Assembly (NCBI GenBank): GCA_943349045.1
Contig: CALQZC010000006.1
Location: forward strand, 1 to 36,992
Origin: Candidatus Peribacteria bacterium
Lineage (GTDB): Bacteria > Patescibacteriota > Gracilibacteria > UBA1369 > UBA12463
DNA: 36,992 bases
Direction of reading: 5' to 3'
The translations under genes and the position numbers were made by a program. This document shows, piece by piece, positions 1 to 36,992 of this stretch. A model generated the notes under the pieces. The model had not been told where the DNA came from. It did no database searches and saw only the letters and a list, made by a program, of their open reading frames with translations. Position 1 is the stretch's first letter, and each line of letters starts with the position of its first letter.

Positions 1-937
1 AGATGAGTGTTTTGAGAGATGTATTCCCTACGATTTCCAGTAACTCACGGTATTCGCGCTTTTCAGCATCACTGGTACCGGCCGCATCTTTTTTTGAAGT
101 TATCGATGCGCGAAGGTGTTCAGCGAACTCGTTGACGAGTATGGTTTTATCGTTGAGAATTGCCTTTGCCTCTTCTGGATTTTCGCGGTACAGAGCCACA
201 AACATGTCCTTAGAAAGTTTTTCACGAGCCGCATCAAACGGGGCAATCACCGCACTCCGTGCCGCGTCGAGTTCAGAAAGTTTCGTACCCTTATCTGCCT
301 CATCAGCGGTCTTCCATGCATCAAATTTCTGAAGATATTCATTCGCATTATAGAAAAATACATCCAGATGTTTCTTCGCCGTACTCATACGATTGAAGTT
401 CACATCCGTCTGAAGATTTTTCAGCGCCTCATTTGAGGTATTGAGAGTTTTTCCGACGTTCGACGTTTTCATCAGATCGAATGTTGGATTGAGCTGGGTG
501 TAGAAAAAGAGGAAGAGTGCGAACCCAAGGGTAATGAGCGATGCCATCGCAATTTTCGCATAAGAAAGCTGTTTTTTCAGGTGGAACTCTTTGTCGATGA
601 AGAGGCTGGTATCGATTTTTGGAAGTTCGCCAAGAATTGACTTCTTCTTTTCATCATTTTTTTCCTCACTCTTGATGAGACTCTGGAACATCAAACTCTC
701 ACCATCTTTTTTTTCTTTATTATCCGCGAAAAGATTTTTTAGAAAAGGGTCTGATACAGCGGAGCCAGAGGCGGAGCTGCTTGTTCCCGTACCCGGAGTT
801 GCTGTACCACCCGCCACCGCCGGTTTTTCGTCCGTGAGATGGGGGGTGACAATCGCAATATCACTTCCGCTCATCGTAGGATCAGCGAGAAAGTGAAACA
901 GCCGGTCATCAGTGCCAAAGTCAAAGAGGTTATACAT
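1..937 (-). CDS. hypothetical protein with one predicted TM helix (C-terminus truncated by window edge)
   Basis: Manual reverse-strand translation from ATG at 937 is open to the window edge: MYNLFDFGTDDRLFHFLADPTMSGSDIAIVTPHL...; TM-like SYAKIAMASLITLGFALFLFFYTQL. The ORF track lacks it because no stop lies in the window. Confidence 0.75.
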   Translation of the reverse strand, partial: MYNLFDFGTDDRLFHFLADPTMSGSDIAIVTPHLTDEKPAVAGGTATPGTGTSSSASGSAVSDPFLKNLFADNKEKKDGESLMFQSLIKSEEKNDEKKKSILGELPKIDTSLFIDKEFHLKKQLSYAKIAMASLITLGFALFLFFYTQLNPTFDLMKTSNVGKTLNTSNEALKNLQTDVNFNRMSTAKKHLDVFFYNANEYLQKFDAWKTADEADKGTKLSELDAARSAVIAPFDAAREKLSKDMFVALYRENPEEAKAILNDKTILVNEFAEHLRASITSKKDAAGTSDAEKREYRELLEIVGNTSLKTLI

Positions 938-1030
938 GGAGAGCTTTAGGTTTTTGTTTGAATTTGTTAATCTCCCTATTATAGCAAAAAGTGGCCCAAC
1001 TGTAAATAGCTTTGCCTTGGAACAAAAAAA

Positions 1031-1062
1031 GAGGGCGGTATTACGTATACCGCCCTCTCCAA
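1031..1062 (-). terminator. Rho-independent terminator
   Basis: GAGGGCGGTAT-tacgt-ATACCGCCCTC stem with a T-run on the minus-strand 3' side, just downstream of the 1084-1560 gene. Confidence 0.85.
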
Positions 1063-1083
1063 TGATCCTAAAATAGGTTCAAA

Positions 1084-1560
1084 TTACTTAGCTCGAAGCT
1101 GTGTGAGCTTGAGGCTATCCTTCGTTGTGCTGTCGCTAGTGTACTTAACAGTGTACATATCGCCAGAAACTTTTGTAATTTCAGCTTCGTAGAAGCCGGT
1201 TCCTGACCATTGAGCGTAAACCTTCGCACCAACCTTGGCATCAGCCTTAGCGACTGGCTTGTTTGGAGCAATTTTTGAGTCTGGATTACAGGTAGGGGCT
1301 GAACCGTCGCTCCATGTGACAAGAACGCCAGTTGGACATGATGCACCGACCGTACCTTCGTACCAAGTGGTAGCACTTGACCAGATAGCGAGAACACTCT
1401 CACCAGCTTTATAAATTGATACTGGTGCAGTAGCAGCAGGTGCTGGCTGAGCAGCAGGAGCTGGTGCGGCAGCAGGAGCTGCAGACTGGCATCCGGCAGC
1501 GACGCCGAGCGTAAGAACACCGACGGCAAGAACCGCAGACGTAAGAGTTTTTCTCAACAT
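1084..1560 (-). CDS. lipoprotein with Ala/Pro linker and two Tudor/Agenet-like SH3-fold repeats
   Basis: Signal peptide with lipobox-like LGVAAGC; repeats VLAIWSSATTWYEGTV...VTWSDGS and VYAQWSGTGFYEAEITKVSGDMYTVKYTSD. Confidence 0.75.
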   Translation of the reverse strand: MLRKTLTSAVLAVGVLTLGVAAGCQSAAPAAAPAPAAQPAPAATAPVSIYKAGESVLAIWSSATTWYEGTVGASCPTGVLVTWSDGSAPTCNPDSKIAPNKPVAKADAKVGAKVYAQWSGTGFYEAEITKVSGDMYTVKYTSDSTTKDSLKLTQLRAK

Positions 1561-1656
1561 AAGAAAGAAAATTAAGAGATAATAGAGAGATATTAAGGAA
1601 AATATTCTCTGCGGCAGTATAGCAAAAGCGGAAAAAATACGCTAAACTTTTTATCC

Positions 1657-2571
1657 ATGAGTACAAACATGAGGAGCAAAACCCAAAAACGTCCGGCCCT
1701 TCCCGAGTGGTTCAAGATCCGACCACCAACCACGGATGCATTTGCAAACATCAAATCCGAGCTCGCGATCACCGGTCTGAAAACCGTCTGCGAAGAGGCA
1801 CACTGCCCGAACCTCGCGGAGTGTTGGAGTGGAGGAACCGCGACCTTCATGCTCCTCGGAGAAACCTGCACACGAGGATGCCGATTTTGCGCGGTAAAGA
1901 CAGGAAATTCGTATCAGGCCATAGATGAAATGGAGCCATGGAAACTCGCACAAACCGTGAAAAAGTTCGGGCATGATTACGTCGTCCTCACGATGGTGGC
2001 GCGCGATGATCTCCCAGATGGTGGCGCTGCGCACCTCGCAAAATGTATCCGCGCCATTCACAAAGAAACGCCACACGTCCTCGTAGAAATGCTCATCTCT
2101 GACCTGCGTGGTAAAGAGTCGTCACTCGCAACCGTTCTCGAAAGCGAACCCGTCGTCCTCGCACACAACATCGAGACGATCGACCGCCTCACAAAGTTTG
2201 TCCGTGATGGTCGTGCCAACTACGCGCAGACATTACAAGTCCTCAAAAACTCCAAGCGCCTCGCCCCCCACATCTATACCAAATCTTCCATTATGCTCGG
2301 CCTCGGCGAAACCGAAGAAGAAGTGGTGCAGACGATGCGCGACCTCCGCAGCGTCGGCGTCGACATGCTCACCCTTGGCCAGTACCTGCCGCCTTCATCG
2401 AATCACATCGCCCTCAAAGAATACGTCCACCCGGATCAGTTCGTGAAACTCGAGCAGATCGGCCTAGATCTCGGCTTCATCTATGTCGCTTCCGGCCCAC
2501 TCGTGCGAAGCTCATATCGGGCTGGGGAGTTATTTGTAAAAAATCTTGAAAAAACAAAAAAAGATCCGTAA
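1657..2571 (+). CDS. lipA: lipoyl synthase (radical SAM)
   Basis: CEEAHCPNLAECW and CTRGCRFCAV cysteine motifs, ...LGQYLPPSSNHIALKEYVHPDQF typical of LipA. Confidence 0.95.
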   Translation: MSTNMRSKTQKRPALPEWFKIRPPTTDAFANIKSELAITGLKTVCEEAHCPNLAECWSGGTATFMLLGETCTRGCRFCAVKTGNSYQAIDEMEPWKLAQTVKKFGHDYVVLTMVARDDLPDGGAAHLAKCIRAIHKETPHVLVEMLISDLRGKESSLATVLESEPVVLAHNIETIDRLTKFVRDGRANYAQTLQVLKNSKRLAPHIYTKSSIMLGLGETEEEVVQTMRDLRSVGVDMLTLGQYLPPSSNHIALKEYVHPDQFVKLEQIGLDLGFIYVASGPLVRSSYRAGELFVKNLEKTKKDP

Positions 2572-2608
2572 AGTCTGCGCTACATACCCTATAAAAAGAG
2601 AACCCCCG

Positions 2609-2809
2609 ATGCCTGAAACACCAGAAAATCAAGATTTTAAAGCTGAAAGAGAGAGAGCAGGCGAACACGAAGTACCAGTGCTGCGCACGATAGTAGGTCA
2701 GGGAGTTTCCAGGAGAGTGGGTCTCGTTCGTCTCTGTATTGATGATGCCTTACACAGATCAGATAATGACGACGACTCCGGCTACGGCAGCAGTGGTCGC
2801 TGTCTGTAG
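2609..2809 (+). CDS. possible small hypothetical protein (66 aa)
   Basis: In-frame ATG inside ORF 2546-2809; charged peptide MPETPENQDFKAERERAGE...; no recognised family. Confidence 0.3.
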   Translation: MPETPENQDFKAERERAGEHEVPVLRTIVGQGVSRRVGLVRLCIDDALHRSDNDDDSGYGSSGRCL

Positions 2810-3003
2810 GTTGCAAATATAGAAATATATGGAGCAGTAATATAAAATCTGAAAAAGTGCCATTTTTGAAGCTACAATTTTTCCCGGGAAAGAAAGTGAA
2901 TCACGCAATGTAAAAAAATCCGTCAACAAACATGCTACTTCCTATCCTCTCCTTGCGCGTAAAGCCAGAAAACCGTAACATACGGCCGAAATAAACTACC
3001 GAA

Positions 3004-4107
3004 ATGACCCAAGATATCTTCTCACAATTCAACCCGCTCGAAGGTAAGCGCTTCCAGGTCATGGATGAAAATGGCAACATATCCACTGATCCTACGGTGG
3101 CCGCGCTCCGACCCGCCGAGGTGACCGATGATTTCATCAAGCAGGCCTACGAAAAAATGCTCTTCATGAAGATGGCCGACCAAAAGGCAAATAATCTCCA
3201 AAGAACGGGTCGAATGGGAACGTACGCCTCTATCAGAGGTCAGGAAGCCACCCAAGCCGGAACCGCACTTGCGATGCAGCGGACAGACTGGCTCGTGCCA
3301 GCGTTTCGTGAACTTGGCGTGATGTGGATGCACGGTGTCCCAATGGAAAATATGTATGTGTACTGGATGGGAAACGAGATCGGATCTCTTCCGCCACCAG
3401 ATGTGAACTGCATTCCGATTTCGATTGCCGTGGGCTCACAGATGCTCCACGCGGTCGGTCTTGGTATGGGTATGAAAAAGAAAAAAGAGACGAAGGTTGC
3501 CGTGACATTCTTCGGTGATGGCGCCACGAGCGAAGGAGATTTTCATGAAGCGATGAATTGCGCGGGTGTATTTCAACCGAATACCGTATTTATTTGTCAG
3601 AATAATCAGTGGGCAATTTCTGTTCCACGATCCTATCAGACGAAATCCGTGACCATCGCACAAAAGGCTCAAGCCTACGGAATTCCAGGCATTCAGGTTG
3701 ATGGAAATGATCTCATCGCGATGTATGTCGCGACCAAAACAGCGATAGATCGTGCACGACGCGGCGAGGGCGCAACGCTCATCGAGGCCTACACCTACCG
3801 TCTTGGAGATCACACGACATCAGACGATGCGAAAAAATATCGTGATCCGGCAGAAGTAGAGTTGTGGAAACCAAAAGATCCGATGATCCGTTTGCAGAAA
3901 TATCTCGCAGCGCGCAACCTCTGGTCACAAGCATACGAAGACGAACTCGTCGCTCGTTATGAAAAAGAAATTGATGTCATCGTCGAAAAATCGCAGAGCG
4001 TTCAGTATAATCCAGCCGACATTTTTGATTACACCTACGCACAACTCACGCCGCATCTCATCGAGCAGCGCACAGAGTTTCTTACACGTCTTGAAATTCA
4101 GTCCTAA
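3004..4107 (+). CDS. pdhA: pyruvate dehydrogenase E1 component, alpha subunit
   Basis: TPP-binding GDGATSEGDFHEAMNCAGVFQPNTVFICQNNQWAISVPRSYQT; E1-alpha family. Confidence 0.93.
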   Translation: MTQDIFSQFNPLEGKRFQVMDENGNISTDPTVAALRPAEVTDDFIKQAYEKMLFMKMADQKANNLQRTGRMGTYASIRGQEATQAGTALAMQRTDWLVPAFRELGVMWMHGVPMENMYVYWMGNEIGSLPPPDVNCIPISIAVGSQMLHAVGLGMGMKKKKETKVAVTFFGDGATSEGDFHEAMNCAGVFQPNTVFICQNNQWAISVPRSYQTKSVTIAQKAQAYGIPGIQVDGNDLIAMYVATKTAIDRARRGEGATLIEAYTYRLGDHTTSDDAKKYRDPAEVELWKPKDPMIRLQKYLAARNLWSQAYEDELVARYEKEIDVIVEKSQSVQYNPADIFDYTYAQLTPHLIEQRTEFLTRLEIQS

Positions 4108-5081
4108 TGGAAAATCCAAAACTCAATATCGTCGAAGCCGTGAATCTCGCCCTCAAACAAGAAATGGAGCGCGATCCGTCGATTCTCATTTTTGGTGAGG
4201 ACGTCGGAAAAGATGGCGGAGTATTTCGTGTGACGGACAAATTACAGGATCAGTTTGGAGAAGGTCGAGTCTTCGATTCACCGCTTGGAGAGTCAGGAAT
4301 CGCCGGTATGGCAATTGGCCTCGCGATGTACGGATTCAAACCGGTGGTCGAGGTGCAGTTCGATGGATTCTATCAGCAAATGCTCGATCAGATGCTTCAG
4401 CACGCCGCTCGTATGCGCAACCGTTCACGTGGACGTTACAGTGTGCCCATGGTCGTGCGTGTTCCAAGTGGAGGTGGTATCAAGGCGCTCGAACATCACT
4501 CCGAGTCGATCGAAACGTATGTCGCTCACACACCAGGTCTCAAGGTCGTCTATCCTTCGACGCCATATGACGCAAAAGGGCTACTCCTTGCCGCTATTCG
4601 CGATCCAGATCCGGTGATTTTCATGGAGCCAAAACGTCTCTATCGTGCGATCAAACAGGAAGTTCCCCTCGAAGATTACATCGTGCCAATTGGTGTCGCG
4701 AACGTTTTGCAGGAAGGAACCGATCTCACCGTCATCGCCTGGGGCGGTATGGTTCGTGAGGTGCAAAAAGTTATTGCCACACTCCCACATCTTTCGATTG
4801 AACTCATCGATCTCCGAACGATTTCTCCATTCGATGAGCCAGCGATTCTCGCGTCAGTTCAGAAAACAGGTCGTCTCGTCATCATCCAGGAAGCTCCAAA
4901 AATGTTTGGACCAGGATCTGAAATTGCCGCTCTGGTAGCCGAAAAAGCACTCTACTCACTGAAAGCACCGATTCAACGCGTTGCCGCACCAGACATTACT
5001 GTGCCATACTTGAAAGCAGAACACTGGTACATTCCAGATGTTTTCCAGATTGAACAGGCGATTCAGGCCGCAATGGTATAA
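4107..5081 (+). CDS. pdhB: pyruvate dehydrogenase E1 component, beta subunit
   Basis: FGEDVGKDGGVFRVTDKLQDQFGEGRVFDSPLGESGIAGMAIGLAMYG; start overlaps the pdhA stop (TAATG). Confidence 0.93.
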   Translation: MENPKLNIVEAVNLALKQEMERDPSILIFGEDVGKDGGVFRVTDKLQDQFGEGRVFDSPLGESGIAGMAIGLAMYGFKPVVEVQFDGFYQQMLDQMLQHAARMRNRSRGRYSVPMVVRVPSGGGIKALEHHSESIETYVAHTPGLKVVYPSTPYDAKGLLLAAIRDPDPVIFMEPKRLYRAIKQEVPLEDYIVPIGVANVLQEGTDLTVIAWGGMVREVQKVIATLPHLSIELIDLRTISPFDEPAILASVQKTGRLVIIQEAPKMFGPGSEIAALVAEKALYSLKAPIQRVAAPDITVPYLKAEHWYIPDVFQIEQAIQAAMV

Positions 5082-5108
5082 ATTTCTCACCCTCTCTCAA
5101 AAAATCTC

Positions 5109-6371
5109 ATGCTCGAATTCAAATTTCCAGACGTCGGCGAAGGTATTCACGAAGGCACCATTGTAAAGTGGCGCGTGAAGGAGGGAGAGGAGGTGAAATC
5201 CGACCAGGTTTTGGTCGAGGTTGAAACAGACAAAGCGATCGTCGAAATTCCATCACCGAAAGCCGGTGTTATTGGAAAAATGTTTCACAAAGAGCAGGAA
5301 ATAATCAACGTTGGCGAGACGCTGGTAGTGATAGTAGACAAGGGCGAAACGTATGATCCTGCTGCAGTTTCTCAGCCGCCGGTTACCCAGGCTCAAGCTG
5401 CTGAAAAGGGCCCGGGAGTCGTTGGTTCTATTGATTCTTCGAATGCGGAAATTCCAGCCTTCAAAAAAGCACCTTCAGCACCATCAGCAGCCCCAACATC
5501 CGCTCCAAAAATTCTCCCAGCCACTCGCATGCTCGCCCAGAAACTTGGCGTAGATGTTTCAAAGATTTCTGGAACTGGAGCGAATGGATTGATTACGGAT
5601 GAAGATGTTAGAGCGGCGACCCCAGGAGCTGCTCCTGTTCCCGTTCCCTCTGCACCTTCTCCAAAAACCTTCCCAGGCGACGTCACTCGCACACCATACA
5701 AAGGAATACGAAAAGCGATCGGCGATCACATGGTGCAGTCACTCACAAAAGCAGCACCCGTCACCCATTTCGATACAATTGATGTCACAAAGCTTGTTGC
5801 AAAACGCGAATCAGAAAAACCCGCAGCAGAAGCCAGTAATATCAAGCTCACATTCCTCGCATATATTACCAAGGCAGTCGCAGAAACGCTCAAAGAATTT
5901 CCAGCCATGAATGCAGAGCTCGACGAGTCGTCAAATCCATCGTCACCAGAAATCATCATCAAAAATTTCTACAATATTGGTATCGCCGTCGATACCGATG
6001 ACGGTCTCTTCGTTCCGACGATCAAAGATGCGGACAAAAAAGATCTCCTCACGATCGCCAAAGAGATTGTCGAGATCGCCGAAAAAGCTCGTACCAAAAA
6101 ACTCACCACGCAAGACATGTCCGGCGGAACTTTCACCATCACCAACTACGGTTCGATCGGGGGAGACTTCGCTACCCCCGTTATTAACTATCCAGAAGCC
6201 GCGATTCTCGGACTTGGAAAAATCAAAGACGCCTTCATCCTCGATTCCACCACAAAACAACCGATCGCCACCAAAACCATGGGCTTCGCCCTCACCTTCG
6301 ATCACCGCATTCTCGATGGCGCCACCGCTGCGAGATTTGTGAATGCCGTAGCGCAGAAGCTGCAAGCATAG
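5109..6371 (+). CDS. pdhC: dihydrolipoamide acetyltransferase (E2) with one lipoyl domain, peripheral-subunit-binding domain and catalytic domain
   Basis: N-terminal lipoyl domain with VEVETDKAIVEIPSP, PSBD PATRMLAQKLGVDVSKISGTGANGLITDEDV, catalytic DHRILDGA. Confidence 0.93.
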   Translation: MLEFKFPDVGEGIHEGTIVKWRVKEGEEVKSDQVLVEVETDKAIVEIPSPKAGVIGKMFHKEQEIINVGETLVVIVDKGETYDPAAVSQPPVTQAQAAEKGPGVVGSIDSSNAEIPAFKKAPSAPSAAPTSAPKILPATRMLAQKLGVDVSKISGTGANGLITDEDVRAATPGAAPVPVPSAPSPKTFPGDVTRTPYKGIRKAIGDHMVQSLTKAAPVTHFDTIDVTKLVAKRESEKPAAEASNIKLTFLAYITKAVAETLKEFPAMNAELDESSNPSSPEIIIKNFYNIGIAVDTDDGLFVPTIKDADKKDLLTIAKEIVEIAEKARTKKLTTQDMSGGTFTITNYGSIGGDFATPVINYPEAAILGLGKIKDAFILDSTTKQPIATKTMGFALTFDHRILDGATAARFVNAVAQKLQA

Positions 6372-6380
6372 TAAGAGTGC

Positions 6381-7118
6381 CTACACATTCCGATACCTCG
6401 TTACCCACTCGACGGTGAACCCGCACTTTTCATAAAAGTGCATGGCGCCCTCATTTTGCGGAGCAAGAGAGCTGGTAACAGCGCGACAGTTTCGCAAACG
6501 AGCGAAATAAAAAGCAGCCTGCATCAACGTGCGCCCAAGGTGCTTTCCACGGTAGGCTGGATCAACAAACAGCTCCTCAATATAGAGAAGTTCGCCTTGC
6601 ATCTCGAGGCCAATGTAGCCCACCAAATGGTCCTCTTCGTAGTATCCATAGACCGCACCAGTGTCACAAGCAATCGCGCTCTCCAAATCTTTCAAATAGG
6701 CTTGCATATCAAAATCCTTAGGGTCCTCAAAAAAGTCAGGATTGAAATTATAGTGAAGTTTTTGCTGTTCGCCGAGAAGGGGATGCAGGGTCGTCAGATC
6801 ACGAATTTCTCGCAACTTTGGCGCAAGGGTACCGGGTGGATACCCCACGAGATGAATGTGAAAAAGCCCAGATGAAAATCCTCGACTACGTAATAATTGA
6901 TCAAACTCCGCCCACTCAACAGGATAATGAATGCGCAGATGGCGTAACTGCTCGCTCTTCACCAGCTCAAGAAGATTTTTTTCGACATCATGAAAACTAG
7001 AGATCGCGGCAGCTTCACCCATGGATCGTGAGTAGGTTACCTCGATAAAATCTCGATACTTGAGATCGGTAACCTGATTCCGCTTGATAATGGGTGGCAC
7101 GAGTACAACCATAGACAA
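6381..7118 (-). CDS. GNAT-family N-acetyltransferase
   Basis: C-terminal acetyl-CoA-binding motif LYIEELFVDPAYRGKHLGRTLMQAAFYFAR and NEGAMHFYEKCGF. Confidence 0.8.
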   Translation of the reverse strand: MSMVVLVPPIIKRNQVTDLKYRDFIEVTYSRSMGEAAAISSFHDVEKNLLELVKSEQLRHLRIHYPVEWAEFDQLLRSRGFSSGLFHIHLVGYPPGTLAPKLREIRDLTTLHPLLGEQQKLHYNFNPDFFEDPKDFDMQAYLKDLESAIACDTGAVYGYYEEDHLVGYIGLEMQGELLYIEELFVDPAYRGKHLGRTLMQAAFYFARLRNCRAVTSSLAPQNEGAMHFYEKCGFTVEWVTRYRNV

Positions 7119-7178
7119 GCTATAGCATAGAATAAAAAAGCGCGCTACAATATCGTTAACATATTAACCTCACCCCTT

Positions 7179-7850
7179 ATGTCACAATGGAAGAAATATC
7201 TCGCCGAGCTCCTCGGTACATTTATGTTCGTATTCGTCGGTGCCGGTAGCATCATGGCCTATGAAACCATGGGAGCTCCTGACACGCTCGGCGTCGCAAT
7301 TGCCCACGGCCTCGCGCTTATGGTAGCGATCGTAGCCTTCGGCTCGATCTCCGGCGCACACATTAATCCAGCCGTCACGCTCACCCTCTGGGTCGCTAAA
7401 AAAGTCCGAGGTATCGACATTCCAGGATATATTCTTTCCCAGCTCGTTGGTGCCGCTCTCGCATCCCTCCTCCTCAACGTTATGTTTACCGACGCACTCA
7501 CCGCAAGTATGGGTGTTCCAGAACTCGCTCCTGGTGTCTCAGCCCTCACGGGAACCATTACCGAAGCTATTCTTACCTTCCTCCTTGTCTGGACGATCTT
7601 CGCGGTTGCCGTCGACCCTGACAGTAAGCATAAAGAACATGCCGGTAGTATCATCGGTGGTGTCCTCGCTGGAAGCATTATGGTTGGCGGTGTCCTCACC
7701 GGCGCAGCCCTCAACCCAGCTCGCTGGTTTGGCCCAGCCCTCGTCAACATGAACTGGTCCAACTGGTACGTCTACCTCGTCGGCCCTATGGTCGGCGCCC
7801 TCCTCGCTGGAATTGCGTATACCGCGATTTACATGCGGAATAGCAAGTAA
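7179..7850 (+). CDS. aquaporin (MIP family)
   Basis: Two NPA motifs (SGAHINPAVTL and GAALNPARWFGPAL) in a six-TM protein. Confidence 0.93.
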   Translation: MSQWKKYLAELLGTFMFVFVGAGSIMAYETMGAPDTLGVAIAHGLALMVAIVAFGSISGAHINPAVTLTLWVAKKVRGIDIPGYILSQLVGAALASLLLNVMFTDALTASMGVPELAPGVSALTGTITEAILTFLLVWTIFAVAVDPDSKHKEHAGSIIGGVLAGSIMVGGVLTGAALNPARWFGPALVNMNWSNWYVYLVGPMVGALLAGIAYTAIYMRNSK

Positions 7851-7881
7851 GTCAGACACCTCACAATCTCACACAAAAAAT

Positions 7882-7913
7882 AAACGCCCCGCCTTCACCG
7901 GTTGGGCGTTTTT
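7882..7913. terminator. Rho-independent terminator between convergent genes
   Basis: AAACGCCC ... GGGCGTTTTT inverted repeat between the aquaporin and lplA 3' ends. Confidence 0.7.
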
Positions 7914-7928
7914 GAAATGCTTTCAAGA

Positions 7929-8738
7929 TTACCGCATCTCATTCCACTCCTTCGTCTTATACCGCTCGTCAGCCAAAATCCGAGCCCGCTCAAGTTCCTC
8001 AGCACTCCACGCGCCAACTTCAAACTTCTTTCCATCCGTAAATCCAGCACGAAGCGCATCGTATAGAGCCTCCCGAGTCACCTCTGGTTTCACATGCGTC
8101 ACCGATGTTACGCGTTCTTCGACCGCGGCGATCATCTTGTCGGCAATTTTTTCTTTACCAACTTTTAATAATGAAAACATTTTTCGAACATCGACGTTGA
8201 ATAAAATTGTTCCGTGTTGCAACACCACGCCACCTCGTCGCGTCTGTGCATTCCCGGAGATTTTTTTAAAAACAGCAGATCCATCTGGCAGTCCGACCTT
8301 CGCCACAATGTCATTTATCGGCTTGAAATCAGCCTCAATGCCAACACCGGCCAACCCGCGCACAATCCATCCGCAGATCTCGTGGTACGACTCGGTAATA
8401 CCAAGCGTCGTCCCCGAAGCATCACTCAGCATTTTTTCTGGAACAATCACGGAGTAGGTAATCTCGCCCTCGTAATCATGGTACACCGCACCGCCGCCCG
8501 TTCGTCGTCGAATAATATCAACGCCCGCCGCCGCACACGCCTCCACATTTATTTCATCTTCTAAGCTCTGGAAATATCCAATCGACACCGCACTCGGCTG
8601 CCATCGATAAAACCTAATTGTTGGTAATGCACCGCCACTCGCGACACTCTCACAGCACGCCTCATCAAGCGCCATGTTCGTGAACGCATCATGCGTTTCG
8701 AGTTCAATCAATCTCCAGGAAATGTCAGAAAAGCTCAT
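7929..8738 (-). CDS. lplA: lipoate-protein ligase A, catalytic domain only (archaeal/bipartite type)
   Basis: RRTGGGAVYHDYEGEITYSVI ligase motif; ends ...ERARILADERYKTKEWNEMR. Likely start is MSFSDISWRLIELETHD at 8738, not the longest ORF start at 8849. Confidence 0.85.
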   Translation of the reverse strand: MSFSDISWRLIELETHDAFTNMALDEACCESVASGGALPTIRFYRWQPSAVSIGYFQSLEDEINVEACAAAGVDIIRRRTGGGAVYHDYEGEITYSVIVPEKMLSDASGTTLGITESYHEICGWIVRGLAGVGIEADFKPINDIVAKVGLPDGSAVFKKISGNAQTRRGGVVLQHGTILFNVDVRKMFSLLKVGKEKIADKMIAAVEERVTSVTHVKPEVTREALYDALRAGFTDGKKFEVGAWSAEELERARILADERYKTKEWNEMR

Positions 8739-8754
8739 AACAGGCTCATAAAAT

Positions 8755-9069
8755 TTATACAACAGAAGCTTCAGGATGGAGGGCATTCCATAACGTCTGC
8801 GCAATATTACTCGCGCTAAATCCAATGAGTTCAAACTTACCCGGCACAATCACATCATTGAGTCGTGACACATATTCACCAATCGCCGCATCACTCGAAG
8901 CACCAACAAGCGCACTCTCAAGCGCAACCACACCATCCTCCGGATGCATAAAAAAATCACCCGTCAGAGAGACGGCAGAGAGAACCCTGTTTGATTCCAA
9001 GCCCTCAACATCAGCTTTGACTCGAAGCAGTTTTCCTCCAGAAACCTTAGTAGTAGCGACATATTGCAT
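8755..9069 (-). CDS. lplB: lipoate-protein ligase accessory subunit (LplB / Lip_prot_lig_C-like)
   Basis: 104-aa stand-alone protein KVSGGKLLRVKADVE...LSAVSLTGDFFMHPEDGVVALESALVGA resembling the LplA C-terminal accessory domain; 16 bp upstream of lplA. Confidence 0.75.
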   Translation of the reverse strand: MQYVATTKVSGGKLLRVKADVEGLESNRVLSAVSLTGDFFMHPEDGVVALESALVGASSDAAIGEYVSRLNDVIVPGKFELIGFSASNIAQTLWNALHPEASVV

Positions 9070-9153
9070 GGGGGCATGATAGCGAAGAATGTACGTTTGG
9101 CCAATGCTTCTTTGCTATGATAAGATTTAGGCCTACCCCCTAACTCTCTTCGT

Positions 9154-10062
9154 ATGTCAGAAGTAGCACATGTAACCGCCGGGAATGATGGATCATTTTC
9201 TGGAATATTAGGTCATACGCTCCGGATTGTCAAACAGCACTGGGCCGTGCTGCTTATTTTGGTAGTTGTTTCGGTCCTCATAACGCTCGGTATCGCCCTT
9301 GTAACAGGCGGAGGTGCAGTGTTCGTCACAATGACTGGATCAAGTGCAGCCGCAATTCCAATGATCATCCTGTTCGTTATTGCCATGATAGCCGTTGGAG
9401 TATTCGTAAGTCTCAGTACCCTCAAGGTTGTTCACCTTACGGTTACGAATAAACAGGTCGCATTCGGCGAGGTACTTTCTTATGGATTCAAAAATTTCCT
9501 AAGCTTCATCTGGACATCAATTGTCGGCACGGTTTATGCCTTGAAATGGGCACTTTTGCTCGTCTTCGGGATGCCAGCGCTTTGGGCAATAATGAACGTC
9601 ATGCGACAGGCGCAAGTAGCCAAGATCACGGAAATGGGAGCACAGACACCTGAAAATCTGAGTCTCGCCATGGAAAGCGCCGGAGGCATAAGCGGTATGA
9701 TTACGGCTATCAATTTTATCATGCTTATTCTTGGATTTGCCGTAGTTATATATATGGTTTATATGTTCATTCGTATTAACTTCCTCGGATATGCCTTCGT
9801 TGCTGATGAAAAGCGTGGAGTAGAGGCAGCAAAAACAAGTATGGAACTTGTCGATGGACGATGGTGGAAAACCTTCGGATACTTTTTCTTGGTCAGTATT
9901 ATCTTGCAGGTAGCGAATGTAGTCGTGAGCGGTATTATCGGGCTCATCGCGGGCGAAGAAGTCGGTGGAATCGTTAATGGTGTCATCAATCAATTCGCAA
10001 CCATCCTTACGGTAATATTTAGCGCTCTTCTCTATGGAGCCTATAAGAAATCAAAAAATTAG
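9154..10062 (+). CDS. multi-pass membrane protein of unknown function
   Basis: Several long hydrophobic segments (HWAVLLILVVVSVLITLGIALVTG, IPMIILFVIAMIAVGVFVSL, etc.). Confidence 0.75.
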   Translation: MSEVAHVTAGNDGSFSGILGHTLRIVKQHWAVLLILVVVSVLITLGIALVTGGGAVFVTMTGSSAAAIPMIILFVIAMIAVGVFVSLSTLKVVHLTVTNKQVAFGEVLSYGFKNFLSFIWTSIVGTVYALKWALLLVFGMPALWAIMNVMRQAQVAKITEMGAQTPENLSLAMESAGGISGMITAINFIMLILGFAVVIYMVYMFIRINFLGYAFVADEKRGVEAAKTSMELVDGRWWKTFGYFFLVSIILQVANVVVSGIIGLIAGEEVGGIVNGVINQFATILTVIFSALLYGAYKKSKN

Positions 10063-10080
10063 AAGATGTCTACAACAAAA

Positions 10081-10110
10081 AAGACCCCGGCGTACGCCGG
10101 GGTCTTTTTA
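10081..10110. terminator. bidirectional Rho-independent terminator
   Basis: Perfect palindrome AAGACCCCGGCGTACGCCGGGGTCTTTTT flanked by A- and T-runs, between convergent genes. Confidence 0.9.
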
Positions 10111-10132
10111 AAATGCTTTGCAAAAGCGAGAC

Positions 10133-10516
10133 TTACTTCATCTCAACCTTCGCACCTGCCTCCTCAAGAGTCTTCTTGATCTTCTCACCTTCTGCTCGGT
10201 CAACACCTTCCTTAACTGGCTTTGGTGCACCGTCTACGAGGTCCTTAGCCTCTTTAAGACCGAGACCTGTGAGTTCACGAACAGCCTTGATAACGTTGAT
10301 CTTTGCAGCACCACCGTCGAGGAGCGTGACCGTAACGGTTGAGCTAACTTCTTCAGCAGCGGCACCTGCAGCGCCTGGCATAGCACCCATCATCATTGGG
10401 GCAGCAGCCGTAACACCAAACTTTTCTTCCATAGCCTTTACGAGGTTTGAAAGATCGAGGACTGACAACTTCTCGACGAGGTCGAGGATTTTCTGTGCTT
10501 CTGTACTAAGTTCCAT
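10133..10516 (-). CDS. rplL: 50S ribosomal protein L7/L12
   Basis: [26 protein letters not shown]...[34 protein letters not shown]. Confidence 0.97.
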
Positions 10517-10561
10517 AGGAATAGAGTTTTAAAAATGTGAAATAAATATATGAGAGAAAGA

Positions 10562-11086
10562 CTACGCAGCTCGCTTCGCAACAGCGTCGAGCGTTCTGAC
10601 AAACTTCGACAGGAGACCATGAAGGTTTCCGTGAAAGCCCTGGATTGGTGACTTCATCATGTAAACAAGCTTTGCGAGAAGTTCCTCCTTTCCTGGGAGT
10701 GACGCATACTCGAGAGCTTCCTTACCTGAGAGTACCTTGCCATCGAAGAGCCCACCGAGGAGCGCGAGCTTCTCGTGAGTTTTTGCGAGACTCTTGAGGA
10801 GTCTTGCTGGAGCAATCGGGTCTTCGTAGCCGACAGTCATAGCGACCGAGCCTTCCATGACATCTCGTGGAATCTCATTGTAGCCATTTTCCTGTGCAGC
10901 CTTGCGGATCAACGTCTTTTTAGCGACCTTGTATCCAACCTTGTTTGCCCGTAGTTCCCTTCGAATAGCCTGAACAGCGCCGACAGAGAGTCCTTTGAAA
11001 TCTGCAAAAAAGACAGACTTGCCTTCTTTGAACATCTCCTGAACTTCAGCGAGCATTTCCTGTTTTTTAGCTTTCGATACAGCCAT
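10562..11086 (-). CDS. rplJ: 50S ribosomal protein L10
   Basis: MAVSKAKKQEMLAEVQEMFKEGKSVFFADFKGLSVGAVQAIRRELRANKVGYKVAKKTLIRKA; directly upstream of rplL. Confidence 0.95.
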   Translation of the reverse strand: MAVSKAKKQEMLAEVQEMFKEGKSVFFADFKGLSVGAVQAIRRELRANKVGYKVAKKTLIRKAAQENGYNEIPRDVMEGSVAMTVGYEDPIAPARLLKSLAKTHEKLALLGGLFDGKVLSGKEALEYASLPGKEELLAKLVYMMKSPIQGFHGNLHGLLSKFVRTLDAVAKRAA

Positions 11087-11148
11087 AGGAGTGGGTGGTT
11101 AAAGAATAAAAATGGTTTTCAGCCGGATAAAATATAAGAGAAACCTAC

Positions 11149-11317
11149 AAAAAAATCCCTGCGCACGCAGAGACTTCCATTCAGCTTTATTCGTGAGCCT
11201 TTTCCACAAGGGATGCTACGCTACAGCTTCAAATAAAGGATGCAATCTGCGAAGGTCTTCTGCCCGTTTTCCTCTGCCTTGAAGCGTAGGTTGGGCTGCC
11301 GTCGGTCTCTGATGCGG
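11149..11317 (-). ncRNA. L10 leader (ribosomal protein L10(L12)4-type regulatory leader)
   Basis: Located between a promoter and rplJ; reverse strand CTACCGCATCAGAGACCGACGGCAGCCC... ends in TCTCTGC-gtgc-GCAGGGATTTTTTT, an attenuator-like terminator before rplJ. Confidence 0.7.
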
Positions 11318-11323
11318 TAGGAG

Positions 11324-11351
11324 ATTACAGGTGAGGGCTGCTGGTTGTCAA
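11324..11351 (-). promoter_or_regulatory. sigma70-type promoter for rplJL
   Basis: Minus strand TTGACA (11346-11351), 16-nt spacer, TGTAAT (11324-11329). Confidence 0.65.
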
Positions 11352-11357
11352 ATGGAT

Positions 11358-12245
11358 TTAGCTCTTCACCCCCTCCACACTCGCCATCAACTCCTGCATG
11401 AGTTCGCCGGTTTTGCCGACCGAGGTATCCATGAAAATGACTTTGGCATTTGGGCCGGTACCGATCGATTTCATGGTGTCCAAATATTGCGTCAAATTCA
11501 AAATGGCCAAAATCTCCGTAGAGTCTTTGCCAGTGGCAGACTTCACGACCTCGATCGACTCTTTCATGCCTTCCGCAATCGCACGTCGTTCCATCGCGAT
11601 ACCCTCACCCTGCAACCTTTTCCTTTCGCGTTCGCCCTCAGCCTCTTTCACCGCCTGAATCTTAATCGCCTCACCTTTATTTTCAGCGGCTTTTCGGAGC
11701 TGTTCAGAAGCAACCACCTGGCTCATCGCATCAGTGATCGTCAACGGAAAGTTCACATTCGTAATCTGAAAGCTCTTAATCGTCATACCCCACTCATCAT
11801 ACTGAATCTCAAGATCTCCACGGATATGCATGGCGAGCTCCTCTTTTTTCTCGAGAATTCCCTCATGCGTCTCCTTCGCAATATACGTTCTCAGGGAGTT
11901 TTCAATAATCGCCCCGATCGACTCATTTCGATTCTGGAGAATATAGGTATATCGCTTCAGTCCCTCTTCACCGTCGATAACAGAAAAAATCAGATTTGTG
12001 GAGATATCAACCATCACCTTATCTCGTGATGGATACTGGCCATGAAGCGTGAAGTTCTGCTGACGCAGTGACACATTCAGCGCAACCCGCTCAAGGAGTG
12101 GAATTTTGAAGTTCAAACCCGCTCGCATAATTCGGCTGTACTTTCCGAGAAACTCAACGACGAGCACGGTATTTTGCTGAACAATTCGAAAACACGAAAA
12201 TACGAGAAGGGCGAGGATAATAATGCCAAAAATTTGAAGTTCCAT
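11358..12245 (-). CDS. SPFH/stomatin/prohibitin family membrane protein
   Basis: N-terminal TM then VQQNTVLVVEFLGKYSRIMRAGLNFKIPLLERV...; long A/E/K-rich helix KAAENKGEAIKIQAVKEAEGERERKRLQGEGIAMERRAIAEG. Confidence 0.88.
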   Translation of the reverse strand: MELQIFGIIILALLVFSCFRIVQQNTVLVVEFLGKYSRIMRAGLNFKIPLLERVALNVSLRQQNFTLHGQYPSRDKVMVDISTNLIFSVIDGEEGLKRYTYILQNRNESIGAIIENSLRTYIAKETHEGILEKKEELAMHIRGDLEIQYDEWGMTIKSFQITNVNFPLTITDAMSQVVASEQLRKAAENKGEAIKIQAVKEAEGERERKRLQGEGIAMERRAIAEGMKESIEVVKSATGKDSTEILAILNLTQYLDTMKSIGTGPNAKVIFMDTSVGKTGELMQELMASVEGVKS

Positions 12246-12329
12246 GATAGGTTGATGAAAATAGGTAAAAATAGTGAAACCACGTGTAGTGTAGGCTCTT
12301 TAGAGGAGAATGCAACATCTCAGAAAGAA

Positions 12330-12358
12330 TTGACAACGCAGGCCTCATATTATAGATT
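12330..12358 (+). promoter_or_regulatory. possible promoter for 12381 gene
   Basis: TTGACA at 12330-12335, TAGATT at 12353-12358 (17-nt spacing); an overlapping TATAGA is also present. Confidence 0.4.
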
Positions 12359-12380
12359 ACCGCTCCTATAAGGCATTTTT

Positions 12381-13154
12381 ATGAGCCCGGATAGCGGATT
12401 AAGGAGAGAAGAGGCACCATTGACGGTGAGGCAACTGACCGTAGATGAGAAAAAGAATAGAATAGTGGTACCCCTCACCGAGACTGAGACTCAGGCAATA
12501 CGTCATATCTCTCAGACGGCAAGGGCGTTGGGGATAGACAAGGATGACATACTCTATATCGAGTTGGTCAGTGGATTTCTGATCGATATGCCAAGAATTG
12601 GAAGAAGGGTAGCCGTTCAGGAAGGTGTTTGTAATGTCTGGACTACGACACACATTAGAGCGATCCATATGGATAGTGAAGGTGAGTGGGTACAGCTTTT
12701 GTGCGAAGCAATAACGTATCATATTGAAGATGAGCCCATGGAAGGTGGCTACGTGAAGACCATGACACGGAGAAAAAATAATCCAATGGCAAAAGTAGAT
12801 ATGGTTGAGCACGAAGCGACAAAGGAACATGGCGCTTGGAAAAATGCATGCAAGGAAAAAATGACACAAGCTGAAGGAGCAGTAAGAAATAAAACGGCTC
12901 AGGAGAGAGTTGAACGTTTGATGAATGACGTTCGACAGAGATTTTCAGCTCAAGCACTCTGCGCGCTAGATGCAGATGCACTTTCATCGGTACGCATAGA
13001 CGGATTGACACTTTTTGAAGTTGCAAACTGCGCAGGAGTTGATATCACGGGAAAAAGAATACATCTTCTTAAGTTCGCCGCTGAGGTATATGGGGAAGAT
13101 CATGCTGCTATACAGCAGAGTCTAAAAAAAGTAAGAGCGGCCTATCGTGTATAA
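12381..13154 (+). CDS. hypothetical protein (257 aa)
   Basis: Long ORF upstream of and co-directional with miaA; no family recognised. Confidence 0.75.
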   Translation: MSPDSGLRREEAPLTVRQLTVDEKKNRIVVPLTETETQAIRHISQTARALGIDKDDILYIELVSGFLIDMPRIGRRVAVQEGVCNVWTTTHIRAIHMDSEGEWVQLLCEAITYHIEDEPMEGGYVKTMTRRKNNPMAKVDMVEHEATKEHGAWKNACKEKMTQAEGAVRNKTAQERVERLMNDVRQRFSAQALCALDADALSSVRIDGLTLFEVANCAGVDITGKRIHLLKFAAEVYGEDHAAIQQSLKKVRAAYRV

Positions 13155-13163
13155 TACCTCACG

Positions 13164-14138
13164 ATGTCTACAAAAATTCCACTCCTCGTAATTCTCGGAC
13201 CTACCGCAAGCGGAAAGACCGGGCTTTCACTGCGCCTCGCGCACGCGCTCAATAGTGATAGCGCAGCATCCCTTGCGGAAATTATCTCGGCGGATTCTCG
13301 CCAGATTTACCGTGAAATCAATATTGGCTCGGACACGATCCCGATGGAGCAGCGAGAAGGAATCCCACACCACATGATCGATGTCGCCGACCCAGATCAA
13401 GTGTATACGATGAGTGACTTCAAACGTGACGCAGAAACATGCATCGCCGACATTCATGCGCGTGGAAAATTGCCGATGCTCGTGGGTGGAACTGGACTGT
13501 ACATTCGAGCAATCGTGCAGAATTTTGATCTGCCAGAAGTGGCTCCAGATCCTGATCTTCGCAAAAAATTCACAACGATTCTGAAAGAAAAAGGAAAAGC
13601 CAAGCTCTACGCCATGCTCCTGGCGAAAGATCCACAGACCGCAAAAAATATTCATCCGAATAATATTCCTTACGTCATCCGTGCCCTGGAAATCATCGAG
13701 TCGCAGGGCACAAAAATATCACAAAAAAGCGAGTCGCCGTACAGCACGTTCATGATCGGTATTGACTGGCCGCGCGAAGAGCTCAACCGGCGCATTGATC
13801 AGCGCGTCGATCTCCAGTTGCAAAGGGGACTGATTGAGGAGTCACGGGTGCTCCTCGAAAAATATGACATCAAGTTGCCATCCATGTCATCGCTCGGACT
13901 GAAGGAGTTTGCGCGATATTTCAAAGAAGAGTGCACCCTCGAAGACGTCGCCGCCACCATAAAAAAGAACACGCGTCACTACGCAAAACGGCAGCAGACT
14001 TGGTTTCGCAAGGAGCCGGGGGTACACTGGGTTTCCGGACCCGACCTGGAACATATAACCCCTGACATCATCGCCGCATGTCTCTCTTGGGAAAAAAGTG
14101 GATTATTCGAAATACCGATACCGAACAAAAGCTCATAG
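13164..14138 (+). CDS. miaA: tRNA dimethylallyltransferase
   Basis: ILGPTASGKTGLSLRLA P-loop, SADSRQIYREINIGSDT, GGTGLYIRAIVQNFDLP, YAKRQQTWFRKEPGVHW. Confidence 0.96.
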   Translation: MSTKIPLLVILGPTASGKTGLSLRLAHALNSDSAASLAEIISADSRQIYREINIGSDTIPMEQREGIPHHMIDVADPDQVYTMSDFKRDAETCIADIHARGKLPMLVGGTGLYIRAIVQNFDLPEVAPDPDLRKKFTTILKEKGKAKLYAMLLAKDPQTAKNIHPNNIPYVIRALEIIESQGTKISQKSESPYSTFMIGIDWPREELNRRIDQRVDLQLQRGLIEESRVLLEKYDIKLPSMSSLGLKEFARYFKEECTLEDVAATIKKNTRHYAKRQQTWFRKEPGVHWVSGPDLEHITPDIIAACLSWEKSGLFEIPIPNKSS

Positions 14139-15751
14139 CGAAGTTACTGAGCAATCGTGGCGTCACGCAAGAAGCGCTTGACCGTGACGATCCATTTCAT
14201 GATCCGTTTTTGATGAAGGATATGGAGCGCGCGGTAGCGCGCGTAACCGTGGCGGTCGAGAAAAAAGAGCGCATTATTATTTACGGAGACTACGATGTTG
14301 ATGGAATTACCGGCACGACGATTCTGGTGAAAACGCTGGCGCGTCTTGGTGCCAACGTCTCGTATCGGATTCCACATCGGTTCAATGATGGTTACGGTCT
14401 GCACGATAAGTACATCGACGAATGTGTCGTCATAGATGCGAAACTGATCATTACCGTCGACTGTGGAATTTCGTGTGCCGCGCAAATTACGAAGGCACAT
14501 GAGCACGGTATTGATGTGATTGTGACGGATCATCACACGATTCCACAGGAGCTCCCGCGGGACGCCTATGCGATTCTTCACCCATTACAGGCCGATTGCG
14601 GGTATCCGTTCAAAGGACTCACGGGCTCAGCTGTTGCATTTAAATTAGCCCATGCCATGCTGGAAAAACTTTCACCAGATGCACACAAAGAATTTCTCGA
14701 ATCTCTCACCGACCTCGCAAGTTTCGGAACCGTCGCCGACTGTGGACCACTCGTTGGAGAAAATAGAACCATCGTAAAACGTGGGCTGAAAGCCTTTCAA
14801 AGGACGCACTGGAGTGGGCTGCGACACATGAAGTATCTTGCCAAAATAGACGACGCAACAATCGATACCACCACGATTGGATTCAAACTTGCACCGCGAA
14901 TCAACGCCGCAGGCCGCATCGATCATCCCTACGTCGCGCTCCAACTCCTCCTTCGAGAGGAGGACGACGCACGCACTCGTGCCCTCGCAGAAAAGCTTGA
15001 AAGCCTGAACGTGAAGCGCCAGGAGATGACACGCCTCGCCGTAGGCGAAGCCATGAAATTTCACAAACCCGAACATCACAAACATCTTTTTATTGCCTAC
15101 TCGAAAGATTGGCACACGGGAATTCTAGGTCTCATTGCCGCCCGCGCCGTAAACACCTTTGGTTGCCCGGCGATTATTCTTCAGGATCGTGGCGACATGC
15201 TCGTGGCATCAGCTCGCTCCATTGATGGCTACAACATTATGGATATTCTCGAGTCCCAGGCACACAATCTCATTACCTTCGGTGGTCACGCCGCCGCCGC
15301 CGGTTTCTCTGTCAGCAAAGAAAAACTTCCGATCGTCGAACGCGAGTTCTACAAAAAAGCGCAGCAGCTCTGGGGCCGCGCCTCTTCCGGTTTCGCGCCA
15401 CTTCTCAATCTGGACTGCGAAATCGCCTCCCACGAACTCACCACCGAAAACGCGCTCCTCCTCGAAAAAATGCAACCCTTCGGTATCGGCAACGAAAAGC
15501 CACTTCTCGTCCTCCGCGACGTGAAGATTTCCGACATTTCCCTCATCGGAAAAGAACACAACCACGCCCGTCTCACCATCCAAGCCGGTCGCCAAACCCT
15601 TCCCGGCATATTTTTCTCCGCCCCCGAGCGCCTCCTCCGTCGCCAACTCGGCGACCCCGACCAGCCAATCTCCATCGCCTGCAACCTCGAGTTGAATCGC
15701 TTCCGCGGCAAGATCACATTGCAGCTCAATGTGGTGGATATCGCCGTGTAA
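14078..15751 (+). CDS. recJ: single-stranded-DNA-specific exonuclease RecJ
   Basis: IIIYGDYDVDGITGTTIL, VDCGIS, IVTDHHTIP, GGHAAAAGFSV: DHH/DHHA1 motifs of RecJ. Confidence 0.95.
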   Translation: MSLLGKKWIIRNTDTEQKLIAKLLSNRGVTQEALDRDDPFHDPFLMKDMERAVARVTVAVEKKERIIIYGDYDVDGITGTTILVKTLARLGANVSYRIPHRFNDGYGLHDKYIDECVVIDAKLIITVDCGISCAAQITKAHEHGIDVIVTDHHTIPQELPRDAYAILHPLQADCGYPFKGLTGSAVAFKLAHAMLEKLSPDAHKEFLESLTDLASFGTVADCGPLVGENRTIVKRGLKAFQRTHWSGLRHMKYLAKIDDATIDTTTIGFKLAPRINAAGRIDHPYVALQLLLREEDDARTRALAEKLESLNVKRQEMTRLAVGEAMKFHKPEHHKHLFIAYSKDWHTGILGLIAARAVNTFGCPAIILQDRGDMLVASARSIDGYNIMDILESQAHNLITFGGHAAAAGFSVSKEKLPIVEREFYKKAQQLWGRASSGFAPLLNLDCEIASHELTTENALLLEKMQPFGIGNEKPLLVLRDVKISDISLIGKEHNHARLTIQAGRQTLPGIFFSAPERLLRRQLGDPDQPISIACNLELNRFRGKITLQLNVVDIAV

Positions 15752-16098
15752 TAGTGCGTAACCACTGCCAAATTAATGTTAGGATACTAATTTCATGAGC
15801 TGAAAGTGACGTTTTGTGATGGGTGGTTTCGTTGAGGAAGTTATTAGCTCGATACTAACTTGGATACCAGTTTTATTTTTTGTGGTGAAATAGTCTTATT
15901 TTTGAAAAATGGCCATTTTTGAAGCTGGAAATTTCCACGTGGAAATTTTTGAATACATCAGAATTTTTCATAAAGTCAAATTCACTCACCGCAAGGTACC
16001 GTGACCTACTTTCTCTTCCCACCCCAGCCATCATCTGCTAAGCTAACCCCTTCCCCCGCAAACTTCAGGAAAACCCATCAAAACCCACCAGTAAATAC

Positions 16099-16127
16099 TT
16101 GACTAAAAAAGAGATATGGTTTATAAT
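16099..16127 (+). promoter_or_regulatory. sigma70-type promoter for 16188 gene
   Basis: TTGACT (16099-16104), 17-nt spacer, consensus TATAAT (16122-16127), about 60 bp before the ATG. Confidence 0.75.
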
Positions 16128-16187
16128 TAGATAATAGCCTGAAGACAGCAGAAAACACCAACTACAAACAACATCCTATCATCCGTC

Positions 16188-17813
16188 ATGAATCCAGCAA
16201 CTACCTCAGTCCAACAACAGATCGTCGACCTCATGCTCGCCAACCAGAAAATTCTGATCATGGCGTCATCACCAGCAGACGGCGACTGTATCGGCAGCTC
16301 GCTCTCGCTCTACCTCGCGCTCAAGAAACTCGATAAAGAGGTAACCGTTGTTTGTCCGGATCCAATTCCAGACCTCTATCACTTCCTTCCAACCACGCAC
16401 ATCATCGGCAATCGCGTCGTTGCATCCAAGGATTTTGTGATTACGATTAATACGAATAAAGTTCAGACCGCCGATGTGAAATCCATCGTCGAAAACGGCA
16501 AGATCAATATTATCATTATGCCGGAAAATGGGCGACTAACCGAAGAGGATGTTTCCTTTAACTACGGCCCAGATCGCTACGACCTCATCATTACGGTCGA
16601 TACGGGCGGACTCGAACAGCTCGGTCAACTCTACGCTGGCAACATCGAAATGTTTCATCAGATTCCGGTGATCAACATCGACCATCACATCAGTAACGAC
16701 CACTTCGGAAAAGTGAATCTCGTCGACGTTATGGCATCGGCGACGACAGAGCTCTTGATTCCCGTGATTGCACTTCTCGAGAAGGTCTCTGGAAAACCGC
16801 TCTGGGATGAGGATATTGCTACACTCCTCCTCACAGGAATTATCACCGATACCGGAAGTTTTCAGAATGCCAATACCACTCCGAGAGCCTTCGACGCCTC
16901 CGCGCAACTCATCTCATTCGGCGCTCGTCAGCAGGAAATTATCCAGCATATTTTCAAAACGAAACAGCTCACGACCCTCAAACTTTGGGGTCGAATTCTC
17001 TCAAAAATGCAGACCGATGAAAAGTTCCACGTCGTTTGGTCCGCACTCACACAGAAAGATTTTGCCGATACCGGCGCTGCTGAAAATGAAACGGGTGGCA
17101 TCATCGATGAACTTCTTTCCAATGCCCCAGGGGCAGAAATTATCTGTCTCCTCAAAGAAAAAAAGGACGGCCTCATCTCTGGCTCGATCCGCACGACGAA
17201 TCCGTCTATTGACGCTGCCGCCCTCGCCGAAACATTTGGAGGCGGTGGTCACACCCGTGCTGCAGGCTTCAAAGTCACAGGACTTTCACTCGAAAAAGTT
17301 GAACAGCAGGCACTCAAAACATTCCGTGAATATCAGAGCAAGCGCCTCGGAGTTCCACTCGATGGTGAGCAAGAAGTAAGCGTGAGCGCCACACCGAAGC
17401 GCAGCGAAGGTGCTGAACCCGTTCCCGCTCCCACGCCAAAACCAGTTATCCCCGCACCAGTCCCACAGCCAAAACTAGTTATCCCGGCACCAAAAGAAGT
17501 TCCAGCTCCGTCAACTCCTGCTCCTACACCAACGCCACCACCACCAGCTGCACCACAGCCTACACCGGCAGTAGCAGCTCCAACTCCTGCTTCACAACCA
17601 CTCACTCTGCCGATTATCGCACACCCAAAGCCAGTAATTCCCCCAAGCCCGGTAGTGCCTCCAGCAGCTCCAACTCCAGCCCCAGCCCCACAAGCCCCAG
17701 TTTCCGGCTTCAATCTCCAGCAGCCAGTTGACCTTGAAACCACAGAAAAAGAGGCAAAAGAAGAGATCCCTGAGGAGGTGAAACCGCAGGCTCCATACAG
17801 CTTTGAGAAATAA
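16188..17813 (+). CDS. DHH/DHHA1 phosphoesterase (NrnA-like oligoribonuclease/phosphatase family) with Pro/Ala-rich C-terminal tail
   Basis: ASSPADGDCIGSSLSLYLALKKL, IITVDTG, VINIDHHISNDHFG, TGIITDTGSFQ, FGGGGHTRAAGFKV; tail PVPAPTPKPVIPAPVPQPKLVIPAPKEVPAPSTPAPTPTPPPP.... Confidence 0.9.
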   Translation: MNPATTSVQQQIVDLMLANQKILIMASSPADGDCIGSSLSLYLALKKLDKEVTVVCPDPIPDLYHFLPTTHIIGNRVVASKDFVITINTNKVQTADVKSIVENGKINIIIMPENGRLTEEDVSFNYGPDRYDLIITVDTGGLEQLGQLYAGNIEMFHQIPVINIDHHISNDHFGKVNLVDVMASATTELLIPVIALLEKVSGKPLWDEDIATLLLTGIITDTGSFQNANTTPRAFDASAQLISFGARQQEIIQHIFKTKQLTTLKLWGRILSKMQTDEKFHVVWSALTQKDFADTGAAENETGGIIDELLSNAPGAEIICLLKEKKDGLISGSIRTTNPSIDAAALAETFGGGGHTRAAGFKVTGLSLEKVEQQALKTFREYQSKRLGVPLDGEQEVSVSATPKRSEGAEPVPAPTPKPVIPAPVPQPKLVIPAPKEVPAPSTPAPTPTPPPPAAPQPTPAVAAPTPASQPLTLPIIAHPKPVIPPSPVVPPAAPTPAPAPQAPVSGFNLQQPVDLETTEKEAKEEIPEEVKPQAPYSFEK

Positions 17814-17847
17814 AGGTTCTTTCTAGTATCTTTCCAGTAACTTTACC

Positions 17848-17876
17848 TTCACGGAAAGCTGATTTTGTGATACAAT
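17848..17876 (+). promoter_or_regulatory. promoter for the 17910/18227 gene unit
   Basis: TTCACG (17848-17853), 17-nt spacer ending TGA, TACAAT (17871-17876): extended -10 architecture. Confidence 0.6.
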
Positions 17877-17909
17877 GATAAGATCTCAAAAATACAAAAA
17901 ATCACACAG

Positions 17910-18230
17910 ATGGAAGAACAAACCAAGATTGCCGAGCTCATAAAAAACTCCCGAGCCCTTTCCGAAGACAAAAAAGAACTCTATCTCCAGAGTGTCTTAT
18001 TTTTTTCGCAGGAAACCCTGAAAATTTTACAGTCACTACTAGAACATGAACAGGAAACGCTTGCGGCCATTCATGCTGAGGAACTAATTGAGCGAGAAAA
18101 AATAAACCAGGCTGCCGCTCTAAGAATTGATCAAACCTTTAAAAAAGCGCTTACATTCGCGATGGCCGATCAAGAGGCTGGAGAGAAAGAAGGAGCGGAG
18201 GACTTGTTACAAAAACTCGATCAACTATGA
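17910..18230 (+). CDS. small charged, coiled-coil-like hypothetical protein (106 aa)
   Basis: ORF MEEQTKIAELIKNSRALSEDKKELYLQSVLFF...; stop overlaps the start of the next gene (ATGA). Confidence 0.75.
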   Translation: MEEQTKIAELIKNSRALSEDKKELYLQSVLFFSQETLKILQSLLEHEQETLAAIHAEELIEREKINQAAALRIDQTFKKALTFAMADQEAGEKEGAEDLLQKLDQL

Positions 18231-21200
18231 GAGTACCACGTTGTCATTACCGGAACACCTATAAGCATGACCACACCTTCATCTATCTAGAAGCTGGCCA
18301 GAATACCGCGAAAGCTCCAGAGGCCATTCAGAAAAAAGAGGCCATCCTCAAAAAAGATGTCATCGACGAAAAAGCTCTTCAGGAAAAGATGACGTCAATT
18401 CAAAATAAAATTGATGCATCACCGCTCGATGCGGAGCATAAGGAAAAGGTAAAAGCAGAACTAAAAAAAATGGATAGTGAGCACGCCGACGCGATCGGTA
18501 AGCTCAGCAACGTCACGGAAAAGTCTCTCAAGGCCGCAGGAGAAAAGTTTCAAGAAGATCTCAAGTATTTCGAAATTCGACCCGAGGTCGTATTTCTTTT
18601 CGACACGATCAATAGCTCAGAGTTCAAAGAAATCCAGAAGCAGCAGCCGAACATACGGGCATTGGAAACAAAGACAAAAGCCGCAGCAGATTTGTATCGC
18701 TCACATCTGATGGCTAATGGCGAGTCCGCTCCAGGTCACGAGACGGATTTGGAAGGACACATGTTGGCAATACAGGCGCTCTACGCTGGATTGGAACCAG
18801 TCGTACAGCAGAAAGAGCATCTGAGTGGTGGAGATGAGAGCCAGCTCAAGACATTAGAAAAAATACTGGGTGAGAAAAATAATTTCACGCTCGCGAACTT
18901 CAAAGAAAATGCCGGCATCCATGGTGGTATCGAGAGCAGTGAGTCAAAACTCAGAATTCCAGGAAGTCTCGTAGAGCTGCAGGGTCGACAACAGGTGATA
19001 GAAAATAATCTCACTCGCATACGAAGCATTCTCTATCGCACCACAGGTAATCCTAAGTACGAAGCAGCCTACACGCAAGAGACCAAAGCAAAGCAAAACG
19101 CACTCACCGGTCAGGTAGCTGCCACCATGGATGCCCTGCAGGCTGCCCCCTACGAAGTAGAGATAAAAAAACATGCTCAAGAGAAACTTGGCAAACTTGG
19201 AACAGAGTTGCAAGACCTCCAGAACATGCGCGGCAAAGATCCCATCAATGCACAAAGAGGGGCAGTCGATCTTCTCCAACGACTTCGAGGATTCACCAAA
19301 GGATACAGAGTGGGTGATGCAGATCAGGATCTCAAGATGGTAGAACTCAAAAAATACTCAGACGTAGAAAAAGCATTCCATAACGGTGTGCAGCAATACA
19401 TCGGAGAAACAGAAAACCTCATCCTCGATGCGACGACAAACAACCCTTCCATGAAGACATATCAGCAGGAGGCTATAAGCGTCATAAGTAATACACAGCC
19501 ATTTGTGAGTAGTATTGGCACGCTCTTCAAGCAGATGCAAGCCGGTAAAACACCAAGTGAGTCTGATATGAAAATGTTCCACGAGGATGCCAACAGAATT
19601 CTCCTAGACCCAACCTTCAATAAACTCGCAGGTTCAGATGCCAATCAATTCTTTGGGAATCTCAAAATTCCAGATGAAGCAACGTCACCACGACTGCATG
19701 AAGCGATGACGAAGATCAAAGATATGCAGGACAAAGTAAGCGCCTACATGAAAACTCTTAACGTTCTCACGCGACAGGTCGTGGGAATAAAAGGCCATGG
19801 CGTGGGACTCGAAGCCTTCCTCAAAGACGCAGGCAAATTTTTATTGGTCACCACCGCAGCCGTTGCAGGAGCGGTCGCCATGACAGCCCTTGCCCCAGCC
19901 ACAGGTGGTGCGTCGCTTGTTGCTGCTAAAATTGTCGCCACCTCCCTCGGTGCCGCCATTGGTGCCAACTACATGACTGCCGCCATCGAAGGAAACACCG
20001 ATGCCATCGGCACCGAAAACATGCTCAAATCCTGGGGCCAAGGCATGCTATTCTCTGGCGGCGGGATGATCGCAGGTCAGGCCCTCGGCACGGTCCTCGG
20101 TAAAAGCGCGCAGGTACTTTCCAAGACACTCAATATCGCACCCGATAAAATTTTCACCGCTCCATCTATCCAGACAGGCATCAAAACTTTGGGCCTGAAA
20201 GGCTATCTCCAGCAAGTGGCCTCAGAAACCAAAGAAGAAATGTTCGAAGAAGCCATGCAAAAAATAGGTGAAGGTCTCGCTCCAAACAACCCATATCTCG
20301 GCTTCGTATTCTCGCTTATTCCATCCGCATCTGGCAAGGCGCGCGACATTCTCCACGCTGGAGGGATCGAGAGCACGATAACCAATAGTGGCGTAGAAGT
20401 AGAGTACGATAATGTGGAGAACGCGGTTAAGGCGCTCGTCAAAGCACAAGCACCAGCAGAGGTGGTGGACGCCGTAAAAAACAATGTAGCCGCAAAATTA
20501 ACACAAAATGGAGTAGATATAGTCATTCGTCCATCGCCGGAAATCGAAGCTGCTGCTCGTAAGGCAGGTCTCGATGTTGTCACAGAGCAGCAATTAAGAG
20601 TGAAGGCCGAAGAGCTCCGCGAAAAAGCCGATAAGGCAAAAGCTGACGGTAAGCCAGATGCAAAGCTGGAAGCGAAGGCCCAGGATGCCGAGAGGGCATT
20701 CCGAGAGGCCGAGATAAAAGCAGAGACTTCTCTCGTTGCAGAAAAAGAACTCCTTCTGAAGCAACATCTCGATGGCATGTGTCCATGTCATCATGGAACG
20801 ATGAGTGCGATAGGCAAGGTCGATAGCACGGGAAAAGATGTTTTCGAAAGGAGTAAGCAGCTCGATGCAGCCCTCGCAAGAATGGATGCATATCAGGCAT
20901 CAGTCGACCAAGACGGACACGTAACCAAAATGCGTGAGAAATTTTCCAACGAAGCTCTCGACAGTACGACTGAGGCAGGAAAAAAAGTCGATGCGGCTCT
21001 AGCCGGTCAGCAAGTTGAAGTTGAAGTACGCCTTCCAGATGGAACAAGAAAGACGGAACAGATCGCAATTCGAAAAGAATTACTCACTCCCGATACGCTT
21101 CTCAAATTAGCATCAGGTGAACCGCTGGAGATGGGAATGTATGATACATATTTACATAAACATCTTTCGGAAAATCTGAGTAGTTCTCTTGATGATGCCA

Positions 21201-23392
21201 TCAAGCCCAACAAGCAAGATAGTCCTGAGACAGTGAGCTATAAAGAAAAATTAAAAAATACACGCGGCCAGATTCTAGAAGCAGCAAGAAAGGGTGATGC
21301 AGCAGCTATAGATGCGCTTCTTGATTTTGCAACGGATAAGCAGAAGAAATTCATAAAAGATGGATTAATGGGGGCATTTGAGAAATCGCAGCAGGGTACG
21401 GAAGTTTTCAAACGTAGTCATGCCGAAATGAATGCGGAAGGAAAGGACATCTCAAGGCAATTCATGAGTGATACGGTGAATAAAATGTTCGACGATTTCG
21501 CTAGAAATTATGAAAAAGAAAATCCTGGCCAGAAAATTGATCAAGCAGCGCTTGAAAAAATAAAGGGTGAAATCATGAAGGCAGGTATAGATCAGCACAT
21601 TGATAATCCACCCCAATACGTATCACACGGGTTTGATCACTCACTTCGCGTGATGGAAAATATATCAACTATTCTGAAAGGAAGTCCTGGAGCCGTAAAG
21701 GGCATGATGGAAAAATACAATGTCACCGAGTCACAGGCTCGACTCATAATGTTGATGACCGGAGTATGTCACGATTATGGCTATCCAACCGTTGGAGACA
21801 TGAATAAGTCTCTCCATGCGATCACGGGAACCTATCGCTTCATCACGGATATCGCGATGCCGCTTGCGAAGGCCATAAATCTCGACCTTTCTAATCCCGA
21901 TCATCAGAAGCTCATCAAGAACTTCGCAAACAGTATTGAGTGTCACTCAGCCGATAAAACAGATACCACATACGAGAATGAAAAGGGAGGTAAGGATAAG
22001 CTCGACTTCGATCGAAAAATTACCGTTGAACTCATTATTCCTGGAACCGATATTACGTATACGCAAGAATTTCTCTTTATGAAGAGTACATTTGATACCT
22101 ATCCGGGCGGTCAAGATGCGATATCGGCCAATATTCTCGATTTCTATCGGAAGAACAATATTCCGATCACGGGAAAGTTTCTCGTTGAAGGAGGTAAATT
22201 CGAAGGTCGTTATGTCGATCTCCCTGGATCAAAGCAAAAAGGCTCACTTCCAGCAGGCATAGCCTATCGAGGAGCAGAAATGAGCACTCGAAAAGTTGAT
22301 GAAAACGGAAATATCGTTACCGCCTCGAGACACACGCTACCGAGCGAAATGGAGGCCACCGGTTCAAAAGAGTTTAAATTCGACCCCCTCCTAGCCCTCG
22401 TTCGATACGCCGACAACCTCGATATGCAAGAGAGTCGCTTCTCCGACTTCCAAAAGACGCCAATATTCAAGCGACTCTTTGAGCGTATGGGTGCGGAACG
22501 ATCAATGAGAACTGAAGTAGGGGAGCAAACTATTTCCAACGCCCTGAATGATGCTCTGTCGGGAAATGAGGTGCACATACCAACCATAGACGCCCTTCCA
22601 AAATCAGCAGACGGAAAGCCTATCCTCTATGAAGGAGAACTCCTCACGCTCACGAAGGCGCTCATCGAGCAAAATGGCAAGTTAACCGATGATGAAAAAG
22701 CAAGGCTCAGCAAAGATGAGGCGAAGGCCCTTGTCGAAAGCCGAACAAAAGAGCTTCGAGCCAGAAATCTCCCTCGCCTTCTCGAGCTTGTACGTACGGC
22801 TACTCTACAGAAATTTGGTGATCCCCCAGTATCACTCACGCCCGAGGCACATAACACGATCATTGAAGCCCTCAAAGATATCGTTGCCAATAGCGCAAAC
22901 TCACCAAAAGATCTGAAAAATAAGATACAGAGCGTCTTGTCCACCATTGCCCTCGCGGATGAAAAAGCAAATATACCAACGGAACAAAAATATCTCGATC
23001 TCATCGACAAGTATATTGGTACCGTCAACGAAGTTTCCTTCAGGCACTTCGGTGGATGCCGCCCGATCGACAAGATTGATGTACAGAACGGTGTTATGGC
23101 TCTCACACTCAATCCTGAGGTAGTGAAAAGATATCTGGGCCTAGTAGCTGCAGAAAAGGTGCCAGGCCAAAGTGTACCAATCAATATTCCTGTGAATATC
23201 TATCAGATTTGGAGAGGTATCGAAGCCTATGAGTCCTTGACAGTAGATGGTAAAAAGATGAAACTCAAAATATCCATGAAAGGTACTCCAGACTTCGAGT
23301 TTGATCCAAATAAAGTAAATGATGATGAATCCACAAGTATGCTCTTTGCTGAGGCTTACCAGAAGTGGGAATCTGCAAATGTACAAAAATAA
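18227..23392 (+). CDS. giant multidomain protein (1721 aa) with coiled-coil-like N-terminus, central hydrophobic segment and HD-superfamily phosphohydrolase-like domain
   Basis: Uninterrupted 5.2-kb ORF. HD-type motifs HGFDHSLRV (H1134/H1138), CHDYGYP (H1182-D1183), LVRYADNLD (D1396); hydrophobic FLLVTTAAVAGAVAMTALAPATGGASLVAAKIVATSLGAAIGANYM. Confidence 0.85.
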   Translation: MRVPRCHYRNTYKHDHTFIYLEAGQNTAKAPEAIQKKEAILKKDVIDEKALQEKMTSIQNKIDASPLDAEHKEKVKAELKKMDSEHADAIGKLSNVTEKSLKAAGEKFQEDLKYFEIRPEVVFLFDTINSSEFKEIQKQQPNIRALETKTKAAADLYRSHLMANGESAPGHETDLEGHMLAIQALYAGLEPVVQQKEHLSGGDESQLKTLEKILGEKNNFTLANFKENAGIHGGIESSESKLRIPGSLVELQGRQQVIENNLTRIRSILYRTTGNPKYEAAYTQETKAKQNALTGQVAATMDALQAAPYEVEIKKHAQEKLGKLGTELQDLQNMRGKDPINAQRGAVDLLQRLRGFTKGYRVGDADQDLKMVELKKYSDVEKAFHNGVQQYIGETENLILDATTNNPSMKTYQQEAISVISNTQPFVSSIGTLFKQMQAGKTPSESDMKMFHEDANRILLDPTFNKLAGSDANQFFGNLKIPDEATSPRLHEAMTKIKDMQDKVSAYMKTLNVLTRQVVGIKGHGVGLEAFLKDAGKFLLVTTAAVAGAVAMTALAPATGGASLVAAKIVATSLGAAIGANYMTAAIEGNTDAIGTENMLKSWGQGMLFSGGGMIAGQALGTVLGKSAQVLSKTLNIAPDKIFTAPSIQTGIKTLGLKGYLQQVASETKEEMFEEAMQKIGEGLAPNNPYLGFVFSLIPSASGKARDILHAGGIESTITNSGVEVEYDNVENAVKALVKAQAPAEVVDAVKNNVAAKLTQNGVDIVIRPSPEIEAAARKAGLDVVTEQQLRVKAEELREKADKAKADGKPDAKLEAKAQDAERAFREAEIKAETSLVAEKELLLKQHLDGMCPCHHGTMSAIGKVDSTGKDVFERSKQLDAALARMDAYQASVDQDGHVTKMREKFSNEALDSTTEAGKKVDAALAGQQVEVEVRLPDGTRKTEQIAIRKELLTPDTLLKLASGEPLEMGMYDTYLHKHLSENLSSSLDDAIKPNKQDSPETVSYKEKLKNTRGQILEAARKGDAAAIDALLDFATDKQKKFIKDGLMGAFEKSQQGTEVFKRSHAEMNAEGKDISRQFMSDTVNKMFDDFARNYEKENPGQKIDQAALEKIKGEIMKAGIDQHIDNPPQYVSHGFDHSLRVMENISTILKGSPGAVKGMMEKYNVTESQARLIMLMTGVCHDYGYPTVGDMNKSLHAITGTYRFITDIAMPLAKAINLDLSNPDHQKLIKNFANSIECHSADKTDTTYENEKGGKDKLDFDRKITVELIIPGTDITYTQEFLFMKSTFDTYPGGQDAISANILDFYRKNNIPITGKFLVEGGKFEGRYVDLPGSKQKGSLPAGIAYRGAEMSTRKVDENGNIVTASRHTLPSEMEATGSKEFKFDPLLALVRYADNLDMQESRFSDFQKTPIFKRLFERMGAERSMRTEVGEQTISNALNDALSGNEVHIPTIDALPKSADGKPILYEGELLTLTKALIEQNGKLTDDEKARLSKDEAKALVESRTKELRARNLPRLLELVRTATLQKFGDPPVSLTPEAHNTIIEALKDIVANSANSPKDLKNKIQSVLSTIALADEKANIPTEQKYLDLIDKYIGTVNEVSFRHFGGCRPIDKIDVQNGVMALTLNPEVVKRYLGLVAAEKVPGQSVPINIPVNIYQIWRGIEAYESLTVDGKKMKLKISMKGTPDFEFDPNKVNDDESTSMLFAEAYQKWESANVQK

Positions 23393-23425
23393 AGACTTTT
23401 TAATTTCTAAAATAAAAATCAATCC

Positions 23426-24100
23426 ATGGATACATTAGAACACTTTGATACCGACAATATGATTGATCTGACCCTTCCGGAAAATGAAGCAGTAGTAAGT
23501 AAGATGAAAGATATGGGAGAGGTGGGACAGTTCGTACTTTTACTCCTTGAGCGGGCAAAAAGCGAAGGAAAATTACTGACGCTATCAGGCCTAGGTACCG
23601 GAAAAATATCGCTCCTCTACGACAACGATGGTGTTAAATTTTGTTTACGACCTTCTATGGATGTTGGAGATGAGGGGATCTCCCATGCTCACTACGCTCT
23701 GCGCACCTACTTCTACAAGAAACCCTGGGTTCGCGATATCGTGTCACGAATTCCGGATAACGGATGGGTTGAAATTTGGCCTGTTACCTTCGCTGAGATA
23801 TGCTCCGGCCTCGTCGGAGAGAAATTCAATCTTGATGTTATTGAACGTCAGTATCCGAACGTTAAATATCCAAAAATCATAAGTATTATTGAATCAGAAA
23901 CCAAAGGTCTTGATCAATACTTCACATATAGGCCAGCCCCAGGATTAGAGTTCTTTAGAATGGTATTTCGGGACGAGACGGTGAAAGAAGCCTACTTGCA
24001 GGACGACCAGGTGGCACTGCAGCCATTAAAGGATATTCTTGCGCAGGCACTTCCAAAAATTCACCAAAAATTACTCGAAGCAAACGGAGAAAATCATTAA
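23426..24100 (+). CDS. hypothetical protein (224 aa)
   Basis: ORF starting 33 bp after the giant gene, same strand; no recognised family. Confidence 0.78.
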   Translation: MDTLEHFDTDNMIDLTLPENEAVVSKMKDMGEVGQFVLLLLERAKSEGKLLTLSGLGTGKISLLYDNDGVKFCLRPSMDVGDEGISHAHYALRTYFYKKPWVRDIVSRIPDNGWVEIWPVTFAEICSGLVGEKFNLDVIERQYPNVKYPKIISIIESETKGLDQYFTYRPAPGLEFFRMVFRDETVKEAYLQDDQVALQPLKDILAQALPKIHQKLLEANGENH

Positions 24101-24103
24101 GAC

Positions 24104-24850
24104 TTAGAGCTGCTCCGCAATCGCATCATCAATCTCATAGTTACCATAGACGGTAGTCACATCGTCGTCCTCTTCGAGGAGTTCAATCAACTTGAGTAAT
24201 TGGCGAGCCTTTTCAAGATCACTGATAGTGACCGTATTTTTCGGAAGGTAGGTAATTTCACTCTTCGACACGGTATACCCGGATTTCTCGAGAGCAACTT
24301 TTACCGCATGGAGCTGCGAAGGATCCGTCTTCACCTCGACCGTACCCTCACCAACATTCACATCGGAGGCACCGGCATCGATAGCCGCGAGCTCGATTTC
24401 ATCAGCCGACTTACCTGCGAGATTCACCTCAATCAACCCAACCTTATCAAACATCCACGCAACACTCCCAGCGGCACTCATCTCGCCGCCATTTTTCATC
24501 AACACGAGCTTCACACTCTGGAGTGAGCGGTTTTTATTGTCGGTAAGAACATCCACGAGCATCACCGTATTCGCCGGACCTCGTATCTCATATAACGCAT
24601 CCACGATGATAGTATCATCCTTGAGTTCACCGGTACCCTTCTTGATCGCACGCTCGACATTCGCGTTTGGAACACCATCAGCCTTCGCGCGTTCAACAGC
24701 CGAACGGAGCGTTGGATTTGTCACCATGTCGCCACCACTTCGCGCGGCAACTTCAATCAACTTTCCATGTTTGGAGTACGACTTCCCCTTTTTCGCATCA
24801 GTAACCGACTTTCGGGCTTGAATATTGTGCCACTTGGAATGACCGGACAT
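24104..24850 (-). CDS. yebC: YebC/PmpR family transcriptional/translation regulatory protein
   Basis: MSGHSKWHNIQARKSVTDAKKGKSYSKHGKLIEVAARSGG... classic YebC N-terminus. Confidence 0.96.
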   Translation of the reverse strand: MSGHSKWHNIQARKSVTDAKKGKSYSKHGKLIEVAARSGGDMVTNPTLRSAVERAKADGVPNANVERAIKKGTGELKDDTIIVDALYEIRGPANTVMLVDVLTDNKNRSLQSVKLVLMKNGGEMSAAGSVAWMFDKVGLIEVNLAGKSADEIELAAIDAGASDVNVGEGTVEVKTDPSQLHAVKVALEKSGYTVSKSEITYLPKNTVTISDLEKARQLLKLIELLEEDDDVTTVYGNYEIDDAIAEQL

Positions 24851-24873
24851 ATGGTTTCATGTAAAAATATATT

Positions 24874-26040
24874 TTATCTCACCGCCTTGGCAACTTCATT
24901 GCTCACGCCTGGCTCAAAGACGCCTGGGATGATTTTGTCGGCAGTTGGATCTTTGACGAGAGCAGCGAGATTCTTTGCGGCGGCGATCTGCATGTCGATG
25001 GTGATGAGTTTGACGCGGTTGTCGAGGGCTCCACGGAAGATGCCGGGAAAGACGAGGACGTTGTTGAGTTGGTTAGGGAAGTCACTGCGGCCGGTTGCCA
25101 CAACAGCGGCACCAGCGGCTGTTGCGTCCCCTGGCATAATCTCAGGAATCGGGTTCGCCATGGCGAACACAATGGCGCCAGGAGCCATGGTTTTGACCAT
25201 CTCGCCGTTGATAACACCAGCCTTTGAGACACCGATGAACATGTCGGCATCACGCATGGCGTCGGCCATCGAGCCGCGAATACCACGTGGATTGGTTTTT
25301 CGAGCGTAGAGAATTTTTTCCTCGTTCATGTCGGCTCGGTCTTCGGAGATGATGCCTTTGGAATCGACAAGGATGATGTCCTTGGCCCCCGCGGCCATGA
25401 GGAGGTCCGCGATTGCAATACCGGCGGCACCGGCACCGCTCATGGCAATTTTGAGAGTGTCGAGCTGTTTGCCGACGACCTTCAGGGCATTATATAAACC
25501 AGCGAGTACCACCACTGCGGTGCCGTGCTGATCATCATGGAAGACAGGAATATCGAGCTCCTGCTGCAATCGTCGCTCCACCTCGAAACATCGAGGCGCC
25601 GAGATATCTTCCAGATTAATTCCGCCAAACACCGGAGCGATCAACTTCACCGTTCGAACAATCTCTTCGACATCTTGTGAATCGATACAGATCGGAAACG
25701 CATCCACATCAGCAAATTTTTTAAACAAAGCACATTTTCCCTCCATCACCGGAAGTCCCGCCCGCGCGCCGATATTTCCAAGACCCAAAACCGCGCTTCC
25801 ATCACTCACCACCGCAACCGTATTATTTTTGATCGTGGTCGAGTACAGTGCCTCAGTCTCACGACTTCGGCCCTCCGCCATGGCCAAAGCCTCCTCCTCA
25901 GCAATCAACTTGCAAGGATCGGCAACACCAGGCGTGTAGTACACTTTTAAGTCATCAATCACATCAAGCGGCACCTTTAAACCAGTGAACAACTTTCCCT
26001 TATACTTCTTGTGTTGTTCGATCGCAAACGTCGTGTCCAT
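24874..26040 (-). CDS. NAD(P)-dependent malic enzyme
   Basis: VYYTPGVADPCKLIAEE, NNTVAVVSDGSAVLGLGNIGARAGLPVMEGKCALFKKFADVDAFPIC, FHDDQHGTAVVVLAGLYNAL. Confidence 0.95.
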   Translation of the reverse strand: MDTTFAIEQHKKYKGKLFTGLKVPLDVIDDLKVYYTPGVADPCKLIAEEEALAMAEGRSRETEALYSTTIKNNTVAVVSDGSAVLGLGNIGARAGLPVMEGKCALFKKFADVDAFPICIDSQDVEEIVRTVKLIAPVFGGINLEDISAPRCFEVERRLQQELDIPVFHDDQHGTAVVVLAGLYNALKVVGKQLDTLKIAMSGAGAAGIAIADLLMAAGAKDIILVDSKGIISEDRADMNEEKILYARKTNPRGIRGSMADAMRDADMFIGVSKAGVINGEMVKTMAPGAIVFAMANPIPEIMPGDATAAGAAVVATGRSDFPNQLNNVLVFPGIFRGALDNRVKLITIDMQIAAAKNLAALVKDPTADKIIPGVFEPGVSNEVAKAVR

Positions 26041-26050
26041 ACATAGAGGG

Positions 26051-26326
26051 TTATCGTTCAGACGGGGGCATCACGCTCGGCTTCGAGGTAGGGAAGATGA
26101 GAGATGGTGTCTGAATCGGCGAAAGCGTAGCATCTGCCGGTGTCGTTTGTGAAGCGTTTTTTTGTGCCCGCGCAGAACTGGCCGCGCTGGTCTCTTCTTT
26201 CGTCACCACGAGGCTCTTCGCAAACTTATCATGCAGAAGCGCCCCAATGGACAAGCCAATAAACACGACAACGAACATCGTGACAAACATAACAATCTGT
26301 TTTTTCCAAATAAATCCGATGGCCAT
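26051..26326 (-). CDS. small single-TM hypothetical protein
   Basis: 91-aa ORF, TM QIVMFVTMFVVVFIGLSIGALL, upstream of malic enzyme on the same strand. Confidence 0.6.
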   Translation of the reverse strand: MAIGFIWKKQIVMFVTMFVVVFIGLSIGALLHDKFAKSLVVTKEETSAASSARAQKNASQTTPADATLSPIQTPSLIFPTSKPSVMPPSER

Positions 26327-26356
26327 AATGGCGTCCGAAGGACGGCGAATTAAAAA

Positions 26357-27748
26357 CTAAAAACTTGTCGTCTTGCCGTTTCTCGTTGCTAAAATTGTAT
26401 CTGAGGCACGCTCGTATTTCAACGTCATCTCTAATTTCGCACTGTAATAATAATCGACCGCTCCAGTCCCCACACCAATCTCATCCGTCTCAATCACGAG
26501 CGCATCACCAATCGACTCAATCGTCGTTTTACCAGTTTTTTCAACAAGCACGTGCTGCTGGATCTGACTTTTCAAAGGAGCATCACCGCCAGCGGCACTG
26601 GCATCACCAGAAATCGCTGTTAGTTTCACACTCCGAACCATCGTGCGGAGGGTCTCTCGAAGTTTTGGCGTCAGTGAGCCAATTCCATACCGTCCATAGA
26701 TCACCAAAACACGCCCCTCCGGCAGGTATATAAACCAGTTTTCAATACCATCGCTGAGAATTTTTACATGAATCATCGGCGCACCTTGCAGAGCTACCTC
26801 AGTAAACTCAACATTCCGACCCGGATAGGATGACTTGCTGGCATCTCGAATATTTGCAAAAAATGCACTCGCACTCGTCACCTCGCCACCAAAGTTCGCA
26901 GAAAAATCACGTCGGAAGGTCATCTTCGCATGCAGGGGAGTAATCAGCTCATCATCATAAAACGAACTCCCATGTTTTTTTCGTATCGTCATGGTGTTGC
27001 CACTGTCACCCACGCTCCAACTCTTCGGAACTTTGAAACTCACGCCCATCGTCGAGTTGCTCACCATATTCCACTCTCGCGACATATCAAACGCCGCACC
27101 ACTGGCAAGCTTCACCTGATGAACCCGGAAGAGAATCTCCGCCGCCGCACCACGATTCATCACGGCATTCGGATAGAAATGTCCATCATCACTATCCGTC
27201 ATCACAAAAAGTTTTCTCGCCGTCATCGCATAGGGAAAATACCAGGTACCCGACTTCAGATCGGGAGGAAGGGGATCTTTCGAGCTGTTCGCATCATCCT
27301 TCTTTGGAGAAAGTTGCATGGCATTGAATGCGAGTTTCAGCGCCTCAGTACGCGTGAGCTGATTATTCGGAAGAAACTGTGCACCGGCATATCCCTGCGC
27401 TACCCCAAGCGTGTGTGCCGCCATGACATCATCAAAAAACCAGTCGTTCACCGTCACGTCTTTATAGACACTCTTCAGTTTTTTGGTATCTACCGTGCGC
27501 CCACTGAGCTTGATCGCCATCTTGAGAAACTCTGCGCGCGTCACCGGCGCCTCCGGCTTGAAGGTCTGATCCGGATATCCGCGTAGAATTTTTAAATCCT
27601 TGAAAAACTGCAGCGCCTCGCGGAACTCATAGTCCGCCGGCACATCCACAAACAGGCTTTGCAGGTTTGGCGTCGTCTGCGCCATTGCTGTAGCGGCAAC
27701 GCTCAAGCCTATCACGACGCACAAAATTCGAAAAAAGTGAGGTTTCAT
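26357..27748 (-). CDS. secreted S-layer homology (SLH) domain protein
   Basis: Signal peptide MKPHFFRILCVVIGLSVAATAMAQ; SLH repeats FVDVPADYEFREALQFFKDLKILRGYPDQTFKPEAPVTRAEFLKMA and YKDVTVNDWFFDDVMAAHTLGVAQGYAGAQFLPNNQLTRTEALKLA. Confidence 0.88.
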   Translation of the reverse strand: MKPHFFRILCVVIGLSVAATAMAQTTPNLQSLFVDVPADYEFREALQFFKDLKILRGYPDQTFKPEAPVTRAEFLKMAIKLSGRTVDTKKLKSVYKDVTVNDWFFDDVMAAHTLGVAQGYAGAQFLPNNQLTRTEALKLAFNAMQLSPKKDDANSSKDPLPPDLKSGTWYFPYAMTARKLFVMTDSDDGHFYPNAVMNRGAAAEILFRVHQVKLASGAAFDMSREWNMVSNSTMGVSFKVPKSWSVGDSGNTMTIRKKHGSSFYDDELITPLHAKMTFRRDFSANFGGEVTSASAFFANIRDASKSSYPGRNVEFTEVALQGAPMIHVKILSDGIENWFIYLPEGRVLVIYGRYGIGSLTPKLRETLRTMVRSVKLTAISGDASAAGGDAPLKSQIQQHVLVEKTGKTTIESIGDALVIETDEIGVGTGAVDYYYSAKLEMTLKYERASDTILATRNGKTTSF

Positions 27749-27888
27749 CGTAGATGATTGTATCATGCAGTACATCAGGTGTCATCCCGGCCTCGGGTAC
27801 TCTGGAATATAAATGGCTTTCCAATAAGGAAATTTGTAATTTTTGGATGTGCGAGTACATTCTGATCGCATCTCCCGCGCAAAAAAAC

Positions 27889-27917
27889 TTGATTAAATCA
27901 AATAAATGTGTTTTAAT
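27889..27917 (+). promoter_or_regulatory. promoter for the 27990 gene
   Basis: TTGATT (27889-27894), 17-nt spacer, TTTAAT (27912-27917). Confidence 0.5.
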
Positions 27918-27989
27918 GATGAAGCTCCCACTAAAAATGGCTCTCCTCCAACAATAAAAGAATCTCTTATCATTATAACATCAGAGAAC

Positions 27990-29171
27990 ATGAATCATCA
28001 CGACGCTCCGGGATCAGACAGTCATACCCACGCTGAAGAAGCAGGAAGAGGTGGCTTAGAGCCTACAAGAATCGACCGCCCAGGATTGCCTCGCAACACC
28101 CAAACGCCAGGATCAACCGATCGTCCAACGCTAGCTATGAAAGATGTGCAGCAAGATCCGGTTGTACAAGGAGCAGCAATATCAGGCAAGAGAGTAGTAC
28201 AAGCAATTTCTATGGGATTCGGCCTGCCGCCTGAAGACCAAAATGGAATATGGGAAAATCCTCTCCCAGCTCCAAAGCCAATAACGGGATTGGGTTCAGA
28301 TGAACAGGATTTTAAAGACGCAGAGTTCGTGGAAGTAGACGACCCACTCGCAAGCGGAAGAACCACAAAAGAATTTGCTACGCTCGTATCCAATCTCGAT
28401 GACTGGCTCAGGGATGGCAATACAGACCAGGTTCGAATAATCCTGGATGAGTTAAAGCCACACCTCATACTTCTTCGACCCGAGCATGTCCAACAGGTGA
28501 TGAAGGCCTGCCCACTCTTGGACAACCCAGCCGAACTTCTCTCTTTTTTTGAAGAAGCGTATCCAAAAGAGAAGGATGTGGTTCCCGAAGGTCAAAAGAA
28601 TATGTCAGGCGTATCTCAATTTCAGGCATCGATCCGAGAACTTGGAAAAGCCCTCTCGTTGATTTTCAGAAATATGGCACTCTCTACAGGAATTGAAAAA
28701 CTCCGCGCCCTCGCAGAGGGTCGCTATGAGTATAAATTTATCGACTTCCGAGACTCACTGGTTCGTAACGACAATGAGGCACCGAAGTTAACGCAGGAGC
28801 TTACCTATTGGCTTATGCAGCTCACAGCAATAGAGAAGCAGGTCATTACAAAAAATTGGAGAGTTCCTCCAGCTCCAGCCAAAATAGTCGAACATCTAGC
28901 GAACGTCTACCCAGATAGATTTCAAAACTATATTCTTCAGATTTTTGCGGAAAGGCTTAATAGTCTCTTCGCTCACTCAACCATTCCAGATGACGCTACG
29001 ACAGCAGGATACACAGAAGCTCCAACGCATATTCATATCATAAAAGAGGCTCAATATTTGGCCATAATTTGGGATGGCAAATTGCCACTTCCGCCAGAAC
29101 CTCCTGCGCAGCAGGGAATCGGAAGAGTCACCGATAGGGTTCTTAAGGCAGAACCTTTTAAGGAGGCCTAA
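27990..29171 (+). CDS. hypothetical protein (about 393 aa)
   Basis: ORF 27906-29171; the 27906 start lies inside a putative promoter, so MNHHDAPGSDSHTHAEEAG at 27990 is the likelier start. No family recognised. Confidence 0.7.
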   Translation: MNHHDAPGSDSHTHAEEAGRGGLEPTRIDRPGLPRNTQTPGSTDRPTLAMKDVQQDPVVQGAAISGKRVVQAISMGFGLPPEDQNGIWENPLPAPKPITGLGSDEQDFKDAEFVEVDDPLASGRTTKEFATLVSNLDDWLRDGNTDQVRIILDELKPHLILLRPEHVQQVMKACPLLDNPAELLSFFEEAYPKEKDVVPEGQKNMSGVSQFQASIRELGKALSLIFRNMALSTGIEKLRALAEGRYEYKFIDFRDSLVRNDNEAPKLTQELTYWLMQLTAIEKQVITKNWRVPPAPAKIVEHLANVYPDRFQNYILQIFAERLNSLFAHSTIPDDATTAGYTEAPTHIHIIKEAQYLAIIWDGKLPLPPEPPAQQGIGRVTDRVLKAEPFKEA

Positions 29172-29207
29172 CCAGAAGAGAAGAGTACGAGAATTTTCTC
29201 TACAGAC

Positions 29208-30572
29208 TTACCCGTAGAGCAGCTCTCCCGGATGGTAGGTATCGAGATTTTTCTTGCCGATCAATGTAATGAGCTTCTCAAGAACATCCTCAAACTTTAC
29301 CTTTTCCTGAGTGCCCACGCTCATGTTTCGGATGATCGCGACGCCCTCACGAACCTCGGTGAGGCCCATGATAACCGTCCACGGAGCTCCAAACTTGTCA
29401 GCAATTTTCAACTGCGCACCCATCGACCCCTTTCCAAGGGCACCGATAGTCTTGATGCCATGTTCACGCATCTTCATGATGAGCGGAAGACACTTTTTCT
29501 TGGCCTCTTTTCCGAGCTGTGCGACGAACACATGCACCTCATCTTTATGGGGAACACGAACCTTTGCCCGTTTCATATTCGCAATAATACGCTCGATGCC
29601 CATCGCAAATCCAACTGCCGGAGTCGACGGACCGCCCATCAGTTCAACGAGGCCATCATATCGTCCACCACCACCAATCGCATTCTGTGCACCCGCGGAG
29701 GTATCCCAGAACTCAAATACCGTTTTCGCATAGTAATCCAAACCTCGAACCAACTTCGGATTCTCAACATACTTGATTCCAAGTTCATCAAGGAACTCTT
29801 TCAGGTCCGCATGAAATTCCTTCGACTCATCATCGAGATATTCACTGAACGACGGAGCAAGTTTCGCCAGCGTCACACAATCCTCCTCCTTGCAGTCGAG
29901 CAGCCGTAAAGGATTCGTCTGAAGTCGTCCCTGACATAGCTCGCAGAGGTGCCGCTCCTTTCCAAAATAATAGTCTTGCAACGCGGCGACATATTTTTTT
30001 CGTGACTCTGGAGTTCCGATACTGTTGAGCTGCAATGAGAACAGTTGGTCAATGCCAAGATCCTTCAAGACAATCAACGCGAGTTGAATAACCTGAGCAT
30101 CAAGCGCTGGATCGCTCTCGCCAATGACCTCGACACCCACCTGCCAGAACTGTCGATATCGCCCTTTCTGTGGTCGATCATATCGGAAAAATGGCTCGAT
30201 GTAGTAGAGCTGAACCGGCTGTGCGAGGGCCTGCATGTTGTTTTGAATGTACGAACGAACGACACCAGCCGTGCCTTCTGGCCGAAGCGTCAGCGAACGT
30301 CCCTTTCGATCCTGGAACGTATACATCTCCTTGGAAACCACATCCGTCGTCTCTCCGAGGGTTCGCTGAAACACATCAGTAAACTCAAAAATCGGCGTAG
30401 AAATTCGGCGAAAACCAGCCTGTCGCAAACGGTGACGGATGACTTTTTTAATATAGGTGTAGTACTCGTGATCGGCAGGAAGAATATCGTGAACGCCCTT
30501 TGGGGTCTGGTACGGTGGTCCAACGGGAACTATCGAATCGAGATCATCATTCACGGCGGCTTGGTCTGCCAT
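29208..30572 (-). CDS. hisS: histidyl-tRNA synthetase
   Basis: TPKGVHDILPADHEYYTYI, RPEGTAGVVRSYIQNNM, FFRYDRPQKGRYRQFWQVGVEVIG, GGGRYDGLVELMGG; likely start MADQAAVNDD at 30572. Confidence 0.96.
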   Translation of the reverse strand: MADQAAVNDDLDSIVPVGPPYQTPKGVHDILPADHEYYTYIKKVIRHRLRQAGFRRISTPIFEFTDVFQRTLGETTDVVSKEMYTFQDRKGRSLTLRPEGTAGVVRSYIQNNMQALAQPVQLYYIEPFFRYDRPQKGRYRQFWQVGVEVIGESDPALDAQVIQLALIVLKDLGIDQLFSLQLNSIGTPESRKKYVAALQDYYFGKERHLCELCQGRLQTNPLRLLDCKEEDCVTLAKLAPSFSEYLDDESKEFHADLKEFLDELGIKYVENPKLVRGLDYYAKTVFEFWDTSAGAQNAIGGGGRYDGLVELMGGPSTPAVGFAMGIERIIANMKRAKVRVPHKDEVHVFVAQLGKEAKKKCLPLIMKMREHGIKTIGALGKGSMGAQLKIADKFGAPWTVIMGLTEVREGVAIIRNMSVGTQEKVKFEDVLEKLITLIGKKNLDTYHPGELLYG

Positions 30573-30642
30573 AGCAAAGCTGGATAAAAATACAAAGGGG
30601 TAAAACGTCCCTAAGTATAGCATAAAACGACCAGAAATCAAT

Positions 30643-31242
30643 TTATGGGGTAAGTCGCCCAACAAACTGTTTATGAAGCTGACTAACCCGTGCTTGAATC
30701 GTCGCAAAGGTAGTGGCACACACATCCTGATCGTCTTCGCAGCTCATACCATGCGTATTTTGAAACGTCGCCTCGCAGCGATCAGAACGTACATTAATCG
30801 TGGAATATGGGCTTTTACCCTGCGTATTTCCTTCATGGAAAAGCTCTTCCGGCGAAAGAATAATGCGCTCGTAATGCTTAATAACATTATCCGAAATTGT
30901 TCCACCCTGACACTCGATATTTCCAGGAGATTGTTCATGGCACTCAGCAACAAAATTCCCATCCTGCACCATCGTAAGTGGCCCGATGAAGTAACCTCCG
31001 GCAGAAGCTTCAAGTTTGAATTTACCAGTGACGAATGACGCATCCTTCGCATCGAAATGAGATGCAAATGTCTGAATCGTACCATCTACGGCACTCGAGA
31101 TACTGTTACTGACATCACGAAGGCGCGCGGCATGATCAGATGTTACACAGGCTTTCGTGACATCGTCCGGAGTAAAGTCGCAGCTGGCCGCTGGGAAAGC
31201 GACGGAGGCTACGAGCGCAAGTCGGGAAAGGGCAGTATTCAT
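30643..31242 (-). CDS. secreted hypothetical protein (199 aa)
   Basis: Signal-peptide-like MNTALSRLALVASVAFPAASCDF; start overlaps the tsaD stop (ATGA). Confidence 0.7.
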   Translation of the reverse strand: MNTALSRLALVASVAFPAASCDFTPDDVTKACVTSDHAARLRDVSNSISSAVDGTIQTFASHFDAKDASFVTGKFKLEASAGGYFIGPLTMVQDGNFVAECHEQSPGNIECQGGTISDNVIKHYERIILSPEELFHEGNTQGKSPYSTINVRSDRCEATFQNTHGMSCEDDQDVCATTFATIQARVSQLHKQFVGRLTP

Positions 31243-32276
31243 ACGAAGGCGGCTTTAGGTTCAACATAGGTAAACACCTTATAGCGATTTTCGTCAAGTT
31301 TATACTGGAAATAGGCAGCTGCCCCAATCATCGCAGCGTTGTCGGTGCAGTAGCTGAGCTTGGACGGAGTACGAAACACAATGTGTCGGTTATGCTGCGA
31401 GTTATAAGCTTTCAGGGCCTTTTCAAGAGTCGTTCGAAAGGTCTGATTTGCCGAAACGCCTCCGGTCAGATGGAGCTCCTTCACCTCGACATGCTTGTCC
31501 AGTGCGAGGAATATTCGAGAAGCGAGGGCATCGATCACGGCTTTTTGGAAACTTGCCGCAGTATCCGCGAGGAATTTTTTATCCCGCAGCTGAGGTTTAT
31601 TTTTTTCCAAGTGGTACATGATCGCCGTCTTCAGTCCGGAAAAACTAAAGTCGAGACGACCATCAGAGAAGGAGGCACGTGGAAACGGAAACGCATCAGG
31701 ATTTCCTTTTTTGGCAGCAGCTTCGACCAAAGGGCCTCCCGGGTACCCGAGCCCAATCATCCGCGCTACCTTATCAAACGCCTCACCAGCCGCATCATCC
31801 GCGGTCTCGCCGAGCACCTCAAACTGCATATGATCCTTCATGAGAAACAGCTCATTATGCCCGCCCGACACACTCAAGCTCAGAATCGGAAACTGCGTCT
31901 TCTTCGTCGAGTCGAGCCACGGCGCATACACATGCCCATGGATATGCTTCACGGCAATGAGTGGTTTTTGCATAACGAGCGCGAGCATATTTGCCACCGA
32001 GGTTCCGATCACCAGTGCAACACCGAGCCCAGGCCCATACGTCACCGCAATGGCATCGATCTTCGCAAGTGTAATATCGGCCTCTTTCAGTGCCTTTTCA
32101 ATAACCGGCATAATGTGATTCACATGCTCACGAGCCGCCACCTCCGGCACGACACCGCCCGTCGCATTATGCATCGCCGCCTGCGACGCTATCACATTCG
32201 AGAGAACTTTCACGCCATTTTCCACAACAGCCGCCGACGTTTCATCACACGAGGACTCGATAGCAAGAATACGCAT
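31239..32276 (-). CDS. tsaD: tRNA N6-adenosine threonylcarbamoyltransferase
   Basis: MRILAIESSCDETSAAVVENG, AVKHIHGHVYAPWL, SVSGGHNELFLM, LHLTGGVSANQTFR, CTDNAAMIGAAAYFQY. Confidence 0.97.
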   Translation of the reverse strand: MRILAIESSCDETSAAVVENGVKVLSNVIASQAAMHNATGGVVPEVAAREHVNHIMPVIEKALKEADITLAKIDAIAVTYGPGLGVALVIGTSVANMLALVMQKPLIAVKHIHGHVYAPWLDSTKKTQFPILSLSVSGGHNELFLMKDHMQFEVLGETADDAAGEAFDKVARMIGLGYPGGPLVEAAAKKGNPDAFPFPRASFSDGRLDFSFSGLKTAIMYHLEKNKPQLRDKKFLADTAASFQKAVIDALASRIFLALDKHVEVKELHLTGGVSANQTFRTTLEKALKAYNSQHNRHIVFRTPSKLSYCTDNAAMIGAAAYFQYKLDENRYKVFTYVEPKAAFV

Positions 32277-32384
32277 AGGGAAGACAATAAGAAAAATATC
32301 ATCACCAGTATATCACTTTTTGTTAGAAATTTTTCAAAAAAATGTAAAAGTTTTGTAATGTTGACCTGCTAGCATAGGAGAACT

Positions 32385-32885
32385 ATGCAAAAACCTCTCA
32401 TAAATTACGCCTACATCGACGGCCAGAATCTCTACATGGGAATCAAAAATATGGGCTGGGAACTCGACTGGAAAAAGTTCCGGCGCTATCTCCAGGAAAA
32501 ATATCAAGTGAGAAAGGCCTATATTTTCATTGGATATCTCAGTCAAAATAAAAAATTATACAACGCCCTGAAAAAGATGGACTATAGTCTTGTATTTAAA
32601 GAAGTTATCCAGGTAAATGAAAGGATAAAAGGAAATTGTGATGCCGAACTCGTGCTTCAGGTAATGATTGATTACGAAAAATATGAGAAAGCGGTCATCG
32701 TAAGCGGTGATGGTGATTTTGCTTGCCTTGTGAGGCATTTGAAAAAGCAGGCAAAGCTTCAGAAAGTACTTGTTCCCAATATAAAAAAATACTCGGCATT
32801 ACTTAAAAAAGCTGCTGCTGAAGAGCATTTAGATTCTATGAATTACCTTAAAGAAAAGTTGGCTTACATGAAAAGCACCCAGTAA
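32385..32885 (+). CDS. NYN-domain (LabA/DUF88-like PIN-fold) protein
   Basis: YAYIDGQNLYMGIKNMGWELDWKKFRRYL...GNCDAELVLQVMIDY...KAVIVSGDGDFACLVRHLKKQAKL with NYN acidic motifs. Confidence 0.88.
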   Translation: MQKPLINYAYIDGQNLYMGIKNMGWELDWKKFRRYLQEKYQVRKAYIFIGYLSQNKKLYNALKKMDYSLVFKEVIQVNERIKGNCDAELVLQVMIDYEKYEKAVIVSGDGDFACLVRHLKKQAKLQKVLVPNIKKYSALLKKAAAEEHLDSMNYLKEKLAYMKSTQ

Positions 32886-32992
32886 GGACGAAACCTTAGA
32901 GGGCTCTTTTCGTGGTTTTTTCTACGGCGATCGCCGAGATAGATGAGAAGTCACCGGATAAGGACGAAACCTTAGCGGCTTCTTTTCGTCGT
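32868..32992 (+). repeat. imperfect tandem duplication of a ~50-nt 3'-end/hairpin element (two copies, ~75-nt period)
   Basis: Copy 1 32868-32916 and copy 2 32943-32992 share TAAGGACGAAACCTTAG exactly (32883-32899, 32959-32975) and flanking ATGARAAG...TTTTCGT. Confidence 0.75.
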
Positions 32993-33056
32993 AATTGTAA
33001 AGGAATTGTACCACAGTAAAACCTCGTAGGTCAAATCCCTCCTAGATTTTCATAAT

Positions 33057-33296
33057 CTATCCTACCCGACACTGTTCATCTTTCGCGAGTGGCGTATCAT
33101 CAATGCTTTGATCAGTATCATGACACATGACTGCCGCAGCCGCGCGAGCTCTCTGGGCTGACTGTTCCCGTGCATCACTAATACCAGCACCGATCATGGC
33201 TACCGCAACGAACGCGGTTAATCCAGCGGATATAGCACATTCACCATCATACTGACGCACGACATCATGAGAATTGGAAGGGGTTCCATGTGCCAT
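33057..33296 (-). CDS. small hypothetical protein (79 aa) with hydrophobic segment
   Basis: MAHGTPSNSHDVVRQYDGECAISAGLTAFVAVAMIGAGISDAREQ..., 12 bp downstream of the 33309 gene on the same strand. Confidence 0.5.
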   Translation of the reverse strand: MAHGTPSNSHDVVRQYDGECAISAGLTAFVAVAMIGAGISDAREQSAQRARAAAAVMCHDTDQSIDDTPLAKDEQCRVG

Positions 33297-33308
33297 AGGA
33301 AAGGGGGA

Positions 33309-34286
33309 CTAAGGAGTATGACATCCAACAATATACGTCGGATGATAGCTCTTTTTCAAGGCCCCGCTCGTAATGATCGTTTGTTGCTCTGTTGCATAAT
33401 CACCACTATCAAGTTTAAAGGTCGTATATTCCTGCACTGCTGAAGCTGAACCGCAGGTAAGTCGTGTTCGGTAGAACTCGTCAGACTTCGCATTATCCTG
33501 CTTTTCTTTTTCGGTCAGAGGGTCGCCCTCCTTGTCTCCCACGTTCTCAATTTTCTGGCTCGTCATGATTTTTTTCTCCGTGAGTGAAACCTCGAAAAGT
33601 TCCGTGTACGAACCCATACCTTCGGAGCCACTTTTCTTCACCGTGACCATATTCTTGGCAGGATCGTACATGTGCAAAGCAAGCCCAGACGTCTCATTCA
33701 TCTTCATAAGCTTTTGAAGGTTTGCGAGAATGAGCGTATTAGCCTTACTCGACATATCGTACATATACAGGTCGCATCGCGTTCCCTCCGCACACGTTCC
33801 ACGTAGATACACAAGCGTCGTACCACTCAGCTCGAAATCCCACATCGAATTTACATCAAAAAATCCAAACACCGGCTCAACTCCTGGAATTTTTACGACA
33901 GATGCTTGTCGCAGATAAAAATTATACCACGCAAGTTCTCCTTCCGGATTGATGAAATAGACACCACCACTTACGAGTGTAAATGGATTCACAAAAATAC
34001 TATTCTTGAATGACCCGAGCTGTGTTTCCGCAAGGGTCTTCGTATTCACACTCATAAGCTTGTACTCAAACTCACGGTCTCCGCTGTCTGATCCACTCTC
34101 CGGCGCATCAACATTTCGCGTCGCCAGAATCATCTGCGGTGCCGGCGTATCCACCACCACAGGCACACTTGGTGCCGGAACCTCTGCCGGTTTCGCCATC
34201 ATCCACCACACCACGCCTCCAGCAATAAGCAAGAGCACGACAACACTCATGACCACCGCTCGAGAATTTCTTTTTTGAGAGTCCAT
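33309..34286 (-). CDS. membrane-anchored extracytoplasmic protein of unknown function
   Basis: N-terminal TM NSRAVVMSVVVLLLIAGGVVWWMMA followed by Pro/Val linker and a beta-rich region; likely start MDSQKRNSR at 34286. Confidence 0.75.
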   Translation of the reverse strand: MDSQKRNSRAVVMSVVVLLLIAGGVVWWMMAKPAEVPAPSVPVVVDTPAPQMILATRNVDAPESGSDSGDREFEYKLMSVNTKTLAETQLGSFKNSIFVNPFTLVSGGVYFINPEGELAWYNFYLRQASVVKIPGVEPVFGFFDVNSMWDFELSGTTLVYLRGTCAEGTRCDLYMYDMSSKANTLILANLQKLMKMNETSGLALHMYDPAKNMVTVKKSGSEGMGSYTELFEVSLTEKKIMTSQKIENVGDKEGDPLTEKEKQDNAKSDEFYRTRLTCGSASAVQEYTTFKLDSGDYATEQQTIITSGALKKSYHPTYIVGCHTP

Positions 34287-34329
34287 ACGTAATAGGTACA
34301 ATAGGTAAGAATTACCTCTATACTACTCC

Positions 34330-35682
34330 ATGCAACTCACCGCTGTCGAGATTGTCAGGACACTTCAGGCAAAAGGCTACCAGGCCTACTGGGCGGGTGG
34401 CTGTGTGCGCGACATGTTGCTCGGGATCAAGCCGAAAGACTTTGATGTCGCGACCTCGGCGAAACCCGAAGAAATCGAGGCACTTTTCGAAAAAACCATT
34501 CCCATTGGAAAAAAGTTTGGCGTGATACTCGCGATCATCGACGGACATCACTTTGAAATTGCGACGTTCAGGTCAGATAGCAGCTCCTCCGACGGACGGC
34601 GTCCAGATGCGGTTATATTCTCGACCGCCGAAGAAGACGCACAGCGTCGTGACTTCACGATCAACGCGATGTTTTATGATCCAATCGCAGACAAAATCTA
34701 CGACTACGTCGGTGGCCAGAAAGACCTCGAAGAAAAACTCATCAGATTCATTGGCGAACCAGAGAAGCGCATCGCCGAGGATTATTTAAGAATTCTCCGT
34801 GCGATCCGCATGAAAAATACGTTTCAGTTTCAATATCATCCAGAGACGTACCAGGCCGTAAAACGCAACGCACCACACGTGACGAAAGTTTCTGCTGAGC
34901 GTATCACCGACGAGCTCAATAAAATGATCCTCTCGCCGCATCCACGTAAGGCATTTGAAGAAATGGAAGACACGGGTCTACTCCAGATTCTCATACCAGA
35001 AATGGTCGCCATGAAAGGCGTCGCACAGCCATTTGAGTATCATCAGGAAGGGGATGTGTGGGAGCATGCCATGCGTGCCATCGAGTCACTTCGCAACACC
35101 GAGCACTTCACACAGATGCCATCCATCGAAGTTCACTGGGCCGTCGTTTTTCACGACATTGGGAAACCAGATACCTTCAAAGTTGCCGATGATCGTATTC
35201 GTTTCGACGGTCACGCGTCTCGCTCGGCAGAAATCGCTCGCGAGATGATGAAGCGCCTGAAGTTTCCGCGCCGAATGACCGATCACGTCGCCTGGCTCAC
35301 CGAGCACCACATGATGATGGTGCAGCTCATCGATATGCCGCAGCACAAGCGCCTCCAGTGGTTCCACCATCCGCTCTTTCTCGAACTCATGGAGGTGTTT
35401 TACGCTGATGCCGCTGGTACCGATGGTGGAGAAAAATCCGTCGAACAGATCGCCAAAAAATTCGAACTCTACAAACAGATCCTCGCTCTCTATCGCTCCG
35501 ACCTTGCCGACATGCCGCATCCACCCGAGCCGCTCCTCAACGGTCATGAGATCATGGACATCACTGGCCTCACACCCGGTCCGCACCTCGGCGAACTCGC
35601 CGCCCAACTTCACGAAAAACAGCTCGCAAAAGAGCTCGCCACAAAAGAGCAAGCGGTGGAGTGGGTGAAGAAAATGATTTAA
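34330..35682 (+). CDS. cca: CCA-adding enzyme / poly(A) polymerase family tRNA nucleotidyltransferase with HD domain
   Basis: YWAGGCVRDMLLGIKPKDFDVATSA, RRDFTINAMFYDP, EDYLRILRAIRM; C-terminal HD motif VVFHDIGKP. Confidence 0.92.
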   Translation: MQLTAVEIVRTLQAKGYQAYWAGGCVRDMLLGIKPKDFDVATSAKPEEIEALFEKTIPIGKKFGVILAIIDGHHFEIATFRSDSSSSDGRRPDAVIFSTAEEDAQRRDFTINAMFYDPIADKIYDYVGGQKDLEEKLIRFIGEPEKRIAEDYLRILRAIRMKNTFQFQYHPETYQAVKRNAPHVTKVSAERITDELNKMILSPHPRKAFEEMEDTGLLQILIPEMVAMKGVAQPFEYHQEGDVWEHAMRAIESLRNTEHFTQMPSIEVHWAVVFHDIGKPDTFKVADDRIRFDGHASRSAEIAREMMKRLKFPRRMTDHVAWLTEHHMMMVQLIDMPQHKRLQWFHHPLFLELMEVFYADAAGTDGGEKSVEQIAKKFELYKQILALYRSDLADMPHPPEPLLNGHEIMDITGLTPGPHLGELAAQLHEKQLAKELATKEQAVEWVKKMI

Positions 35683-36479
35683 TTCACCAAAAAACTGACT
35701 GGATCTGTCAGAGTGTCTGGTGTATTGAGTGCAATTTTTGACCGTACTGTTTGCGCAATATCACGAATATCACCAATATTATCAACAACAATAACCCGAT
35801 CCCAGCCTTCACTGGGAATATAAGGATCAAACTGACCTAACGAAGAAATGTTCGCCTGCCCCAATATTCGATTTGGATCCCTGAGACGCTTCCGGGCAAC
35901 CGCTACGAGCCTTTGAGCGGTCGACCGCACGATAATAAGTCTTGGATCAATACCGTGGTCTTGTAAAAGACGCACCGTCGTTTCTCGATGCTCCTGAGTG
36001 CTAAAAGCAACATTGTTAAAAAGCACAGGTTGTCCCGTTCTTTTTGCAACTTGAATCGCCTGCTCAAGAGTTTTGAGATCAGCAAAAATTGAATACGTCG
36101 CACTAATTGTTTGAGAATGAGAAAACATCTGAAGAACATGCTCATTATCACGGCGAAGAATATTTTCCAGCACATGCGTTATACCGAGAAGATTGCTGTT
36201 TTTTGATTCATGTAGGAGTCGTATATAATGTCGAATATCAGCTCGCAATCGACCAGCAAATTGATCAACAGCTTTTTTCCACTCAAATACACTTCGATAT
36301 TGAGATAGATCCAGAACACGCAAAAAGGCCTTTTCATTATAGAGACTAAGAAGACGACGAAGCTCAGTGTCTCGATCAATATGGGTATAGCTTCCATCTG
36401 CAGCAAGTTGTTGTGCAAGGGTGGTTTTTCCAGATCCCTGTCTACCTCCAATGCACCAAATTTCTGGCTTCTGAGTCAT
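35679..36479 (-). CDS. P-loop nucleotide kinase-like (AAA/zeta-like) protein
   Basis: Walker A GGRQGSGKTTLAQQLA, HIDRDTELRRLL, PRLIIVRSTAQRLVAVARKR. Confidence 0.7.
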   Translation of the reverse strand: MTQKPEIWCIGGRQGSGKTTLAQQLAADGSYTHIDRDTELRRLLSLYNEKAFLRVLDLSQYRSVFEWKKAVDQFAGRLRADIRHYIRLLHESKNSNLLGITHVLENILRRDNEHVLQMFSHSQTISATYSIFADLKTLEQAIQVAKRTGQPVLFNNVAFSTQEHRETTVRLLQDHGIDPRLIIVRSTAQRLVAVARKRLRDPNRILGQANISSLGQFDPYIPSEGWDRVIVVDNIGDIRDIAQTVRSKIALNTPDTLTDPVSFLVN

Positions 36480-36502
36480 ACGGTCGAATTACAAGGAAAA
36501 TT

Positions 36503-36531
36503 ATTATAAAATATTACTTGATTTAAAGCAA
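36503..36531 (-). promoter_or_regulatory. sigma70-type promoter for the 35679-36479 kinase gene
   Basis: Minus strand TTGCTT (36526-36531), 17-nt spacer, consensus TATAAT (36503-36508). Confidence 0.65.
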
Positions 36532-36587
36532 GAGCACATATATTCGTATTGTGAAAAATGGGGAAGAGTTCGAGGATCTTCATGAGA

Positions 36588-36980
36588 CTATTTCTTCCCG
36601 CGTGCCATCAAAATGAGCTCATACTTGCGTCCGAGGATGACACCAAACGCGGCGAGCATGAGGACAAAAATTACCGCGCAACCGACGATAGGAATGAGAG
36701 AAATCACAGAAGAAATCAAGAGGCCGAGCGCCATCACGCCGTAGGTTCGTCGTACGGAGCGCTGCTTGGATCGTAGTATCAGGCTGCCAATAAAAAGCCC
36801 AACCACCAGCTGGGAAATATACCAGAGAACGGCAAGACCAAATCCAACAATCATGGCCAAAGGTAGGCCGACCATAGTCAGTCCAATGAGCAAGACAAAC
36901 GCGGCACCTGACGTCATACCGAGAAAACCGACACCCAGATTTTTCCAGAAATTCTTTCGCATCTGCTCAGGAAATTTCAT
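36588..36980 (-). CDS. membrane protein of unknown function (130 aa)
   Basis: Multiple hydrophobic helices LGVGFLGMTSGAAFVLLIGLTMVGLPLAMIVGFGLAVLWYI, PIVGCAVIFVLMLAAFGVILG; an upstream in-frame start outside the window is possible. Confidence 0.65.
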   Translation of the reverse strand: MKFPEQMRKNFWKNLGVGFLGMTSGAAFVLLIGLTMVGLPLAMIVGFGLAVLWYISQLVVGLFIGSLILRSKQRSVRRTYGVMALGLLISSVISLIPIVGCAVIFVLMLAAFGVILGRKYELILMARGKK

Positions 36981-36992
36981 AAACTCATGGGG

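What the first reader, a model, noticed from the sequence alone, without database searches (positions are those of the whole stretch)
17910..24100. Three-gene unit around a 1721-aa HD-domain giant protein: main candidate for an undescribed system
Sequence: a promoter-like element (17848-17876) precedes a 106-aa charged coiled-coil-like protein. Its stop overlaps the start of a 1721-aa ORF (ATGA), and a 224-aa unassigned protein follows 33 bp later. The giant protein has a ~520-aa helical charged N-terminus, one hydrophobic block, a second Lys/Glu/Ala-rich helical stretch and a C-terminal half with an HD motif set. Knowledge: HD-superfamily enzymes (phosphohydrolases, dNTPases, cyclic-nucleotide or (p)ppGpp hydrolases) use H...HD...D metal sites. 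Inference: the small partner and ATGA coupling suggest a co-translated complex. The giant could be a membrane-tethered nucleotide-hydrolysing effector or regulator.
Basis: partly seen in the sequence, partly recalled or inferred. Interest (0 to 1): 0.72.

Follow-up and report, generated by a model that had tools for sequence, protein, structure and literature searches.

The report
Giant modular protein with swappable tip
In a tiny-genome bacterium related to the Peregrinibacteria, a 1,721-residue protein proves to be one of a family of giant proteins that keep a similar front half and small helper gene but exchange their rear enzyme part, here an HD-type hydrolase with its own partner gene, which makes it look like an undescribed swappable-payload effector system.

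Summary
The three ORFs are real and correctly placed, but they are two modules joined in one operon. (1) A ~100-aa helical protein and the giant's front half ("trunk", residues ~1-770) form a conserved pair: 20 of 26 related giants examined carry the small gene immediately upstream, almost all in this order of ultra-small CPR bacteria. (2) The rear half ("tip", ~780-1721) is exchangeable. Five congeneric genomes keep the locus between a DHH-phosphoesterase gene and yebC, yet trunk identity (~40-80%, window vs G001) stops near residue 770; other giants end in calpain-like, metallophosphatase or unnamed modules. The window's tip is an HD-superfamily hydrolase (H1134/H1138, H1182-D1183, H1197, H1240, D1396 invariant in 12 aligned sequences). 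It recurs on several trunks and as stand-alone proteins in Nomurabacteria, Uhrbacteria, Parachlamydiaceae and Paraburkholderia. The 224-aa downstream gene belongs to the HD tip: related genes follow HD tips in several lineages, while other tips carry other genes or none. Best reading: a CPR polymorphic-effector-like system with an HD tip and a cognate partner (inhibitor, chaperone or regulator). Export, toxicity and substrate are inferred, not shown.

The parts
17848..17876 (+). promoter-like element (TTCACG-17-TACAAT, extended TG)
   Evidence: not more frequent than in shuffles, so suggestive only
17910..18230 (+). 106-aa helical charged protein, conserved upstream partner of the trunk (candidate targeting factor/chaperone)
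   Evidence: found by a profile built without it and its closest relative (E 5.7e-17); 20 of 26 family giants examined have a homologue immediately upstream
18227..23392 (+). 1721-aa giant protein: trunk plus HD tip
18272..18298 (+). N-terminal leader motif HTFIYLEAG (family form [RK]x[LF]VFFxxG), residues 16-24
   Evidence: motif in the first 45 aa of 8 of 308 ORFs, all 8 members of this family; the pattern was derived from the family itself
18353..18616 (+). conserved coiled-coil part of the trunk N-terminal module; the PG-binding-like repeat that follows in several relatives is missing here
   Evidence: profile A7, built without the window protein, finds it at E 3.2e-12; the PG-binding-like part of relatives matches the L,D-transpeptidase YcbB domain (E 6.5e-4)
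18227..20536 (+). trunk, residues ~1-770, conserved at the same locus in the genus
   Evidence: 40-80% identity to the G001 copy in 60-residue blocks up to ~720, then a drop to background
19835..19966 (+). hydrophobic Ala/Gly-rich block, residues 537-580
   Evidence: hydropathy scan; an equivalent block is present in most trunks
20564..23389 (+). exchangeable C-terminal tip, residues ~780-1721 (shared with the G045 giant from residue 911 on)
21626..22414 (+). HD hydrolase core, H1134/H1138 to D1396
   Evidence: invariant in 12 aligned sequences; Pfam HD E 0.0053 on the module, below cut-off
23027..23059 (+). second signature of the tip, NxxSxRHFGGC (residues 1601-1611)
   Evidence: HFGG invariant; N and C nearly invariant in 12 sequences
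23426..24100 (+). 224-aa cognate partner of the HD tip
   Evidence: homologue follows the HD giant of G045 (E 6e-18); co-linear profile match to partners of other HD proteins, score 27.9 vs at most 20.4 in 30 shuffles

Best explanation
The locus encodes a member of a CPR-specific modular effector system. The ~100-aa helical protein is made in translational coupling with the giant and probably binds its N-terminal region as a targeting factor or chaperone. The trunk (leader motif, coiled coil, hydrophobic Ala/Gly block) would carry the protein to or across the envelope. The C-terminal tip is the payload, exchanged by recombination at a fixed chromosomal locus; here it is a metal-dependent HD hydrolase, most likely acting on a nucleotide or another phosphoester. 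The 224-aa product is the tip's own partner, most likely an inhibitor that keeps it silent in the producer, or else its chaperone. Shown here: modularity, tip exchange, conserved pairings, HD-type residues. Inferred: export, transfer into another cell, catalysis, inhibition.
For: Same locus in five congeneric genomes (small gene, giant, yebC) with related trunks and differing tips. Window vs G001: 40-80% identity to ~720, then none (tail vs tail E 0.69); G002 vs G004 the same, with a break near 840. The same tip occurs on different trunks (window, G045, G065/G035/G114). Tip types include HD, calpain, metallophosphatase and several unnamed. The downstream gene follows tip type: the 224-aa family with HD, 124/130-aa homologues (65% identical) with the two calpain tips of G046, a 183-aa gene with the G002/G003 tip. 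In 382 genomes of the phylum the HD profile hits 3 genomes; the partner profile hits the same 3 plus one weak partial hit. HD modules also exist as stand-alone proteins with a partner gene behind them in Parachlamydiaceae, Uhrbacteria and Nomurabacteria. 7 of 8 genomes of the family encode a TraG/VirB4-type ATPase.
Against: No Sec signal peptide is evident. FHA, calpain, HD and metallophosphatase modules also fit intracellular signalling. Some tips (G001, G004) have no small downstream gene, and Paraburkholderia HD proteins lack the partner, so a self-protecting immunity role is not general. No secretion gene adjoins the locus. No toxicity or transfer data exist.
Confidence: 0.5

Rival explanations
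1. An intracellular, membrane-associated signalling or regulatory enzyme: the trunk is a scaffold anchored by the hydrophobic block, tips are interchangeable signalling enzymes, the small and 224-aa proteins are subunits.
For: Tip domains are of signalling type (FHA, calpain, HD, metallophosphatase); a related HD sits with cNMP-binding domains in L044; no signal peptide; charged helical composition.
Against: Tip replacement at one locus within a genus, patchy spread of the tip across distant phyla and a recurring PG-binding-like repeat in related trunks are unusual for a house-keeping regulator.
Confidence: 0.28
2. A cell-surface giant protein for host attachment, as proposed for the giant proteins of Vampirococcus, with the tip as an enzymatic ornament.
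For: Giant proteins with predicted membrane localisation are described in the related CPR bacterium Vampirococcus lugosii (PMC8080830); PG-binding-like repeats occur in several trunks.
Against: No Sec signal and no repeated adhesion domains in the window protein; cytoplasmic-type enzymes as tips.
Confidence: 0.12
3. A phage- or defence-type gene cluster (abortive infection by nucleotide depletion).
For: HD nucleotide hydrolases are used in phage defence (general knowledge); three unassigned genes in an operon.
Against: No PADLOC match for the window proteins, no match of a stand-alone HD relative in phage or plasmid collections, fixed house-keeping synteny in the genus.
Confidence: 0.07

Closest known systems
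Polymorphic toxin systems (PMC3482391)
   Same: Conserved N-terminal part, exchangeable C-terminal enzyme also found as stand-alone cassettes, small partner gene just downstream that changes with the C-terminal module, hydrophobic segment before the tip.
   Different: No recognised trafficking or pre-toxin domain; the terms 'HD domain', 'HD superfamily', 'phosphohydrolase' and 'calpain' do not occur in the held part of that catalogue; some tips lack a downstream gene; no toxicity data.
LXG effectors of the type VIIb secretion system with Lap1/Lap2 targeting factors (PMC9600955)
   Same: Small helical partner encoded with the effector, which in LXG systems binds the effector's helical N-terminus; polymorphic C-terminus.
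   Different: No WXG100 protein in any of 8 genomes of the family; one helper instead of two; much larger trunks; no LXG domain found by Pfam.
HD-superfamily dNTP hydrolases (dGTPase, E. faecalis HD protein, SAMHD1)
   Same: H..HD..H..H..D pattern and helical fold; the top 12 PDB matches of the model are dGTPase structures.
   Different: Match is weak (E 0.066 at best, TM about 0.2); ~150-residue insertion before the last Asp and an extra HFGG-containing C-terminal part; no substrate known.
Giant membrane proteins of Vampirococcus (PMC8080830)
   Same: Very large proteins in a related CPR lineage.
   Different: Proposed there as attachment proteins; homology to them was not tested here.
Patescibacterial type IV secretion system (PMC12102498)
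   Same: VirB4/TraG-type ATPase present in the window's genome: a possible export route.
   Different: No link between it and this locus has been shown.

Membership tests
HD superfamily hydrolase (tip) | H...HD...D metal-ligand pattern conserved in homologues | tested here: met
   H1134/H1138, H1182-D1183, H1197, H1240, D1396 invariant in 12 aligned sequences
HD superfamily hydrolase (tip) | profile match to Pfam HD above cut-off | tested here: inconclusive
   window module 17.5 bits vs 22 needed; 6 of 12 relatives match, best 2.4e-6; distant relatives L044, L065 and L135 pass the cut-off
HD superfamily hydrolase (tip) | HD fold | tested here: inconclusive
   model pTM 0.81; top PDB matches are HD dGTPases but E 0.066 and probability at most 0.38
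Polymorphic toxin system | conserved N-terminus with exchangeable C-terminal module | tested here: met
Polymorphic toxin system | C-terminal module also exists as a stand-alone cassette | tested here: met
Polymorphic toxin system | downstream gene specific to the C-terminal module (immunity candidate) | tested here: met
   for the HD tip and the G046 calpain tips; the tips of G001 and G004 lack one
Polymorphic toxin system | recognisable trafficking or secretion domain | tested here: not met
   no such Pfam/NCBIfam domain in the window protein; only a family-specific leader motif and, in relatives, a PG-binding-like repeat
Polymorphic toxin system | toxicity of the tip and neutralisation by the partner | not testable with these tools
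   needs expression experiments
Type VIIb LXG effector | WXG100 components in the genome | tested here: not met
   0 of 8 genomes; the control search rings in Bacillus subtilis

The most novel reading that the evidence does not exclude
A previously undescribed contact-delivered effector system of the CPR: giant exchangeable-payload proteins with their own leader motif and a dedicated ~100-aa targeting factor, perhaps exported through the VirB4-type machinery and used by ultra-small epibionts on host or rival cells, with an HD hydrolase as a new payload class.
Probability: 0.3. Interest if true: 0.88.

Novelty: new variant of a known kind. Interest (0 to 1): 0.66.

Why it matters
How CPR bacteria, which are thought to live on or against other cells with about 1 Mb of genome, act on their partners is largely unknown. 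A family with a fixed delivery half, a helper gene and exchanged enzyme tips, some with their own partner gene, gives concrete candidates for such effectors and a simple rule (small helical gene, giant, partner) for finding more. It also defines an HD-hydrolase module with a dedicated partner that spans CPR and Chlamydiae and, without the partner, Paraburkholderia.

Tried and rejected
Type VII secretion link: no WXG100 in 8 genomes. Phage/plasmid origin: no matches of the stand-alone Paraburkholderia HD protein. Defence system: no PADLOC match for the window proteins. Homology of the small protein to the trunk's own N-terminus: hhalign E 0.0009 but probability 23%, not claimed. Fold of the 224-aa partner: poor model (pLDDT 60.6), no structural match. 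Sequence matches of the HD and partner profiles in the PDB were chance-level, as were viral fold matches. Use of the small-gene profile beyond the order: most hits near 1e-8 look like generic coiled coils and were not counted. A CYTH-like extension of the L059 partner was suspected by eye; Pfam gave no match, so it is not claimed.

Full report
WHAT IS THERE. The window lies in a 1.01-Mb, 54-contig genome listed as 100% complete. The genome is from the CPR: relatives found with the HD module include several named Candidatus Peregrinibacteria, and some of those records are the same sequences as loci from this order or class (L053/L054/L057/L064 correspond to L036/L039/L040/L044, by identical lengths and ORFs). 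None of the window proteins has a Pfam, NCBIfam or PADLOC match above cut-off. Neighbours are ordinary: IPP transferase, RecJ-like and DHH phosphoesterases upstream, yebC and malic enzyme downstream.

THE GIANT IS ONE OF A MOSAIC FAMILY. Searching 89 genomes of the order with the giant gave matches in 20, but to different stretches of the protein. All-against-all BLAST of the fetched giants shows mosaics: N-terminal, central and C-terminal segments match different partners. In the five genomes of the genus the locus is syntenic: DHH-phosphoesterase gene, small gene, giant, sometimes one more gene, yebC. In G001 the gene is split over two contigs with a 102-residue overlap at 95% identity, so its joined form is an assumption. 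Block-wise identity of the window protein to the G001 copy is 40-80% up to residue ~720, 30% in 721-780, and background after that; the two tails do not match (E 0.69). G002 and G004 behave the same way, with a break near 840.

TRUNK. The N-terminal region has a short leader ([RK]x[LF]VFFxxG; here HTFIYLEAG), present in the first 45 residues of 8 of 308 ORFs, all of them family members; the pattern was made from the family, so this shows specificity, not independent discovery. A coiled-coil segment follows. In several relatives a PG-binding-like repeat comes next (Pfam PG_binding_1 up to 6e-5; YcbB match E 6.5e-4); the window protein lacks it. A profile of this region built without the window protein finds it at E 3.2e-12 and, in 382 genomes of the phylum, hits only this order. 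A hydrophobic Ala/Gly-rich block (residues 537-580) recurs in most members.

SMALL UPSTREAM PROTEIN. A profile built without the window copy and its closest relative finds the window copy at E 5.7e-17. Of 26 giants examined, 20 have a homologue immediately upstream (gap -29 to +30 bp; seven with the same 4-bp overlap), including eight that were not in the profile. The pair, rather than the trio, is therefore the conserved unit of the trunk.

TIP. Residues ~780-1721 form an exchangeable module. Its HD part was aligned with 11 relatives: H1134, H1138, H1182-D1183, H1197, H1240 and D1396 are invariant, with a second signature NxxSxRHFGGC near residue 1601. Without the window sequence the profile still finds it at 8e-102. 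Pfam HD is found in 6 of 12 members, and the AlphaFold2 model (pTM 0.81) has HD dGTPases as its best but weak PDB matches. I read this as an HD-superfamily hydrolase of unknown substrate. Relatives sit at the C-terminus of giants in G045, G065, G035 and G114, and as 560-750-aa stand-alone proteins in Nomurabacteria, Uhrbacteria, Parachlamydiaceae and Paraburkholderia. Distribution is patchy: 3 of 382 genomes of the phylum, 5 of 121 Paraburkholderia, where it lies just behind rpoC in the three loci read (two more have genes of the same sizes), and 3 of 39 genomes of the Parachlamydial family. Other giants end in calpain-like proteases (G047, G046, G114), a metallophosphatase (G029) or unnamed modules.

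THE 224-aa GENE BELONGS TO THE TIP. The HD giant of G045, which has a different trunk, is followed by a homologue (E 6e-18). HD tips of G065, G035 and G114 and stand-alone HD proteins of a Parachlamydiaceae, an Uhrbacteria and a Nomurabacteria genome are followed by 148-321-aa proteins that appear to form one family. The window/G045 pair joins it only by a co-linear profile match (score 27.9; at most 20.4 in 30 shuffles; unrelated downstream genes 12-14), so this link is moderate. In 382 genomes the partner profile hits the same three genomes as the HD profile, plus one weak partial hit. Two calpain tips in G046 are each followed by a 124/130-aa protein, 65% identical to each other; the G002/G003 tip has its own 183-aa gene; G001 and G004 have none.

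MECHANISM. The combination of conserved front, helper gene, exchanged tip, stand-alone cassettes and tip-specific downstream gene is the pattern of polymorphic toxins (PMC3482391), and the small helical helper recalls the Lap targeting factors of LXG toxins (PMC9600955). Type VII secretion is not the route. A VirB4/TraG-type ATPase is encoded in the window's genome and in 7 of 8 family genomes, and Patescibacteria are known to carry a derived type IV system (PMC12102498), so that is the likeliest, unproven, route. I put the effector reading at about 0.5; the modular architecture itself I consider close to certain. An intracellular signalling role is the main rival, since FHA, HD and calpain domains fit it and no export signal is recognisable.

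LIMITS. Most relatives are MAG contigs; G001 is fragmented with 6% contamination. The Foldseek evidence is weak. Organism names come only from the genome contigs titles. No expression, toxicity or substrate data exist.

Noticed in passing
L065 5666-11263; L066 2-5365: A Micrarchaeota MAG has two giant proteins (1,865 and at least 1,787 aa) with a distant HD tip, one starting with a signal-peptide-like N-terminus, each followed by a gene of one family (299 and 261 aa, 53% identical): a similar arrangement in an archaeal lineage of small-genome organisms.
   Followed up: partly
L060/L131/L132 (also L061/L063): Stand-alone HD-tip relatives lie directly behind rpoC in several Paraburkholderia, without the downstream partner gene.
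   Followed up: partly
L103 2552-2932 (G042:C6): An orphan copy of the small upstream gene sits beside the NUDIX and cysteine-desulfurase-like genes that flank the small gene + giant pair in G040, as if the giant had been lost.
   Followed up: no
L044 647-3151: An 834-aa Peregrinibacteria protein combines cNMP-binding domains with a distant HD relative of the tip.
   Followed up: partly
L106 8773-11561; L107 1-2749: Weaker hits of the small-gene profile (about 1e-12) next to 620/669-aa proteins in another family of the order: possibly a diverged version of the pair.
   Followed up: no
L046 5168-19001: Several consecutive 314-999-aa genes in one direction, two sharing 55% identity over their first ~240 residues, near a weak match to the giant's core.
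   Followed up: no
L040 14726-18706: 1,326-aa protein with repeated Cys-rich units (DDCNTCxCGEDGQISCT) close to the G035 HD giant.
   Followed up: no
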